NCBI GenBank assembly: GCA_019359505.1
Contig: JAHHHD010000011.1
Coordinates: 1-64,000, forward strand
Length of the DNA stretch: 64,000 nucleotides
Direction: 5' to 3'
Source of the DNA: Drouetiella hepatica Uher 2000/2452
Lineage (GTDB): Bacteria > Cyanobacteriota > Cyanobacteriia > Elainellales > Elainellaceae
Of the stretch, positions 1 to 64,000 are shown piece after piece. The notes below the pieces were generated by a model. That model was given only the letters and a program-made list of their open reading frames with translations, searched no databases and was not told where the DNA came from. The number at the start of each line of letters is the position of its first letter. Position 1 is the stretch's first letter. A program made the position numbers and the translations under genes.

Positions 1-59
1 CCGCCTTTAACGGCTTCGATTGCTTTTTGGCGCAGGTCGTAACTGTAAGGAGCAGGCAT
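1..59 (-). CDS. IS630-type transposase, N-terminal start only (partial)
   Basis: Read on the minus strand from an ATG at 59, the frame gives MPAPYSYDLRQKAIEAVKGG and then leaves the window. This start is characteristic of the helix-turn-helix N-terminus of cyanobacterial IS630/Tc1-like transposases. Only about 20 residues are visible, so I cannot tell whether the gene is intact. It points to an insertion element just outside the left edge. Confidence 0.55.
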   Translation of the reverse strand, partial: MPAPYSYDLRQKAIEAVKG

Positions 60-373
60 AGTCGTATTTGAACGCTTCTCTACCTCTACAATAATGTCCT
101 AACTCGTTCTCGTAGCGCTATATTGCTTACTTAAGAGGATATCTGAAAAGTATCAAATGTTCTGCATTCGCCCCCCAACCCCCAATTCTGGGGGACTTTC
201 GTTCGCTTGCGTGTGCGAAGCACGTAGCCAGTTCCTATTCAAAGTCCCCCAGAATTGGGGGATTTAGGGGGCGGTTCGGGTAGCAAATTACACTTCTCAG
301 ACATCTTCTAAGGGATTTAGACGCACATAGCGCACTTTCTAAATACCCTTTAAGGACTAGCCTAACGCTCAGC
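60..373. other. Intergenic region holding a MITE
   Basis: No coding region is evident here. Most of the stretch is occupied by the MITE-like palindromic element listed separately at 131-311. The remainder carries no motif that I can name. Confidence 0.5.
131..311. repeat. MITE-like palindromic element, family M copy 1
   Basis: The ends form imperfect terminal inverted repeats: aggatatctgaaaag on the left, cttctcagacatcttct on the right. Inside lie GC-rich arms (ccccccaaccccc / gggggatttaggggg) and a palindrome (ccaattctggggg / cccccagaattgg) flanking a core with gcttgcgtgtgcgaagc. A second copy is at 1980-2162, and derived or partial copies lie near 28076 and 32816. There is no coding capacity, so any movement would need a transposase elsewhere. 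Confidence 0.75.
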
Positions 374-715
374 TTAGAGTAGCCGGAAGATGAAGGGATA
401 GCGGAAAGACTGTTCAGGAACGCTGAGGCATTGAACGATCGCCCAAGCCGACAGACCACAATGCACCAAGAACCAAACGCCGTTGGCGAGTCCAAAGGTC
501 AGAAATGAGATGGGAATCAAGAGAAGACTGTAGAGCCAAACATTGAAGTGAAAGTTAATCGCTTCTTTTGCATTTTCTTTGACGACCGGGTCTTCTGTGA
601 CAAACAGAATGGCGATCGGAATTCCGATAGAAATCACCAGCGAACTCAGAAAAATAGAAGCGTGAGAGAGGCTCGATAGCAGCTTACGTTTATCAGAATC
701 GTACAAACCTTCCAT
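374..715 (-). CDS. DUF4870 domain membrane protein
   Basis: This 113-aa protein has hydrophobic segments near residues 20-40, 58-80 and 80-95, so it is an integral membrane protein. The stretch NAKEAINFHFN followed by hydrophobic helices is the hallmark of the DUF4870 (Tic20-like) family, whose function is unknown. The ATG at 715 is preceded by a good Shine-Dalgarno (aggggatt). The gene is alone, between MITE copy 1 and the convergent end of the aldolase gene, and nothing in the context suggests a pathway. Confidence 0.8.
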   Translation of the reverse strand: MEGLYDSDKRKLLSSLSHASIFLSSLVISIGIPIAILFVTEDPVVKENAKEAINFHFNVWLYSLLLIPISFLTFGLANGVWFLVHCGLSAWAIVQCLSVPEQSFRYPFIFRLL

Positions 716-887
716 GGTAATCCCCTTATAGCTGAGCGTTTTAATGCTTCTTGTTAACTGAGTTATTAGCTTATATGGTACTGGGTGCTCAGGGGTTACA
801 GATAGTAAAGTTTACCGAACACCTAGGGCGGCAATCTGCGAGATTTTGGCTGAATCTAAAACCTCTAGGCAACCCTAATGAGCTTTA

Positions 888-1937
888 TCAGCAGAGCGCC
901 GGAGCGATCGCTTCTCTAATATCTTGTACCAGTTGGTCGATTCGATCTTGAGTTGAGTTCCAGGAACACATGAAGCGAGCGCCGCCCACGCCAATGAACG
1001 TGTAGAACAGCCAATTTTTGTCCCTCAGTTGCTGAATGACGGCTTCTGGCAAGGTAACAAACACTGCATTTGCCTCGCGGGGAAACATCAGCTCAACACC
1101 CTCAATTTCTAGCAGCTTTTTCTCCAGATAAGCCGCACAGCGATTGGCATGTCGCGCATTTTTAAGCCATGCGCCAGTTTCCAGCAGACCTAGCCAAGGT
1201 GCGGCAATGAAGCGCATTTTAGAAGCTAACTGACCCGCCTGCTTACAGCGATAGGCAAAGTCTTCAGCCAGGTCTTTTTTGAAAAACAAAATGGCTTCGC
1301 CGATCGCCATGCCGTTTTTTGTGCCGCAGAAGCAGAGCACATCTACTCCGCTCTTCCAAGTGAGTTCAGCAGGGGTGCGGTCTGTAGCAGCAACAGCGTT
1401 GGCAAACCGAGCGCCATCCATATGAATTTTGAGGTCATAATGTTGCGCGATCGATTGAATCGCCAATAGCTCATCGATCGTGTAAATCGTGCCTAGCTCG
1501 GTCGGCTGTGTGATGCTGATGACTTTGGGCTTGGGATAGTGAATGTCGGTGCGTTTGTTAACAATGGAAGCGATCGATTCGGGCGTGAGTTTGCCCTGTT
1601 CCCCTTTTCCCAGCAGCAGTTTAGATCCGTTAGATGCAAATTCTGGTGCGCCGCATTCATCTGTTTCTATGTGCGCCGTCTCATGGCAGATGACGCTGTG
1701 ATAAGACTGACATAAAGCCGCCAGGGACAAGGAATTAGCGGCAGTGCCGTTAAACACAAAAAACACGTCGCAGTCCGTTTCAAACAGTTCTCTAAAATGA
1801 TCGGTCGCTCGCTGTGTCCACTCGTCATTGCCGTAGGCAGGTACATCTCCGATATTTGCCTTCAGCATATACTCAAGAACTTCAGGGCAGATGCCAGAAG
1901 CGTTATCGCTAGAGAATTGCTCAAGGTAATTAGCCAT
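888..1937 (-). CDS. ltaE: Low-specificity L-threonine aldolase
   Basis: This 349-aa PLP enzyme of fold type I cleaves L-threonine or allo-threonine to glycine and acetaldehyde in the cytoplasm. The N-terminal SSDNASGICPEVLEYM, the HMDGARFANA motif with the cofactor-contacting Asp and Arg, and FCGTKNGMA with the Schiff-base lysine are all present. Length is normal for the family. Beta-eliminating lyase relatives share the fold, but HMDGAR plus this length favours threonine aldolase. The gene stands alone; a MITE lies just upstream of the start. Confidence 0.88.
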   Translation of the reverse strand: MANYLEQFSSDNASGICPEVLEYMLKANIGDVPAYGNDEWTQRATDHFRELFETDCDVFFVFNGTAANSLSLAALCQSYHSVICHETAHIETDECGAPEFASNGSKLLLGKGEQGKLTPESIASIVNKRTDIHYPKPKVISITQPTELGTIYTIDELLAIQSIAQHYDLKIHMDGARFANAVAATDRTPAELTWKSGVDVLCFCGTKNGMAIGEAILFFKKDLAEDFAYRCKQAGQLASKMRFIAAPWLGLLETGAWLKNARHANRCAAYLEKKLLEIEGVELMFPREANAVFVTLPEAVIQQLRDKNWLFYTFIGVGGARFMCSWNSTQDRIDQLVQDIREAIAPALC

Positions 1938-1979
1938 AGCTGCGGGAGAAATTTAGGAACGGATTGCGTTGAAAACAGG

Positions 1980-2162
1980 CTAAAAGGATGTCTGAAAAGT
2001 GCAGATTCCTACCCGAACCGCCCCCTAAATCCCCCAATTCTGGGGGGCTTTCGTTCGCTTGCGTGTGCGAAGCACGTAGCCAGTTCTTGTTCAAAGTCCC
2101 CCAGAATTGGGGGGTTGGGGGGCAAATGCAGGACATTTTATACTTTTCAGATAACCTCTAAA
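1980..2162. repeat. MITE-like palindromic element, family M copy 2
   Basis: It has the same length and layout as copy 1, with terminal repeats aggatgtctgaaaag and cttttcagataacctct. Its left arm matches the reverse complement of copy 1's right arm and vice versa. The internal core (cgttcgcttgcgtgtgcgaa), however, lies in the same orientation in both. The loop has therefore flipped relative to the arms. The element fills most of the gap between the aldolase and L,D-transpeptidase genes. Confidence 0.75.
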
Positions 2163-2192
2163 TACGCTTTGAAAGGTGAATTTAAGAACAAC

Positions 2193-2798
2193 TTAGGGAA
2201 CAACTTGTACAGGAGTGCCAACCTTGACTCTTTCAAACAGCTTGACCACATCCTGATCATACATACGAACACATCCATGGGACGCAGGCGTACCCACAGA
2301 CTCAGCATTAGGCGTACCGTGAAAGCCAATAAAATTAGTGCCATCTGTCCAGAATCCAATCCATCTCGATCCTAACGGATTATCAGCTCCAGGGGGCATC
2401 ACCTCGCCCGTAAAAGGGTGTTCCCATGCCGGATTGCGAAGCATTTGGAAGACCTGATAGCTGCCTGTAGGCGTTTCCCAACCCGCCCGTCCAATCGCCA
2501 CCGGGAAACTGGTTTTCACCTGGTCGCGCTCGTAGAGATAGACTCGGCGATCGCTCAATTTAATCACCAGATGCACGTAAGCCAATGGATCGGGCTTGGG
2601 TAAGAAGGTTTCGCTTCTGCCCAGCCCAGGCAGTTCCGGGATTATCAACTGTTGAAGTTGCTCTAACTTTGCCTGAAGGGGAGAGCGTGGAGCCGTAGGC
2701 GAAGCAGCTTCAGCCGCAGGAGCCGCCACTCCAGAGATGATGAGTTGTAGCAATCCCAGAGGCAACAGGACTGCAAAATTCAAAGCCGATCGCTTCAT
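2193..2798 (-). CDS. L,D-transpeptidase (YkuD domain), exported
   Basis: This 201-aa protein starts at the ATG at 2798. That start gives a clean signal peptide (MKRSALNFAVLLPLGLLQL...), which the longer reading does not. The YkuD catalytic domain covers roughly residues 70-200 and ends in HGTPNAESVGTPASHGCVRM, holding the family's conserved His and nucleophilic Cys. Such enzymes form 3-3 crosslinks or attach lipoproteins to peptidoglycan in the periplasm. Function is inferred from the family; substrate is unknown. Confidence 0.88.
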   Translation of the reverse strand: MKRSALNFAVLLPLGLLQLIISGVAAPAAEAASPTAPRSPLQAKLEQLQQLIIPELPGLGRSETFLPKPDPLAYVHLVIKLSDRRVYLYERDQVKTSFPVAIGRAGWETPTGSYQVFQMLRNPAWEHPFTGEVMPPGADNPLGSRWIGFWTDGTNFIGFHGTPNAESVGTPASHGCVRMYDQDVVKLFERVKVGTPVQVVP

Positions 2799-2905
2799 AA
2801 ATTCAGTTTCGAGCCGTAAAATTTTGAACTGTACTAGGCTTTCAGCCACTACCTTAGCTTATTTTCTAGAGACACCTTAGCTTATTTCCCAGAGAGCGAT
2901 CGTAT

Positions 2906-3883
2906 TCATTCTGGCAGATCAGCCTCCAGATTTGCCCTAGCATTTCGCCTCAGCATATCGGGTTTGATCCGGCGCAATGCCGAAGCCGGAAAGCGCTGAT
3001 CCCATTCTGCATCAGATAAGGTGGCGATCGCTTCCATCTCAGGCGCAACGTTCCAGGGATAAGGCTGAAACTCAGCCACATCCGTTTCTTGGGCAAAGCG
3101 CTGATTCCAGGGGCACACGTCCTGACAGATATCACAGCCCGCAACCCAGCCTTGCAGATTGGCAGCGATCGAAGGCGGCAGAGACTCTGCCCGGTTCTCG
3201 ATCGTGTGATAGGCGATGCAGCGATTGGCATCTACGACGAAAGGCTGGACGATCGCCTCGGTCGGGCAAGCCTCCAAGCAGCGGGTGCAGGTGCCGCAGT
3301 GGGGCAGATGAAGGCGATCGATTGTCAGTTGCAAGTTAGTCAAAACCTCGCCCAAAAACACCCAAGAGCCATACTCTCGCGTGATCAAGTTGCTATTTTT
3401 TGCAACCCAGCCAATGCCCGCCCGTTCTGCCCAGACTTTATCTTGAATAGGAGCTGTGTCTGAGCAATAGCGGGCTTCGATCGCGCTGCCCTGTGCCTCT
3501 AGCCAGACCGACAGCGCCTTCAGCTTTTTGTGCATGATGCGGTGGTAATCCCTGCCCCAGCCGTAGCGAGAGATCTTGGCATACTTTCTGGCGTACTTTT
3601 CGCTGTGCAGCGGCTCAGCGGGGCGCTCGTGGGGCGTGTAGTAGTTAAGCGCAACGCAGATGACCGACTGAACGCTGGGTAGGAGCGATCGCACATCTTG
3701 ACGCTTAGGGTTTGCCATCCATGCCATGTCGGCTTGGTAGCCCCGACCTAGCCAGTTTTGGAGCGAATTGTCCCCCTCTCCTGCAACTTCTGCGGCAGCA
3801 ATCCCAACTTTGTGAAATCCCAGTTCCAAGGCTTTTTGTTTAATGCGATCGCTATCTACTAGAGGTTGTGCCATTATCGTCAT
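2906..3883 (-). CDS. queG: Epoxyqueuosine reductase
   Basis: This 325-aa cobalamin- and Fe-S-dependent enzyme makes queuosine from epoxyqueuosine at the tRNA wobble position. Two [4Fe-4S] ligand sets are visible: CGTCTRCLEACP near residues 195-206 and CDICQDVCP near 250-258. The catalytic region SDTAPIQDKVWAERAGIGW is also present. A second in-frame ATG lies at 3874; the first is used here. The gene is transcribed away from an IS605-like end remnant that begins about 12 bp upstream of its start. Confidence 0.92.
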   Translation of the reverse strand: MTIMAQPLVDSDRIKQKALELGFHKVGIAAAEVAGEGDNSLQNWLGRGYQADMAWMANPKRQDVRSLLPSVQSVICVALNYYTPHERPAEPLHSEKYARKYAKISRYGWGRDYHRIMHKKLKALSVWLEAQGSAIEARYCSDTAPIQDKVWAERAGIGWVAKNSNLITREYGSWVFLGEVLTNLQLTIDRLHLPHCGTCTRCLEACPTEAIVQPFVVDANRCIAYHTIENRAESLPPSIAANLQGWVAGCDICQDVCPWNQRFAQETDVAEFQPYPWNVAPEMEAIATLSDAEWDQRFPASALRRIKPDMLRRNARANLEADLPE

Positions 3884-3894
3884 CGGAATCTTTC

Positions 3895-3930
3895 AAGAAG
3901 CCCCGTACCTTCAGGTCGGGGAGGGATAGG
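3895..3930 (+). mobile_element. Remnant of an IS200/IS605 (TnpB-type) right end
   Basis: The string ctttcaagaag followed by a hairpin (ccccgtacctt / aggtcgggg) and gggat resembles the right end of cyanobacterial IS605-family elements. In intact elements this hairpin is also the 3' end of the TnpB guide-RNA scaffold. No tnpA or tnpB is present: the upstream side is the start of queG. It is at best a scar left by excision or decay, recognised by pattern memory only. Confidence 0.4.
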
Positions 3931-4120
3931 AGCTTAGAACGCCGGACGGTCGAAGAAATTGAATTCGATTCATATGGCGACCTTTTATTTGTCCCTGTTA
4001 TTTATACAGTGGCTTTTTATCCGTCAGAGTGCCAAAGTAGGATTACCCCAACACTGGCATTGTCAATTTCATGTGCTGAATGTCTTTAAAAGAGCTTCAT
4101 ATCCAGACTAAGCAGTACTC

Positions 4121-4147
4121 GGTAGTGGTATCTAGGTAATGACTACC
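4121..4147. repeat. 27-bp dispersed repeat, copy 1
   Basis: The sequence ggtagtggtatctaggtaat followed by gactacc has complementary ends (ggtagt / actacc). It recurs with two differences at 63529-63555, also in a gap. The function is unknown; it may be a small hairpin or a protein-binding site. Confidence 0.6.
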
Positions 4148-4181
4148 CCGACTCTAGTACTCAGAGACACGATCGTGCATT

Positions 4182-4460
4182 GCAGAGCTGCAAGCCGCCC
4201 TACCTGCAACGGTATACCTGCAACTTTCCCCTTTCTTCTAGCGTCAATGTCTCCAGACCCATCCCCATCAGTTTTGGCACAAGTGGCGTTGTGTCGCCAA
4301 AAATCAAGTGGTTAGGAGACCTGTCAGTCCCTCAAGGAGCGAAACCCCTACTACTATAGGAGTAGAACGTGTGTATTTACCATTGATAACCCGCTATGAG
4401 CCTCCCTGTAAAGTGTTCTCCTAACTGCAACACTACGGCTCAGGCAAAGCGAATGCCCAC
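4182..4460 (+). ncRNA. Possible structured RNA upstream of the rusA-like gene
   Basis: This gap can form a nested fold. The pair gtctcc (4249-4254) / ggagac (4315-4320) encloses the hairpin ttttggc (4272-4278) / gccaaaa (4296-4302), with inner acaa/ttgt pairs. A ctact/agtag hairpin follows near 4350-4370. I do not recognise tmRNA, RNase P RNA, SRP RNA, 6S RNA or a known riboswitch. The whole 598-bp gap (3884-4481) has no convincing gene. The strand is a guess from the downstream gene. Confidence 0.28.
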
Positions 4461-4481
4461 ACACACTTCCTGCGACCGATC

Positions 4482-4910
4482 ATGCCTCCGGTGCTACCCT
4501 TTGAATTCATTGTGACGGGGAAACCCATTTCCCATCAGACTAAAGATAAAAAGCGTCTGCAAGCCTGGAAAACCCAGGTGCGAGATATGGCGATCGCCTG
4601 TTGGTCATCCTCTCAACCGACAGGCGACTCCGTGCGCGTGGTGATCACTCACTACTATGATGTAATTCCTGGTAATGAGCATGTTGTGCCAGACAGTGAC
4701 AACATTGTGAAACCAGTGCGTGATGCCTTAAACGGCGTCATCTATGTTGACGACTATCAGATCACTGACTTTGTCAGTCGGCGGCGGAGCTTAGATGGCT
4801 CATTTCGGGTCAAAGGAATGTCGCTAGTGCTCGCCAAAGGGTTTTGTAGTGGTGAAGAGTTTCTACACATTCGGATTGAAACGGCTCCCGACCCCACAGC
4901 GCTAGACTAG
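4482..4910 (+). CDS. RusA-family Holliday junction resolvase-like nuclease
   Basis: This 142-aa protein carries the RusA signature: PDSDNIVKPVRDALNGVIYV then DDYQI, with acidic residues placed as in the RusA metal-binding site, plus an N-terminal FIVTGKPISHQ strand. RusA dimers cut four-way DNA junctions; many relatives are of phage origin, but no phage genes are nearby. The gene is followed about 150 bp later by a second small nuclease-like gene that has its own promoter. No clear Shine-Dalgarno precedes the ATG, so the leader may matter. Confidence 0.82.
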   Translation: MPPVLPFEFIVTGKPISHQTKDKKRLQAWKTQVRDMAIACWSSSQPTGDSVRVVITHYYDVIPGNEHVVPDSDNIVKPVRDALNGVIYVDDYQITDFVSRRRSLDGSFRVKGMSLVLAKGFCSGEEFLHIRIETAPDPTALD

Positions 4911-4969
4911 CAGCGCTGGCTCACACCAGCTGAAAATGAGCATGAAAGATTATTAAACAACATAGAAAC

Positions 4970-4997
4970 TTTACTCTTTTCCTAGGGCATCTATAAT
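4970..4997 (+). promoter_or_regulatory. Sigma70-type promoter for the AHJR-like gene
   Basis: TTTACT (4970-4975) and TATAAT (4992-4997) are separated by 16 bp, a near-consensus group 1/2 sigma promoter. It implies that the downstream gene can be transcribed independently of the rusA-like gene. Confidence 0.55.
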
Positions 4998-5064
4998 AGA
5001 GGACTCATGGACTTGACTTTAACGCCCTTTGAGGGATTATAGGAGTAGGCATTTATTTATCCCT

Positions 5065-5376
5065 ATGCGTCACCTGGCAGACCTAAACCCACTCGAACAC
5101 CAACGCCTTCTCAGGATAGCGCGAGAATATCGGCAGCAAGGCTATGCGGTCACGCTGTATCCTTCTTCAGAAGAGTTGCCAGCCGCCCTCGCTAACTGCG
5201 CACTGGATTTAATTGCCACGAGTGCAGCCAAAACCGTAGTTGTGGAAGTGCGCACGCGCGAGAACTTAACCCTCAATGGGGCAGAAGACCTCCGTACGCT
5301 GACTAAACAAGTGCAGCAAGTCCCCGGCTGGGAATTTGAGCTGGTGGTGACCAACCCTCGCAAGCAGGCTAGCTAA
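5065..5376 (+). CDS. AHJR-like (restriction-endonuclease fold) small protein
   Basis: This 103-aa protein starts at the ATG at 5065, with aggagtagg upstream. An in-frame TTG at 5029 would add 12 residues. The helix LEHQRLLRIAREYRQQGY, then LDLIATSAAKTVVVEVRTRE, fits a PD-(D/E)xK core: Asp in LDLI and Glu-x-Arg in VEVRTR. This matches the archaeal Holliday-junction-resolvase-like nucleases seen near some prokaryotic Argonaute and defence loci. The usual Lys of ExK is Arg here, so activity is uncertain. The substrate is unknown. Confidence 0.6.
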   Translation: MRHLADLNPLEHQRLLRIAREYRQQGYAVTLYPSSEELPAALANCALDLIATSAAKTVVVEVRTRENLTLNGAEDLRTLTKQVQQVPGWEFELVVTNPRKQAS

Positions 5377-5653
5377 CAACGTCTCGATTAGCTTAGGCGC
5401 TTTCTAGGAAATAAAATATTCGTAAGGACAGATTAGTCCTCCAGTTTTGGTGACCTTTCTTCCCTTCAACAGAAAGCCGCGTATGACAAAGCAGGGCTTA
5501 GTTTTATTACAAGACGAATACTTGTCCTGACACTATCCACAGACTTCTGGAATCTTACTGCTTAAGTAGGACGTCTTCCTATAAAAATATTTTTAGAATG
5601 TGCGCAAATCCCGTGTTAATCGCACATTAGCCCACAAGAAGGTACCGCTGAGT

Positions 5654-6193
5654 ATGACTAAGCTTGTTGACAAGATCGAACGATCGAACAGTAGCCCTAC
5701 TGATTTGAGAAACCAAGAAGTCATTTATCCAGTCAGAGATTCGCAATACGGGGATTTAGAAACTCCCATTAACTCCTCAGTTTTTGTGCGTAGGTTTGTG
5801 GGTAATCTCTCTGCTTATCGTCCTGGTCTATCCCCTTTGAGGAGAGGTTTGGAAGTTGGCTTAGCGCATGGGTATCTTTTAGTAGGTCCCTTTGCAAAGT
5901 TTAATCCCCTACGTTACACCGAATCAGGGACTCTAGTTGCACTGCTATCTACCCTCGGTCTAGTCCTGATTTCGAGTGTACTTATCGTCCTATACGCAGC
6001 TAGCAATCCTCCAAAACCTCTCTCTGCAACTGCTGCACCTACTCCGCCCGATGCTTTTCAGTCTAAGAAAGGCTGGAATGATTATGCGAAAGGATTTCTT
6101 TTGGGAGGGGCTGTCGGCGCGATCGCTGCTTACTTCATCCTGGCAAACTTTGACGTTTACGGAAATTTTCTGACCCTGATTGGTGCAAAGTAG
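5654..6193 (+). CDS. psaL: Photosystem I subunit XI (PsaL)
   Basis: This 179-aa thylakoid membrane protein mediates PSI trimer or tetramer contacts. The N-terminal LRNQEVIYP...LETPIN, then YRPGLSPLRRGLEVGLAHGY and a C-terminal PPDAFQSKKGW followed by a glycine-rich helix, are typical of PsaL. The ATG at 5654 with agaagg upstream fits the family better than the GTG at 5600. The loop after the first helix reads FAKFNPLRYTE where most PsaL proteins have a LGPLR motif, so this may be a paralogue. No psaI or other PSI genes lie beside it. Confidence 0.9.
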   Translation: MTKLVDKIERSNSSPTDLRNQEVIYPVRDSQYGDLETPINSSVFVRRFVGNLSAYRPGLSPLRRGLEVGLAHGYLLVGPFAKFNPLRYTESGTLVALLSTLGLVLISSVLIVLYAASNPPKPLSATAAPTPPDAFQSKKGWNDYAKGFLLGGAVGAIAAYFILANFDVYGNFLTLIGAK

Positions 6194-6206
6194 ATTGAGC
6201 ATTCAG

Positions 6207-7004
6207 TTACACATTGTCAGCACCTATTCGGGAACAGATTTTATCAAACCCCACGTTTGGGGATGCCATGTTCAAAGATGTTACGTCAATGGCTGCCGCG
6301 CGATCTGCATAGATCATGACATTAGGGTGCAGTTGGAGAACTGATGCTGGACATTGAGGATTAACTTGACCAAGAAAAGCCTCTGAAAAAGCGGTTCTTT
6401 TCTCTGCACCCGTAACCACTAACAAAATTTCTCGCGATGCCAGAATAGGGCTAATTCCCATTGTGATGGCTCGTTCAGGAACGGCTTCTCCTTCTAGAAA
6501 AAAGCGAGCGTTTGCGGCTTGCGTTGAGCGATCGAGAGTCACTACATGCGTCTGGGAAGAGAAGCTCGTTCCGGGTTCGTTGAAGGCAATATGACCATTT
6601 CTACCTATGCCAAGAAGCTGTAGATCAATTCCTCCAGCTTCAGCAATTTTCGCTTCATATTGAACAGCCTCTTGGTCAGGATTCATCGACATTCCATCCG
6701 GCAAATGCGTACGTTGAGGATCAATATCCGTATGGTCAAACAGCAGGCGTTGCATTGTGGCACGATATGAGGCAGGGTGCGCTGGTGCAAGACCTATGTA
6801 CTCATCTAGGTTAAAAGTTGTGGCGAAGCGAAAGCTAAGTCCTGTTCGTCTATGGCGCTCAACCAAGTGGTGATATAAGCTCTCCATGGTGCCACCTGTT
6901 GCGAGACCCAGGACAATATTAGGTGAGATGTAAAGTCGCTCAGCTATTAGATCGGCGGCAGCATAGGCAGCTTCGATCGCAGTGCCATAAACATTTATCT
7001 GCAT
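6207..7004 (-). CDS. nagB: Glucosamine-6-phosphate deaminase
   Basis: This 265-aa cytoplasmic enzyme converts glucosamine 6-phosphate to fructose 6-phosphate and ammonia, linking amino-sugar recycling to glycolysis. It has the phosphate-binding LGLATGGTMESLY, the catalytic TFNLDEYIGL with its Asp, and LLGIGRNGHIAFNEPG with catalytic His and Glu. Length matches the family. It converges on psaL with only 13 bp between the stops. No nagA is visible nearby. Confidence 0.93.
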   Translation of the reverse strand: MQINVYGTAIEAAYAAADLIAERLYISPNIVLGLATGGTMESLYHHLVERHRRTGLSFRFATTFNLDEYIGLAPAHPASYRATMQRLLFDHTDIDPQRTHLPDGMSMNPDQEAVQYEAKIAEAGGIDLQLLGIGRNGHIAFNEPGTSFSSQTHVVTLDRSTQAANARFFLEGEAVPERAITMGISPILASREILLVVTGAEKRTAFSEAFLGQVNPQCPASVLQLHPNVMIYADRAAAIDVTSLNMASPNVGFDKICSRIGADNV

Positions 7005-7240
7005 ACCTGGTAAACATTTTAGATTGACGTAGATTCCCTTTTAACTTACGGCGACATCCATCCTAGGATAGACTTCTTCATCCATGATTTTGTAGATAAT
7101 GGACGAAGCTTTACCTGAGATTATCTCCTGCTCAAGCCTCTTGCGAGCTATCTTTGGATAGAAAATTTAGGATAGTCATCAAGATGGCATTAGATCTCAG
7201 GTTTTGAGCTGCCTGAAACTTTTCTGCAAAGGATCAAGTG

Positions 7241-10200
7241 ATGTCAACTGCTCAAGCCGTTCTCGATACCGATAGCCTCGATCTCAAACAGTTGCTCAAG
7301 ACGCTCACAGAAGTCAAAAAGGGGAACTTCTCTGCTCGAATGTCAACCGAGCAAACTGGGCTGATGGGTAAAGTCGCCAGCACTCTGAACGACATCATTG
7401 AGATGAATGAGCGGCTGACCAATGAACTAGAGCATGTAGGCACGATCGTCGGTAAAGAGGGCAAAATTGACGAGCGGGCATCCTTGGGCAGCGCCAAAGG
7501 TTCGTGGAAAGCCTGTGTCACCTCTGTGAATACGATGATCACAGATTTGGTGCAGCCTACAGCCGAGACAGCAAGAGTGATTCGGGCGGTGGCGAATGGC
7601 GACTTATCCCAGACGATCGCTTCGGGCATCGGCGGCAGGCCCTTAAAGGGCGAGTTTCTGCAAACGGCAACGATCGTCAATACTATGGTCGATCAGCTCA
7701 ATTCCTTTGCCTCTGAGGTGACGCGGGTTGCCCGTGAGGTGGGAACTGAAGGCAAGCTGGGGGTGCAGGCAGAGGTTCCAGGAGTAGCAGGCACCTGGAA
7801 GGACTTGACCGACAGCGTGAATCTGATGGCGGGAAACCTGACGGCGCAGGTGCGGAATATTGCCGAAGTGACGACAGCTGTTGCCAACGGCGATCTCTCC
7901 AAGAAAATCACGGTAGATGTGAAAGGTGAGATTCTGGAGCTAAAAAACACGATCAACATCATGGTCGATCAGCTCAACTCTTTTGCCTCCGAGGTGACGC
8001 GGGTTGCCCGTGAGGTGGGAACTGAGGGCAAGCTGGGGGTGCAGGCAGAGGTGTCGGGGGTTGCGGGTACCTGGAAAGATTTGACGGATAATGTGAACTC
8101 AATGGCGGGCAACCTGACGGGACAGGTGCGGAACATTGCAGAAGTGGCAACAGCGATCGCCAATGGCGACCTCTCTAAAAAAATTACGGTGGACGTGAAG
8201 GGCGAGATCCTGGAGCTGAAGAACACGATCAACATCATGGTCGATCAGCTCAACTCTTTTGCCTCCGAGGTGACGCGGGTTGCCCGTGAGGTGGGTTCTG
8301 AGGGCAAGCTGGGCGGTCAGGCGCAAGTTCCTGGCGTTGCGGGTACCTGGAAAGATCTGACGGATAATGTGAACTCGATGGCAGGGAACCTGACAGGACA
8401 GGTGCGAAACATCGCCGAAGTGGCAACGGCGATCGCCAATGGCGACCTCTCCAAAAAAATCACGGTTCAGGTTAAAGGTGAAATTCTGGAGCTGAAGAAC
8501 ACGATCAACATCATGGTGGATCAGCTCAGCTCCTTTGCCTCTGAGGTGACGCGGGTTGCCCGTGAGGTGGGTTCTGAGGGAAAGCTGGGGGTGCAAGCCG
8601 ATGTCCGAGGGGTTGCCGGAACCTGGAAAGATTTGACCGACTCGGTCAACTTTATGGCGGGTAGTTTGACGGCACAGGTGCGAAATATTGCCGAAGTGAC
8701 GACAGCGGTGGCAAACGGCGATCTCTCTAAAAAAATCACGGTAGACGTAAAGGGCGAGATCCTAGAGCTGAAGAACACGATTAACACAATGGTAGATCAG
8801 CTCAACTCCTTTGCCTCTGAGGTGACGCGAGTTGCCCGTGAGGTGGGTTCTGAGGGCAAGCTGGGGGTGCAGGCCTACGTGCGAGGCGTGGGTGGCACCT
8901 GGAAAGACCTGACGGATAACGTGAATTCGATGGCGGGGAACCTGACAGCACAGGTGCGGAACATTGCTGAAGTGGCAACAGCGATCGCCAATGGTAACCT
9001 GTCTAAGAAAATCACGGTGGATGTCAAAGGCGAAATCCTCGATTTGAAGAATACCATTAATACAATGGTGGATCAGCTCAGCTCCTTTGCCTCTGAGGTG
9101 ACGCGGGTTGCCCGTGAGGTGGGCACGGAAGGAAAGCTGGGAGGACAGGCACAGGTGACAGGGGTTGCAGGCACCTGGAAAGATTTGACGGATAACGTGA
9201 ATTCGATGGCGGGAAACCTGACGGCACAGGTGCGGGGGATTGCAAAAGTTGTGACCGCCGTTGCTAATGGGGACTTGAAGCGGAAACTGATGCTGGATGC
9301 AAAAGGGGAAATTGAAACCCTAGCAGATACGATCAATGAGATGATCGACACGCTGGCAACTTTTGCCGATCAGGTGACGACTGTTGCCCGTGAAGTGGGC
9401 ATTGAAGGGAAGCTAGGCGGACAGGCAAAGGTGCCGGGAGCCGCAGGCACCTGGCGCGATCTGACCGATAATGTGAATGAACTAGCGGCGAACTTAACCA
9501 CACAGGTGAGAGCGATTGCTGAAGTGGCAACGGCAGTGACCAAGGGTGACTTGACCCGATCGATCGCCGTGGCTGCGGAGGGAGAAGTCGCCATCCTCAA
9601 GGACAATATCAACCAAATGATTGCCAACCTGCGAGAAACAACGCAGAAAAATACAGAGCAAGATTGGCTGAAAACTAACCTGGCAAAATTTACGCGGATG
9701 TTGCAGGGTCAACGCGATTTAGAAACGGTCTCTAAGCTGATTTTGTCGGAACTCGCGCCTTTAGTTTCGGCTCAGCATGGCGTGTTCTATCTCATGGAAG
9801 GTAGTGACCATACTTACTTGAAGCTGCTCACTACTTACGCCTACCGTGAGCGCAAGCATCTAGCAAACCGTTTTCAGTTGGGCGAAGGGTTAGTTGGGCA
9901 ATGTGCCTTGGAGAAAGAGCGAATTCTGCTGACGGAAGTGCCTGATAACTACATCACCATTAGCTCTGGTTTAGGGGAATCAACCCCTAGAAATGTTGTC
10001 GTTTTACCTGTTCTGTTTGAGGGTCAAGTCACGGCTGTAGTCGAGCTGGCATCCTTTAATCGGTTTAACGAAATTCACCTGACGTTCTTCGATCAGTTGA
10101 CTGAGAGCATTGCAATCGTCCTGAATACGATCGCTGCCAGTATGAGAACAGAGGAATTGCTCAAACAATCTCAATCTCTGGCAGAAGAACTGCAAACTCA

Positions 10201-12502
10201 GCAGAAAGAACTCACCGAAACCAACCAGCGCTTAGAGCAACAGGCGCAATCGCTGCGGGCTTCGGAGGAGCTGCTAAAGAATCAGCAAGAGCAACTTCAG
10301 CAAACCAACGATGATTTGGAGGAAAAAGCCGAGCTTTTGGTGTTGCAAAATCGGGAAGTTGAGCGGAAAAACAGCGAAATTGAGCAAGCTCGTCAGTCTT
10401 TGGAGGAAAAAGCGAAGCAGCTCGCCATGACCTCAAAATACAAGTCGGAATTTCTGGCGAATATGTCCCACGAGCTGCGGACTCCGCTGAATAGCCTGCT
10501 GATTTTGGCGAGATTGTTGGGAGATAACAGCGCTGAAAACTTGACCAGTAAGCAGGTTGAGTATGCCCGCACTATTTACTCGTCTGGCAACGATCTGCTG
10601 TCGCTGATCAACGACATTCTGGATTTGGCTAAAATCGAGTCAGGTACGATGTCAGTCAATCTTGATCAGACTTTGTTTACCGAACTTCAGGTTCATCTCG
10701 ATCGCACCTTCCGCCAAACTGCGATCGATCGCAATTTAGATTTCTTCATTCAGCTTGATGAGCATCTGCCTTGCACGCTTTATACAGATTCCAAGCGTCT
10801 TCAGCAGGTGCTTAAAAATCTTCTTTCTAATGCCTTTAAGTTTACAGAGCAGGGTCAAGTTAGTCTACACATAGGTTTGGCAACCCAGGGCTGGAGTCCC
10901 ACCCATGAATCGCTCAATCGAGCCAGCTCAGTCATTGCTTTTGCCGTGCGCGATACCGGAATTGGCATAGCTTCTGACAAGCAGCGGGTGATTTTTGAAG
11001 CCTTTCAACAGGCTGATGGTACGACCTCGCGTAAGTATGGCGGCACAGGCTTAGGTTTGTCCATTAGCCGCGAAATCGCTCAGCTTCTGGGAGGTGAGAT
11101 TCATCTGGTGAGCAGGGTGAAGCAAGGCAGCACGTTTACCCTTTATCTCCCTCAAACCTATGAGGCAGTTGAAAGTCGAGAAGCAACTGATCTGCAAAGA
11201 AGAGAACGGCAAATGAGGTGGGGGGCGATCGATGCGCTTCCACCCGCTTTTCTACCTTCCTCGGATTCCTTCGTGTCCCCTGAGAGAATAGACGATCGGG
11301 AGACTTTACAGCCCAGCGATCGCGTTTTGCTGATTGTCGAAGATGATCTCAAGTTTGCCCGCATTCTACTGGATATGGCTCGACAGCAGGGCTTCAAGGG
11401 ACTCATTGCTGCCCGCAGCGATCTAGGACTAGAGATGGTGCGAGAGTTCAAACCTACCGCAATCATGCTAGATATTCGATTGCCCGGAATGGACGGCTGG
11501 ACGGTGCTAGATCGCCTGAAGCATGACCCCAATACCCGTGATATTCCGGTTCATATTATGTCGGTAGAAGAAGGACAGCAGCGTAGTTTACAGATGGGTG
11601 CGATCGCCTTTTTACAAAAACCTATTAGTCGTGAAACGCTTTTGGATACCTTGGCAAATATCAAAGAGTTTGTCGAGCGATCGGTAAAAAATTTGCTGGT
11701 GGTGGAAGACGACGAGATTCAACGCCAGAGCCTTGTAAATCTGCTCAGCGGCAGCAATATTACCGTCACGGCAGCGGAGACGGGAGCCACAGCGCTAGAA
11801 ACATTGAAGTCTGCACAGTTCGACTGCATTGTAGTGGATTTGATGCTGCCAGATATGACTGGAGGAGAACTGATTGAGCAGATCAAGCAAGATGATTCCC
11901 TTATAGATTTGCCCATCATCATCTATACCGGGAAGGAGTTGGTATCTGAAGAAGAAAACAGCCTGCGACAACTTTCTGACATCATTATTCTCAAAGATGC
12001 TCAATCACCTGAACGGCTCTTGGCTGAAACTGCGTTATTTCTGAATCAAGTCCAGGCAAACTTGTTAGAGCAACACCCTCAGCAACAGCTAGAACAGCCT
12101 CAAAGCAACGCGATTCTCATCGATAAGAAAGTTTTAATTGTCGATGATGATGTTCGCAACATTTTTGCCTTGACTAGCCTGTTAGAGCAATACCAGATGC
12201 AGGTGATCTATGCGGAAAACGGGCGAGACGGCATGACGCAGCTTCAAAATAATCTTGACACTGCTGTGGTTCTAATGGATTTAATGATGCCCGATATGGA
12301 TGGTTATGAAACTATGCAAACCATTCGGCAGATTGAGCAATTTCGATCGCTTCCCATGATTGCGCTGACGGCAAAAGCTATGAGGGGCGATCGAGAAAAG
12401 TGTATTGAAGCAGGAGCCTCTGACTACATCACCAAACCTGTCGATGTTGAACAGCTTTTATCCCTACTGCGACTCTATTTGTATCAGCCTCCGCATGAGT
12501 GA
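7241..12502 (+). CDS. Soluble poly-HAMP hybrid histidine kinase with three receivers
   Basis: This 1753-aa protein has no transmembrane segment. Order: a long HAMP array (about residues 10-800, with seven near-identical 92-residue units marked by [13 protein letters not shown]), GAF (about 806-973), coiled coil (975-1065), HisKA with [11 protein letters not shown], HATPase with DTGIGI and GTGLGLSIS (to about 1303), then three receivers (about 1362-1480, 1485-1600, 1630-1750), each with a phosphorylatable Asp. It resembles fungal Nik1-type group III kinases. The ATG at 7241 has aagga upstream. The following kinase and regulator genes are its likely partners. Confidence 0.93.
7690..9640 (+). 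repeat. 276-bp tandem repeats encoding HAMP units
   Basis: Seven consecutive units of about 276 bp within the kinase gene share long identical stretches, for example gaggtgacgcgggttgcccg. The seventh unit is the most diverged. Nucleotide identity extends to synonymous positions, suggesting recent duplication or gene conversion. Assembly collapse or expansion is possible here. Confidence 0.85.
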
Positions 12503-12585
12503 AATCGTACTTCAATCATTTTCTAAAGTGTAGATAGAAACGAATGGCAAAACCATGGCTTACTCAAATTCAAAGCTGATGATAT

Positions 12586-14241
12586 ATGTCAAATCAATTG
12601 TTGAATCAACCTAAAGCTAGTATTCTTTTAGTCGATGACCATCCTGAAAATTTAGTGGCGCTGGATGCCATCTTAGCGAAACTGGGGCAAAATCTTGTCA
12701 CTGCCAAATCAGGAACGGAAGCTTTAAAGTGCCTGCTGAATCAAGATTTTGCGGTCATTTTATTGGATGTTCAGATGCCTCAAATGGATGGTCTTGAAAC
12801 GGCAGCCTTGATTCGAAAACGACAGCGATCGCGCACTACGCCGATTATCTTTCTGACTGCCTTCAATACAGAAGATGATTTTGTTTTCAAAGGCTACGCT
12901 CTCAAGGCAGTAGATTATCTATTTAAGCCGATCGAGCCAGAAATTCTGCTTTCAAAAGTAGAAGTCTTTGTCGAACTCTATCAAAAAACAGAGGCTCTCA
13001 AGCAGCAAGCTCTACAGTTGGCAGCAGCTAATGAACAGCTAAAGCGCAGCGAAGAGCAGTTTCGCTCTCTCAGCGCCTGTGCTCCGATCGGCATTTTTCT
13101 CACCGATCTTGAAGGAAAATTTACCTACACTAATCCCCAATGTCAGTCAATTTGTGGATTTGATTTAGAGGAAAGTTTTGATGCTTGGGCAAATTCTCTT
13201 CATCCAGACGATCGCGAGCAGGTGTTATCTACTCAATGGAACAATCGCGACCGTCAGCAGACCTCTGTGATTGAATATCGCTTTCATCCCCAGGCAGAAG
13301 TGACTCGTTGGGTTAGCGTCCGCTTTGCGCCCATGATTTCTGACGTTGGAGAACTGATTGGGTATATCGGGGCAGTCGAAGACATTACCGATCGCAAGCA
13401 GGCGCAGGAAACGCAATTTCATCTCATCCGCGAACAGGTGGCGCGTCAAGAAGCAGAAACTCACAATCGCATGAAGGATGAATTTCTGGCAGTACTCTCC
13501 CACGAACTCCGCACTCCCCTCAACTCTATTTTAGGATGGGCGAAGCTGCTCCGTGCCCATCCTCTAGAACCTGAAAAGGCGACCCGTGCGCTAGAAACTA
13601 TTGAGCGTAATGCCGAACTTCAGGCTAATCTGATTGCGGATATTTTGGACGTATCTCAAATTATTCAGGGTAAGCTCCAGCTCAATTGCGCAATGCTCTC
13701 TTTAGTGCCGATCGTCGAGGCAGCTCTGGACACAGCCAGCCCTCTCGCCGCGGCAAAAGCCATTCAACTAGAGGCAAACATCGACCCTACGGTGGGCTTT
13801 GTCTCAATAGACCCTACTCGCATGCAGCAAATTGTGGGAAATCTTTTGTCTAACGCCATCAAGTTCACGCCGCCTGGAGGTAACGTTGAGGTGCACCTAG
13901 AGCAAGCAAATTCTTATGCGCAAATACGGGTCATCGATACGGGTATCGGCATTCCCAACGATTTCTTACCCTATATCTTCGATCGCTTTCGGCAAGCAGA
14001 TAGCAGTACAACGCGAGGACAAGGCGGACTGGGATTAGGATTAGCGATCGTCCACCATTTAGTCTCTCTGCATAATGGCAAAATTACGGCAGCTAGTCCA
14101 GGAAAAGGACAAGGGGCAACCTTTACGGTCGAACTGCCAATATCCCCTGCGAGTGATGCCGTACAGTCAGAAATCGATCGGTCAACAGACCCTCAACAGG
14201 GAGACCCGCAGACACAGACGGATACGGTGAGAAGCCTGTAG
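12586..14241 (+). CDS. Receiver-PAS hybrid sensor histidine kinase
   Basis: This 551-aa soluble protein begins with a receiver (residues about 12-130; DDHPEN and the acceptor Asp in ILLDVQMPQMDG), then a short coiled coil and a PAS domain with a PAC tail (about 155-275). HisKA follows ([15 protein letters not shown] near 303), then HATPase with N, G1 (DTGIGIP) and G2 (GLGLGLAIVH) boxes. Lying 83 bp after the poly-HAMP kinase on the same strand, it is likely co-transcribed and may pass phosphate to or from it. Confidence 0.92.
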   Translation: MSNQLLNQPKASILLVDDHPENLVALDAILAKLGQNLVTAKSGTEALKCLLNQDFAVILLDVQMPQMDGLETAALIRKRQRSRTTPIIFLTAFNTEDDFVFKGYALKAVDYLFKPIEPEILLSKVEVFVELYQKTEALKQQALQLAAANEQLKRSEEQFRSLSACAPIGIFLTDLEGKFTYTNPQCQSICGFDLEESFDAWANSLHPDDREQVLSTQWNNRDRQQTSVIEYRFHPQAEVTRWVSVRFAPMISDVGELIGYIGAVEDITDRKQAQETQFHLIREQVARQEAETHNRMKDEFLAVLSHELRTPLNSILGWAKLLRAHPLEPEKATRALETIERNAELQANLIADILDVSQIIQGKLQLNCAMLSLVPIVEAALDTASPLAAAKAIQLEANIDPTVGFVSIDPTRMQQIVGNLLSNAIKFTPPGGNVEVHLEQANSYAQIRVIDTGIGIPNDFLPYIFDRFRQADSSTTRGQGGLGLGLAIVHHLVSLHNGKITAASPGKGQGATFTVELPISPASDAVQSEIDRSTDPQQGDPQTQTDTVRSL

Positions 14242-14734
14242 AGAGAGGTTACATAGCAGCTTTTAGCCACAGCGATCGCTTGATCGACAGTCAAGCGGAC
14301 AAGCATCGTCTAGGACTGAAAATTTAATGCTGAAAGATCTCTTGAGCTTCAGGTTCGGCACCAGGTGCTTCAGCTGGATAGGAAGAATTCACTAGGTAGA
14401 TCTCTCCAGCCTTGATGAACACTAATGCCGCGGCAGTGAACATAAAAAAGCACAGGTTCTCTCCTAAATGCAGAGATTTTCTAGAACGAGAATAGGTCAT
14501 ATCTACCTCTAAAAGCTATTTTAACTGTCTCATTGTTTCAATTTTTGTGTCCATTTGGTTACTCCTTCGAGTAGAAATTTTAACTCCCCTAAAAAATGGG
14601 AAATCGTACCTTAGAGAGATACGTCCTCGACAAACTATGGCTAGAAAAGAGATAGGGCGCAAACCAAACTTTCACAATATTCTTTCGCGGTGGTAAAAGC
14701 ATTCTCGAAAGATGTTCTTGCAGAGAGGATAGCA
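14242..14734. other. Intergenic region with one small minus-strand gene
   Basis: This gap between the kinase and the double-receiver gene holds a 58-codon reading frame on the minus strand, listed separately, and nothing else that I can support. The 3' part is AT-rich and probably contains the promoter of the downstream gene. Confidence 0.4.
14324..14500 (-). CDS. Small single-span membrane protein (58 aa)
   Basis: Reading from the ATG at 14500 gives 58 residues: a basic N-terminus (MTYSRSRKSLHLGE), one hydrophobic helix (CFFMFTAAALVFIKAGEIYL) and an acidic, Ala/Pro-rich tail ending EIFQH. A good Shine-Dalgarno (agaggtag) lies upstream. The layout resembles small thylakoid subunits of PSII or NDH-1, but I cannot match it to a named one. 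The gene is antisense to its two-component neighbours. Confidence 0.55.
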   Translation of the reverse strand: MTYSRSRKSLHLGENLCFFMFTAAALVFIKAGEIYLVNSSYPAEAPGAEPEAQEIFQH

Positions 14735-15577
14735 ATGTTTGCGATACCTATTCGTATTTTACTTGTGGACGACGATGCAGCTTTTCTCTATGCCTTGTCA
14801 GAGGGCATACATCGCCATTTTGAAGTATCGGAAGAGACGGTAGAGATTATCACCTGTCAATCTGCGACGGAGGCTTTTCGGCAAGTTGAAACGTCTGACT
14901 TTGACGTAATTATTAGCGATATCCGAATGCCTGTCATGGATGGGCTTGAGCTACTGGATATCATGCGAGTGTGGCAACCTGGAACCCCTGTCCTGCTTGC
15001 TAGCAGCCACGAAGACTACGAGGTAGCCGTTCAGGCATTACGGGGAGGCGCTTATGACTTGCTTCAGAAACCGATCGAATGGGATCATTTCATGACCTCC
15101 TTCAAGAGCGCCGTACAAGCCCGACAGATCGACCGGATGCAAAAAGAAATTGCAACTCAACAATCTTCTGTCAATTCATGGACTTTGCTGAGAGGAATTA
15201 AAGTCTTGCTGGTTGATGACGATCGCGATGGATGCGAAATGCAGCGCATGGCTCTCCAGGCTTACGGTGCAAACGTGACTGCCGTTAATTCCGCAGAGGC
15301 GGCACTGAACGTACTTAAAAGCCTTAATCCTGATGTTATTGTCAGCGATATTCGGATGCCGCAAACCGATGGCTATGATTTTATGCAGGAAGTAAGACGG
15401 CAATCGTCTTACTCTAGTGGAGAAGTTCCCGCAGTTGCCTTAACTGCCTATGCCCGAAATGAAGATCGTACGCGTGCACTGAATGCGGGTTTTCAGCTGC
15501 AACTGACAAAGCCTGTCAAGCCTGCTACGCTGGCACTCACGATCATCGGTTTGTTAAAAGGGGAAGGCTGGCGATAA
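14735..15577 (+). CDS. Double-receiver response regulator without output domain
   Basis: This 280-aa protein starts at the ATG at 14735, which has gagagga upstream. An upstream GTG at 14690 has no such site. Receiver 1 (about residues 4-120) has LLVDDDA and acceptor Asp in IISDIRMPVMDG; receiver 2 (about 155-275) has LLVDDDR and IVSDIRMPQTDG. There is no DNA-binding or enzymatic domain, so it probably acts as a phosphate relay or by protein contact. It lies about 490 bp after the two hybrid kinases on the same strand. Confidence 0.9.
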   Translation: MFAIPIRILLVDDDAAFLYALSEGIHRHFEVSEETVEIITCQSATEAFRQVETSDFDVIISDIRMPVMDGLELLDIMRVWQPGTPVLLASSHEDYEVAVQALRGGAYDLLQKPIEWDHFMTSFKSAVQARQIDRMQKEIATQQSSVNSWTLLRGIKVLLVDDDRDGCEMQRMALQAYGANVTAVNSAEAALNVLKSLNPDVIVSDIRMPQTDGYDFMQEVRRQSSYSSGEVPAVALTAYARNEDRTRALNAGFQLQLTKPVKPATLALTIIGLLKGEGWR

Positions 15578-15856
15578 GTTCAAAAGATCTGTCTTGCAGT
15601 GAGTCGGCAGCACTTTCAAATTCAGCAATGCCCAAATTCATATCTCTGCCTGGGGCTATGTGCAAAACTTGTCAGGGGACAGCTACTTCTTGGTACGATA
15701 ATTTCTCAGGGATCTCTATGTCTGCCGCGACGCTCGCTTTGAGACTTCGCAAGTTTGTTGCAATGCTCTAATATCTAGTGCTCTAATTCTACAGAAAATT
15801 TCTCTATCGGATGCTTAGTTGCTGAGCTGGGCTTGTATAAGTAGCCTCCAAATAAT

Positions 15857-16411
15857 ATGACGACGATCGCACTTTACATTGCTACTAGCTTGGACGGTTA
15901 TATTGCTCGAAAAAATGGCAGTGTGGATTGGCTCTCAACAGTTGAGACAGGTGAAACTGATTATGGTTACGCCGACTTTTATCAGTCAGTCGATGCACTG
16001 GTCATGGGGCGAAAGACCTATGAGGCTTCGGTTGCCTTAGGTTCTGGGGAGTGGGTTTATCCTGGCAAGCCCTGCTATGTGTTCACTCGTCAATATCAAA
16101 CGTCTAAGCAAAGTGATGTATTTTTTACTTCAGGATTGCCCGATCGATTTGTTCGAGATATGGCAGCAGAAGGATTGCAGCGGGTTTGGCTAGTGGGTGG
16201 AGCTGAACTGGTTGCATCTTTTCTCAAACTACAATTAATTGATGAATTTATTCTCTCGATCGTCCCAATTTTTTTGGGCGAAGGAATTTCTTTGTTCACG
16301 CCACCTAGTTCAGAAGTTAGCTTGACGGTGACTGATGTGCAACAGTATCCCAGCGGATTAGTGCAGTTAAAATACAAACAAATTGACCGCGCTAGATCAA
16401 TCCTCTCATGA
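15857..16411 (+). CDS. Dihydrofolate reductase-like (RibD C-terminal) family protein
   Basis: This 184-aa protein has IATSLDGYIARKNGSVDWL, DALVMGRKTYE and LVGGAELVASFL, the pattern of the RibD_C/YyaP branch of the DHFR fold that binds NADPH. These proteins are usually not the housekeeping folate enzyme, and the physiological substrate is unknown. It ends 9 bp before the YdeI-like gene, suggesting a two-gene unit. The preceding 279-bp gap holds nothing I can name. Confidence 0.85.
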   Translation: MTTIALYIATSLDGYIARKNGSVDWLSTVETGETDYGYADFYQSVDALVMGRKTYEASVALGSGEWVYPGKPCYVFTRQYQTSKQSDVFFTSGLPDRFVRDMAAEGLQRVWLVGGAELVASFLKLQLIDEFILSIVPIFLGEGISLFTPPSSEVSLTVTDVQQYPSGLVQLKYKQIDRARSILS

Positions 16412-16420
16412 ATCATTAAA

Positions 16421-17011
16421 ATGATGGTTAACATACCAGTCAACTCAACCCATCCTATGACCCGCGCAGAGTGGCGTGCTTGGCTAGAGCATCACCACAC
16501 GCGCAAGGAGGGCGTCTGGTTAGTGGGCTACAAAAAAGCAACGGGTAAATCCCGATTTGACTATGGTGAAGCCGTGGAAGAGGCGCTGTGCTTTGGCTGG
16601 ATTGACAGTAAGCCCAACAAACTTGATGAGGAGCGATCGCTGCTATGGTTTGCCCCCAGAAAATCTGGTACGGGCTGGTCAAAGTTAAATAAAGAGCGCG
16701 TTGAAAGGCTGATTGCCTGTGAGCTGATGATGCCTGCCGGACTGGCAAAAGTGGAAGCTGCAAAGCAAGATGGTTCTTGGACAGCGTTGGATGCGATCGA
16801 GGCACTCGAAATTCCGCTAGATCTAGAACAGGCACTCACTGCCTATGAGTCGGCACAGAACTTTGAAGCCTTTCCCCGGTCTGTGAAGCGTGGCATTTTG
16901 GAGTGGATCAGCTCAGCGAAAAAACCTGAAACCCGCGCCAAGCGAATCGAAGAAACTGCACAACTCGCAGCCCAAAATTTGCGGGCAAATCAGTGGAAAG
17001 CGTCTAAGTGA
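16421..17011 (+). CDS. YdeI/OmpD-associated family protein
   Basis: This 196-aa protein begins with MTRAEWRAWLEHHHTRKEGVWLV-type sequence, followed by the conserved FDYGEAVEEALCFGWIDS and RKSGTGWSKLNKERVERL. This is the YdeI (bacteriocin-protection/OmdA) family. The C-terminal SAKKPETRAKRIEE is also typical. The biochemical activity of the family is not established. The start follows the DHFR-like gene closely and the gene converges with the AraC regulator. Confidence 0.85.
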   Translation: MMVNIPVNSTHPMTRAEWRAWLEHHHTRKEGVWLVGYKKATGKSRFDYGEAVEEALCFGWIDSKPNKLDEERSLLWFAPRKSGTGWSKLNKERVERLIACELMMPAGLAKVEAAKQDGSWTALDAIEALEIPLDLEQALTAYESAQNFEAFPRSVKRGILEWISSAKKPETRAKRIEETAQLAAQNLRANQWKASK

Positions 17012-17047
17012 CTGCGATCGTTCTCAAAAGCGGTAGCTCTAAGCAGG

Positions 17048-17917
17048 TTAATTGGCTCGATAAACGGTTGGTGTCATACCCGTAAGTTGACGAAACTGTT
17101 TGCTCAAATGGCTGTGGCTATTGAACCCACAGGCGAAGGCAATATCCATAATGGATTGATCGGTATGTTTCAACAACTGCTTTGCGCGTTCAATGCGTTG
17201 CTGAAGTAAATACTGGTAGGGAGTTATGGCGATCGTCTGTTTAAATAAATGGCAGAAATGAAACTGGCTCATGTTCAATAACGCAGCTAAATCTGCCAGC
17301 TTAATATCCTGATCTAGATGGTCGTGGATATAGTCTAAAACCTGCACCAGTTGACGTTGAGGTAATCCACCTTCATAAACGGGCACATCAGGTTTCGCAG
17401 TCGCATACTGTCGGAGCAAATGTACTGCTAGGATATTTGAGAGGGATTCGACGTAGAGCCTGTTGTTTTGATTGTCCTGCTGAAGTTCAGCCAGTAGCAG
17501 CATGGCGATCGCCTCAAGTTGTGGATCACGCATCCTAAATGTAGAAAGTAATTCAAACTGGTCAGGATTTATATCCAGGGTTTCTCTGGCAATCCCTTGG
17601 ACAAAACAAGACGCAATCCGAATCTCCAAAAAATCATCCGCATCGTCCCAACGGGCAAAAAATGGAACTTTAGCAGGCGTGATTGAAATATCACCTTTCC
17701 GATACAGTCCAGTCTGTGTCTCACTCCCTTTCATGTGCACAGAGCGAACAGGACGATGTGCTAGAGATAGACAAACCGAATGTTCATCGCTGAAATGGCA
17801 GGTTGCCTCGCCCGGTGGATATTGAAATTGGCTGACCAAAATATTCTCCCAGCCCCGGCTCTGACTCGACAGAATAGGCAGACAGGTTGATTCAGTTTGA
17901 TGGTTCACTGGAGACAC
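17048..17917 (-). CDS. AraC-family transcriptional regulator
   Basis: This 289-aa protein has a C-terminal double helix-turn-helix (about residues 190-289: LADLAALLNMSQFHFCHLFK...IAFACGFNSHSHLSKQFRQ and TPTVYRAN). The N-terminal sensing domain is not close to any I can name. It is transcribed divergently from the azoreductase gene, the usual layout for a regulator and its target. The 290-bp shared gap contains a large palindrome rather than an obvious operator. Confidence 0.88.
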   Translation of the reverse strand: MSPVNHQTESTCLPILSSQSRGWENILVSQFQYPPGEATCHFSDEHSVCLSLAHRPVRSVHMKGSETQTGLYRKGDISITPAKVPFFARWDDADDFLEIRIASCFVQGIARETLDINPDQFELLSTFRMRDPQLEAIAMLLLAELQQDNQNNRLYVESLSNILAVHLLRQYATAKPDVPVYEGGLPQRQLVQVLDYIHDHLDQDIKLADLAALLNMSQFHFCHLFKQTIAITPYQYLLQQRIERAKQLLKHTDQSIMDIAFACGFNSHSHLSKQFRQLTGMTPTVYRAN

Positions 17918-17964
17918 GATGTCACCCCAACTCGTCTCGAATGGACGGCATTGCTTAATCTGGG

Positions 17965-18018
17965 TATGAATTTTTTTTTGAAAGGGGCGCGGAGCGCCCC
18001 TTTCAAAAAAAATTCATA
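17965..18018. repeat. Hairpin element H1 (GGA-loop type, T-tract flanks)
   Basis: The left arm runs from tatgaa through nine T to gaaaggggcgc, the tip is gga, and the right arm is gcgcccctttc, eight A and ttcata. The pairing is complete apart from one extra T. The A/T-flanked GC stem would serve as a bidirectional terminator between the AraC and azoreductase promoters. It belongs to the hairpin family with locus-specific stems. Confidence 0.75.
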
Positions 18019-18207
18019 CATGAAATCAGCAACACCCGAATTGACAACTCAATCTGATTGTATAGTAACCGTCTTGGCAGTTGGGACGGGAACATTTTTG
18101 GTGGGGCGTGAAAATTAATCGCAAGATTTTGATAGGGGCACAAGAATCAGATAGCCAGAGAATGAACCATTTACCTAAGCTGAAAGGGTGATGAATTTGG
18201 AGGAACT

Positions 18208-18840
18208 ATGGCACATTTATTACATATTGATTCGAGTCCGCGTGGGGAACGATCGCACTCTCGCCGCATGACTAGAGAATTTGTCGAACAATGGCAGCAG
18301 GCTCATCCTAGCGATACTGTTACCTATCGAGATCTGGGTCATAGTCCTGTTCCTTACGTGGACGAGTTGTGGATTGCTGCTGCATTCACTTCACCAGAAC
18401 AACATACTCCTGAGCTACGCGAAGCCATTCGTCTTAGCGATCGACTCGTGGATGAATTCTTGGCGGCTGATATTTATATCATTGGGGTTCCCATGTACAA
18501 TTTCAGCGTTCCCGGTATATTCAAGTCTTACATTGACCAAATTGTGCGCATCGGGAGAACCGTTGCGTTTGAACCCAATGCTACTGTCAATGCTTTCCAG
18601 CCATTGGTACTGGGTAAAAAGATGTTCATTGTCGAAGCACGAGGCGATTCCGGCTTTCAACCCGGTGGAGAATACGAGAAGATGAATTACCATGACCCTT
18701 ATCTAGTCACTGTTTTTGGATTTATGGGTATTACAGATATCACTTTTATTCACGTCGAAAATGATGAATATGGGGGGCAGAAGTTATCAGAATCGATCGC
18801 AAATGCTCGCGCTAAAATTTCTGCACTAACCGCCGCCTAA
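18208..18840 (+). CDS. azoR: FMN-dependent NADH-azoreductase
   Basis: This 210-aa flavodoxin-like enzyme reduces quinones and azo compounds with NADH. HIDSSPRGERSHSRRMT and the flavin-binding GVPMYNFSVPGIFKSYIDQI are diagnostic, as is the later RGDSGFQPGGEYEKMNYHDPY region. The ATG has an excellent ggaggaact just upstream. Divergence from the AraC regulator suggests induction by an electrophile or aromatic compound, which is inference. Confidence 0.92.
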   Translation: MAHLLHIDSSPRGERSHSRRMTREFVEQWQQAHPSDTVTYRDLGHSPVPYVDELWIAAAFTSPEQHTPELREAIRLSDRLVDEFLAADIYIIGVPMYNFSVPGIFKSYIDQIVRIGRTVAFEPNATVNAFQPLVLGKKMFIVEARGDSGFQPGGEYEKMNYHDPYLVTVFGFMGITDITFIHVENDEYGGQKLSESIANARAKISALTAA

Positions 18841-19172
18841 GGTAATACAGCAGACACAAAATATTTAACCGGACTTAGAGATATCTTCGTGGGCGCTGTC
18901 CCCGTCCTAACCGCCTTGACGGTTGCCATAGCGCCACGTAATTGAGTCAGGACAAATTATTTGTTGAGAGCTGCGCGGAGCGCAGCTCTCAACAAACAAC
19001 TCATTGGATCTAAGCGCGTAGCGCTGTATTTCTAATTGCTGTATTCCTAATTAATGTGATCCGTTCAATGCTTCTAGCGCCATACTGTCCCCAGACTCGA
19101 TATCATAAGAAGTGGAGACACTGAACCTCCAACACCTAATAATCTCTCACCTCAAACTGCTGGAGACCGCGC
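18841..19172. other. Intergenic region with repeat debris and hairpin H2
   Basis: The stretch holds pieces of the hairpin-family flanks (gtcctaaccgccttgacggttgccata near 18904-18930, cut here into two motifs) and the H2 hairpin at 18961-18995. The last 100 bp probably carry the ccsA promoter. There is no coding region. Confidence 0.5.
18961..18995. repeat. Hairpin element H2
   Basis: A perfect 16-bp stem (ttgttgagagctgcgc / gcgcagctctcaacaa) closes a gga loop. The flanks (aattgagtcaggacaaatta on the left; aactcattggatctaagcgc on the right) are the reverse complement of those around H5 at 34461, although the stems differ. Confidence 0.8.
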
Positions 19173-20255
19173 ATGGATTTGGTTTCACTTCAGGGCTGGC
19201 TAGATAACGCCTCCTTCGCCGTTCTGTTTTTGACCATGCTGCTGTATTGGGCAGGCGCGGCTTTCCCAAAAATCCCCTACTTGCAGGTTATAGGCGCTAC
19301 GGGAATGGCGATCGCCAATCTCTGTATCGCCGCCCTGTTGGGGGCACGCTGGATCGAGGCGGGCTACTTCCCCCTCAGCAATCTCTATGAGTCGCTATTT
19401 TTCATCGCCTGGGGCATCACGGCAATGCATTTTGTTGCCGAGAATATGAGCCGCAGTCCCCTAGTGGGCGTAGTGACGGCTCCCGTTGCGATGGCGATCG
19501 CTGCTTTTGCGACCCTGACGCTCCCTGAACAAATGCAGTCGGCTGAGCCATTGGTGCCTGCGCTTAAGTCCAACTGGCTAATGATGCATGTCAGCGTCAT
19601 GCTGATTAGCTATGCGGCTTTGATGGTAGGAGCTTTGTTGGCGATCGCTTTTCTGGTGGTGACGCGGGGTCAAAATATTGAGCTAAAGGGCAGCTCGGTT
19701 GGCACGGGAGCCTATCGGCAGGTGCCCTATCGCCTGCAAAGGCATGGTGAGACGGTTACGGCTATGGGGACAGCGGCTACCGGGACAATGGCATCTGGGA
19801 CAATGGCATCTGGGGCAGTGGCATCTGGGGCAGTGGCATCGGGGGCGATCGACATGGGCAATACCGCAGTCCTCACGTCTCTGGCTTCACCCGCAATATC
19901 TGCCGCCGCCACCCTGCCGCTCTCGCCTCAGCGCCTCAGCTTGGCAGAAATTTTGGACAACATTAGCTACCGAATGATTGGCTTGGGCTTTCCGCTCTTA
20001 ACCATCGGCATTATTGCCGGGGCAGTCTGGGCAAACGAAGCCTGGGGATCTTACTGGAGTTGGGACCCGAAAGAAACCTGGGCGTTGATTACCTGGCTGG
20101 TCTTCGCGGCCTATCTTCATTCCCGTATTACTAAAGGCTGGCAAGGTCGCCGTCCAGCAATTTTGGCAGCAACGGGCTTTTTGGTGGTTTGGGTTTGCTA
20201 CTTAGGTGTAAACCTATTGGGCAAAGGACTACATAGCTATGGCTGGTTCTTTTAG
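19173..20255 (+). CDS. ccsA: Cytochrome c biogenesis protein CcsA (System II)
   Basis: This 360-aa polytopic thylakoid protein delivers heme to apocytochromes c together with CcsB. Conserved [14 protein letters not shown] and the heme-handling [19 protein letters not shown] (the WWD motif) are present, along with several transmembrane helices. Between helices lies a low-complexity insert (residues about 195-230) built from a 15-bp DNA repeat giving [15 protein letters not shown]-type sequence. No ccs1 gene is adjacent. Confidence 0.93.
19780..19850 (+). repeat. 15-bp in-frame tandem repeat in ccsA
   Basis: Four to five copies of a ggggcagtggcatct-like unit encode (T/A)(M/V)ASG pentads. The unit length keeps the reading frame. 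It lies in a loop between membrane helices, where length change is probably tolerated. Confidence 0.75.
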
Positions 20256-20308
20256 GGCGTTTTCCCCCTGCAAGAGCCTACAGCAATTTTCAATTGCATG
20301 AGCCACAG

Positions 20309-20351
20309 TTATTTTTTAGAAGCCTCGCGGAGCGAGGCTTCTAAAAAATAA
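20309..20351. repeat. Hairpin element H3
   Basis: A perfect 20-bp stem (ttattttttagaagcctcgc / gcgaggcttctaaaaaataa) with a gga loop, placed just downstream of ccsA. The T/A tracts would let it act as a factor-independent terminator in both directions. Confidence 0.8.
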
Positions 20352-20452
20352 CCCATCCTTAACCAAGCGCAAAGCGTTGTAAATCAGAGTCTGGCGCAGG
20401 AGAAGGCTAGAATTTAACAAGACCAAGACAAGAGACCTCAGAGTAAAAGCCC

Positions 20453-20905
20453 ATGCCAAAAGATTTTGATTTGCTCAACGACGACGAAGTGCTGTTTGTG
20501 CGATCGGGTCGGGTGCTGATGCCAAATGCCACCTTCAAGGTCAGCGAGTTTTTGGATGCTCTAGCGCAGGTAGTGCTAGAGCAGGAGGTGGAATGGTCGG
20601 AGGAGCAGGAAGGCTGGTTTAACGATCGCGGACAGCCTTGTGAGGTGCTGCGGTTTAGTACGCAGGGCTGGCAGCGGGGCAGAGTCCGTCTGCGTCTGGA
20701 ATTTTGCCCGATCGAAGAACGACCTAAGCTCCTGCAAGAGAGTCTACCCCGTCGAGAGGCGGCGCAACGGGAAGATCCCTACCGCCGACAGAGCCGTGAA
20801 GATGTCTACCGCCGTGAAGGCTACTCCAATGCCCCGCGTGATCCTTACGATCCGCGCGGTAGCCGGGAAGAAATTTATCCAGAAATTTTGCCAGACGACT
20901 ATTAG
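20453..20905 (+). CDS. KGK-domain family protein
   Basis: In this 150-aa protein, residues 1-90 match the cyanobacterial KGK family as I remember it (LNDDEVLFVRSGRVLMPNAT with a following helix). The C-terminal third is rich in Arg, Asp, Tyr and Pro (DPYRRQSREDVYRREGY) and probably disordered. The function is unknown. It ends 53 bp before tilS on the same strand, so the two may share a transcript. Confidence 0.65.
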   Translation: MPKDFDLLNDDEVLFVRSGRVLMPNATFKVSEFLDALAQVVLEQEVEWSEEQEGWFNDRGQPCEVLRFSTQGWQRGRVRLRLEFCPIEERPKLLQESLPRREAAQREDPYRRQSREDVYRREGYSNAPRDPYDPRGSREEIYPEILPDDY

Positions 20906-20958
20906 GGCAGAAGTTTTGGATTTTGGATTCAATCTAAAATCTAAAGTCTAAAGTCGCT

Positions 20959-21948
20959 ATGGGTAACGACTGGACGCTGCTTCATGCCAAGCTACATCAG
21001 ACGCTGCGAGAGCGGAAATTGCTGCCTCAAGGGCGATCGCTCCTTGTGGCAGTTTCGGGCGGTCAGGATTCCCTCTGCCTCATTCGTTTGTTGCTTGATT
21101 TACAGCCAAAGTGGGGCTGGCAGATGGCGATCGCTCACTGCAACCACCGCTGGCGATCGGATGCCAGTGCCAATGCGGACTATGTGCAGCAACTCGCCCA
21201 AACCTGGCAAATTCCCTGCTTTGTCGTGACGGCAGAGGCAGACCTTACCAGTGAAGCCTCGGCGCGCAGCTGGAGATATCAGGCTTTGGCAGAAATTGCC
21301 ATGGCTCAGGGCTGTTCCTACATTGTGACTGGGCATACGGCAAGCGATCGCGCTGAAACGCTGCTCTACAATCTCGTGCGGGGCAGCGGTGCCGATGGCT
21401 TGCAAGCGCTCGTCTGGAGGCGAGAATTAGCTCCTGCACTGGCGATAGTTCGCCCTTTGCTAGAGATTACCCGCGTTGAAACGGGGCAGTTTTGTCAAGA
21501 GGCTCAGCTTCAGGTCTGGCAAGACTCGACCAATCAAGACTGGCGCTATGCTCGAAACCGCATCCGGCAAGACTTGCTGCCCTACCTACAGACTCACTTT
21601 AATCCGCAGGTCGAGTCAGCGCTGAGCCAAACTGCCGAACTGTTACGGGCCGAAGTTGAATATCTGGAAACGATCACGGAAGACTGGTGGCAAAAAGCGA
21701 TCGCTTCCTCTCCTCAAGATTTTCCGGCGATCAATCGTTTGATCTTACGAGCTGCGCCCCTAGCCTTACAGCGTCGGGTAATGCGGCGCTTTCTACTGCA
21801 ATATTTGCCGAGCGCTCCTAACTTTGACCATACCGAAAAGCTGGTCGCTTTGATTCGCGCCCCCAATCGCAGCCAAACCGATCCGTTTCCTGGGGGAGCG
21901 ATCGCACGGGTAGAGCAAGAGTGGATTCGGTGGAGCAGTGGGGAATAG
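20959..21948 (+). CDS. tilS: tRNA(Ile)-lysidine synthetase
   Basis: This 329-aa ATP-dependent enzyme converts the wobble C of tRNA-Ile(CAU) to lysidine and is essential for decoding AUA. The N-type ATP pyrophosphatase motif SGGQDSLCL is at residues 31-39. HCNHRWR, TGHTASDRAETLLYNL and RGSGADGL follow. Length fits the shorter bacterial form that lacks the extended C-terminal domain. Confidence 0.94.
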   Translation: MGNDWTLLHAKLHQTLRERKLLPQGRSLLVAVSGGQDSLCLIRLLLDLQPKWGWQMAIAHCNHRWRSDASANADYVQQLAQTWQIPCFVVTAEADLTSEASARSWRYQALAEIAMAQGCSYIVTGHTASDRAETLLYNLVRGSGADGLQALVWRRELAPALAIVRPLLEITRVETGQFCQEAQLQVWQDSTNQDWRYARNRIRQDLLPYLQTHFNPQVESALSQTAELLRAEVEYLETITEDWWQKAIASSPQDFPAINRLILRAAPLALQRRVMRRFLLQYLPSAPNFDHTEKLVALIRAPNRSQTDPFPGGAIARVEQEWIRWSSGE

Positions 21949-21994
21949 GGGATGGGAAGTGTTTAACTGCTCACACCCCCTAATTTCCCCACTC

Positions 21995-23422
21995 TCACTG
22001 CCTTCCTTCCAAAAAGGTCTGCACCTTGCCATCCTCTCCCAAAACTAGGCGAATTTGAGGTGCACTCCCCCCTTCAGGAGGGGAAACAAAAGGCTCATTC
22101 AACAAGGGCATATTGGTGCGATCGAGAAAAGTCGCTGCTGCTTGCCCCAAAGGCATAATTCTTTGCAGAGAGCCATCGGCATTCAGCACCAGGCGATATT
22201 CTAGCGTTTGAGTCAATCCTTCGGGCGGTCTCCAACTTTCCTGGAAATAATTTCGCACCTCAGCGACTTGAGGAATGGCATCGAATGCAGTGCTGTCGGC
22301 GGTCTGATCTGAATCGGATAAGCCTGAATCGGATAAGCCATCCGGTCGCAGGGCGGCAGTTTCGGGCAGGGCACCATTCAGCGCCGATCGCGCAGATTCA
22401 GATGAGGCGATCGGCGCATTGGCACTGCTCTCCTGTGGAAGACTGAACGTTGATGGCAGCGCATCTTGAGGAATCACAGCAACCTGCCCGCCTGAGGGGT
22501 CAGTTGGCGCGATGGGCACAGTCGGCGCGATGGGCACCACTTGCGGCACGCTAACCCGCTGAGGTGGAGCAGCATTTTTAGCGGCTCCTGCGGGCGGCAG
22601 AGGTGGCAGAGGCTGCAATGCCAGCGCTGAAGGCAGCGGCTCTGTACCTGGAGGGACAGGGAGCCGCACAGCAGACTTGGGCTGATTAAGCCCAGCATCG
22701 GCTGAAGCGCTGGGGACAGCGGCCACTTGAGGCGTAGGAGCTGAGACATCGGCGACAAACTTGGTGAGAGCGGTGGCTGTCCCCACTGCCAGCAAGAAAA
22801 CTGCCGCTACACTTGCCCAGCCGCTCGGAGATTTGACCCAAGCGGGACGGTTTAAGGTGGGCAGCGTCAAAGCTTCGGCATGATATTCATCTAGAGCATT
22901 TGCTAAATCAAACAGTTGAAGAGCGCTCAGGGAAATCACCTCACCCGATCGCTCGTTAGCCAAGGTTCCTAAGTGTAGCTCGTGGCGTAGCCATCCCTTG
23001 GGCTGTAGATGCACCCCTGTGGCGGTTGGCGGTACCAAAGCAAGCTGATGGGCTGGCTCAGTTGAGCTGTCGCGGTTCACAGCCTGATCCACAGCCTGAT
23101 CTACGGTTTGATCTATGGTTTGCACTGTATGCGCCTGCGTGTGTGCCTGTGTATGTGCCTGTATGTGCGCCTGATAGCTCGACTGACTCAATACCTTCTG
23201 CACATAGGTGCTAACCGATTCCCAAAGCGCTTCTAGCTGAGTCCGATCGCCCCGAATCTCGACTTGTTTGTCTTCTGGCACCGTCGGATCATCAAAGCTG
23301 AGCTGAAAGCGCAAATTTTTCAAAACTGCCCGGTCTGTCCATTTCGACAAGGCAGAACCCTTTGCCGCAATTTCTAGCGTGCAGGTGGGAGGAGTATATC
23401 GTCGTAGAACAGAGGTGGACAT
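21995..23422 (-). CDS. DUF4335 domain protein, membrane-anchored
   Basis: This protein has 475 residues from the ATG at 23422 (MSTSVLRRYTPPTCTLEI), the usual start of the family. An in-frame ATG at 23461 overlaps the upstream stop as ATGA and could allow coupled translation. The N-terminal DUF4335 domain contains a low-complexity insert (repeated QAHT and QAVD units, residues about 100-125). A transmembrane helix near residue 205 precedes a long Pro/Ala-rich region and a C-terminal domain ending in LVLGEDGKVQTFLEG. The function is unknown. Confidence 0.82.
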   Translation of the reverse strand: MSTSVLRRYTPPTCTLEIAAKGSALSKWTDRAVLKNLRFQLSFDDPTVPEDKQVEIRGDRTQLEALWESVSTYVQKVLSQSSYQAHIQAHTQAHTQAHTVQTIDQTVDQAVDQAVNRDSSTEPAHQLALVPPTATGVHLQPKGWLRHELHLGTLANERSGEVISLSALQLFDLANALDEYHAEALTLPTLNRPAWVKSPSGWASVAAVFLLAVGTATALTKFVADVSAPTPQVAAVPSASADAGLNQPKSAVRLPVPPGTEPLPSALALQPLPPLPPAGAAKNAAPPQRVSVPQVVPIAPTVPIAPTDPSGGQVAVIPQDALPSTFSLPQESSANAPIASSESARSALNGALPETAALRPDGLSDSGLSDSDQTADSTAFDAIPQVAEVRNYFQESWRPPEGLTQTLEYRLVLNADGSLQRIMPLGQAAATFLDRTNMPLLNEPFVSPPEGGSAPQIRLVLGEDGKVQTFLEGRQ

Positions 23423-23457
23423 AGTGAGAGTGGGATGAAGAACAAAAGCTTGGGCAC

Positions 23458-24051
23458 TCATGCCCCCAATTCGCTAGAACGATCGAGCAATGCCATCCAT
23501 AGTCGCCTTGTGCCGCTGGCAGCACTATAGAACAGTAGATCAATCAGGAGCTTGAGGGCGAGATGGGTGAGTTCTTTGGAGGAAACCGTTTCGCTATCCT
23601 CCATCCGCTCCTGGTAGGTATTGCTAAATTTATCCAGGTAGTCGCCTAGTAGAGCAGCTTGGTGGGGTTCACGATTTTGTTCAGTTACCTGCTCTAGCAG
23701 GGCAACAGCACGACGGATTAGCTCTTGATGCTGTTTGGCAAGGTGGCAGGTGATCAAGACCAGCGATCGCGCTTCTTCCACATCGAGCCGTTTGCGACCT
23801 TGCCCGCGCCGCAGAGGGCTAGACTGCCGCAGCCGCCAGAGGGAAACGCGATCGGCAACTACCTCCGTTAGGTTCAGGTCTGCTGCTGCCTGAAGCATCG
23901 CCTCAGAGCCAATGTTTGCCAAGGCTTCCAACGCCAACAGCACCAAGTCAAGCTGTGCCTTGATGTTGTCGAGTTGGGTCGGGTCGGGTTGACGGGTGAG
24001 GGTCAACTCGTCCCCGATAGGCTTTGGCGTGGACGGCTTAACGGAGGGCAT
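23458..24051 (-). CDS. DUF3038 domain protein
   Basis: This 197-aa, helix-rich soluble protein includes LDLVLLALEALANIGSEAML and LWRLRQSSPLRRGQGRKRLD, matching the cyanobacterial DUF3038 family. It sits directly upstream of the DUF4335 gene, with a 4-base ATGA overlap to that gene's alternative start. This pairing recurs in cyanobacteria and suggests a shared but unknown role. Confidence 0.83.
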   Translation of the reverse strand: MPSVKPSTPKPIGDELTLTRQPDPTQLDNIKAQLDLVLLALEALANIGSEAMLQAAADLNLTEVVADRVSLWRLRQSSPLRRGQGRKRLDVEEARSLVLITCHLAKQHQELIRRAVALLEQVTEQNREPHQAALLGDYLDKFSNTYQERMEDSETVSSKELTHLALKLLIDLLFYSAASGTRRLWMALLDRSSELGA

Positions 24052-24353
24052 AGTTTCACGATACGAAATAGAGCAAGGTTTAGCAGGGCGGTTACAAGAC
24101 TTGATACAGGATTAGGGGACTGGGGCAATTTTAGTCGAATTTTTGGCTCTATGAACATTAGTCGGGTGACAGAAGTTGGGTGACAGAGTTCAGCAAGCTA
24201 CTCACCCTACTGATGTTTTATGGGCAGAAGCACAGGCGATCGGACAAATTATCGGATATCAATTTAAGACCCAAGCAGGGCAGATGATTTTCTGTTGCGG
24301 GTACGAAGCCCCAGCAACAGAAAATCATGATGTTTTGAGGATTGCTCTTTAAA
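24052..24353. other. Intergenic region with a palindrome
   Basis: This gap is upstream of DUF3038 and downstream of rimM. Apart from the palindrome at 24284-24328 there is a duplicated phrase (gtcgggtgacagaagttggg and a nearby gggtgacagag). I see no gene. Confidence 0.4.
24284..24328. repeat. Palindrome with 15-bp arms
   Basis: The arms atgattttctgttgc / gcaacagaaaatcat are perfect, with a 15-base middle holding ggg/ccc and cgaagc. It differs from the main hairpin family in its tip but has the same logic. It lies just past the rimM stop and may act in transcription termination. Confidence 0.65.
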
Positions 24354-24938
24354 TTAAGCTGATGGCTCGATTAGTCCGGGTGGCGGTGTGATCTCGATCC
24401 GACGTTGCGCTAGGTCTACTACGGGAACGATCGCCTCCACAAAGGGAATCAGCACCGGAGTTTTCGCATCGTGCAGCTTCACCTCTAGCAGGTCATTTCC
24501 GGCGGCAAATACTTCTGTGACGATGCCTATCGATTTTTGTGTTGCCTGGTCAAATACCTCTAAGCCCAGCAAATCGGCAACGTGAAATTCGCCTTGTTCA
24601 AGCAGGGGGCGATCGCCCTGCGGCACCATAATTCGGCAGTCGCGTAAAGCCTCTGCCTGAGCGCGATCGGTGATTCCGGCAAGCTTGATGACATATAGCC
24701 CTTTGCCGTTGAGATAGCGACCCGACTTCAGCTTAATCGGCTCTGGCTGGGTTGTCCCCGGACGCAGAAGCCAGCGGGTGCCCGGTGTCTCAAAGCGTTC
24801 CGGGAAGTCAGTTTCAGGGTAGACGCGCAGTTCCCCCTGCAAGCCCTGTACGCCCACAATTTTGCCCACTTCTAGCCATGCTTCATCAGGCTGTGGATTG
24901 GAATGTGTACCTATGGGCTGCGGATTGGAAGGCTGCAT
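24354..24938 (-). CDS. rimM: Ribosome maturation factor RimM
   Basis: This protein has 194 residues from the ATG at 24938 (aggac just upstream); a TTG at 24995 would add 19. The RimM N-domain ([20 protein letters not shown]) and the PRC-barrel C-domain ([11 protein letters not shown]...[15 protein letters not shown]) are complete. It binds ribosomal protein S19 and helps 30S head assembly. It is transcribed divergently from the SDR gene, whose start falls within its possible 5' extension. Confidence 0.92.
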
Positions 24939-24994
24939 ATCGTCCTGTATGTTTAGATCGCTGTAATCATTAAGATACCGATTACCTGGAGTCA

Positions 24995-25783
24995 ATGATA
25001 GATATAGCCAACTCCCCGCCAGAACCTTATGGCAATCCTGCCGACAATTCTTCTAAAGCTGCGCTCATTGTGGGGGCAGGGCAGGGCATTGGGCTGGGCT
25101 TTGTGCAGCAGATGCTTCAGACCGATCGCCCCCAGCGAATCTATGCCACCTACCGCAATCCCCAATCTGAGCTGCTGACCCTTGATGACTCTCGCCTCCA
25201 GTGTCTGCCAATGGACATCACCGAGGAAATCCAGATTGCGGCGGTGGTAGAGAAAATTCGCTCAGAGGTAAAGGGACTGCATACCGTGATTAACTGCGTC
25301 GGCGTACTGCATGACGGCACAATGCAGCCTGAGAAAAGCCTGCGGCAAATCAACGCAGATCAGCTATTGCGCTACTTTCAGGTAAACAGCATTGGGGCGG
25401 TGCTATTGGCAAAACAGGTGCAGCCTTTGTTGAAGCATGGCGATCGCGCCATCTTCGCCACTATTTCTGCCAAGGTGGGCAGCATTGGCGATAATCAGCT
25501 CGGCGGCTGGTATGGCTATCGGGCTTCTAAGGCGGCGCTGAATATGCTGATGAAAAATACGGCGATCGAATACAAACGCACCTGCCCTAGAGCGATCGTC
25601 GTCACTCTGCATCCTGGTACCACAGATACGCAGCTCTCCCAGCCGTTTCAGCGCAACGTGCCGACCGAGAAGCTGTTTTCAGTCGATCGTACGGTGCAGC
25701 AGTTGCTAGAAGTGATCGATCGGCTTCAGGAAAGCGATAGCGGCGAGTTCTTTTCCTGGAATGGCGATCGGTTGCCCTGGTAG
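24995..25783 (+). CDS. SDR-family oxidoreductase (C-factor-like)
   Basis: This 262-aa Rossmann-fold protein has the NAD(P) motif [10 protein letters not shown], the catalytic [10 protein letters not shown] (Tyr-x-x-x-Lys) and the upstream Ser region [10 protein letters not shown]. The closest family by layout is the CsgA/C-factor-like short-chain dehydrogenases. The substrate cannot be told from sequence. Confidence 0.86.
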
Positions 25784-25807
25784 GTAGAGCTGCCGCCAGC
25801 TTGCTTA

Positions 25808-25850
25808 GGACATTTGTGGTGGGACGCTTCGCGCCCCACCACAAATGTCC
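25808..25850. repeat. Hairpin element H4 with family flanks
   Basis: The arms ggacatttgtggtgggacgc / gcgccccaccacaaatgtcc pair around a ttc loop with a single A-C mismatch. The left flank gccagcttgctta and right flank ccgtcctaaccgcc then ttggcggttgctata match those of H8. Only the stem differs. It sits just after the SDR gene. Confidence 0.8.
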
Positions 25851-25969
25851 CCGTCCTAACCGCCTTGGCGGTTGCTATATCTGGCTGCTGGTATTCATGT
25901 AATGATTTTTAGGATTACCGATATCTGAACTCAGGACATGGACTAATTTTGCGTCAATGTCTGAGCTAA

Positions 25970-27157
<1,188 letters not shown>

Positions 27158-27169
27158 ACTCATTACACC

Positions 27170-27195
27170 ATGACCCAACCATGACCCAACCATGA
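27170..27195 (+). promoter_or_regulatory. Triplicated start context with two 4-codon uORFs before fghA
   Basis: The 11-bp unit atgacccaacc is repeated before the true start. ATGs stand at 27170, 27181 and 27192. The first two each encode Met-Thr-Gln-Pro and stop at a TGA that overlaps the next ATG as ATGA. This looks like a chain of termination-reinitiation steps, or may be slippage debris. Confidence 0.6.
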
Positions 27196-28040
27196 CCGAT
27201 CTCACTCTGATCAGCGAAACGACTTGCTTTGGTGGAACGATCGGTTTCTACAGCCATACCTCCAAAGCCTGCAACGGCACCATGAAGTTTTCGGTGTATC
27301 AGCCGCCGCAGGCAAAAACGCGATCGCTTCCCGTCCTCTATTTTCTCTCAGGCTTGACCTGCACTGAGGAGAACTTCATGGCGAAGGCGGGGGCACAGCA
27401 GTTTGCCGCGCAGCATGGATTGGTATTGGTGGCTCCTGATACCAGCCCAAGAGATACGGGCATTCCCGGAGAAGATGCGGATTGGGACTTTGGCACCGGA
27501 GCCGGATTTTACGTCGATGCTACTACGGAACCCTGGCAAAAGCATTACCGGATGTATAGCTATGTCGTAGAGGAACTGCCTGCCCTAATCGCCCAGAATT
27601 TCCCGGTTACCGATCGCCAGGGCATCTTTGGGCACTCGATGGGCGGACATGGGGCGCTGGTATGTGCGTTGCGTAATCCCGATCGCTATCAGTCAGTTTC
27701 AGCTTTTGCGCCGATCGCTGCGCCGATGCAGTGTGCCTGGGGTCAAAAGGCGTTTTCTAACTACTTGGGAGACAACACAGAAGACTGGCGGAGATATGAT
27801 GCGAGTCAATTGGTGCGCGTTGCGCCTTACCCACGGATGATCTTGATTGATCAGGGGAGGAGCGATCGCTTTTTGACTTCACAGCTCTTGCCCCAGGAAT
27901 TCGAGAAAGCCTGTGCTGAGGTGGGTCAATCTCTGAATCTGCGAATGCAGGAAGGATACGACCACAGCTACTATTTCATCGCTACGTTTATGGAAGATCA
28001 CATTCAGCATCATGCTGAGGCGCTGTACGGCTCAGATTAA
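27192..28040 (+). CDS. fghA: S-formylglutathione hydrolase
   Basis: This 282-aa esterase-D-like enzyme hydrolyses S-formylglutathione to formate and glutathione. The nucleophile elbow [10 protein letters not shown], the oxyanion region [14 protein letters not shown] and the C-terminal His in YDHSYYFI complete the triad region. It lies 34 bp after the dehydrogenase gene. Of three tandem ATGs, the last (27192) is the only one open into the gene. Confidence 0.94.
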
Positions 28041-28075
28041 TTTTGCTGATAGCCCATTGGCTGACCTTGAGTGAA

Positions 28076-28175
28076 GATCTGAAAAGTATCAAATGTTCTG
28101 CATTCGCCCCCCAACTCCCCAATTCTGGGGGGCTTTGAGTTCTGAAGCCCCCTTTTTAAGGGGGTTGGGGGATCG
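28076..28175. repeat. Truncated family M MITE-like element
   Basis: The left end atctgaaaagtatcaaatgt and the following cattcgccccccaactcccc match M copy 1. The right half is replaced by aagccccctttttaaggggg, and the right terminal repeat is missing. It looks like a recombinant or decayed copy. Confidence 0.6.
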
Positions 28176-28264
28176 AGCTTAAGCTTTGCGATCGCCTGAA
28201 TCTGGTGTCGGGATGGAGGGCGATCGCCTGAACCTGACTTGCAGAGAAAAAGAATTGAAGTACG

Positions 28265-28550
28265 CTTGTGCTGGGTCGAGGTTTCCCCTATAGTATCTGC
28301 TACTGGTTTTTCCGTTCCGGGATGCCAGTGTCAACGAGCTTAAGGTGAGGACGCTGATTAGGGAAGTTGGACGCGACCCTAACCAGCTAACCCCGCTCTC
28401 TGGATCAGCAGAGGGCAGGGCTTTGATGATTTTAGACCGAAAGGTCGAGAGTCGGATGCCTTGCTAATGCAAACAAGTGATTGGGACTACTCTCACCTTG
28501 AGCTTTTCTTGTTCTCTTTTTCAGTTCAACACGCATTAGCAAGGAATATC
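28265..28550 (+). ncRNA. Possible structured mRNA leader of the 66-aa gene
   Basis: The leader includes a GAAA-capped hairpin (gaccgaaaggtc) and a perfect 12-bp inverted repeat, ccttgctaatgc (28459-28470) with gcattagcaagg (28533-28544). The second arm overlaps the Shine-Dalgarno aagga of the following gene, so folding would hide it. Further upstream, ttaggg and ccctaa can pair near 28360-28384. I do not recognise a known riboswitch class. The 5' boundary is a guess. Confidence 0.4.
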
Positions 28551-28751
28551 ATGACTACAGAATTCAACGAATTACTGCCCGTTTCGCCTGAAGACAAAGC
28601 GCAGATCTGGATCATCGGCACGCGCGAACAGGTGACGCATCTGATGAATGAGTTTTACGTGCGGAAGATTGCGACCGATCGCCTTCTGTTCACCCCCATC
28701 ATCCCCTCACCGTTTGCTAACGGCAAATACATGACGGTGCTGATGCGCTAG
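28551..28751 (+). CDS. Small conserved-looking protein (66 aa), function unknown
   Basis: The ATG at 28551 has aaggaatatc directly upstream. The protein (MTTEFNELLPVSPEDKAQIW...) is soluble, compact and ends KYMTVLMR. It looks like a real small protein with balanced composition, but I cannot assign a family. The unusual long leader with a Shine-Dalgarno-hiding inverted repeat suggests post-transcriptional control. Confidence 0.6.
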   Translation: MTTEFNELLPVSPEDKAQIWIIGTREQVTHLMNEFYVRKIATDRLLFTPIIPSPFANGKYMTVLMR

Positions 28752-29133
28752 AGCGCTCTGGCGTTTGTAGTAGCAGCGCTTGTAATTTGCGTTCCAGCGT
28801 TTGTGGCAATCATTTAAGTTTTTGTGACTGATAAGTGTTTGCGACTGACGCTTGAGCCTTTATGACTGGCGTTTGAATGTTTGTGACTCAGGCTTGAGTC
28901 TTGATTAATGACGTTCGAGTGTTTGTGACTCAAGCCTGAGCCTTTATGACTGGCGATCGAGTGTTTGTGACTTAGGCTTGAGTCTTTACTGCTGGCGTTC
29001 GAGTCTTTACGACTGGCGCTTGAGTATTTGCGACTGGCGCTTGAGTATTTGCGACTGGCGTTCGAGTGTTTGTGGCTGGCGCTTGAGTGTTTGTGGCGAT
29101 CGTTGAATAGTCAATGTCAGAACGCATTACAGG
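28752..29133. repeat. 21-bp degenerate minisatellite
   Basis: The gap is filled by a degenerate tandem repeat with unit gactggcgcttgagtatttgc. The last copies (about 28985-29090) are nearly exact at 21-bp spacing and the earlier ones are diverged. Stop codons in each frame argue against coding. It follows the 66-aa gene and ends at the stop of the convergent Roco gene. Confidence 0.75.
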
Positions 29134-32100
29134 CTACTCTGCTTCTATAAAGCCTTTGACTAAAGCGATGACAGGCTTGACGGCAGGGTGATCGATCGCC
29201 TCTTCCAGCGCAGTGGTGCCGCCTTCTTTGAGGGCGTTGATAATTCGGGCTTTGAGGGTGGGATTCTTTTCAATTGATTCGATCGCCTTGGCGCTGATCA
29301 TGGCTTGACCTATGGGCGTGGTGCGATCGTAAGTCTGGTCGAGATGATTCAGCAAATCTTGGATATCTTGGGCAGCTTGAGCCAGGTTGTGGCTGGGAGC
29401 TTGGTGAATATGTTGGTTAGCTTGCTGGCGGGCGTTGTCTTTGACTTCGTTGGCGAAGTTGCCAATGTTTGCACCTTGAAGATTATTGGTATTCTCAGTC
29501 ACGGGTTTATGATCTCCTTGCTGATTAGTGTTGTGGATATGGATGTTGAAACGATCGCCTATGTATCCCCTTCCTAGCGCCTCCATCTTATCCAGTTCTC
29601 CGTCCTTGCCGTAAAACTTGCGATCGATGTCGGAGTCGATGGTGTCATCGAGGAGACGGCGCACGTTCACATTTTCGCCGCTTTCGTGACATTCGATGGT
29701 GGGGCGACCTTGCTCAATGCAGCGCTGGAGGCGATCGCGCGGGAAGGGAAAAGGCTGAAGCTGGGTTTTGCAGTGGGTGCAGTTGCAGGGAATCAGGGTG
29801 TCGTATTCTAGGCGTTCGTAGGTGTCGTGGATTTTTTGGAATTCGTAGTGGAGCGCTACGAGGAAGTCTCTTTGGTGGCTGCCGCTAAGTCGGATGCGGA
29901 TTTCCCGATTGTGGTAGCGTTCGGTGACTTCGGCACGGGCACGATCTTGAACCAAAACAACGCCTGTTTTCCAGACGAGCGCTTGATCTGGATCAGAGAC
30001 GTTTTCGATTAGCTTGTGCATTTCGACAATGAAGCGGGTGAGGATGCCTTTGGGCATAAAGCCTTTGTAGCGGTAGCGCAGCAGCAGGTTTTGGCTGGTA
30101 TCCCAATCGTAGTAAGGGGAGTCGGGGGAGAGCAGGTGCGGAGCGATGTAGTGCCCTTCGCGGCGGGGAATCTCGTAGCAGACTTTGAAGGCTTTCATGA
30201 GCTGGAGCAGTTCGGAGCGCATGTCGGCATATTGCTGGGCTTGCCAGATGTCGTTGAGATCGGCATCGCTAAATTGTCCGAGCTGCTGCTTGACGGTGGG
30301 GTTGTCGAGAATTTTGTAGACGGCGGCTGTGCCCCAGTTGGGTTTGAGGATGAGGCGATAGCGGAGGATGGGATCTTTTTGAAAGTGTAGACAAATGCCG
30401 AGGCTGTGAAGGAAACGGCTGAGGTCAAACATCTCCTCGCGTTTGAGGATACCGTGGTAGCGGCAGGTTGCCTCATAGTCGGCACAGTCGATGTAGTTGC
30501 GTCCATCGTTTTCCAGGCTATAGCGAACGTTGAGCCAGGGCGTGGGGAAGGGAATGCCATCGGGGAGCAGGTCTTCGAGGCTGTGCTGAATTGCAGTTTG
30601 GATGGCGGAGAGTCCGCGATTGTCGGCAAGGTTGGTGCTGAGGGGAGGCTTGAGGTTGGCAAATTCGGCGCGGAGTTCCCGCAGGTTGAGGTTGCAGGTG
30701 CGGTCTAGCTTTTCGTTTTGGATCAGCAAGACGGGGCTATCGTCGCTCAGCAGACGGATGATTTGTAGCCAGAAGTAGTGGTCGGTGTCTTCTTTGCGGC
30801 TATCGGCAACCAGCAGGTAGAGGGAGCGCTCGGTGAGAAAAAATTGGTGGGTTTGGTGATAGATTTCTTGCCCGCCAAAATCCCAGAGGTTGACCTTGTA
30901 GACTTGCTGGTTGCGTCCGGTGAACTCCCATCGCAAGATGTCGATGCCTTGGGTAGAGGTATCCTGGGTTTCGGGAGGCAGGCTGTAGTCGGAGTCGAGG
31001 AGTTTGCGGGCAAGGCTGGTTTTTCCGGCTCCGCCCTCGCCCACAATCAGGATTTTGGCTTCGTAGAGTTGGGTGGCAGCAGTGGGGTCTTGGATGCGGA
31101 AATAGTAGTCGAGGATGGGACGGGCATCAGGTAGTTTTTCGCCTTCTTTGGGGGCAAGAATGTCGGGGGGAATGCTGATAGGGTTGCTCCGCAGGTCGAG
31201 TTTCTCTAAGTGGGCAAGCTGAGAAACTGCCTTCGGGATTTGCGTGACCTGATTTTTTTCAAGGTCAAGCATCATCAGATTGGTCAGTTGGGCGATCGAG
31301 TCTGGGATTGCTGTGATTTGGTTGCTACGGAGGGAAAGCTCTGTCAGATTGGTCAGTTGGGCGATCGAGTCTGGGATTGCTGTGATTTGGTTGCTATTGA
31401 GGTAAAGCTCCGTCAGATTGGTCAGTTGGGCGATCGACTCGGGGATGACGCTAATTTGGTTGCTATTGAGGCGAAGCTGCGTCAGATTGGTCAGTTGGGC
31501 GATCGAGTCTGGGATTGCTGTGATTTGGTTGCTACGGAGGGAAAGCTCTGTCAGATTGGTCAGTTGGGCGATCGAGTCTGGGATTGCTGTGATTTGGTTG
31601 CTACGGAGGGAAAGCTCCGTCAGATTGGTCAGTTGGGCGATCGACTCGGGGATGATACTAATTTGGTTGATATGGAGGCGAAGCTGCGTCAGATTGGTCA
31701 GTTGAGCGATCGAGTCTGGGATTGCTGTGATTTGGTTGCTAGAGAGGTAAAGCTCCGTCAGATTGGTCAGTTGGGCGATCGACTCGGGGATGGTGCTGAT
31801 TTGGTTGCTATGGAGGTAAAGCTCCGTCAGATTAGTCAGTTGGGCGATCGACTCGGGGATGGTGCTGATTTGGTTGCTAGACAGGTCAAGCGTCGTCAGA
31901 TTGGTCAGTTGGGCGATCGACTCGGGGATGGTGCTGATTTGGTTGCTATGGAGGCGAAGCTGCGTCAGATTCGTCAGTTGGGCAATCGAGTCAGGAATGG
32001 TGCTGATTTGGTTGCTATGGAGGCGAAGCTGCGTCAGATTCGTCAGTTGGGCAATCGAGTCAGGGATTTCTAATAAGCCAACGCTCGTTAGATTTAAGTA

Positions 32101-32415
32101 CTCTAACTGCCGTAGTCCCAAAATAACTTCTGGAATGACCCTTAAAGGATTGCCGCTCAGTCTTAGCGTTTTCAGATTTTCTAACGCTTCAAGCGCTTGA
32201 GGCAATACCGTAAGTTGATTGGTGGTCACGGTCGGAATCGACTTGCCCTCTGCCCATTGCCACTTCTCTACCTTCCCCAAAATCAACGTCTCAAGCTGAG
32301 TCAGCTTACCGATTTCCGCAGGTAGTTCCGTCAGCTCTTTGCCAGAGAGATCTAGCTCTGTCCAGACCTCATCCGCAGCGCGATCGATCAGCTCCAGCAA
32401 TTCCTCACGGATCAT
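29134..32415 (-). CDS. LRR-Roc-COR (Roco) family GTPase
   Basis: This protein has 1093 residues from the ATG at 32415 (MIREELLELIDRA). Leucine-rich repeats fill about residues 20-430, mostly 23-residue units (LTNLTELYLHSNQISTIPES). The Roc GTPase follows, with P-loop GEGGAGKTSL near 456, LWDFGGQEIYH and NEKLD. The COR domain covers about 640-800. A CNCTHC-type cysteine pair is near 910. The tail has Asn/Gln/His-rich NIHIHNTNQQGDHKPVTENT and a helical end. Roco proteins are signalling GTPases; a bacterial role, including possible immunity, is inference. Confidence 0.9.
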   Translation of the reverse strand: MIREELLELIDRAADEVWTELDLSGKELTELPAEIGKLTQLETLILGKVEKWQWAEGKSIPTVTTNQLTVLPQALEALENLKTLRLSGNPLRVIPEVILGLRQLEYLNLTSVGLLEIPDSIAQLTNLTQLRLHSNQISTIPDSIAQLTNLTQLRLHSNQISTIPESIAQLTNLTTLDLSSNQISTIPESIAQLTNLTELYLHSNQISTIPESIAQLTNLTELYLSSNQITAIPDSIAQLTNLTQLRLHINQISIIPESIAQLTNLTELSLRSNQITAIPDSIAQLTNLTELSLRSNQITAIPDSIAQLTNLTQLRLNSNQISVIPESIAQLTNLTELYLNSNQITAIPDSIAQLTNLTELSLRSNQITAIPDSIAQLTNLMMLDLEKNQVTQIPKAVSQLAHLEKLDLRSNPISIPPDILAPKEGEKLPDARPILDYYFRIQDPTAATQLYEAKILIVGEGGAGKTSLARKLLDSDYSLPPETQDTSTQGIDILRWEFTGRNQQVYKVNLWDFGGQEIYHQTHQFFLTERSLYLLVADSRKEDTDHYFWLQIIRLLSDDSPVLLIQNEKLDRTCNLNLRELRAEFANLKPPLSTNLADNRGLSAIQTAIQHSLEDLLPDGIPFPTPWLNVRYSLENDGRNYIDCADYEATCRYHGILKREEMFDLSRFLHSLGICLHFQKDPILRYRLILKPNWGTAAVYKILDNPTVKQQLGQFSDADLNDIWQAQQYADMRSELLQLMKAFKVCYEIPRREGHYIAPHLLSPDSPYYDWDTSQNLLLRYRYKGFMPKGILTRFIVEMHKLIENVSDPDQALVWKTGVVLVQDRARAEVTERYHNREIRIRLSGSHQRDFLVALHYEFQKIHDTYERLEYDTLIPCNCTHCKTQLQPFPFPRDRLQRCIEQGRPTIECHESGENVNVRRLLDDTIDSDIDRKFYGKDGELDKMEALGRGYIGDRFNIHIHNTNQQGDHKPVTENTNNLQGANIGNFANEVKDNARQQANQHIHQAPSHNLAQAAQDIQDLLNHLDQTYDRTTPIGQAMISAKAIESIEKNPTLKARIINALKEGGTTALEEAIDHPAVKPVIALVKGFIEAE
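31250..32060 (-). repeat. 69-bp tandem repeats encoding leucine-rich repeats
   Basis: About a dozen consecutive 69-bp units encode 23-residue LRRs and share long identical blocks such as cagattggtcagttgggcga. Such uniformity implies recent expansion or gene conversion. Antisense reading frames here are by-products of the repeat. Confidence 0.85.
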
Positions 32416-32562
32416 GGGGTGTCTCTTGAGTGGTGCTTTTATTTTGGCAGAGGATTGGGGAGATAGGGAGATCAGGGGATGAGGAGCTGGAAAGATAAGG
32501 GGGTGTTGAAAGTAGCAGTTCAGTCCGTCTAGAGTGATGAAAGAAAGTGAGAGGAGAAACTG

Positions 32563-32799
32563 ATGCAGCCCATTCAACAACAAATCATAGAAATCTTACA
32601 AACGCTCCCTTCAATCGAGCAACAAAAGGTTCTCGACTTCGCAGAATTCCTCCAAAGCAAACAGCAGATCTCTCAACCAGAACCCGAAAAACCAATCTCT
32701 GTGCTGGAACTTGCAGGAGATCTGATCGGCAGCTTGCAGGGTGGCCCATCCGATCTCTCTACGAATAAAAAGTACATGGAAGGATTTGGAGAGGAATGA
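32563..32799 (+). CDS. DUF2281/VapB-like antitoxin
   Basis: This 78-aa protein begins MQPIQQQIIEILQTLPSIEQ, then KVLDFAEFLQSKQ. This matches small DUF2281 antitoxins normally paired with a PIN-type toxin. Its ATG has an aggag site. The stop overlaps a further ATG (32796) that opens only an 8-codon frame (MRQFVQYL) before a stop at the edge of a MITE. The toxin partner seems to be missing. Transcribed divergently from the Roco gene. Confidence 0.7.
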   Translation: MQPIQQQIIEILQTLPSIEQQKVLDFAEFLQSKQQISQPEPEKPISVLELAGDLIGSLQGGPSDLSTNKKYMEGFGEE

Positions 32800-32815
32800 G
32801 GCAATTCGTTCAATA

Positions 32816-32988
32816 TTTAAGAGGAGGTTTGAAAAGTCCAACTATGGGTAGCGAAACGTTTCAGATCCCCCTCAATCCCCCTTCAAAAGGGGGACTTTGA
32901 GTTCATTTCCCCCCTTTTGAAGGGGGGCAGGGGGGATCAACAGGTGCCCAAAATCACAGCCGACCCCTTTTCAGACATTCTCTAAATA
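32816..32988. repeat. Family M-related MITE next to the antitoxin
   Basis: The ends ttaagaggaggtttgaaaag and cttttcagacattctctaaa are inverted repeats. The inside carries cccccttcaaaaggggg palindromes rather than the attctgggg type. It begins 17 bp after the antitoxin stop, where a toxin gene would be expected. Confidence 0.65.
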
Positions 32989-33072
32989 GCCAAACTAGCA
33001 ACCCAACCTCACCCTGTTCTCACCGATCGCCTTTGGGGAACCCTACAGAAAACCCATTGGGAACCGCTCACC

Positions 33073-33576
33073 ATGTCCTACCCAGAGATCAAAGCCACCC
33101 TCACCGACGCAGAGCTGCAAGAAATTAAGCAGGCGATCGCCACCATTCAGCAAAATCTGCCCTTCCTGATTACCCTCAGCGCCGACGAACGCAAGCGCCT
33201 CTACAAAATGGGTGACAAACGCCTCGCCTTTGTGCAAAACAGCCTCAACGCCGCCCAAAGCAACCGCAACATTCTACCCGCCAGCTTCGATCTCGAAGGA
33301 TTCGCCAACGACTATCGCCTCACCCTCAGCCTGAATGAACTGCTGATGCTGTTGCACCAGTTGACCGAACAAGTAGACGATACCCTAGTAGCAGTCAGCA
33401 GCGAAGCCATGAGCAGCAGCCTCACCGTCTATGATTACGTCAAAACTGCCGCCAAAAAGACTCCCGGATTGAAAGCGATCGCTGAACAGCTCGGCACCCT
33501 ATTCAAAGCCATGAAGAGTAAGTCTACAAAGGCGATCGCTGTACCTGCCGCTGAGCCGTTTAAGCAGGCAAGTTAG
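33073..33576 (+). CDS. Conserved helical protein of unknown function (167 aa)
   Basis: This soluble, helix-rich protein opens MSYPEIKATLTDAELQEIKQ and ends with a basic, Ala-rich tail. There is no signal peptide or recognisable catalytic motif. Regular amphipathic helices (INTL-like LNELLMLLHQLTEQVDDTLV region) suggest a helical bundle. I recall similar hypothetical proteins in filamentous cyanobacteria but cannot name a family. Confidence 0.65.
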   Translation: MSYPEIKATLTDAELQEIKQAIATIQQNLPFLITLSADERKRLYKMGDKRLAFVQNSLNAAQSNRNILPASFDLEGFANDYRLTLSLNELLMLLHQLTEQVDDTLVAVSSEAMSSSLTVYDYVKTAAKKTPGLKAIAEQLGTLFKAMKSKSTKAIAVPAAEPFKQAS

Positions 33577-33961
33577 GTCAGCCCTGTGCTGAGCATGGCA
33601 CACGAAGGATTTTACATCACGCTTGCAGTTCAGAAGTTCAAGCAGGTAGCGGAAAACATCGCGCTTTCAGCCGCAAGCTTCGCCGCCGTACCTCACCACA
33701 GGGCGCTTGTAGGTTAAAGCTTCGCCGCCGTACCTCACCACAGGGCGCTTGTAGGTTAGAGCTTCAAACGTGAACCTCACCACAGGGCGCTTTCAGCCGC
33801 AAGCTTCGCCGCCGTATCTTACCACAGGGCGATCGCAGGTTAAAGCTTCAAGCGTGAACCTCACCACAGGGTGATTGAAGCTCAAAGCTCCCCTTTCAGG
33901 GGAACAAAACTACTCAAAGTCCCCCTTTTTAAGATGCAAGGGGCAGAGGCATAAGTTCTAT
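33577..33961. repeat. 42-bp minisatellite (about five copies)
   Basis: A 42-bp unit containing cctcaccacagggcgcttgt repeats from about 33660 to 33880, with accaca at 33695, 33737 and 33779 and two later copies. Some units carry cttcgccgcc and others cttcaaacgt. The remainder has a degraded piece resembling family M arms (aaagtccccctttttaag). No gene is present. Confidence 0.75.
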
Positions 33962-34318
33962 CTAATTCGATCGCAGTGCTAGCGCCAGACTGACCACAAC
34001 GATGCCAGCGAGTATCAGCCAAGTTGCATTGCGCCGTAGCCAGTTTTTAGAGGCTTGCGATCTGCTGTTTATAGATTTTCCAGTCGCGATCGGCTGAAAC
34101 CTATTCTGGTACAGCGTACATTCTCTCGCGTAAGGACGCTGGGGGTAGTTGCAGGTGTCATCCTCATGATAGGTGCAGGTTTCACAAAGAAACTCCCCTC
34201 CTGTAGATCGATGGAGGGGAATGCCGGGATGACCATGGGCTTTTAGGGCTGTGCGGCAGTGGGGACAGGCGATCGCCTGGGCAACCACTGGCTGATGACA
34301 TCGGGGACAGGTCGGCAT
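33962..34318 (-). CDS. Zinc-ribbon protein with C-terminal membrane anchor
   Basis: This 118-aa protein starts at the ATG at 34318 (MPTCPRCHQPV). A rubredoxin-like zinc ribbon uses CPRC and CPHC near the N-terminus, and a second Cys cluster (CETC...CNYP...C) follows. A C-terminal transmembrane helix (WLILAGIVVVSLALAL) anchors it, exposing the ribbons to the cytoplasm. The function is unknown. Confidence 0.72.
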   Translation of the reverse strand: MPTCPRCHQPVVAQAIACPHCRTALKAHGHPGIPLHRSTGGEFLCETCTYHEDDTCNYPQRPYARECTLYQNRFQPIATGKSINSRSQASKNWLRRNATWLILAGIVVVSLALALRSN

Positions 34319-34390
34319 GGGCGCGTTAGGAGTTAAACTAAACCGCAAAGTTTCCTCGATCCTAGCCCAGAATCCTAACTCAGAGATTTT

Positions 34391-34547
34391 ATAGCTGTCG
34401 CCAGTTTGCTTAGGACATTTAGGGTGGCGGTTGCTGTAGCGCTACGCGCTTAGATCCAATGAGTTATTTTTTGAGAGCCGCGTGGAGCGCGGCTCTCAAA
34501 AAATAACTCGTCCTAACTCAATTACGTAGGGCCATACATGATTTGCC
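34391..34547. repeat. Composite hairpin element H5
   Basis: The 34461-34509 stem is a perfect 22 bp (gagttattttttgagagccg... with mirrored right arm) around tggag. To its left lies half of an H8-type element (tatagctgtcgccagtttgc and ttaggacatttagggtg). The piece thus looks like one element inserted into or recombined with another. It separates the zinc-ribbon and cyclase genes. Confidence 0.75.
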
Positions 34548-34561
34548 CTAGGTCTGAAACA

Positions 34562-37500
34562 TTACCTCATCCGGGTTTCTGGATCGGGATGAATGGAGAA
34601 GGTGAGGACGGTTTCATCAACGCCCCTTAGAGTCAGCGGGCTGTATTTGGTGATGGCATCTTCCTCTAGCTCCAGGTAATCTGCAACAGCAGCCGAAACC
34701 AAAATGGAGCTAGGTTCGGCAGCCTCCTGAATTCGGGCGGCTATGTTGACGCTAGGCCCGATCGCCGTGTAGTCTGCCCGTTCCGAGCCGCCAAACATGC
34801 CCACAACGGCTGTACCCTGATGAATGCCGCACCGAAACTGCACGGTTTGGGTAATGCCCTGAGCGTGCCACTTTTCGTTGAGCCTTGCCAAAGTTTTATA
34901 CATTTGCCGTGCTGAGGCGATCGCCCGCCTCACCTGTTCATTGGGGCTGATTTCTTCGGGTGCGCCAAAGATCGCCAGAATTGCGTCCCCCATAAATTTA
35001 TCGACCGTCCCGCCATTGTCAAAAATGGCGTGGGTCATTTCAGTTAAGTATTCGTTCAGTAGCTCAGCCACCCGGCGCGATCGCAGCGTGTTGGACAACT
35101 GCGTGAACCCAATAATGTCGCTAAACAGAATCGTGATCATTCGAGGTTCAGGACGCAGATCTAGCGCCAGGTTTCCCTGAGCGGCTCGTTTGACTAAGGC
35201 AGGCGGCAAAAAGCGGCTCAGCACCGATTCTGTCAAATAGGTATTTAGCTCAGCCACCTTGCGTTCGCTGGCTTTCAGCGCCAGCAGGTTCCGCACCTCT
35301 GCTAAAAGCTCGCGATCGTTAAACGGCTTAGACAAATAGGCATCCGCTCCTTGCTCTGCGCCTTCAATGCGGGTTTCCTCGTCGGCTTTTGCCGTTAGCA
35401 GAATAATTGGAATGCCTTTAAGCGTTTCCTGCTGACGAATCATGCGGATCATTTCTAGCCCAGAGACTAGCGGCATCATCAGATCCGTCACGATAATGTG
35501 GGGCTGAAGGGCTTGGGCAACTTGAAAGCCCTCCGCTCCGTTGCGGGCAGTATGTACCTCATGTCCGACTCTTTGCAAGACGGTAGATACGTAGCCGCGC
35601 ATATCGGCATTGTCTTCGACAATCAGCACCTTAGCCACTAAAGAGGGCGAGGCGATCGCCTCTGGGGCTGAGGGCAACCCTGAATAGGACGAAGGCAATG
35701 TCAAAGGCAATGTTAAAGAGTCGGCTGGGGCATTCTGGAAGTCTTGTTGCAGCTCGGTTTCAATGTCTGCTAACTCGATCGCGGCGCGGCTAAGTTCTGG
35801 CTCTGCCGGAGTTTCAACCACCTGTTCGCTGGGCAAATGCGCCCTGCCCGTCTGGAGCTGAACCGTGAAGATAGTGCCTTCGCCATAGGTCGATTCTACG
35901 GTGACGCTGCCGCCGTGCAGTTCGACTAGCTCTTTAACTAAGGCTAGCCCCAGACCGCTCCCCTCATGGCTACGGCTCGCAGAACCATCGGCTTGCCGAA
36001 ATCGCTCAAACAAATGGGGAATCTGATCGGGGCGAATGCCCATGCCCGTATCTTTAACCTGAATCAGGCAGCGATCGCCTCCCGCCCTCAAATTGACCGC
36101 GATCGTTCCCCCCGCCTCAGTAAATTTGATAGCGTTGGACAGCAAATTGTAGAGAACCTTATCAAATTTCTCCAGATCCAAAAAAATTGCTGGATAGTCC
36201 TTGATCTCGTTCAAATCGGTCAGCAGGGCAATCTGTTTTTTCTCGCAGTAGGGCTTGAAGGAGTTCACCACCTGCGCCACGAAGTCTAGCAGATCACAAG
36301 GACGGAAAGAAGGCTGCATCTGTCCGGCATCCAAACGCTGCAAATCTAGGAGTTGGTTGACCAAACGCAGCAGACGGCGAGAGTTGCGTTGGGCTACAAC
36401 CGCCTGCTCGTAAGACAGTCCCTGCTCCTGCTCTACAGCAGATTCTAGCGGCCCTAGCATTAGGGTCAGAGGCGTCCGAAACTCGTGGGAGACATTTTGA
36501 AAGAACTCAGTTTTTTGGCGATCGAGTTCTAAAAGCTGCTCCGCCTGTTGACGGGTTGTTTGGTAGAGTCGAGCCTGCTGCACAGCAATTGCGGCTTGAG
36601 CAGCCACCGCCTGAGCTAGCTCCACTTCTTCTGGTTCCCAGGGGCGAGGCTGAGTAATTTGTCGGAGCGAGATGCTGCCAATAATTTTGCCGTTGTAGAG
36701 CAAAGGCACAACCAGCAGGGCGCGGGCGGGCGATCGCAACGGCAAATCTATGTCATTCAGTTCGGGCTGATGATCGAGGTCATCCACCACCACAGGCATT
36801 TGTGTGAGCAGGAGCTGTTTTAGGATAGGATTGCCCTCGATCGGCGCTAGCGATTGGGGCAATGGGCGATCGGGTTGGGATGCTCCAGTTTTTGCCTCGG
36901 CTTTTGCCGCATCATGCTGCGATGCGTCGTGTAGTCCCACACACTGCACATATTTATCGTCTTCTGTCCACAGCGATAGAGCACACCCATCAGCGTGGAG
37001 CGCTTGCCCCAACTGCTGCGTGATGGCAGCAAAAATTTCCTGGGGATCAAGGCTAGAGCGAATGGTTGCTGTGATGGTGTTGATCAGAGCCTCGCGTTTG
37101 GCTAAGGCTCGAATCTGCTCGTAGGCACGGGCTTGAGAGAGAGCAGGAGCCGCTTGATTGGCCACCATGTAGACAAGCTGCACTTCATCCTCTTGCCAGA
37201 TGCGCGATCGCCCGCACTGGTGAATCGCCAAAACCGCCATTAGCTCTTGCTGAAAAATCAGCGGCACAACGAGGCTGGAGGCAATATTAGCCTGTTGATA
37301 AGCTTGCAGCCGCAGTCCGGTCGGATCAGCGTGAACGCGATCGTCGGTTTGGGACTCGGTGATCACCTCAATGTTGTGGGTAAACCAGACGGTATCTCCA
37401 AGGTGGCTCAGATCAAAGGCTAAGTTGCCTGCTGAACCCTCTGATAATTCTACGGGTAATTCTACGGGCGCCCTGTAGACAAACGTTTCGTCCTCCATGC

Positions 37501-38068
37501 GATCGTTCTGAAACGGACGCAAAATGCAACAATCGACCTCAAACATTTGCCCAACGCTCTCAACGATCGTCTGGAGGATCTGCTGATAGGTTTGAGCGCT
37601 ACGAATGGTGTTGTTGACCGCATTCAGCAGAGATTCTTGCCGGAGCGATCGCTGAAGCTCTTGAGTACGGGCTTTCAGCACATTGTGGGTATCGACTCCC
37701 TGCCGGACAACGGCTCTTAGCTCTTCGTCATCCCAGGGTTTATTGACATATTTGAAAACTTTGCCAGAGTTGATTGCCTCTACCAAGTCACCGACATCGG
37801 TGTAGCCCGTCAGAATAATCCGAATGGTGTCGGGATACTGAGTCGCAGTCAGGCTGAGAAACTCTGTGCCGCTCATTGAGGGCATCCGCTGATCGGAGAT
37901 AATGACTGCCACTTCGCCCTCGCGCTTCAGCGTGGCTAGCGCCTCATGACCACTTTCTGCCCGCAACACCTTAAACTCCCGGTAAAAGGTGCGATAGAGC
38001 AAATCCAAGTTATCTGGCTCGTCATCAACAACCAGAATCTTAGGCTTAGCGTGGTCTGAAGACTTCAT
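34562..38068 (-). CDS. cyaC: CyaC-like hybrid kinase/adenylate cyclase
   Basis: This protein has 1168 residues from the ATG at 38068 (agagga upstream). Order: receiver (about 10-125; acceptor Asp in IISDQRMPSM), two GAF domains (about 160-500), HisKA (NVSHEFRTPLT near 530), HATPase (DTGMGI, GSGLGLAL), a second receiver (about 825-940; IVTDLMMPLV) and a class III cyclase (FSDIIGFT...DKFMGDAILAIFG). The Lys in DKFMGD suits ATP as substrate. Architecture and length match Anabaena/Arthrospira CyaC, where the kinase controls cAMP synthesis. Confidence 0.9.
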   Translation of the reverse strand: MKSSDHAKPKILVVDDEPDNLDLLYRTFYREFKVLRAESGHEALATLKREGEVAVIISDQRMPSMSGTEFLSLTATQYPDTIRIILTGYTDVGDLVEAINSGKVFKYVNKPWDDEELRAVVRQGVDTHNVLKARTQELQRSLRQESLLNAVNNTIRSAQTYQQILQTIVESVGQMFEVDCCILRPFQNDRMEDETFVYRAPVELPVELSEGSAGNLAFDLSHLGDTVWFTHNIEVITESQTDDRVHADPTGLRLQAYQQANIASSLVVPLIFQQELMAVLAIHQCGRSRIWQEDEVQLVYMVANQAAPALSQARAYEQIRALAKREALINTITATIRSSLDPQEIFAAITQQLGQALHADGCALSLWTEDDKYVQCVGLHDASQHDAAKAEAKTGASQPDRPLPQSLAPIEGNPILKQLLLTQMPVVVDDLDHQPELNDIDLPLRSPARALLVVPLLYNGKIIGSISLRQITQPRPWEPEEVELAQAVAAQAAIAVQQARLYQTTRQQAEQLLELDRQKTEFFQNVSHEFRTPLTLMLGPLESAVEQEQGLSYEQAVVAQRNSRRLLRLVNQLLDLQRLDAGQMQPSFRPCDLLDFVAQVVNSFKPYCEKKQIALLTDLNEIKDYPAIFLDLEKFDKVLYNLLSNAIKFTEAGGTIAVNLRAGGDRCLIQVKDTGMGIRPDQIPHLFERFRQADGSASRSHEGSGLGLALVKELVELHGGSVTVESTYGEGTIFTVQLQTGRAHLPSEQVVETPAEPELSRAAIELADIETELQQDFQNAPADSLTLPLTLPSSYSGLPSAPEAIASPSLVAKVLIVEDNADMRGYVSTVLQRVGHEVHTARNGAEGFQVAQALQPHIIVTDLMMPLVSGLEMIRMIRQQETLKGIPIILLTAKADEETRIEGAEQGADAYLSKPFNDRELLAEVRNLLALKASERKVAELNTYLTESVLSRFLPPALVKRAAQGNLALDLRPEPRMITILFSDIIGFTQLSNTLRSRRVAELLNEYLTEMTHAIFDNGGTVDKFMGDAILAIFGAPEEISPNEQVRRAIASARQMYKTLARLNEKWHAQGITQTVQFRCGIHQGTAVVGMFGGSERADYTAIGPSVNIAARIQEAAEPSSILVSAAVADYLELEEDAITKYSPLTLRGVDETVLTFSIHPDPETRMR

Positions 38069-38482
38069 GCACCGTTTTCCTCTAGGTGAGGGCATTGAGA
38101 TAAGAAACTGCCCTGATGCACTTGCCTAAGTATCGAGTAGTTAGGGCACATTGGGGGATTAGGGCGATCGTTCTGTGGGAATGCTGATGGAAAAAATGAC
38201 AAACAAAACAGGAGTTCCAGCAACGGCGGCATAAACTGCCAGCAGGGGTTTAAGGCTAAGATTTCTCTAGACGGGCACCGCATTGTTGGCAAGCAGCACC
38301 GATAAAACTTAAATAGCACCCATAAAACTATAGTGCCCAGATTTGGAAAACGTCTAACTTTAGGAATTGTGGGGATATAACTTCTATTTTTTGTTAAAGT
38401 GCGTTCATCTCTTCACAAGCTCTATACATCACTGAGTAGCAGATCTCAGGACTAGAATAGGGGCAGTCTTCTTTACACCACC
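38069..38482. other. Intergenic region between divergent cyclase and GNAT genes
   Basis: Both flanking genes start here, so promoters for each are expected. I see an AT-rich stretch near 38340-38400 but no convincing operator, repeat or gene. Confidence 0.35.
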
Positions 38483-39262
38483 ATGTCTACGTTACCCACA
38501 GACGCATTCTCTAAAGACGCATTCTCTAAAGATGTCCTGACCAAAAATGGCTTATCTGAGGCGTTGTCTTCACTAGAAGGAGTAGACTATTCGGCGATCG
38601 ATTTGTCTCTGCTCGTCCGAACGGTGCGCAAGCAGGACTTGGGTAGTCTGGCAGATATTTTAACCAGCAGTTTTCACAGCCAGAATGGCAGTATGGGCTG
38701 GCTATACCCGCTGCTGCGCGCCGGAATTTATGAAGATCTGCGCACCCGTAGCCAAACTCGGACTAAGCACTATGCCTGTTTGGTGGCGGCTCGGCGGATG
38801 TCAAGCAGTGAGCTGGATCAAGAAGCCCAGGCAAGACGATCGCTTCAACTCAATCCTTCTTTACATCCTGCCTTCACCTCGACTCCTGCTTTCGCGCCAA
38901 CGGTGCTATCGGTCGGCAGCGATCGCCCCATCGGCACCATCGAAATTTCTTCAAAAAATCCGCCCCCCTGGCAGTCGCCTCACACTCGCTACCTCTATCT
39001 TTCTAATCTGGCGGTGCATTCTAACTATCGTCGTCAGGGGGCGGCGCAGCAGCTTTTGCAAACCTGCGATCGCGTGGCGCTGGGCTGGGGATTTCAAGAT
39101 CTCTACCTGCATGTGTTAGAGAGCAATCATGCCGCCCGACGGCTCTATTTGCGATCGGGCTATCGCGTGCTGAGAGCTGAAGCCAGCCTGAGTTCATGGA
39201 TGCTAGGCAGACCCCGACAGCTTTTTATGCACAAATCTCTCTCAACGAATTCTGCCTCCTGA
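38483..39262 (+). CDS. GNAT-family N-acetyltransferase
   Basis: This 259-aa protein has an acetyl-CoA-binding core near residues 165-225 (LSNLAVHSNYRRQGAAQQLL, then HVLESNHAARRLYLRSGYRV). The first 40 residues contain duplicated AFSKDAFSKDVLTK-like sequence and look disordered. The substrate is unknown. A short gap separates it from the NmrA-like gene on the same strand. Confidence 0.85.
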   Translation: MSTLPTDAFSKDAFSKDVLTKNGLSEALSSLEGVDYSAIDLSLLVRTVRKQDLGSLADILTSSFHSQNGSMGWLYPLLRAGIYEDLRTRSQTRTKHYACLVAARRMSSSELDQEAQARRSLQLNPSLHPAFTSTPAFAPTVLSVGSDRPIGTIEISSKNPPPWQSPHTRYLYLSNLAVHSNYRRQGAAQQLLQTCDRVALGWGFQDLYLHVLESNHAARRLYLRSGYRVLRAEASLSSWMLGRPRQLFMHKSLSTNSAS

Positions 39263-39327
39263 TGGTTCCAGAATCCATTCCAAAAATCTAAAATGGCATG
39301 AGCCAGATTTAACTGAGGCAAAGCAGA

Positions 39328-40215
39328 ATGTTTTTAGTCACAGGTGCAACGGGTGGATTAGGGCAGCGTGTGGTGCGACAACTGCGATCGCGAGATCTTC
39401 CCGTGCGGGCATTTGTGCAGCTCACTTCCCGCTATGGTGAGCTAGAGCAGCGGGGAGCAGAAATTTTCGTCGGAGATCTGCTGCAAGAGCGCGATATCCA
39501 AAAAGCTTGTCAGGGCGTGCGGTACGTTATTAGCGCCCATGGCTCTAACGCATCCAATCGAGGGAATGCCCAGACGCTAGACTATCGGGCAAATATCGAT
39601 TTAATTGATGCGGCAAAAGCTGCTGGGGTTGAGCATTTTGTATTTGTCTCCGTATTGGGGAGCGATCGCGGCTACGAGGATGCGCCCGTGTTTAAGGCAA
39701 AGTGGGCAGTAGAGCGCTATCTGCAATCGAGCGGATTGAATTACACCATTCTGCGACCTTCTGGGTTTGCTTCTAACCTTTTGCCCTTGGCTGAGCAGTT
39801 TCAAAGAACGGGAATTTACCTGCTGATAGGTGATCCACAAGCCCGTAGCTCGATCGTCAGCACAGACGATCTGGCACGAATTGTCCTAGAGTCTGCCACG
39901 CTTGCAGATGCGAAAAACCAGATTTTGCCTGTTGGCGGTGCCGAAATCTTGGAAAGAGGCGATATCCCAAAAATCTTTGGGCGCATTTTTGAGCGAGAGG
40001 CGATCGTCGTTAATCCGCCACTGTTTTTGCTAGACGCAGTTCGGACAGGGCTGGGCTTTGTAGATTCAGAGAGCCAAAAGGCTCTGGGTACGTTGCGAAC
40101 ATTGCTAGCCAATGAGTTTTTCTGTACGCCTACTGAAACTGAGCGTCTAGAGACTCTGTTTAGTTTCAAGCTAGAAACCCTAGAAAGCTTTATACGTCGA
40201 TATATTAGCCGTTAG
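39328..40215 (+). CDS. NmrA-like / atypical SDR family protein
   Basis: This 295-aa protein has the dinucleotide motif VTGATGGLGQRVVRQL at the N-terminus and the later VFVSVLGSDRG...VERYLQSSGLNYTILRPSGF typical of atypical SDRs (NmrA/Ycf39-like). Members act as NAD(P) sensors or assembly factors rather than classical dehydrogenases. Which applies here is not clear. Confidence 0.85.
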   Translation: MFLVTGATGGLGQRVVRQLRSRDLPVRAFVQLTSRYGELEQRGAEIFVGDLLQERDIQKACQGVRYVISAHGSNASNRGNAQTLDYRANIDLIDAAKAAGVEHFVFVSVLGSDRGYEDAPVFKAKWAVERYLQSSGLNYTILRPSGFASNLLPLAEQFQRTGIYLLIGDPQARSSIVSTDDLARIVLESATLADAKNQILPVGGAEILERGDIPKIFGRIFEREAIVVNPPLFLLDAVRTGLGFVDSESQKALGTLRTLLANEFFCTPTETERLETLFSFKLETLESFIRRYISR

Positions 40216-40340
40216 CCTTCAGGTCTTGCACCTTTCAACCTTCTCTGACTGTAAGTTGAGGGACGATCGCGCCCTCCTAACATTTCAGCATTGAAGGGAA
40301 TATACGACTCAGACACAATCTCGAACACAATCTCAAACTC

Positions 40341-40442
40341 ATACCAATTTGAATTGGAACCGCGACAGATCCCGGTACGGGCTTGGCATTGCCAAGCCCC
40401 TTCTGAGGTTCGATGTGCCCATAAATTCGCTTAAATCGGTAT
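40341..40442 (+). repeat. 102-bp MITE-like element, copy A
   Basis: The ends are ataccaattt and aaatcggtat (imperfect terminal inverted repeats). The middle is a perfect palindrome, gggcttggc-att-gccaagccc. A copy of the same length in the opposite orientation lies at 45990-46091 with only about five differences. Confidence 0.8.
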
Positions 40443-40621
40443 CAGCATCGGGCTGCATTTGTCACAGGACGCGCACATATTCTTCAGCGTTGTTGTGTTC
40501 GCGGAAGCGTTTCATCATCAGGTATGGATCTTGCGGAGGGGGTGCGGGGAACGAAGCGCTTCCCTTGCTAAGGATTTGAGGGGAATCTAAGCCATAGCTA
40601 TATTCATAGCAGTTAGGACGG

Positions 40622-40664
40622 GGACATTTTTGAGGGCGTGCGGAGCACGCCCTCAAAAATGTCC
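40622..40664. repeat. Hairpin element H6
   Basis: A perfect 20-bp stem (ggacatttttgagggcgtgc / gcacgccctcaaaaatgtcc) with a gga loop. The outer ggacattt/aaatgtcc pairs and a gttagga/tccta pair outside are shared with H4 and H8, while the inner stem is unique. Confidence 0.8.
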
Positions 40665-40986
40665 TAAACCCGATAATTACAGCCATAAGACGAAGCCTAT
40701 CCCAAACCCTAGAAGTGTAAATTTTTAGGCGCATATATTTACTAATTGATAGTAGTTTGCAAGAGCTGTCTCCTATCCTCTCCAATTTCAAACTAAGTTC
40801 ATGTCCAAAAAATACTGAGTCACTGAGTTTTACTGAAGTTGTCTTCCCAAATATCCCAAATTGAGATGTAGCGCCTCAAACACTTTTCAAATTTATTCTC
40901 AACAGTGCGTTCTTCTTGAAAATCGTTAAGATAGTGACTATATGCTTCTCATTAAGACAGCTCTGTTGAGAAAGGCGTTTTAACCT

Positions 40987-41016
40987 ATGTAGCTTTAACC
41001 TATGTAGCTTTAACCT
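40987..41016 (+). promoter_or_regulatory. Two in-frame start-stop elements before the Fur-family gene
   Basis: The 15-bp unit tttaacctatgtagc recurs, so ATGTAG occurs at 40987 and 41002 before the true ATG at 41017 (atgtataca). All three are in the same frame. Ribosomes starting upstream would stop at once. Confidence 0.6.
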
Positions 41017-41466
41017 ATGTATACAACCTCCTCCCTCAAAGCTGAACTCAACGAACGCGGTTGGCGACTGACTCCCCAACGAGAAACCATCCTGCAAATT
41101 TTTCAAAATCTTCCAGAAGGGCAGCATCTCAGCGCCGAAGATCTGCATAATTTGCTGCAAGGAGACGGAGATGCCATCAGTTTGTCTACCATCTACCGGA
41201 ACTTGAAGATGATGTCTCGCATGGGCATCCTCAGGGAGTTGGAGCTAGCAGAAGGGCACAAACACTATGAAATCAATCAGCCCTCACCCCATCATCATCA
41301 TCATTTGATCTGCGTCCGCTGCAACAAAACGATCGAATTCAAAAACGATTCGATTCTAAAAATGGGTTCCAAGACTGCCCAAAAAGAAGGCTATCATCTG
41401 CTAGATTGTCAGCTCACCATTCACGCCATTTGCCCAAGCTGCCAGCGATCGCTCCTCCCTGCTTAG
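41017..41466 (+). CDS. Fur-family transcriptional regulator
   Basis: This 149-aa metalloregulator has an N-terminal winged helix (LNERGWRLTPQRETILQIF ... ISLSTIYRNLKMM) and a C-terminal metal-binding dimerisation domain with HHHHHLICVRC and CPSC. The two Cys pairs hold a structural zinc. Whether it is Fur, Zur or PerR cannot be decided from motifs alone. No iron or zinc transport genes are adjacent. Confidence 0.9.
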   Translation: MYTTSSLKAELNERGWRLTPQRETILQIFQNLPEGQHLSAEDLHNLLQGDGDAISLSTIYRNLKMMSRMGILRELELAEGHKHYEINQPSPHHHHHLICVRCNKTIEFKNDSILKMGSKTAQKEGYHLLDCQLTIHAICPSCQRSLLPA

Positions 41467-41478
41467 CCAAAGCTACGG

Positions 41479-42264
41479 CTACTCAAGGTAGTTGCCTCCA
41501 GAGAGAATACGAAGCACCTTCTGGGTGTCACTCAGATCTCCCACAATTCGCCTCAGCGGATGGGGCCAAACCTTAACTAAAGTTGGCGTAGCAGTGATTT
41601 GGTTCGCCTCCGCCTGCTCAGGGTGCCTTTGGATATCAATCACCTTTAGCGTATAGGGCTGCTGCAACGACTGCTCTAAGATTTGATGCAAAATTTTCAG
41701 AATTTTCTCAGTTGCCACACTGTTCCCCGACACAAATAGCCGTAGCACGTACCCCAATGCAGCCTCTGCTGGGGGATCTGGCGGCAGCCAAGACAAGGTG
41801 CTATTTTCCCCAGAGAGAGACCTTGCGGGCGCTTGATCAAACCGCATCACCAGATCATGCTCTTCCCAAAGCTGAGGAAACTGCTGCCGATAAGATTCTA
41901 CGACCGGAGGATCACACACCCCCTCTGGACAGGGCAAAGCTGTCCAAACTAGGGAATCTACGCCAAACAAAACATTGAGCAAAGCCTGATGTCTTAAAAC
42001 TAACGGGCTAGATTCAGCAAAGGTCTGAATACATTGCGTTTGTGGATCAAGCCAGCGATCGATCGTTGCCGTGTAGCACGGCACCAAAAAGTGCGGCGGC
42101 TCCGTTAATTGCAAGGCTTCCTGAAGCGCTGTACAAAGCTGCAAGTGCCAGCGACTTCGCTTCTCAGGATCGATGCAATATACTAGGTCGCCACCGGGCG
42201 TAAATAGCGCTATCCCCTTAAAAAGCTTTGAATTAGAAGAAGCAAGTTCTGAATTGGGAAACAT
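41479..42264 (-). CDS. KaiB-domain protein with an extra N-terminal domain
   Basis: In this 261-aa protein the C-terminal 95 residues (LRLFVSGNSVATEKILKILH ... TPTLVKVWPHPLRRIVGDL) match the thioredoxin-like KaiB fold, as also found in SasA. Residues 1-150 (GIALFTPGGDLVYCIDPEK...) are a separate domain I cannot name. There is no kaiA or kaiC nearby and no kinase domain. It converges tail to tail with the Fur-family gene. Confidence 0.75.
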   Translation of the reverse strand: MFPNSELASSNSKLFKGIALFTPGGDLVYCIDPEKRSRWHLQLCTALQEALQLTEPPHFLVPCYTATIDRWLDPQTQCIQTFAESSPLVLRHQALLNVLFGVDSLVWTALPCPEGVCDPPVVESYRQQFPQLWEEHDLVMRFDQAPARSLSGENSTLSWLPPDPPAEAALGYVLRLFVSGNSVATEKILKILHQILEQSLQQPYTLKVIDIQRHPEQAEANQITATPTLVKVWPHPLRRIVGDLSDTQKVLRILSGGNYLE

Positions 42265-42367
42265 GAGGGATGGGGTTAGGAGCTGGAAGGAATACCCGTT
42301 TCCAAACAGAAATTCATAGATAGATTTTTACACCTGTAGAAACCGCTAAGGTGGTTAGAACGGGAAT

Positions 42368-42402
42368 ATTTATGGTGGGGCGCTTCGCGCCCCACCATAA
42401 AT
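42368..42402. repeat. Hairpin element H7
   Basis: A perfect 16-bp stem (atttatggtggggcgc / gcgccccaccataaat) with a ttc loop. The flanks (ggttagaacgggaat; gtcctgagcaaactggcgac) are a reversed, slightly diverged version of the H4/H8 flanks. It lies between the KaiB-like and pilT genes. Confidence 0.8.
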
Positions 42403-42562
42403 GTCCTGAGCAAACTGGCGACAGCCATACATAAAAGAAAATTATACGAAAGAAGAATTTTTTATGTACCTCTCTCTACATAAAAATCGGGGAGGCATCC
42501 CCATAGAAGACACCACCCCCAATATACCTCTTCCTTCTTAGTAGCTAAGTTAGGTCTTGCCT

Positions 42563-43936
42563 TTAGACGCGACCTCTGAGAATTTGCGCCATTTCATTGG
42601 GCTTCGGCGACATTTCCAAAGCCGTTTCTTCGGTAATTCGCCCTGCCTCATAGAGCTTATATAGCGACTGATTCATCGTACACATACCGTCAAAAGTGCA
42701 TCGCGGGATAATTGCCTCAATCTCATCAATCTCGCCTCTCCGGATGTAATCTTTAATGGCATCTGTGTTGATCAGAATGTCGTGGAAAGCAGCCCGCTTA
42801 CCGTCTGTAGTGCGGCACAGCCCTTGAGCAATAATAGCGACCATGGATTCAGCGATCGCCACCCGCATCGGAGCCTGCTGATCAGGCTCATACAGATTTA
42901 GAATCCGTTCGATCGTCTTAACAGCGCTGTTAGTGTGCAGGGTACCCATCACCATGTGCCCCGTTTGAGCCGCTTTCAAGGCAGTATTGACCGTTTCCTT
43001 GTCCCGCATTTCACCCACCAGAATGATATCTGGATCTTCCCGCAGAGAGGCTTTCAGAGCATTGTCAAACTTACGGGTGTGAATCCCCACTTCCCGCTGT
43101 TTAATCAGTGATTTCTTACTCTGATGGACAAATTCAACCGGGTCTTCGATCGTGATGATGTTTTTGGGCATCTCACTGTTGATGTAGTCAATCATGGCGG
43201 CCATGGTAGTCGACTTGCCCGAACCCGTGGGGCCTGTCACCAAAACCAATCCCTTGTGATAGTGGCAAATATCTTTAAAGACAGGCGGCAGATTAAGCTG
43301 CTCCATGGTCAAGATCTTCAGCGGAATTAACCGCATCACCATCGAAGGGCCGCGCAACGTATCAAAAATGTTGATCCGCACCCGCGCAAATTCATATTGG
43401 GTCGCTCCGTCGTAGTCCAGCGTCTCTTGAAACCGCTGAATATCGGCATCGCTAAGAATTTCTGTCAGCCAGCTAAAGAAAGTATCTTTGTCGGTAATGG
43501 GATAGTCCGTGGTATCCATTTCGCCCCGGTTGCGGAAGCGAGGCACCTCGCCAACACCCGTATGAATATCCGAAAATCCTTTGTCGTAGGCTTCTCGCAC
43601 CAACTGTTCCATTGTCGGTTGACCAGGGGTCGGTTTGCCTCGCCCGATCGCCTGTACGTTACTGGCAGCCGAAGGAACTCCAAGGCGCTGTCCTGGAGGC
43701 GGTGCAGCAGGTCTAGAGGCTCCCATACTAGGCGGTACACCTGGATTGCTGGCTGGCGGCGGGAGAGGAATGGTGGGAGAGGGCATTTGCCGCGTTGCCT
43801 CGGAAGCTTGGCTTCCCGGCATCTGACCCGGCATCTGACCCGGCATCTGACCCGGCATCGATCGCCCTGGCGGCGGGGGCGGGGGCGGCATCCGAGGGGT
43901 AGAGGGTGGGATGGGCGGACGCTGTGAATCTGTCAT
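42563..43936 (-). CDS. pilT: Type IV pilus retraction ATPase PilT-like
   Basis: This 457-aa hexameric ATPase has Walker A GPTGSGKSTTMAAMIDYIN, the Asp box TIEDPVEFVH, Walker B DIILVGEMRDKETV and the His box TGHMVMGTLHTNSA. The AIRA-like motif is present as MRVAIAESMVAIIAQGLCR. The first 115 residues are a Pro/Met/Gln-rich disordered extension with tandem MPGQ units. No pilB or pilC is adjacent, so this may be a second PilT paralogue. Confidence 0.92.
   Translation of the reverse strand: MTDSQRPPIPPSTPRMPPPPPPPGRSMPGQMPGQMPGQMPGSQASEATRQMPSPTIPLPPPASNPGVPPSMGASRPAAPPPGQRLGVPSAASNVQAIGRGKPTPGQPTMEQLVREAYDKGFSDIHTGVGEVPRFRNRGEMDTTDYPITDKDTFFSWLTEILSDADIQRFQETLDYDGATQYEFARVRINIFDTLRGPSMVMRLIPLKILTMEQLNLPPVFKDICHYHKGLVLVTGPTGSGKSTTMAAMIDYINSEMPKNIITIEDPVEFVHQSKKSLIKQREVGIHTRKFDNALKASLREDPDIILVGEMRDKETVNTALKAAQTGHMVMGTLHTNSAVKTIERILNLYEPDQQAPMRVAIAESMVAIIAQGLCRTTDGKRAAFHDILINTDAIKDYIRRGEIDEIEAIIPRCTFDGMCTMNQSLYKLYEAGRITEETALEMSPKPNEMAQILRGRV
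43810..43858 (-). repeat. 12-bp in-frame repeat encoding MPGQ
   Basis: Four near-identical copies of catctgacccgg (plus-strand reading) encode successive MPGQ tetrapeptides in the N-terminal extension of PilT. The unit keeps the reading frame. Confidence 0.75.
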
Positions 43937-44459
43937 AGACCACCTAGGGGTAAAGGAGCATCAAAATGTAAGTACGAACAAGAAAACTGGAGAGCTTGAG
44001 GTGAGACAGGAGAATGGCGATCGAAGTACGCGAAATCTTCTGTGAAATCTCTGCCAGAAGGCTTAGAGCTGTCTGCGGTTTTAGCCAGATGCGAGTCAAA
44101 TTGCCCAAACCCTTCCACACTAAAATTCACACTAGAATTAACTGCGTACTGTAGGCAATCGTACCGTAGAGAATTGTGCTGTCAGCGATCGCACATTAGA
44201 AAGCGGTTCGCTTAATCTACAACATTTGGCTTAATCTACAGCATTTGAAAGGCAGTCAAGCAAAGATTAGATTTTAAAAGGCTTTGCTTAAAGGCTTACT
44301 TTAACCTTAATAAAAAACTCTATCTTTTCCTCTCAAGTTCCGTCATTTCATTTGCATTCTAATTTCATTTGCACTCTAAGATTGCCCAAAAACTCTAACT
44401 TCTTATCATCTGTGCAAAAGTTAGATTAGCAAGCCCTGTGGAATCTAGCACTAATTAGC
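43937..44459. other. Intergenic region with short tandem duplications
   Basis: This gap is shared by the divergent pilT and sensor-kinase genes. It shows two small tandem duplications: a 20-bp unit around cttaatctacarcatttg at about 44211-44248, and an atttcatttgcaytctaa unit at about 44346-44380. There is no gene; promoters for both neighbours are expected. Confidence 0.4.
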
Positions 44460-45875
44460 ATGTTTCAAGCTACTCGCCGCCGTCTCGCCCTCTGGTACAC
44501 AACCGTTACGGCGGTGCTGATCCTTTTGTTCGCAACCGGATTTTATTGGTACGTGCGAGATACCTTAGTTGAGCGAATTGACGACACCCTAAACCATGTC
44601 GTAGAAGTCGTCCAACGATCGCTTGTGATTGAGCCTTTAGAGAGTGATTTAACGATCGCTGAAACAACCCGTGAGCCTGTGCTGCATGTCAACATAGACG
44701 CTAGCTTTCGTAGCAATGCCGCCGCTGTCGAAGATGACCATATTGACTTGGAGTGGTTTAGCTCCACAGGGAATCTGCTTTGGTCGACCTTTTCGGCTCC
44801 GATCGATATTCCTCTACACCAGAGCAATGGTGAAACCGTTCGTGTAGAAAGAGCATGGGGCAATGAAGCCGAAAGCTGGACAGAGGCGGATCGGGGAAAG
44901 CTACGGCAGGTGACTCAGCGCCTTCAGGTTGGGCAGCAGGTTTTGGGCTATCTGCGGGTGAGCCATCCTTGGTTTGAAGTTAGCAAACCCAGTCAGCAGC
45001 TCATTCGAGATTTGGCTGTAGGCACGGTGCTGGTTGTGGCAACGGTCGCGGCGATCGGCTGGTTTTTGTCAGGGTTGGCGATCGCCCCTGTCCGAGAGTC
45101 TTACCAACAGCTCAAACAATTTACCGCCGATGCCTCTCACGAATTGCGTAACCCGATCGCCGTGATTCAAACCAATGTCCAAGTCGCTTTGGCTGATCCC
45201 GATCCTCATATGTATCAGGATCAGCTTCAAGTTGTAGAAAGGTTGACCCGAAGATTAGGTCGCCTGGTTGATGATTTGCTGTTTCTGGCGCGACAAGACG
45301 GTGGAATTACCGCTTTAAGGCGAGAGCCTGTTGATCTGAATGAATTGGTGCAAGAAGTAGTCGAGGAGCAAAAAGCGATCGCTTCAGAGAAATCTTTGTC
45401 CCTTTTACTCATTGCTTCTCATTTTCCAGCCAATGGCTCTCATCTTCCAGCTAGTAGCAAAGAATTTGTAAAAGATAGCGGAGCGCCCTTGCTCATTCAA
45501 GCCGATCGCGATCAAATCACTCGTTTGTTAACCAATCTCATCAGCAATGCGGTGCGTTATACACCTCCTGGAGGGCAGGTGGAGGTGAGCGTCCAGCGAT
45601 CGAAGCAGCCTGGAAATTCTCAGGTGCAAGTATTGGTTAAAGACACGGGGATTGGCATTTCGGCAGAATCATTGCCTCATTTATTCGATCGCTTCTATCG
45701 AGTTGATCCAGCGCGTACTTATTCTGATATGCAGCAGGATTCTCTGGAGGCTACGGCTGGGTCTGGTTTAGGGTTGGCGATCGCTAAAGTCATTGTGGAA
45801 AATCATCAAGGTTTGATTCAGGTTGAGAGCAGCCTGAATCAGGGCACAACTTTTGCAGTCACATTGCCGCTATAG
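44460..45875 (+). CDS. Membrane sensor histidine kinase, orphan
   Basis: This 471-aa protein has two transmembrane helices (about residues 10-32 and 184-208) enclosing a periplasmic domain of about 150 residues. The DHp helix (ASHELRNPIAVIQTNV) follows almost at once, leaving little or no HAMP. The ATPase has DTGIGI and GSGLGLAIAK. Layout resembles the RppB/NrsS type of cyanobacterial kinases. No response regulator lies beside it. Confidence 0.9.
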   Translation: MFQATRRRLALWYTTVTAVLILLFATGFYWYVRDTLVERIDDTLNHVVEVVQRSLVIEPLESDLTIAETTREPVLHVNIDASFRSNAAAVEDDHIDLEWFSSTGNLLWSTFSAPIDIPLHQSNGETVRVERAWGNEAESWTEADRGKLRQVTQRLQVGQQVLGYLRVSHPWFEVSKPSQQLIRDLAVGTVLVVATVAAIGWFLSGLAIAPVRESYQQLKQFTADASHELRNPIAVIQTNVQVALADPDPHMYQDQLQVVERLTRRLGRLVDDLLFLARQDGGITALRREPVDLNELVQEVVEEQKAIASEKSLSLLLIASHFPANGSHLPASSKEFVKDSGAPLLIQADRDQITRLLTNLISNAVRYTPPGGQVEVSVQRSKQPGNSQVQVLVKDTGIGISAESLPHLFDRFYRVDPARTYSDMQQDSLEATAGSGLGLAIAKVIVENHQGLIQVESSLNQGTTFAVTLPL

Positions 45876-46558
45876 CGATTAAAGTCAGAAAAATGCTGAG
45901 TCAAAAAGCAAACTGTTAGCAGCCATCCTCATTGAGGTTGTGAGCTGAGCTAGCAGAAATGGGCACTCTTAGTAATGAGTCAATTAATGATACCGATTTA
46001 AACGAATTTGTGGGCACATCGAACCTCAGAAGGGGCTTGGCATTGCCAAGCCCGTACCGGGATCTGTCGTGGTTCCAATTCAAATTGGTATGAGAAGGAA
46101 CATGAGGTAAAACCCTGTCCATAATTTTTTGAATTCAACGGTTGAAACCGCCTAAATGTTTCTCTGGGAAGAGGCGATCGGTTCAGCTTTTTCTTTCATT
46201 TAGAAAAAGAGAATCATGGGAAAAAGTTCAAGTTCTATTTTCTACAAAAAATAGGATGGCGAGAGCAAGCAGTCGTTGATTGTAGCGAAGAATTCTATTT
46301 GAGAAAGCTCAGAAGTTTTCGCCCAAAAAGTTGCTTAAGGCGTGAAATTATGATATTCGTAGAATAAATGAGTAGTGACAGGTGCTTAGTGTATTTTCCT
46401 AGATTCAATCTAGGAAGTTGCGAATGTCTCCCAGGCTGAATTGGCTACTGATTGGCTTAAGCGGTTAGGGCGACTTGTTAGGTTCGCATTACCAGGTTGT
46501 CGGGCATGAAACTTGGATCGAGTTAACCTTGCAATTATTGTTTTGAGGAGAATGACCT
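45876..46558. other. 683-bp intergenic region before the PG-binding genes
   Basis: It holds the 102-bp element copy B and a small perfect hairpin (cctagatt / aatctagg, 46408-46425). Near 46426 is the phrase gttgcgaatg, which recurs upstream of the second PG-binding gene. The long leader could be regulatory; I do not see the conserved core of the ydaO (c-di-AMP) riboswitch. Confidence 0.4.
45990..46091 (-). repeat. 102-bp MITE-like element, copy B (inverted)
   Basis: The reverse complement of copy A at 40341-40442, with about five substitutions and no length change. The high identity implies recent spread or conversion. Confidence 0.8.
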
Positions 46559-47638
46559 ATGGAGACCTTTGCTTATCTCCAAGTTGCTGAGGATTATGAA
46601 AATCCTGAGAGCAAAGAGCTAGTTTTCTTGAAAGATGGTTTAGCGGCGCTGAATTCCTTGAGTGGAATGAAGCTGCCGAGCCAGACACTCTTTGTTTTGT
46701 TGGGTGTGGCTTCTTCTGCCTTCATTCTGAACATTGCTAGTGCTGCCCAAGCTGCCCTTTACCGAGGAGATAGCGGTTCTGATGTCACTTACCTTCAGAA
46801 CCTTTTGAACGACAACGGTTATTCTGTACCTGTTACGGGATACTACGGTTCGCAAACTGAAAGCCAGGTCTACAGCTTTCAGTACGATAGGTACCTGACC
46901 TCTGATGGTGTTGCAGGTAGTGCCACCATGAGTGCCCTGGAGGGCTTTTTGGGTGTAGCCCCTGATCCGGGTAGCAGCGGTGCTCTAAGGTTTGGTAGCA
47001 GCGGCAGTGCCGTAACCGATCTACAGTATGCTCTCAGCAGCGCGGGATATTTTTCAGGTCCCTACACGGGCTACTTTGGTTCAACTACCGAGCAAGCGGT
47101 GATCAGCTTCCAGTATGACAACTACTTGACGGCTGATGGCATCGCAGGTTCGGCAACGCTAGCGGCTCTGGGCACTGGTGGCTTCCAGCCTATCTTGCCG
47201 GGGGGTGGCAGCACCTATCGTTTCGGCGACTCTGGCGCAGGTGTATCGAACATCCAATCGTTGCTCGGTTCCCTAGGCTATGCGGTTCCGGTGACGGGAT
47301 ACTTTGGTACTCAGACCGAGCAAGCAGTGATTAATTTCCAATCCTACAGCGGCTTGGTGGCTGACGGCATTGTTGGAAGCAACACTTTGGCAGCTATGGA
47401 AGGCAGTTCCTTCCAGCCTATTCGTCCCGGCGTTGGCAGCACCTATCGCTTCGGCGACTCTGGCGCAGGTGTGTCAAGCATTCAGGATCTGCTGAATGCT
47501 AATGGCTATTCAGTTTCAATCACGGGCTATTTTGGCTCTGTTACTGAACAGCAGGTGATCAGCTTCCAAGCTAACAACGGTATATCGGCAGACGGTATTG
47601 TCGGCCCTCAAACCTATGCGGCTCTTTTGAGCAGATAG
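46559..47638 (+). CDS. Secreted protein with four peptidoglycan-binding repeats
   Basis: This 359-aa protein has a leader (METFAYLQVAEDYENPESKE) followed by a hydrophobic helix (TLFVLLGVASSAFILNIASA), then four PG_binding_1 domains. Each domain has the LRFGSSGSAVTDLQ... TGYFG...VISFQ...DGIAG pattern. There is no catalytic domain, so it probably decorates the wall. The soluble leader before the hydrophobic segment is unusually long. The next gene is a paralogue with the same leader. Confidence 0.87.
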   Translation: METFAYLQVAEDYENPESKELVFLKDGLAALNSLSGMKLPSQTLFVLLGVASSAFILNIASAAQAALYRGDSGSDVTYLQNLLNDNGYSVPVTGYYGSQTESQVYSFQYDRYLTSDGVAGSATMSALEGFLGVAPDPGSSGALRFGSSGSAVTDLQYALSSAGYFSGPYTGYFGSTTEQAVISFQYDNYLTADGIAGSATLAALGTGGFQPILPGGGSTYRFGDSGAGVSNIQSLLGSLGYAVPVTGYFGTQTEQAVINFQSYSGLVADGIVGSNTLAAMEGSSFQPIRPGVGSTYRFGDSGAGVSSIQDLLNANGYSVSITGYFGSVTEQQVISFQANNGISADGIVGPQTYAALLSR

Positions 47639-47805
47639 TGATTTGAGCTTTAGGTAGGTGAGTTTTGAGTAAGGTGACAGGAGTTCTGTTCATCCCCAAC
47701 GCTTTTAAGATTAGGGGAATTGAGCGGAGTTGCGAATGCCTTACTCAACTCTTTTGAGCAAGCGATCGCGTGGCTGATTTTTAGAGTTGGCTTGGGGAGT
47801 AACGT

Positions 47806-48465
47806 ATGGAAGCTTTGGCTTTTCTTCACCTAGCTCAGGATTACGAAAATCCTGAGTTGAAAGAGTTGTGTATTGCATCAAATGGTTTGAGTTTACTGAT
47901 CAAGAGATCGCCCACTAAATTGCTTTCTAGCACTGGAGCGATCGCTCTTCTGAGCCTTTTGAGTACAGCTTGGGTCGCAGGCTTGACGCAGGCTGCATCA
48001 GCAACAGTCTACGGTGCGGGTGTTTATGGCGTAGATGACTACGGCACGGATGTTTACGGTCGTAGCTACCGTGACATCAGACCTGGTGTTCCCGGCTATC
48101 AAGCTGTTATGGTGCGTCCTGATGGCGACCAGCCCTATGCCGAGCAGACCTGTGGCTGTGCCGCTAATCTCTGCGGTGGCTACCAACCTGTTCGCCCACA
48201 GCCGCTTCCCAATCCTGACTACCGCCCCATCCGTCCTCAGCCTGTCCGTCCTGCGGGAGTATTCTTGCGACGTGGAGATACTGGCTCAGATGTGCGCTAC
48301 GTGCAGGACTTGCTGCGATCGGCTGGCTATTTCAATGCGTCTTCAACAGGTTTTTATGCCACTTTGACCGAGAGCGGCGTTAAGTCCTTCCAGCGCGATC
48401 AGGGTTTGAGCGTGGATGGCATTGTTGGAGCACAGACTTTAGCAGCGCTCGAAAATCGTGCTTGA
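47806..48465 (+). CDS. Secreted protein with one peptidoglycan-binding domain
   Basis: This 219-aa paralogue of the preceding protein shares the N-terminal leader (MEALAFLHLAQDYENPELKE) and a hydrophobic helix. A Tyr/Gly/Pro-rich linker (GVYGVDDYGTDVYGR; PVRPQPLPNPDYRPIRPQ) leads to one C-terminal PG_binding_1 domain (RGDTGSDVRYVQDLLRSAGY). Two Cys (TCGCAANLCGG) sit in the linker. Confidence 0.85.
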   Translation: MEALAFLHLAQDYENPELKELCIASNGLSLLIKRSPTKLLSSTGAIALLSLLSTAWVAGLTQAASATVYGAGVYGVDDYGTDVYGRSYRDIRPGVPGYQAVMVRPDGDQPYAEQTCGCAANLCGGYQPVRPQPLPNPDYRPIRPQPVRPAGVFLRRGDTGSDVRYVQDLLRSAGYFNASSTGFYATLTESGVKSFQRDQGLSVDGIVGAQTLAALENRA

Positions 48466-48631
48466 GCCAATGGCTTCAAGGTAAACTTACAGACGCGATC
48501 GAACAGAAACACGTGACCCTGTATTAACCAGGGTTATATTAGTGTGAATTAGTATGAATTCATTCTAATAATCAAAGGCAGTGTTGGGAGTTAAAGAAGC
48601 AGGGCACCCTGTGGAGTTGAGGAGTTAACTT

Positions 48632-48645
48632 GGTACAAGTGTACC
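48632..48645 (+). promoter_or_regulatory. LexA-type operator upstream of the HAD gene
   Basis: ggtacaagtgtacc fits the cyanobacterial LexA consensus RGTACNNNDGTWCB at every position and is palindromic. It lies 55 bp before the HAD-phosphatase start, a suitable place for repression. Confidence 0.5.
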
Positions 48646-48699
48646 ATGGTTGAGAGCGCCAGAATTTTGTAATTTCAAGATTTTTAATCTGATCACTTT

Positions 48700-49485
48700 A
48701 TGCCGCAACTGCAAGCCCTAATTTTTGATGTAGATGGAACTCTGGCAGATACCGAGCGAGACGGTCATCGGATTGCGTTTAATCGGGCATTTGCGGCGGC
48801 TGGTCTAGATTGGGATTGGTCGGTTGAAGAATATGGCAAGCTACTGGAAGTGACGGGAGGCAAGGAGCGGATTCGTTTTTATCTAGATAATGCGCTGCCG
48901 AAGGTGAGCTTACCCAATTCAAGTCCTGACACCTTGTCTGAGCAGATTGCCAGTCTCCATGCGGCAAAGACTGTTCACTACAAGCAGCTCTTGCAGGAAA
49001 ACGTCATTCCGCTGCGTCCCGGCGTGAAACGTCTGCTCTTAGAGGCTCGCGAACAGGGCATTCGGCTGGCGATCGCCACGACTACTACCCCCGCCAACGT
49101 GACGGCGCTTTTGGAAAATGCGATCGCGCCAGAGGCGATCGGCTGGTTTGAGGTGATTGCGGCGGGTGATATTGTCCCAGCCAAAAAGCCTGCACCTGAT
49201 ATCTATCAGTATGCGCTGCAAGCCATGAACCTAGAGCCAGAGGTTTGCCTAGCGCTGGAAGACTCCCGGCAGGGACTGCGATCGGCGCTGCAAGCGGGTC
49301 TTAAGACTGTGATTACGGTGAATGGCTATACGCAGAGCCAAGACTTTTCTGGAGCGGCGTTGGTGATAGACCACTTGGGAGAGCCAGATTTGCCATTTCA
49401 ACTATTGCCGTCTCAACCCAGGGCGGAAGAGGTGAAATCAACCTACTTTGATGTGGCATTGGCAGAGCAGCTGCTAAGCAGTTGA
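48700..49485 (+). CDS. HAD-family phosphatase (CbbY/phosphoglycolate-type)
   Basis: This 261-aa protein has the HAD nucleophile motif FDVDGTLADTERDGHRIAFN, motif II in ATTTTP, the Lys of AKKPAPDIYQYAL and the acidic motif LALEDSRQGLRSAL. Family members include CbbY, which removes xylulose-1,5-bisphosphate, an inhibitor of Rubisco. The exact substrate is not given by sequence. A LexA-like box is upstream. Confidence 0.87.
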   Translation: MPQLQALIFDVDGTLADTERDGHRIAFNRAFAAAGLDWDWSVEEYGKLLEVTGGKERIRFYLDNALPKVSLPNSSPDTLSEQIASLHAAKTVHYKQLLQENVIPLRPGVKRLLLEAREQGIRLAIATTTTPANVTALLENAIAPEAIGWFEVIAAGDIVPAKKPAPDIYQYALQAMNLEPEVCLALEDSRQGLRSALQAGLKTVITVNGYTQSQDFSGAALVIDHLGEPDLPFQLLPSQPRAEEVKSTYFDVALAEQLLSS

Positions 49486-49578
49486 GATCAGGGTTCTCTG
49501 GAAACGGCAATCTTCAGGCAGTGCAAAAATATTTTCGCCCCGTTAGAATGCAAATGTTTTAAGCTTACTGAGTGTCCG

Positions 49579-50475
49579 TTGTCCTTTTCACAAGTTTTGG
49601 CTGTGTTAAAACGAATCTCCCTTGTCTCTCTTCTAGTGGTTTCTGGCATTTGGGGTGCTGTTCAGCCTGTTTATGCTCAGGCGCTTGTTCCTCATGTGCT
49701 GCAACTTGATCAGCAACGGCTAGAGGAGCAGGGTCTTGGTTTAGCCCAGGAAGCCGCCCAACTGGCTCAGTTTCAGCAGCTTCAGCTTGCTTTATCACGG
49801 GCACAGCTTGCGTCACAGCTTGCCCCTAATAATCCCCAGGTTTGGGCATTGCTGGGCAGCCTGTATCTAGAGACTAGAGAGACTGATTCAGGCATTCAGG
49901 CGCTTTTGAAGTCACGATCGCTCGACCCAGCCAATGAGAACGTTTTGTTTGCTCTAGGAGATGCCTACTTTCAGCAGGAGAAGTATGATGCGGCGATTCA
50001 GTCTATTCAGGCAGGGTTAAAGCTCAAGACCGATGTACCAGAAGCTTTGTTTAGCTTGGGCAACTCGTACTACAAGCTGAAGCGCTACGATGAGGCGATC
50101 GCCCAGTACCAAAAAGCCGTGAGCCTAAACGACAAGTTCTGGCCAGCCATCAACAATGTGGGACTGGTGCTTTATGAGAAGGGAGATGCGGAGGGCGCAT
50201 TAGAACAGTGGCAAAACGCCGTGAAGATTGACGGTAACCAAACCGAGCCACAGCTAGCGATCGCCATTGCTCTCTATGCTCAAGGCAAGACGATAGAGGC
50301 AGTTAGTCTAGGTGAAGCCGCGCTGAAGCTAGACAGCCGCTACGGCGATCCAGAATTCTTGCAGCAAAATCTCTGGGGCGATCGTCTCGTCACCCAGGCC
50401 AAAACTTTTCTGGCGCTGCCGCAAATTCAGAATGTGATTGTGCAGAGCAGCGGAGTGCCTGGGCAGGGTCAATAG
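49579..50475 (+). CDS. Exported TPR protein
   Basis: This 298-aa protein has a signal-like N-terminus (LKRISLVSLLVVSGIWGAVQ...YAQA) and about five TPRs (for example NVLFALGDAYFQQEKYDAAI, then EALFSLGNSYYKLKRYDEAI). There is no ATG near the start. TTG at 49579 is used here; GTG at 49603 is an alternative that gives a tidier signal peptide. It probably acts as a periplasmic or thylakoid-lumen adaptor; partners unknown. Confidence 0.82.
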   Translation: MSFSQVLAVLKRISLVSLLVVSGIWGAVQPVYAQALVPHVLQLDQQRLEEQGLGLAQEAAQLAQFQQLQLALSRAQLASQLAPNNPQVWALLGSLYLETRETDSGIQALLKSRSLDPANENVLFALGDAYFQQEKYDAAIQSIQAGLKLKTDVPEALFSLGNSYYKLKRYDEAIAQYQKAVSLNDKFWPAINNVGLVLYEKGDAEGALEQWQNAVKIDGNQTEPQLAIAIALYAQGKTIEAVSLGEAALKLDSRYGDPEFLQQNLWGDRLVTQAKTFLALPQIQNVIVQSSGVPGQGQ

Positions 50476-50502
50476 GCTTAGAGCTGGCTTTCCTCTACGC
50501 CG

Positions 50503-51228
50503 CTAACGGCGATCGGGCAAGGCTTGAGACTGCAATTCCATTAACTCCTTAATCCCTTTCTCTGCCAAATCCAAAATTTGGTTGAGCTGTAGACGGCTGA
50601 AGCTACCTTCTTCGGCAGTACCCTGAAGCTCGATAATTTCTAGCTCATCGTTGAGCACAATATTCAAGTCTGTTGAGGCGGCAACGTCTTCGGGGTAGTT
50701 CAGATCCAGAAACGCTTCTCCGTCCAGTAGCCCGATCGACACGGCGGCAATTTGATGACAAAGGGGCGATCGCTCTAGCTCCCCACTCTGAAGGAGCTTA
50801 TCGATCGCGTCCCATAGCGCTACATAGCCGCCCGTAATTGCAGTTGTGCGGGTACCTGCATCCGCTTGCAACACGTCTGCATCTATGGTGATGGTGCGTT
50901 CACCCAAGATCTGCATGTCAATTGCTGCCCGCAGACTGCGCCCAATCAGGCGCTGAATTTCCTGCGTGCGCCCTGAAAGCTTCATAAACTCGCGCGCCTG
51001 ACGCGGAACCGTAGCTGTAGGCAGCATCCGGTACTCTGCCGTGAGCCAGCCTTGCCCCGTTCCTTCAAGAAATTTGGGCACACCAGTCTGAATGCTAACG
51101 GTGCAAAGTACCTGAGTCTCACCACAATGAGCTAGCACAGAGCCAGCCGCAAATCGAGTAAAATTCCGCTCAAACTGAACGGGACGAAGTTGATCGGGTT
51201 GCCGACCGTCCGGACGCTGCCAAACCAT
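50503..51228 (-). CDS. rph: Ribonuclease PH
   Basis: This 241-aa phosphorolytic exoribonuclease trims tRNA 3' ends. The family signature is clear: [20 protein letters not shown], then [26 protein letters not shown], and [20 protein letters not shown] near the active site. Length is standard. It converges with the TPR gene, 27 bp apart. Confidence 0.95.
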
Positions 51229-51503
51229 GATGCTTTCCTCGAAATCCTCACTCAGAATACTAGGGATCGGGGATTGGGCGTTAGGAACTTGATCTCTAGA
51301 TCCCGATTTAGAGATTGGCGGTTATATTACATATAGTGTTTTTTAGAAAGAAGAGTCGGAAAGCAACGCTATATTTGCCACACAGAAAATATCGCGGAAG
51401 ACCTGCTACCGTTAGCCCTATGTTTGGCAGTAGCCCTTAAGGGGTAAGAGTTTACTTAGATCCCGCTTCCTATTTGTTCAGTCCTGTAGCCTAAAGTAGC
51501 CCA

Positions 51504-52040
51504 ATGGTTTCTCAACTTGAAGTCCCTAACCGCAGTACGCCACTGGCTCTGCCTCACGCGATCGAAGGCATTATTCAGGTCTTTACCAGCTCGCACCGCA
51601 GCTTCTTTACCAATGTTATGGCGCAGGCGCTGAGAATTGCCGGACAGGGTACTTCTGTCCTGGTCGTGCAGTTTTTAAAGGGCGGCATTGGGCAAGGATA
51701 TCGGCACCCTGTGCAGCTTGGGCAGCATCTAGACTGGATTCGCTGCGATTTACCCCGCTGCATTGATTCGGCAGATGTAGAGGAAAATGAGGCGATCGCC
51801 CTCAGAGCGCTATGGCATCACACGCAGGTCGTCGTTTCTGAAGGAAAATACTCGATGGTGGTGCTAGATGAACTTAGTCTTGCCATCAACTTTGGTCTAA
51901 TTTCTGAAGTAGAAGTGCTGAACTTCCTCCAGCAGCGTCCGGCTCAGGTAGATGTGATTTTGACAGGACCTGATATGCCTCAGTCCATTTTGGACATTGC
52001 TGATCAAATCACAGAACTGCGGCGCACTCGTCGTCCTTGA
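51504..52040 (+). CDS. CobO/BtuR-like P-loop protein with a degenerate Walker A
   Basis: This 178-aa protein has the overall CobO-type adenosyltransferase layout: VLVVQFLKGG, the MVVLDELSLAINFGLI Walker B strand and VDVILTGPDMPQSILDIADQ. Where CobO has a GKGKT phosphate loop, this protein reads FTSSHRSFFTNVMAQA, so ATP-dependent cobalamin adenosylation is doubtful. It may be a specialised cyanobacterial paralogue. Confidence 0.75.
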   Translation: MVSQLEVPNRSTPLALPHAIEGIIQVFTSSHRSFFTNVMAQALRIAGQGTSVLVVQFLKGGIGQGYRHPVQLGQHLDWIRCDLPRCIDSADVEENEAIALRALWHHTQVVVSEGKYSMVVLDELSLAINFGLISEVEVLNFLQQRPAQVDVILTGPDMPQSILDIADQITELRRTRRP

Positions 52041-52100
52041 TTTCCTAGAATATTTTTTGGAAAGGTTCACCTCTATTTAGAAGGCGATCGCACTGATTCA

Positions 52101-52168
52101 GAATTTACTCAGACAGCTACATTTACTCAGACAGCCGCATTCGTGCAGATTTGCGCAGACAGCCACAT
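52101..52168. repeat. 18-bp degenerate tandem repeat
   Basis: Units of atttactcagacagccgc type repeat three to four times in the gap between the CobO-like gene and the stop of the GH57 gene. No coding role is visible. Confidence 0.65.
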
Positions 52169-54400
52169 CTAAGGTACCTGCACCAGAACTAACTGATCTT
52201 CCGGCAAATAGCTAACATACCGTCCCTCATCGGCTAGAACCATTACCAACCGCAGCGACCAATCTGGCTCCACAATCTGCAAATCTGCCCAAGGAATCGC
52301 AATTTCCAAACAGGTATTAAAGGCAACCTTGGCACGGCTGAGACGGGACTGCCACTGAGCGCGATCGCCCGCTTCCTGAAACCACAGCGATTGGGTCAAC
52401 AGGTTGATGCCCAAGTGGTGCCGAAACCTGTAGTCTAGCGGCGGCTGATCGGGCAAATGCTGTAAGGGTGCAGGGCTGGTGGACATAGGGCGATCGGGGT
52501 AAAACCACAGTAGATGTAGCTCCAGAGGAAAGTTCACTCCGGGCTGTGCGCCCATCTTTAAATCTAGCCGCAGGTAAAGATTGAGATGATCAACCCCATA
52601 CCAAAGCCGCTGCACGAAGCCGCTTCGGTGCATGGTGCCAGATGCGCCGCCGATTTCAATGCATCCTGCTTTTTCCCAGTCCTGCTCATCGCCATTGCCG
52701 TCGATGCTGGGATGGATGAAGCTTTGAGGACGATGTTCTCGCTTGTTCAGATGGTCTTCAATGGGCGATCGCACCTCTATGGGGATTGGCTCATTTAAGG
52801 CTCTGTAGAGCGTTGCCAGATGTTCGCGAAACAACTGGTCAAACATTGCATCGTGGCTGGAGGTATGCCCTTCCCCAAACCACCAGAACCAGTCTGAGCC
52901 TTCGGCAGCGTAGAGGGCTTCCCAGGCTTCGGGATTATCTTCTTCAGTGGCTTCTGGATGTTTTGCCAAAGTCTGTCTGGCTGCCGCCAGCAAATCCCAG
53001 GCGCGATTTTTGGCGCGATCGCCAATCCAGGTAGAAAAGCTGCCGTCTACCCAAGAGCCGCTGTGCAGCTTCTCGGCGGGTAAAGTGGCGATCGGCGGAA
53101 ACTGCTCCAAAAATTCTGAAACCGTCACTAGCTTCAGGCTGGGATGATCGCTGAGAATGCGATAGAGACGCTCTAAAAACGGCTTGCCATCCTGCAAGTA
53201 GGACTCCCAACAGTTCTCGCCATCTAGGGCGATCGTCACTAGCCAAGGCTGATCCAGCCCGCTACCGTTGCCTTGATGCACTTTGAGGGAGCGAGAAATA
53301 GATTCTAGATGCCCAACGAGGTCAGTAGCAGCTTGTCGAGGCTCCATAGCGCCATAGGTAAAGCCAATCAGATCAGAAAGGCGATGATCTCGGAAGACGA
53401 TCGCCAAATCTCCTTGACTTGTTTCCAGACGATAGGGGCGATACAGCACCTCTGGTTCCTCTAGAGTGCCCGAACTGTCGCGGCGGAATGTATGGTTCAG
53501 CGTCCAGCCCAAGACTGCCTCATCCGAGCAAAGCCATTGAAACCCCTGTGCCGCTACATCGGGCAAAATTGCCGGACTCACCGACTGCTCAGATGGCCAT
53601 AGCCCCTTGGGATTGCAGCCGAATCGCTCTCGATAGATTTGCTTCGCCTTGCGCAGATGCCGAGGAATATCTTCTGCCCACTGAAAGCGATGTTCAGGCA
53701 GCACCATTTTGGGCAATGCCACCCGACCAGAGTCGGTATCTGCCAGCAGCGGCAAGATGGGATGCGTGTAGGGCGTAGTAGTAATCTCTAGCTGACCGCT
53801 CTCCTGCATCTTGCGGTGCTGCGGGATAATGCGGCTGAGGATCTGGCGCTGCTTAGAATAAATGCGTTGGCGATCGCTCAATGTAAATCCCCGATCTTTT
53901 GCCAGCCAATTTGCGACCTCTGGATCATCCCAAAACAGAGGGTCAATCCAAGCGAGGTTATGCCATGCCAGTAGATCGCTGTAGTCTTGCGCTTCCCAGT
54001 TCTTCAGGCACCAATCCCAGCCCTGCTCATGGCGCTGCTCATATAGCTCCGCGTAGCGCGGATGGGGGTCAATCAGCGTGTGGTGGTTGGCATCAAAAAA
54101 ATGTTGAATGATAAAGTGGCGCTGAGTTTCATCCAGATGGGCGATCGGCTGAAGCGCTAGCGTCAAATAAGGATCAAAAGCAGTTCCAGCTACGTAGTCT
54201 TCGAGTTGCAAGATCAGCGAAGGTACTAGATTCACCGTTTGGTGCAGCTTTGGGTAGCGCTCTAGGAGCAGCACCAGATCCAGGTAATCTTTTGTACCAT
54301 GGAGCCTTACCCAAGGCAGCCGATAGTTACCTTGGGCAGAGCTTTTGTAGAGAGGCTGATGCTGATGCCAGACAAACGCGACGTATAGGGGATGCGCCAT
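52169..54400 (-). CDS. Glycoside hydrolase family 57 enzyme
   Basis: This protein has 743 residues from the ATG at 54400 (MAHPLYVAFVWHQHQPLYKS). GH57 motifs are present: HQHQP, the nucleophile region GLWPSEQSVSPAILP with its Glu, and IALDGENCWESY with the acid/base Asp. A C-terminal beta-rich domain (about 560-743) follows. Relatives act on alpha-glucans as amylases, amylopullulanases or branching/transferring enzymes, so a role in glycogen metabolism is likely. No glycogen genes are adjacent. Confidence 0.9.
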   Translation of the reverse strand: MAHPLYVAFVWHQHQPLYKSSAQGNYRLPWVRLHGTKDYLDLVLLLERYPKLHQTVNLVPSLILQLEDYVAGTAFDPYLTLALQPIAHLDETQRHFIIQHFFDANHHTLIDPHPRYAELYEQRHEQGWDWCLKNWEAQDYSDLLAWHNLAWIDPLFWDDPEVANWLAKDRGFTLSDRQRIYSKQRQILSRIIPQHRKMQESGQLEITTTPYTHPILPLLADTDSGRVALPKMVLPEHRFQWAEDIPRHLRKAKQIYRERFGCNPKGLWPSEQSVSPAILPDVAAQGFQWLCSDEAVLGWTLNHTFRRDSSGTLEEPEVLYRPYRLETSQGDLAIVFRDHRLSDLIGFTYGAMEPRQAATDLVGHLESISRSLKVHQGNGSGLDQPWLVTIALDGENCWESYLQDGKPFLERLYRILSDHPSLKLVTVSEFLEQFPPIATLPAEKLHSGSWVDGSFSTWIGDRAKNRAWDLLAAARQTLAKHPEATEEDNPEAWEALYAAEGSDWFWWFGEGHTSSHDAMFDQLFREHLATLYRALNEPIPIEVRSPIEDHLNKREHRPQSFIHPSIDGNGDEQDWEKAGCIEIGGASGTMHRSGFVQRLWYGVDHLNLYLRLDLKMGAQPGVNFPLELHLLWFYPDRPMSTSPAPLQHLPDQPPLDYRFRHHLGINLLTQSLWFQEAGDRAQWQSRLSRAKVAFNTCLEIAIPWADLQIVEPDWSLRLVMVLADEGRYVSYLPEDQLVLVQVP

Positions 54401-54532
54401 GGAAAGAGTCAGAAGGGAACAGGCAGAAGGCAAATACTGAGAATACTTTTTTACCTTACAGCCTAGTTCTTACCTTTTGTCCCTTATGCTCTAGAAGTTT
54501 TATGTCCTAGAAGATATGCCTGAACAATCTGC

Positions 54533-54772
54533 CTAGAAAACTTGTTCAACTTCTGCAATCTCAGGAATAAACTCTCGCAGACGGCGCTCGATGCCCATTC
54601 TCAACGTCATAGCAGAGCTGGGGCAGGTGCCGCACGCGCCCTGAAGCTTTAGCTTAACTACAGGGCCGTCAATTTCTACTAGCTCAACGTTGCCGCCATC
54701 CGACATTAAGTAGGGACGCAAATCGTCTAATACTTTTTCAACATTTGCATTCGTCAATTCCAGCGTTTCCAT
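54533..54772 (-). CDS. NifU C-terminal domain Fe-S scaffold (NfuA-type)
   Basis: This protein has 79 residues from the ATG at 54772 ([20 protein letters not shown]). The [18 protein letters not shown] motif holds the CxxC that carries a bridging [4Fe-4S] cluster in the dimer. In cyanobacteria this short Nfu protein is the main scaffold, supplying clusters to PSI and ferredoxins. Length is typical. Confidence 0.93.
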
Positions 54773-54926
54773 AGCATACCTATATAGTTTTTGGGCTTGT
54801 CTTGTTTCCTTCATCCTATCTCGATCGCCTGAGAATTGGCTAAGGAGAGGTGACTTCCCATCCTCCCAGCCTCTAAGCGCTCAATCTACACGCTCAGTCT
54901 ATGCACTCAATCTAAGCGCTCAGCCT

Positions 54927-55616
54927 TTAAGCTAGCAGCTTGATATTTGAGAATAAAAATTCGCTAGTAGCATTCTGATCGTCCGTAATCGCCCGACGGT
55001 TGAGGATATAGTAGCCGCCTACTTTTTCGTACTCATCCTCAAATACCTGAGAGCCTTTGGATTCACCTGTTTCCACATCGTGGTACACCGAGTCATAGCG
55101 ATGAGACAGATAGCCTGCCTCAGTCTGGTGGCTGCTCAGAGTGTTGATGGTGACGACGACACTGCGAATATGGCGATGAACCAGGCTCACCTCGTTGTTG
55201 TGAATCTTATAGCGATCGCCCATGGATTTACCGCTCACCAAAATCTCGACCGCGCCCTTTTCATCGGTTGCGCCTAGAGTAAAGACATTCTTGCCGTGGC
55301 TTTCCTCAAAGGTTCTACGGACGCGATGCACCGCAATTTCCCAAGCTTGCCCCGCAATAGCTTTCTTGGCTTCTTCGTCAGCCACCTCTGTAACCTCATG
55401 GCTAAAGCTGCCCTTACCATCGGGAGCGATGCGAAGCTTGCCCGTATGGACTTTCTCACCTTCCCGCAGAGTTACGTCTGCGGTGTAGCCAGGAAAGCTG
55501 GCATCCCAGGTATAGCGGTTTTCATACGCCGCCTGAAACAAAGCCCGAGCTTCTGGCTGCTCAGAGACTTGCTCAGCAGCTTGTCCAGTCATTTGCTCAA
55601 TTACTTGCTCAGTCAT
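54927..55616 (-). CDS. DUF3386 domain protein
   Basis: This protein has 229 residues from the ATG at 55616; a TTG at 55676 would add 20. It begins with an acidic leader, then ARALFQAAYENRYTWDASFPGYTADV..., the conserved opening of the cyanobacterial DUF3386 family. There are no membrane helices. The function is unknown; its beta-rich layout with an even spread of conserved residues suggests a ligand-binding fold. Confidence 0.85.
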   Translation of the reverse strand: MTEQVIEQMTGQAAEQVSEQPEARALFQAAYENRYTWDASFPGYTADVTLREGEKVHTGKLRIAPDGKGSFSHEVTEVADEEAKKAIAGQAWEIAVHRVRRTFEESHGKNVFTLGATDEKGAVEILVSGKSMGDRYKIHNNEVSLVHRHIRSVVVTINTLSSHQTEAGYLSHRYDSVYHDVETGESKGSQVFEDEYEKVGGYYILNRRAITDDQNATSEFLFSNIKLLA

Positions 55617-55722
55617 CTTAAGGCTCTTGCTGACATCACTCTCTAGTGTAGCGATTTGGCGTTCCCGTCGCGTCAATTTTTGGCAAGAGGCGACCGTTTT
55701 CAGCGAAGACCTCTAGCAAAAG

Positions 55723-57639
55723 CTAGCCGCCCAGCGCTGCTCTTGCCTCCTGCCGCAGTCTCTGAGCTTCAGGGTCTTTAGGCTTAAGCTGGAGGGCTTT
55801 ATCTAAAACCACAGTTGCCTCTTGATAGCGCTGAAGATTGAGCAGCGCTGCGCCTTTGGTGCGCCAAGCCTCAGCAGAATTGCGCTGGATGCGAATGCCT
55901 TCATCCAGTGCATTGATGGCTTCGGAAGAACGTCCTAGCTTTTGTAGCGCCACCCCGCGTTTGACCCAGCCCTCTGAAAACTTGGGCTTGTCCGCTGTCA
56001 CTCCTTCATAAATGCTCAGCGCTTCATAGGTTCGATTTTGCTGAAGCAGGGCGTTTCCTTTGCTCCAGAGCGCCTCTGGATAGTTAGGTTTAAAGGCGAG
56101 TGCATCATTACAGGAAACGATCGCCTCTTCGGGTCGCTTGAGCTGATTCAGCGTTTCACAGCGTCCGGCATAGGCTTCAGCATAGTCCGATCGAATGGCT
56201 AATGCCTCATCGTAGACCTTAATTGCCTCTTGATTTTTCCATTGCAGCCGTAGATTATTCGCCCGATCGAGTAGCAGTGCCGCTTTTTTCTTAGGGTCAG
56301 TCGGGGGATCGCCAGGATCAGACAAAGCTGTTGGAAATATTCCTGGCTCGGCAGTATCTCGCTGAGGCTGAGCCATCTGCATGAACAATCCTAGACCCAA
56401 GGTTACGGCGATCGCCCCCAAGATGCCCCATGTTCGAGTTGCTTTTCGGCTTTGAGTCGCGATCGGTTCCACGACAGGAGGGGGAGGACTCACGACCTGA
56501 GTAATGCCTGTGCCGTTGGTTGAGCCATGAGTTGAGCCATTGGTTGAGCTATGGGTGGGATGCGCCTCTGATATTCCCTCAGCCTGGATTTGAGTTTCAG
56601 GAGGTTCGTTACCGGAGCGATCCCACACGGCGGTAGACATCAGATCTTCCTCACTCACCGTGAAATCAGCCGAGCTAAAGTCGGGTAGAGGACGAGAAAA
56701 CTCTCTCAGATTTGCCGTGGTACCCGCCTCAATGCTGTTGCCGTTTGTGCCAACGTAGGGTGGAAATAGAATAAACGGATCGGTCACGGCTACGGGCACT
56801 TTCTCTAAGGCTTCCAGAGTTTCGATCGCCGTTGGAAAGCGTTCGCGGAAGTCATAGCGCACCATTTGATCCAAAATTTTCGTCAGCTCTGGATGCAGCT
56901 CCGGTGCCAGATGATGCCAAGAAATTTCGCCCTCTAGATCTTCGCCCAAATGCCGAGGGTGGATGCCTGTCAGCGCCTGAATGCCCAGAATTCCTACAGC
57001 ATAAATATCGCTGCTAAAGCGAGGCTTACCAGCTACCTGCTCATTGGGCATATAGCCCTGGGTGCCAATAGAAATTGTAATATTGGTCAAGCCCTGTTCA
57101 AGGTCAACGCCTTGGGTGCTGACCTGCTTGACGGCACCAAAGTCGATTAAAACAATGCGGCGATCGTGACGACGGCGAATCAGGTTAGAAGGTTTGAGAT
57201 CGCGGTGAATCACCTGTCGCTGGTGAACAAATGCCAGAACCTTAAGAATATCTTGCAGCCAAAAAACCACCTGATTTTCTGACCAGGTTTTGCCCTCTAC
57301 AAATTCTTTGGTGAGCGGCTCTCCTTCAACAAATTCTTGAGCTAGATAAAATTCTTGATTGTCTTCAAAGTGAGCCAGCAGGCGCGGAATCTGGTCGTGG
57401 ATGCCTAGCTGATAGAGAACTTGCGCTTCGGTATTGAAACAGCGTCTTGCCATCTGCAACGCATCATCGCTGCTGATCTGAGGTTTGAGCTGCTTGATCA
57501 CACATTGAGGATGACCTGGCAAATGCAAGTCTTCTGCCAGAAAAGTTCGACCGAACCCGCCTACTCCCAACTGGCTAGTTATTTTGTACCGTCCGCCCAG
57601 AGGTCTATCTGAGCTGATCAGAGAAAATGAGCGACTCAT
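55723..57639 (-). CDS. Serine/threonine protein kinase with TPR domain
   Basis: This 638-aa protein has an Hanks-type kinase domain (about residues 15-285) with GVGGFGRTFLAED, the ATP-binding Lys in CVIKQL, catalytic HRDLKPSNLI, DFG and an APE-equivalent region. A linker with STNGSTHGSTNG repeats leads to a transmembrane helix near 412-430 (WGILGAIAVTLGLGLFM), then about four TPRs outside the cytoplasm. This is a common cyanobacterial layout. The targets are unknown. Confidence 0.92.
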   Translation of the reverse strand: MSRSFSLISSDRPLGGRYKITSQLGVGGFGRTFLAEDLHLPGHPQCVIKQLKPQISSDDALQMARRCFNTEAQVLYQLGIHDQIPRLLAHFEDNQEFYLAQEFVEGEPLTKEFVEGKTWSENQVVFWLQDILKVLAFVHQRQVIHRDLKPSNLIRRRHDRRIVLIDFGAVKQVSTQGVDLEQGLTNITISIGTQGYMPNEQVAGKPRFSSDIYAVGILGIQALTGIHPRHLGEDLEGEISWHHLAPELHPELTKILDQMVRYDFRERFPTAIETLEALEKVPVAVTDPFILFPPYVGTNGNSIEAGTTANLREFSRPLPDFSSADFTVSEEDLMSTAVWDRSGNEPPETQIQAEGISEAHPTHSSTNGSTHGSTNGTGITQVVSPPPPVVEPIATQSRKATRTWGILGAIAVTLGLGLFMQMAQPQRDTAEPGIFPTALSDPGDPPTDPKKKAALLLDRANNLRLQWKNQEAIKVYDEALAIRSDYAEAYAGRCETLNQLKRPEEAIVSCNDALAFKPNYPEALWSKGNALLQQNRTYEALSIYEGVTADKPKFSEGWVKRGVALQKLGRSSEAINALDEGIRIQRNSAEAWRTKGAALLNLQRYQEATVVLDKALQLKPKDPEAQRLRQEARAALGG

Positions 57640-57964
57640 GATGGAATTGGCTTTGTTGAAGTTCAGTCACGATCGAGCCTCAAAAGCGTTTCAGAGTCTT
57701 TGCCCCCACTCAACTGTATGGCTGGGGCAACCTACTCGATTGCTTAAGTGTAGATGCATCAAATGGAAACCCCCTAACCCTGACTTCAGCATAAAGAAGT
57801 AATTGAGATTCGTAACCCTAGTTCCTCACAAACTTCACTACCCGTGATGCCCCATCGGATAATTTTTATACTTCATCCTAATCTTAGTCTTTCTTTGCTA
57901 GGAGTACCCGTTCGGGTGATCTTGTGAGATTTAGTCCGGATTCGATTCTAAATTCAAGCTCAAC
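57640..57964. other. Intergenic region, nothing notable
   Basis: I see no gene, repeat family or clear operator here. A small acccgttcgggt hairpin lies near 57907 but lacks a T tract. Confidence 0.35.
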
Positions 57965-58519
57965 CTATGGCACTAACTCTGTGTTCACTTCATTCACCTG
58001 TCGCCGCTTCAGCTCCACAGACTCCGATCGAGGCAGTAGATCAAAGACTTTGCGAAACGCATCATCTACTGTCTCAAAAGCGATCGCCCCTTTCTGGTCT
58101 AAGACCACCTTACCCTCCTGATCGAGCAAAACTGTCTGAGGCACAAATCCGCTGTAGTAGTACCCTGGATCGGTCGATTCGTAGCGAGTTTCAGATGGAA
58201 TAGCATCGACACTAATGGGGATGAACCCTGCCGCCCGACCGTAGAAAGCGTCGAGTTGAGAAACCACTGACGCATACCTTTTGCAGTCTGCACTGTCATC
58301 AATATAGAAAACCAACAAAGCGGGCAGCTGTCGCTGACGTGCCTCTGCCAGCGTAATTCTGGGGGGAACTAACGAACCATTACCAGCATAGAGGGGAAAG
58401 ATATTGCCCTCGTAACGATCGTCGGTCAAAGCTGCCCACACCGGAGAAGTTCCAGGAGTTACCCACAGAACAGTGCTTAGAACTAGCCCTAAAAATAGGC
58501 AAACTACTGTCCGTGCCAT
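57965..58519 (-). CDS. Thioredoxin-like protein, probable thylakoid PSI accumulation factor
   Basis: This protein has 184 residues from the ATG at 58519, giving a signal or anchor (MARTVVCLFLGLVLSTVLW). The conserved stretch DDRYEGNIFPLYAGNGSLVP, then ALLVFYIDDSADCKRYASVV and a thioredoxin-like GFVPQTVLLDQEGKVV strand, follow. Only one Cys sits at the active-site position, so it is not a classic disulfide reductase. I recall similar proteins annotated as a thylakoid photosystem I accumulation factor; that name is from memory. Confidence 0.75.
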   Translation of the reverse strand: MARTVVCLFLGLVLSTVLWVTPGTSPVWAALTDDRYEGNIFPLYAGNGSLVPPRITLAEARQRQLPALLVFYIDDSADCKRYASVVSQLDAFYGRAAGFIPISVDAIPSETRYESTDPGYYYSGFVPQTVLLDQEGKVVLDQKGAIAFETVDDAFRKVFDLLPRSESVELKRRQVNEVNTELVP

Positions 58520-58562
58520 TGTCTGCACTAAACTTGTCTGCACTAGACTTGTCTGCGCCACA
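58518..58562 (-). repeat. 15-bp tandem repeat spanning the start codon
   Basis: On the minus strand, units of gtgcagacaagtyta repeat three times; the last unit reads gtgcagacaatggca and supplies the start codon. The repeat would also encode SLVQT pentads if an upstream start were used. Confidence 0.6.
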
Positions 58563-58800
58563 CGCCCTGATAAATCTATTAACAAACCTTTACATTGGGT
58601 GAAACTTCTGGAAGACGCGCTCAAAATCGTCAAACAGGCAGAGAATAAGCAACGAACATTCATCTAAAACGCGCCCAAATCTATGAGGATGCTATCTAAG
58701 CCATTTTGCAACATCTAGGGACGATCGCGCCAAACCGCACTCGATTCACACGCGATCCAATCGCATTTGAAACTGCATTGTGATGATACAAATACTGATA

Positions 58801-58893
58801 TAGCTGTCGCCAGTTTGCTTAGGACATTTAGGGTGAGGCGCTTCGCGCCTCACCCTAAATGTCCCTGTCCTAACCGCCTTGGCGGCTGCTATA
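58801..58893. repeat. Hairpin element H8, full-length reference copy
   Basis: A perfect 20-bp stem (ggacatttagggtgaggcgc / gcgcctcaccctaaatgtcc) with a ttc loop lies at 58822-58864. The outer flanks tatagctgtcgccagtttgc and gtcctaaccgccttggcggc then tgctata form a second, looser palindrome with tatagc/gctata at its ends. Total length is about 95 bp. Confidence 0.85.
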
Positions 58894-58940
58894 AGAGGTA
58901 CGGGAGAGAATGCGCATAGGTTTTAACCTCACGTTTCAAC

Positions 58941-60866
58941 CTAACGTTTTAGTCTAGGATCTTGCCAAGCGTTCCCCAATCCTTTCAAGATGCCTCGCCC
59001 TACTAGCCCTAGCCCCCGTCCGACAACTTCTGTCAGAACGTAAATGACGCTATTGCCCGCCCAAGAAACCGCCGTTCGCAGCCGAGGGGCGATCGCATCA
59101 CGGGTTTCTAGGGCTAGCGTCACGGCAAGCTGAACGCCCGAAAGTTCGTTGAGTTCGGGGCTACGAGGCGCATAAATTGAGGTTTTTTGAATGCCTTTCC
59201 AAGAAAATACGTGAATGGAATATTGACTCTCAAAAATATTTTGTGGCTCTCTGAAATACTTTTCGATGCGATACTTCCAAGACAGATCGTTGCGAAATCG
59301 CTCAATTTCGCGGTTAGAGAGCAGCTTGCGGCTGTAAAGATTTTGTTTGATCCCTTCAATGCTGGCAAAGCGATTGAGAAGGGGCTGAATGACGGCATTG
59401 GCTAGCTGAATCAGCAGATTCTCAGTCAAAACTTCGGCACGGCTCATCGCCTCTGGATTTCCGGGCGCATAGGGCACGCTATCGACTGCCAGCGGCATCT
59501 GAAACAGCAGATGTTTGAGCAGGTCTACTACGCTAGGAATTTTGTCCAAGATTTCTAGCTGGACGATCGCTTCATCCCGAAGCAGCGTTTCTACGACTTC
59601 TACAGATTTGCCGTCTACAGCTATGGCGTAATATTTGCCAAAAAACTCGGTGGTTACCGCCTGCCACAAGTCGAGAAGGATGGACGATCGCTTCGGCTCA
59701 AGCTGTTCAGGCTGCACTTCTGAGTAACGCAATTCGTCAAGGAAATTCTCTAGCTGCCGCAGGATTAAGTAAAACAGCTCTCGCTTTTTCTCCTCTCGCA
59801 GAATGTCAATTTCCATCGGTGTTTCTGTACCGTTTTCCAGGCTATTGTGCAGCTTCTCCAGCACGGCATCGAATAGCACAGATTCTATACGCATCTTAGA
59901 GATAGCGCTCTCTGACGATGCGTTAATTGTTAAAGCAGAAGCTGTAGGGAGCGATCGCTCTTCCCCTCCTGACCTATTCGTGATCTGTGAACCTGCGCCC
60001 TGTGAACCTGTAATCTGTGAACCTGTAATCTGTGAATTTATGAACTGTGAACCTGTGCCCTGTGAACTTACGGGTTGCCGCGCCCGCTCTTCGGTCAAGC
60101 TAGGGGTTGCCAACATCCAGCCAATGAGCTTGCGCGCCGCTCTTAGCTCTCGTTGTCTTCCGGCCAGAATGGCGCGATCGACTAAAGAAAGCTCTAACTG
60201 CCGCAGTTCGGCATTGACCTCTGCTAGGGCAGCCTCAATTTGCTGTAAGCCTGACTGGCGCAAGTTACGGCGAAAGCGGCTAAGGGGAGCAGGGCGGCGA
60301 GGAGAGGAGAGATGGGAAGAGGGGAGGTAGGGAGTAGGAGCAGTGGGGAGTGGAGAGTAGGAAGTAGAAGCCGCGTTCCAGAAAAACGATCGCCCGTCTG
60401 CAACTCGACGCAATATATTGGCTAAACTCTCTGGCTCTACAGTCTTAGGGCAATAGCCTGTGGCTCCTGCCTGTTGAGCTGCCGCGCTCAGCAAAGGTTC
60501 AGGTGAAGCGCTGAGCATCAAGACTCGTAGGGTGGGATACTTCGTTTTCAGATGCTGACAGAGGGTTAACCCTGGGATGCGATCGGGATGCGATCGCCCC
60601 AATTCCATCTCTAAAACTACTAGGTCAGGAACCGCTAGGGCGATCGCTCCCGACTCTGATGGATGTTCCACTGATGAACGTTCTAATGAATCAGAAAGCG
60701 CGTCTTCTAAATACTCCAGCGCCGCCTCACCTGTTTCGACTTCTGCTATCAAGCTCAGATCGGCATATCGCTCTAGCCAGACCCGTAGTCCTAGCCGAAA
60801 GACCGGATCTTCATCAATTAGCATCAGCCTATAGGGATGACGGATAGCAGCTTGGACAAGGCTCAT
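58941..60866 (-). CDS. DUF3685 protein with an N-terminal pseudo-receiver
   Basis: This 641-aa protein has residues 12-165 shaped like a receiver (LMLIDEDPVFRLGLRVWL, GYCPKTVEPESL with the conserved Lys), but the phosphoacceptor position reads VVLEMELG: Glu in place of Asp. A linker with repeated SQITG units follows. The DUF3685 region covers about 330-640. The function of DUF3685 is unknown. Three tandem start contexts precede the gene. Confidence 0.85.
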   Translation of the reverse strand: MSLVQAAIRHPYRLMLIDEDPVFRLGLRVWLERYADLSLIAEVETGEAALEYLEDALSDSLERSSVEHPSESGAIALAVPDLVVLEMELGRSHPDRIPGLTLCQHLKTKYPTLRVLMLSASPEPLLSAAAQQAGATGYCPKTVEPESLANILRRVADGRSFFWNAASTSYSPLPTAPTPYLPSSHLSSPRRPAPLSRFRRNLRQSGLQQIEAALAEVNAELRQLELSLVDRAILAGRQRELRAARKLIGWMLATPSLTEERARQPVSSQGTGSQFINSQITGSQITGSQGAGSQITNRSGGEERSLPTASALTINASSESAISKMRIESVLFDAVLEKLHNSLENGTETPMEIDILREEKKRELFYLILRQLENFLDELRYSEVQPEQLEPKRSSILLDLWQAVTTEFFGKYYAIAVDGKSVEVVETLLRDEAIVQLEILDKIPSVVDLLKHLLFQMPLAVDSVPYAPGNPEAMSRAEVLTENLLIQLANAVIQPLLNRFASIEGIKQNLYSRKLLSNREIERFRNDLSWKYRIEKYFREPQNIFESQYSIHVFSWKGIQKTSIYAPRSPELNELSGVQLAVTLALETRDAIAPRLRTAVSWAGNSVIYVLTEVVGRGLGLVGRGILKGLGNAWQDPRLKR

Positions 60867-60898
60867 GGCGATTCTGGCTCATGGCGATTTTGGCTCAT
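60863..60898 (-). promoter_or_regulatory. Triplicated 16-bp start context with uORFs
   Basis: On the minus strand, ATGs stand at 60898, 60882 and 60866 in a 16-bp repeat (atgagccaaaatcgcc), so each is in a different frame. The first opens an 11-codon ORF whose TGA overlaps the true start as ATGA. The second opens a 17-codon ORF running into the gene. Confidence 0.6.
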
Positions 60899-60927
60899 GG
60901 CGGTTTCGGCGTTAGAACAAACGATAT

Positions 60928-63156
60928 CTACTGAGAGTCTTGATAGTATCGCTGATCATAGTAGCCTTCGTAGGACGGTTGCGGTCTAGATTGCTGGAGA
61001 TCGGGTAGCGCAGGATCAATGGGCTGAGGTTCCACAATGATGGGTGCTTGATCATCTCCCTCCACAGGACTATCGGATGCGGGCGCACTGGGATCAACCA
61101 ATTCAAGGCTGGGCAAAGGCTCAGGTTCTACAGGCGAAAGCGGTGAGTTTCTATCAAGCGGTAAAGGAGTCGAGCCAAATCCGGAAGGCTTTGGCTCAGA
61201 AGATGGCGCTGTGTCAGGAGAATAGGAGGGTCTGGCGTATTCACGAGCATTGATAATGCTGTCTCGCTCGACGCGCCAGCGGCTAATGGCTCCCTGCGCC
61301 TGATCATAGAGCGCCCGTCCAGGAGAAATCTGGCTCGCCACGCTAATTGCCAAAGTCAAATCGCCGTTGTTGGCTAAGGCACTTGCGCGATCGAGGATGG
61401 GCTGATCTGCCGCAATTTGGGCGTTAATGATGATTTGGAACTGCCAGTCGCTCACCTTACCTTGAGCCTGGGCATACAGGGCGCGACCTGCCCGAATTTT
61501 TCCGGCTCGATCGATCGCTTCCTCTAAGTCACCCTGCTCTGCCAAGGCGATCGCCTGATTCAGAATCGGCTGATCTTCTAACGTCTCAATTTGCGCCTGC
61601 CAAGATGCGATCAGATCTTGTGAAGGCTTAGATAGCGTTCGGTTGGGGGCAATGAGCTTGGCTTCGGCAATGGCTGCCTTCAGAGCCGGAATTTGTCCCG
61701 ACTGAGCTAGGGCTTTAGCACGAGCTAGGTAAGGCTGATCTTCAACCCGCTGCATTTCGCCTGTCCAGAAAAAGATCAGCGTTTGCGCCTGTCCTCGTCG
61801 AGGGCGATCGACTCCAATTTTTTGCGCCTGACTGACGGCAAGCTTGAAGCTGTCTCGCTGACCCAGACTGGCGATCGCAGAAGCATACTGCAACTGAATC
61901 ATGTCCTGAAGCTGGGTTTGCCAGTTTTTTCGGTGAATCTGCGCCTGTGGGTAAAACGGGCTGTCGGGCTTCACCTGCTGAATGGCGGCGATCGCCTCCT
62001 GCATGTCCCAAATTTGCCCCACTGAAGGCAACCAGCGAGAGCTGATTCTGCCCGCCAGTCGATAGGCTCCGGCAAACTGCATGAGATCTGCCATCTCTGG
62101 CGCAAGCTCTGGCAAGATCGTCACGCTATCAGGCAACCGGAGCAGGGTGGCGGCAGAGGTGGTATCCCCTTCTTTCCATTTTGCAATGCCCAAGCGCAGC
62201 AGCTTTTGGCTCCACTGCTGCACTTGGACATGGGTTTCTGCTTGGGCATAGGTGTTGGGGGGCACCTGCTGCGCTAGGGCGATCGCCTGACTCAGCTGAT
62301 AGGGCGAACCGTCAACGACGACTTTTTTAGCCTGGTTTAAAACCTGCCACGCCTGTTTTTCAGCTCCAAGCTGCTGCGCTAGGGCAACCGCTCGATTGAG
62401 CCGCCAGTAGTCGTAGCTTGATTCATTCAAGATGGCAATCTGCGCGTAGGCATCATCCCACTTCTGTTGCTTCATCGCGACTAGAGCCTTGTTGGCGATC
62501 GCTTCCCCTGCCGCCCACTGTTTTTTCCAGCGCGTTACAGATTTTTGGACATCGGCATAAATTTCTGTGTTTTTGGGAATGTGGCTAATGATTGCCATTG
62601 CGCCCTTCATGTCGCTCTGATCCACCTTGTTGCGAGCCACCACAAACAAACGCTTCGACCATTCCTCCCGCAGATTTTGCGCTTCGCCTTGTAAGGGGTG
62701 ATCTTCATCCCACGACTTGACCAAATCGAGTCCGGCAATAATCTTGGGCAACTCGCCCGATCGCGCGGCTTCACGGGCGCAGTAGAGACGTTCCCCATCT
62801 AGGGTGAGCTTGGCAGGGTTTTGGCAGTTTACAGGGGGTGGCAGGGTGATGAGCCACAGTAGCGCTGAGGTGCCCATGCCACCAAAGACACCTAAAATAG
62901 CCAGCCAAGCTAATGACCAAGTCCAAGCCCTGGGTTTACCAGACGGAGATTTGCTAGACGGAGGTTTGCTAGACGGAGGTTTGCCAGGTGAGAGGTTGCC
63001 CGGAATTTCCTCAGCTGGCTGGGGCGATCGCTCCACTAGACGACCCATGTGCCAACTTTTACGAGACAGCAATCGGTTCAGGGAAATCCCTGAAGCCGGA
63101 TTCTCGCAGGTCTGATTCTCTTCTAATGGACTCTGTTCAAACTTCTGTTCAGCCAT
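60928..63156 (-). CDS. Membrane-anchored repeat protein of unknown function
   Basis: This protein has 742 residues from the ATG at 63156 (MAEQKFEQSP). A cytoplasmic N-terminus with SSKPPSSK-type repeats leads to one transmembrane helix (about 85-105; WLAILGVFGGMGTSALLWL). A long helical domain follows, made of units of about 55 residues with the pattern DQPILDxAxALAxxGDLxxA, ending in RALYxQAQxxIxxW. The C-terminus is acidic and Pro-rich. A paralogue lies directly upstream. Function unknown; the units look like TPR-type scaffolding. Confidence 0.82.
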   Translation of the reverse strand: MAEQKFEQSPLEENQTCENPASGISLNRLLSRKSWHMGRLVERSPQPAEEIPGNLSPGKPPSSKPPSSKSPSGKPRAWTWSLAWLAILGVFGGMGTSALLWLITLPPPVNCQNPAKLTLDGERLYCAREAARSGELPKIIAGLDLVKSWDEDHPLQGEAQNLREEWSKRLFVVARNKVDQSDMKGAMAIISHIPKNTEIYADVQKSVTRWKKQWAAGEAIANKALVAMKQQKWDDAYAQIAILNESSYDYWRLNRAVALAQQLGAEKQAWQVLNQAKKVVVDGSPYQLSQAIALAQQVPPNTYAQAETHVQVQQWSQKLLRLGIAKWKEGDTTSAATLLRLPDSVTILPELAPEMADLMQFAGAYRLAGRISSRWLPSVGQIWDMQEAIAAIQQVKPDSPFYPQAQIHRKNWQTQLQDMIQLQYASAIASLGQRDSFKLAVSQAQKIGVDRPRRGQAQTLIFFWTGEMQRVEDQPYLARAKALAQSGQIPALKAAIAEAKLIAPNRTLSKPSQDLIASWQAQIETLEDQPILNQAIALAEQGDLEEAIDRAGKIRAGRALYAQAQGKVSDWQFQIIINAQIAADQPILDRASALANNGDLTLAISVASQISPGRALYDQAQGAISRWRVERDSIINAREYARPSYSPDTAPSSEPKPSGFGSTPLPLDRNSPLSPVEPEPLPSLELVDPSAPASDSPVEGDDQAPIIVEPQPIDPALPDLQQSRPQPSYEGYYDQRYYQDSQ
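62940..62995 (-). repeat. 18-bp in-frame repeat in the N-terminal tail
   Basis: Units of gacggaggtttgctagac type (plus-strand reading) encode KPPSSK-like hexapeptides just before the transmembrane helix of the repeat protein. Confidence 0.65.
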
Positions 63157-63580
63157 GAAAGCACACTCAATCCCACACCACTCCAAAAATGGCTGTTGCC
63201 TCGTCAGTCTGGCGATCGCGGTCAGACTTGCGGAGGCTATTAGCCTAGCTAACGGTAACGCAACAGATTCGAGTCTGCATCACTGCTGTTGCTCCTCAAC
63301 GCTGTCAATTTCATCTCATCGACTTCATCTCATCAGCTTTACCCAAATTAATAAATCGCAAGACTCATTAATTGCACGAAAATATATAGACTTTCTAGCT
63401 TAATTCAGCCTCATTAAGAATCTTCAGTCAAAAACTTACGGTATCAAAAGCGTCAGGATGTCCGAAATTTGAAAGGAGGGTCGCGATCGCCTATTGAGCA
63501 GATGCTGATCCGTCTGCCCCGTCTGCTGGGTAGTGGTATTTAGGTAAGGACTACCGTCTGCCGATATGTCTAGGAGCGGG
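63157..63580. other. Intergenic region between tandem paralogues
   Basis: This is the gap upstream of the repeat protein and downstream of its paralogue. It contains the 27-bp dispersed repeat at 63529-63555, and there is no gene. The phrase ttcatctcatcgacttcatc then tcatcag near 63310 is a small internal duplication. Confidence 0.4.
63529..63555. repeat. 27-bp dispersed repeat, copy 2
   Basis: ggtagtggtatttaggtaag followed by gactacc matches 4121-4147 with two substitutions. The flanks differ, so the repeat unit is short. Confidence 0.6.
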
Positions 63581-64000
63581 TCAGTATTCATCTGCTTCTA
63601 TTTCTTCTATTTCATCGCCTTCTGTAGCTGCTTGAGAACTCCAGACGGCAGCTCGTTCTTCTGCCCAGCTTCTGATCGAAAATTGCGCCTGGTCTGAAAG
63701 CGCGCGGTCAGGGGCAATCTGTGAGGCCATCTCGATCGCCAGGGTTAGCCGTCCTCTGGCGGCCAGTGCGTTGGCTTGATCGAGAATGGGCTGGTCTTCA
63801 GCCGTCTGAACTTTACGAATCTGAGCTTGCCAGGTGCCAATCGCAGTTTGAGCCGTCGCGTAGAGGGCGCGATCGCCCTGAATCTTTTCCGCCACCTGAA
63901 TTGCGTCAGCATATTTTCCTTGCTTTGCCAAAAATTTAGCTTGATCAAGGAATGGCTGATCTTCAATCACCTGGATTTGCCCTGTCCAGGTTTTCATCTG
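63581..64000 (-). CDS. C-terminal part of a second membrane-anchored repeat protein (partial)
   Basis: The open frame continues past the right edge, so only the last 139 residues are visible. They contain two units of the same type as the neighbouring protein (DQPFLDQAKFLAKQGKYADA and DQPILDQANALAARGRLTLA, with RALYATAQTAIGTWQ). An acidic tail, EIEEIEADEY, ends it. This is a tandem duplicate of the 742-aa gene. Confidence 0.8.
   Translation of the reverse strand, partial: QMKTWTGQIQVIEDQPFLDQAKFLAKQGKYADAIQVAEKIQGDRALYATAQTAIGTWQAQIRKVQTAEDQPILDQANALAARGRLTLAIEMASQIAPDRALSDQAQFSIRSWAEERAAVWSSQAATEGDEIEEIEADEY

Follow-up and report, generated by a model that had tools for sequence, protein, structure and literature searches.

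Introduction

Junction resolvases have usually been studied as enzymes of repair or of phages, and many HEPN proteins are RNase toxins. RusA (PF05866) is a Holliday junction resolvase of phages and prophages, Hjc and the AHJR-like restriction endonucleases (REases) are represented by PF18743 and PF01870, and in the MntA-HepT toxin-antitoxin system the neighbour of the HEPN protein is an MNT nucleotidyltransferase. The abbreviation AHJR is used in PMC1189080, and Table 1 of Anantharaman et al. (2013, PMC3710099) reports HEPN-M domains occasionally fused to an archaeal-Holliday-resolvase-like REase; the word "RusA" occurs 0 times in that paper. In cyanobacteria SynRuvC is described as a characterised resolvase (PMC11063404), and COG4636 as a proliferating PD-(D/E)XK family (PMC551604). 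Searches confined to the open-access literature, and hence giving a weak form of absence, found no paper on a RusA-AHJR pair or operon; the same literature gave none on AHJR-like, REase_AHJR or PF18743 proteins. The combination of RusA and AHJR looks like an undescribed paired system.

In the present study we analysed a stretch of 64,000 nucleotides from Drouetiella hepatica (hereafter the window), in which a RusA-type gene and an AHJR-like gene lie side by side between queG and psaL. The reading that we prefer, with slightly less than even confidence, is that of an active RusA whose co-inherited Hjc-type partner is probably not catalytic, both being carried on a mobile cassette at about 4218-5376 and derived from a pair of RusA and an AHJR-HEPN protein.

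Results and Discussion

Organisation of the locus

The features of the locus, in positions of the window, are as follows.

2906-3883, minus strand: queG, 5' flank of the pair
4218-4481, plus strand: cassette leader, no recognised gene (similarity to Tildeniella nuda)
4355-4365, plus strand: 11-bp motif TATAGGAGTAG, copy 1, upstream of RusA (sequence repeat)
4482-4910, plus strand: predicted RusA-type structure-specific endonuclease, 142 aa (PF05866, phrog_140, catalytic residues)
4911-5064, plus strand: intergenic gap between RusA and AHJR, 154 bp
4970-4997, plus strand: promoter-like TTTACT-N16-TATAAT, only the -10 kept in Tildeniella
5013-5040, plus strand: promoter-like TTGACT-N16-GATTAT ahead of the AHJR gene, both hexamers kept in Tildeniella
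5038-5048, plus strand: 11-bp motif TATAGGAGTAG, copy 2, ahead of the AHJR gene (sequence repeat)
5065-5376, plus strand: AHJR-like (Hjc-type) protein, 103 aa from ATG, short Form B (PF18743, residues, predicted fold)
5657-6190: psaL, 3' flank of the pair

The original prediction had pointed to two small adjacent genes behind some 600 bp of non-coding DNA, and this layout is what we found: both open reading frames are present on the plus strand, separated by the 154-bp gap, and about 600 bp from queG to RusA hold no recognised gene. The coding DNA of the two-gene unit amounts to ~0.74 kb.

The RusA protein

The first protein matches PF05866 with 42.8 bits (cut-off 22.8; E 9.5e-11) and phrog_140 of PHROG (E 3.2e-13), and thus belongs to the same Pfam and PHROG family as the RusA of phages and prophages; NCBIfam gave zero matches for it, and a sequence match to solved structures found no RusA-type entry. 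The four catalytic positions of known RusA, in E. coli numbering D70, D72, K76 and D91, are all present in the window protein as D71, D73, K77 and D91. Residues were counted over 76 rows, from which L199 (Paenibacillus), L204 (Neobacillus), L209 and L227 (truncated genes) and L174 were omitted. Among the 45 rows of the short form described below (Form B), D71, K77 and D91 are each found in 45, and D73 appears as 42 D and 3 E; among the 31 rows of the longer Form A each of the four positions is kept in 30-31. Judged from these residues, the window RusA is likeliest to be an active enzyme cutting branched DNA.

Unlike the RusA genes of phages and prophages, the window gene stands between chromosomal genes and in a two-gene unit with AHJR. 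Among 50,697 phage records 7 gave a weak RusA match, with listed identities of 25-28% and in no case a counted query coverage of 80%; 8 of 72,556 plasmid records gave matches, and a viral-contig scan for this RusA clade returned 2 short partial matches. We rejected a phage, prophage or plasmid origin of the clade on these grounds, the phage and plasmid matches being few and every one below 60% identity. A replacement of RuvC by RusA was likewise rejected: RuvC is present in 50 of the 51 RusA-bearing genomes, the sole genome without a match being 77% complete, and RusA is therefore an addition rather than a replacement.

Conservation of the pair

The class was surveyed over 291 genomes. Relatives of RusA gave 59 matches in 51 genomes, with at most 3 in each, and relatives of AHJR gave 76 matches in 59 genomes. 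For 54 of the 59 RusA matches the AHJR gene lies directly downstream on the same strand, and one of the five exceptions (G261) falls at a contig end, with an AHJR gene near the end of another contig. Both genes occur together in 50 genomes against 10.3 expected (hypergeometric P ~1e-45, a value which ignores kinship). A wider scan with a RusA profile covered 84,980 named species, each represented by a single genome, and the best 80 of 151 relatives were analysed; in 79 of these 80 loci RusA is followed directly by AHJR, and in the remaining one the contig ends immediately behind RusA. Furthermore, the RusA and AHJR distances are correlated over 76 pairs (r 0.89), within Form B (r 0.69) and within Form A (r 0.92), and 0 of 1000 permutations reached such a value, either overall or within each form.

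The two genes are thus neighbours in other genomes too, and because this conserved pairing is strong in both surveys it supports the functional RusA-AHJR module put forward in the original prediction. The pair is not obligate, since 21 of the 76 AHJR matches have no adjoining RusA, some of these being contig breaks or distant copies, and since in two genomes (G012 and G060) a RusA locus lacks AHJR. No third gene conserved across lineages was found beside the pair.

Two forms of the pair

Two forms were distinguished among the best 80 of 151 loci. Form A (35 of the 80) has an AHJR protein of ~224 aa, mostly with E-x-K and with a C-terminal domain that we assign to HEPN, and it occurs in cyanobacteria, Bacteroidota, a Chromatiales MAG (Pseudomonadota), a Verrucomicrobiia MAG and a Poribacteria MAG; Bacillota, a sixth phylum, contribute two imperfect Form A loci, a short AHJR with EVK in Paenibacillus (L199) and a split AHJR with EVR in Neobacillus (L204). 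Form B (44 loci and the window) has an AHJR protein of ~100-132 aa with no HEPN domain and with E-x-R or a further decayed site, and in this sample it is limited to cyanobacteria. In 33 of the 35 Form A loci the two genes abut or overlap; Form B gaps reach up to 637 bp, and four of the longest-ORF starts overlap RusA. A RusA tree, built without AHJR characters and rooted at the midpoint, splits 31 Form A from 45 Form B sequences by one branch with support 99/97, which is recovered in 100% of 200 bootstrap trees. We take Form A as ancestral and Form B as derived because the former occurs in several phyla and the latter in only one.

The assignment of the C-terminal domain of Form A to HEPN draws on a motif, on a predicted fold and on Pfam. 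Of the 35 Form A loci 32 encode an RX4H motif, which is present in 26 of 26 aligned sequences, and the Pfam HEPN matches fall below the gathering threshold (for example 26.3 against 28.4 bits). In the predicted model of a Form A AHJR-HEPN protein (pLDDT 87), residues 106-225 match HEPN structures, among them 2hsb (Z 13.1, rmsd 2.8, 116 aligned) and HepT 6m6u (Z 12.4, rmsd 2.4, 108 aligned); many HEPN entries were matched, with a Foldseek E of only 4e-3. The second gene of Form A, with its RX4H, thus appears to have the architecture of the fusion between HEPN-M and an archaeal-Holliday-resolvase-like REase listed in PMC3710099, from which the window Form B differs by having no HEPN domain: no HEPN match was obtained in the window copy, whose open reading frame stops at 5376 after the AHJR domain. 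The likeness to MntA-HepT lies in the predicted HepT fold of the Form A HEPN domain; the neighbour gene in Form A is RusA and not an MNT nucleotidyltransferase.

Orphan AHJR-HEPN copies have varying upstream genes, which in the four scanned were DUF2442, DUF29, Mrr_cat and one without a match.

The AHJR-like protein of the window

The second protein matches PF18743 with 89.1 bits (cut-off 26.1; E 2.1e-25), and NCBIfam gave weak matches only (YraN-type and TnsA-like). When its predicted model (pLDDT 86) was compared with solved folds, Hjc chains came out near the top, namely 1gef (Z 7.6, rmsd 2.9, 81 aligned, values of Z below 8 being common by chance) and 2eo0 by Foldseek (E 2.3e-3). These matches are middling; R2 retrotransposon endonucleases rank as high as Hjc, and two mitoribosomal proteins outrank it.

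The active-site region of the window protein reads D48 ... E61-V-R63, and a D...(D/E)-x-K site was not found there, since Arg63 takes the place of the catalytic Lys. This change, together with the adjoining RusA gene, sets the window protein apart from the described Hjc and AHJR-like REases. Arginine stands at position 63 in 45 of 45 Form B proteins, with D48 kept in 40 and Glu61 present in 25 of the 45. Form A has Lys at position 63 in 27 of 31 (the exceptions being T in 2, I in 1 and N in 1), D48 in 30 of 31, and Glu at 61 in 24 of 31, the residue being missing in 7; decay of the AHJR site is thus not limited to Form B, as the Form A exceptions at Lys and at Glu61 indicate.

The metal-binding site of Form B AHJR is partly decaying and one Arg is fixed, as would be expected of a protein retained to bind and not to cut. 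The residues suggest that the window AHJR is most likely non-catalytic; the E-x-R site could also be weakly active, or another residue could be used. The original prediction had spoken of two nucleases, and it named the two families correctly, RusA and AHJR-like; a second nuclease is doubtful for Form B because Arg stands at the position of the catalytic Lys throughout its 45 sequences.

Transfer and selection

When positions 1-12000 of the window were compared with 16 kb around the copy of Tildeniella nuda, only 4218-5374 matched, and the flanking genes differ. The two organisms are placed in GTDB families f1 (window) and f16 (Tildeniella nuda). Their RusA proteins are 94% identical but their QueG proteins only 69%, and from this disparity it follows that the cassette was transferred; the comparison indicates that the pair moves as a unit of ~1.16 kb between the window lineage and Tildeniella. 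A genome of the same genus (G077, 98% complete) has no match to the RusA or AHJR gene, and neither has a second one (G279, 72% complete), in which the queG-psaL gap measures 493 bp against 1773 bp in the window and is too diverged to align with it. The cassette as a transposon was rejected: no terminal inverted repeats were found at its borders (4218 and 5374). No transposase was seen inside it.

A minimal cassette, horizontally transferred with no transposase inside, is what might be expected of a selfish gene pair propagating through DNA cleavage, in the manner of COG4636 or a homing nuclease, and COG4636 is an earlier example of this from cyanobacteria (PMC551604). According to the same text COG4636 is, like the window AHJR, related to PD-(D/E)XK, moves between cyanobacteria and has an altered active site; it is a different family, its copy number is high, and its abstract mentions no RusA partner. 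We regard a selfish pair as highly improbable for the window locus. The 59 RusA matches in 51 genomes, never above three in one, represent a low copy number, the catalytic Lys of AHJR has been lost although the protein is conserved, the cassette ends carry no terminal repeats, and part of the cyanobacteria show stable synteny. The latter concerns mostly heterocystous cyanobacteria, where the Form B neighbourhood is stable, with a DUF4330 protein in 16 loci and an M48 peptidase in 15; these neighbours look like inherited synteny.

The ratio dN/dS between the window and Tildeniella (NG86) is 0.03 for RusA and 0.085 for AHJR. Seven Form B pairs gave 0.019-0.209 for RusA and 0.017-0.435 for AHJR, and of six Form A pairs the five whose dS could be used gave 0.075-0.354 and 0.151-0.423, respectively. 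All ratios are below 1 in both forms, as under purifying selection. Form B RusA looks more constrained, but the pairs are few and low dS inflates some of the ratios.

The purifying selection acting on the tested Form B pairs, the stable neighbourhood with DUF4330 and M48 peptidase and the coexistence of RuvC with RusA are all in line with Form B being a housekeeping accessory of recombination and repair, in which RusA would resolve Holliday junctions beside RuvC, AHJR would be an auxiliary binder and a conflict role would never have existed. This explanation is possible, though we lean against it: the distribution is patchy (51 of 291 genomes, and neither of the two same-genus genomes), the pair has been transferred horizontally between the window lineage and Tildeniella, and the HEPN domain of Form A would be needless for a repair accessory.

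Genomic context and a possible link to conflict

No PADLOC family matched the window RusA or AHJR at E up to 1. Flanks of the non-cyanobacterial loci comprised 57 proteins, 11 of them resolved singly for PADLOC, and PADLOC-type neighbours were found in at least 4 of 8 such loci: an OLD/GajA-like protein with PDC-M34B (L202), an OLD-like protein (L222), PDC-M63B (L204) and, in the vicinity of L196, a PNP-type effector. Within the Microcoleus group, four Form A loci have an MmeI-like restriction-modification gene, recognised by Pfam in L203 and by BLAST clustering in the other three. Cyanobacterial flanks gave scattered defence-type matches only, over 45 Form B proteins (including those of the window) and 43 of Form A. 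The defence-type context of Form A loci is no more than suggestive of a conflict link, and the HEPN catalytic motif together with these neighbours makes a conflict-system link plausible for the fuller Form A.

The original prediction had also mentioned Argonaute-type defence genes as neighbours of AHJR-like nucleases. A link to Argonaute was not borne out, a Piwi (PF02171) search of the D. hepatica genome being empty.

In both forms the pair might be a toxin-antitoxin or abortive-infection unit, with one nuclease as the toxin and the other protein as its restraint, the Form B toxin being RusA. The RNase toxins among HEPN proteins would fit such a unit, as would the touching or overlapping genes in 33 of 35 Form A loci and the OLD/GajA-like, PDC-M34B, PDC-M63B and PNP-effector neighbours in at least half of the eight non-cyanobacterial loci. 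The HEPN-M fusion to an archaeal-Holliday-resolvase-like REase listed in PMC3710099 agrees with it too. We consider it unlikely: PADLOC has no model for either protein, Form B flanks give single scattered matches only, and the low dN/dS of Form B is unlike that of a fast-evolving arms race.

A bolder proposal is that RusA and AHJR-HEPN form an undescribed bacterial immune or abortive-infection system of at least five phyla, in which branched DNA, such as recombination or replication intermediates of phages, would be sensed by the junction nuclease together with the Hjc-like domain and would so activate a HEPN RNase, and of which Form B would be an RNase-less derivative with a dead, Arg-marked Hjc sensor for RusA. 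On balance we find this rather doubtful.

Proposed mechanism

Returning to an active RusA with a probably non-catalytic partner, we propose that the window RusA would cut branched DNA, and that the window AHJR would bind RusA and/or the same branched DNA, thereby guiding or restraining RusA. The AHJR protein has accompanied this RusA through a long stretch of evolution, and the window AHJR is most likely a former nuclease, in which E-x-K has become E-x-R and from which the RNase-type HEPN domain of its relatives is missing. Form A is probably of the conflict or toxin type, with the branched DNA of an invader or of a damaged chromosome triggering its nucleases, one of which would be directed against RNA. 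Form B may represent a cyanobacterial derivative, stripped and in part domesticated, whose substrates would be intermediates of recombination or replication and which would work beside RuvC.

The association of RusA with an Hjc-type protein, and in Form A also with an RNase-type domain, suggests that branched DNA could be a signal in bacterial conflict. Forms A and B provide a natural before-and-after experiment, with the same partner present with and without its catalytic residue and HEPN domain, and the unit, with two genes only, is small and testable in E. coli and Synechocystis.

The leader and the intergenic gap

Among the best 80 of 151 related loci the leader is common to Tildeniella nuda (L150) only, any other match being at the 16-bp chance level, and it has no second match in the D. 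hepatica genome. Within it, 4335-4481 is 83% identical to Tildeniella (120/145) and 4218-4334 is 67% identical (78/116). The synonymous divergence of RusA between the two is dS ~1 (NG86) or 0.68 (YN00), and because 4335-4481 is so well kept at this divergence it is probably functional, as a promoter or 5' UTR. The 3' half of the gap at 4911-5064 is 85% identical to Tildeniella over 73 bp.

The leader was originally held to be structured, with nested inverted repeats, and this we could not sustain. The stretch 4182-4481 folds like its dinucleotide shuffles (z +0.90; 162 of 200 shuffles at least as stable), four shorter stretches (three of the window, one of Tildeniella) gave z from -1.11 to +1.56, and Rfam had no match in the leader. 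In Tildeniella the left repeat arms have changed without compensation, so that arms such as TTAGGAGA...TCTCCTAA do not keep their pairing in the sole relative that shares the leader (n=2).

The second gene had also been given a promoter of its own. The TTTACT-N16-TATAAT is present at 4970-4997 and its -10 is kept in Tildeniella, but its -35 is not, and promoter-type sites ahead of the AHJR gene are at chance level (2 found against 1.9 expected in shuffles). The motif TATAGGAGTAG lies upstream of both genes (4355 and 5038), 0 of 200 shuffles sharing 11 bp or more, but Tildeniella shows no such repeat of the exact 11-mer; a shared regulatory element of both genes is possible.

An IS605/TnpB end ahead of the pair, likewise part of the original description, was rejected. 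PF07282 (TnpB C-terminal), the one TnpB model searched, gave zero matches in the D. hepatica genome, and the hairpin at 3896-3924 occurs once in that genome and in 0 of 35 relatives at zero mismatches. A nearby segment, 3938-3966, corresponds to the opening codons of a different gene family, three copies of which lie at other sites of this genome.

Distribution of the two forms

Both the form in which RusA is accompanied by an AHJR fused to a HEPN domain and the window's form, with a short AHJR lacking HEPN, are present in three cyanobacterial assemblies.

Assemblies with both forms (loci)
Leptolyngbya ES-bin-22: L153/L219
SM2_5_2: L168/L209
PMM_0083: L158/L198

In the second RusA copies of GTDB family f13 the D-x-D motif is replaced by D-x-E, and no AHJR lies alongside at L252 and L253 (the same places as L122 and L126); together, the altered motif and the missing partner suggest divergence following duplication.

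At further loci (L235-L243, L251 and L254), drawn from family f24 genomes plus a single f32 genome, an AHJR of AHJR-HEPN length has no intact RusA immediately upstream. The upstream genes differ among these loci, and L242 retains a RusA remnant of 28 residues.

Surroundings of the cassette

The 29 bp at 3938-3966, probably a gene remnant adjoining the RusA-AHJR cassette, are 93% identical to the beginning of genes in a family that has three further copies in the same genome (L143-L145), two of them close to contig ends.

A 26-bp dispersed repeat, GTAGTGGTATTTAGGTAAGGACTACC, whose ends form the inverted pair GTAGT/ACTAC, lies at these places in the window:
4122-4147
63530-63555
Allowing up to 2 mismatches, 14 copies were found in the genome, and the reversed sequence, used as a control, gave 0 matches there.

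A PsaL paralogue is encoded at 5657-6190; its product scores below the NCBIfam equivalog cut-offs and is 48% identical to a second PsaL of the same genome, located outside this locus (C82).
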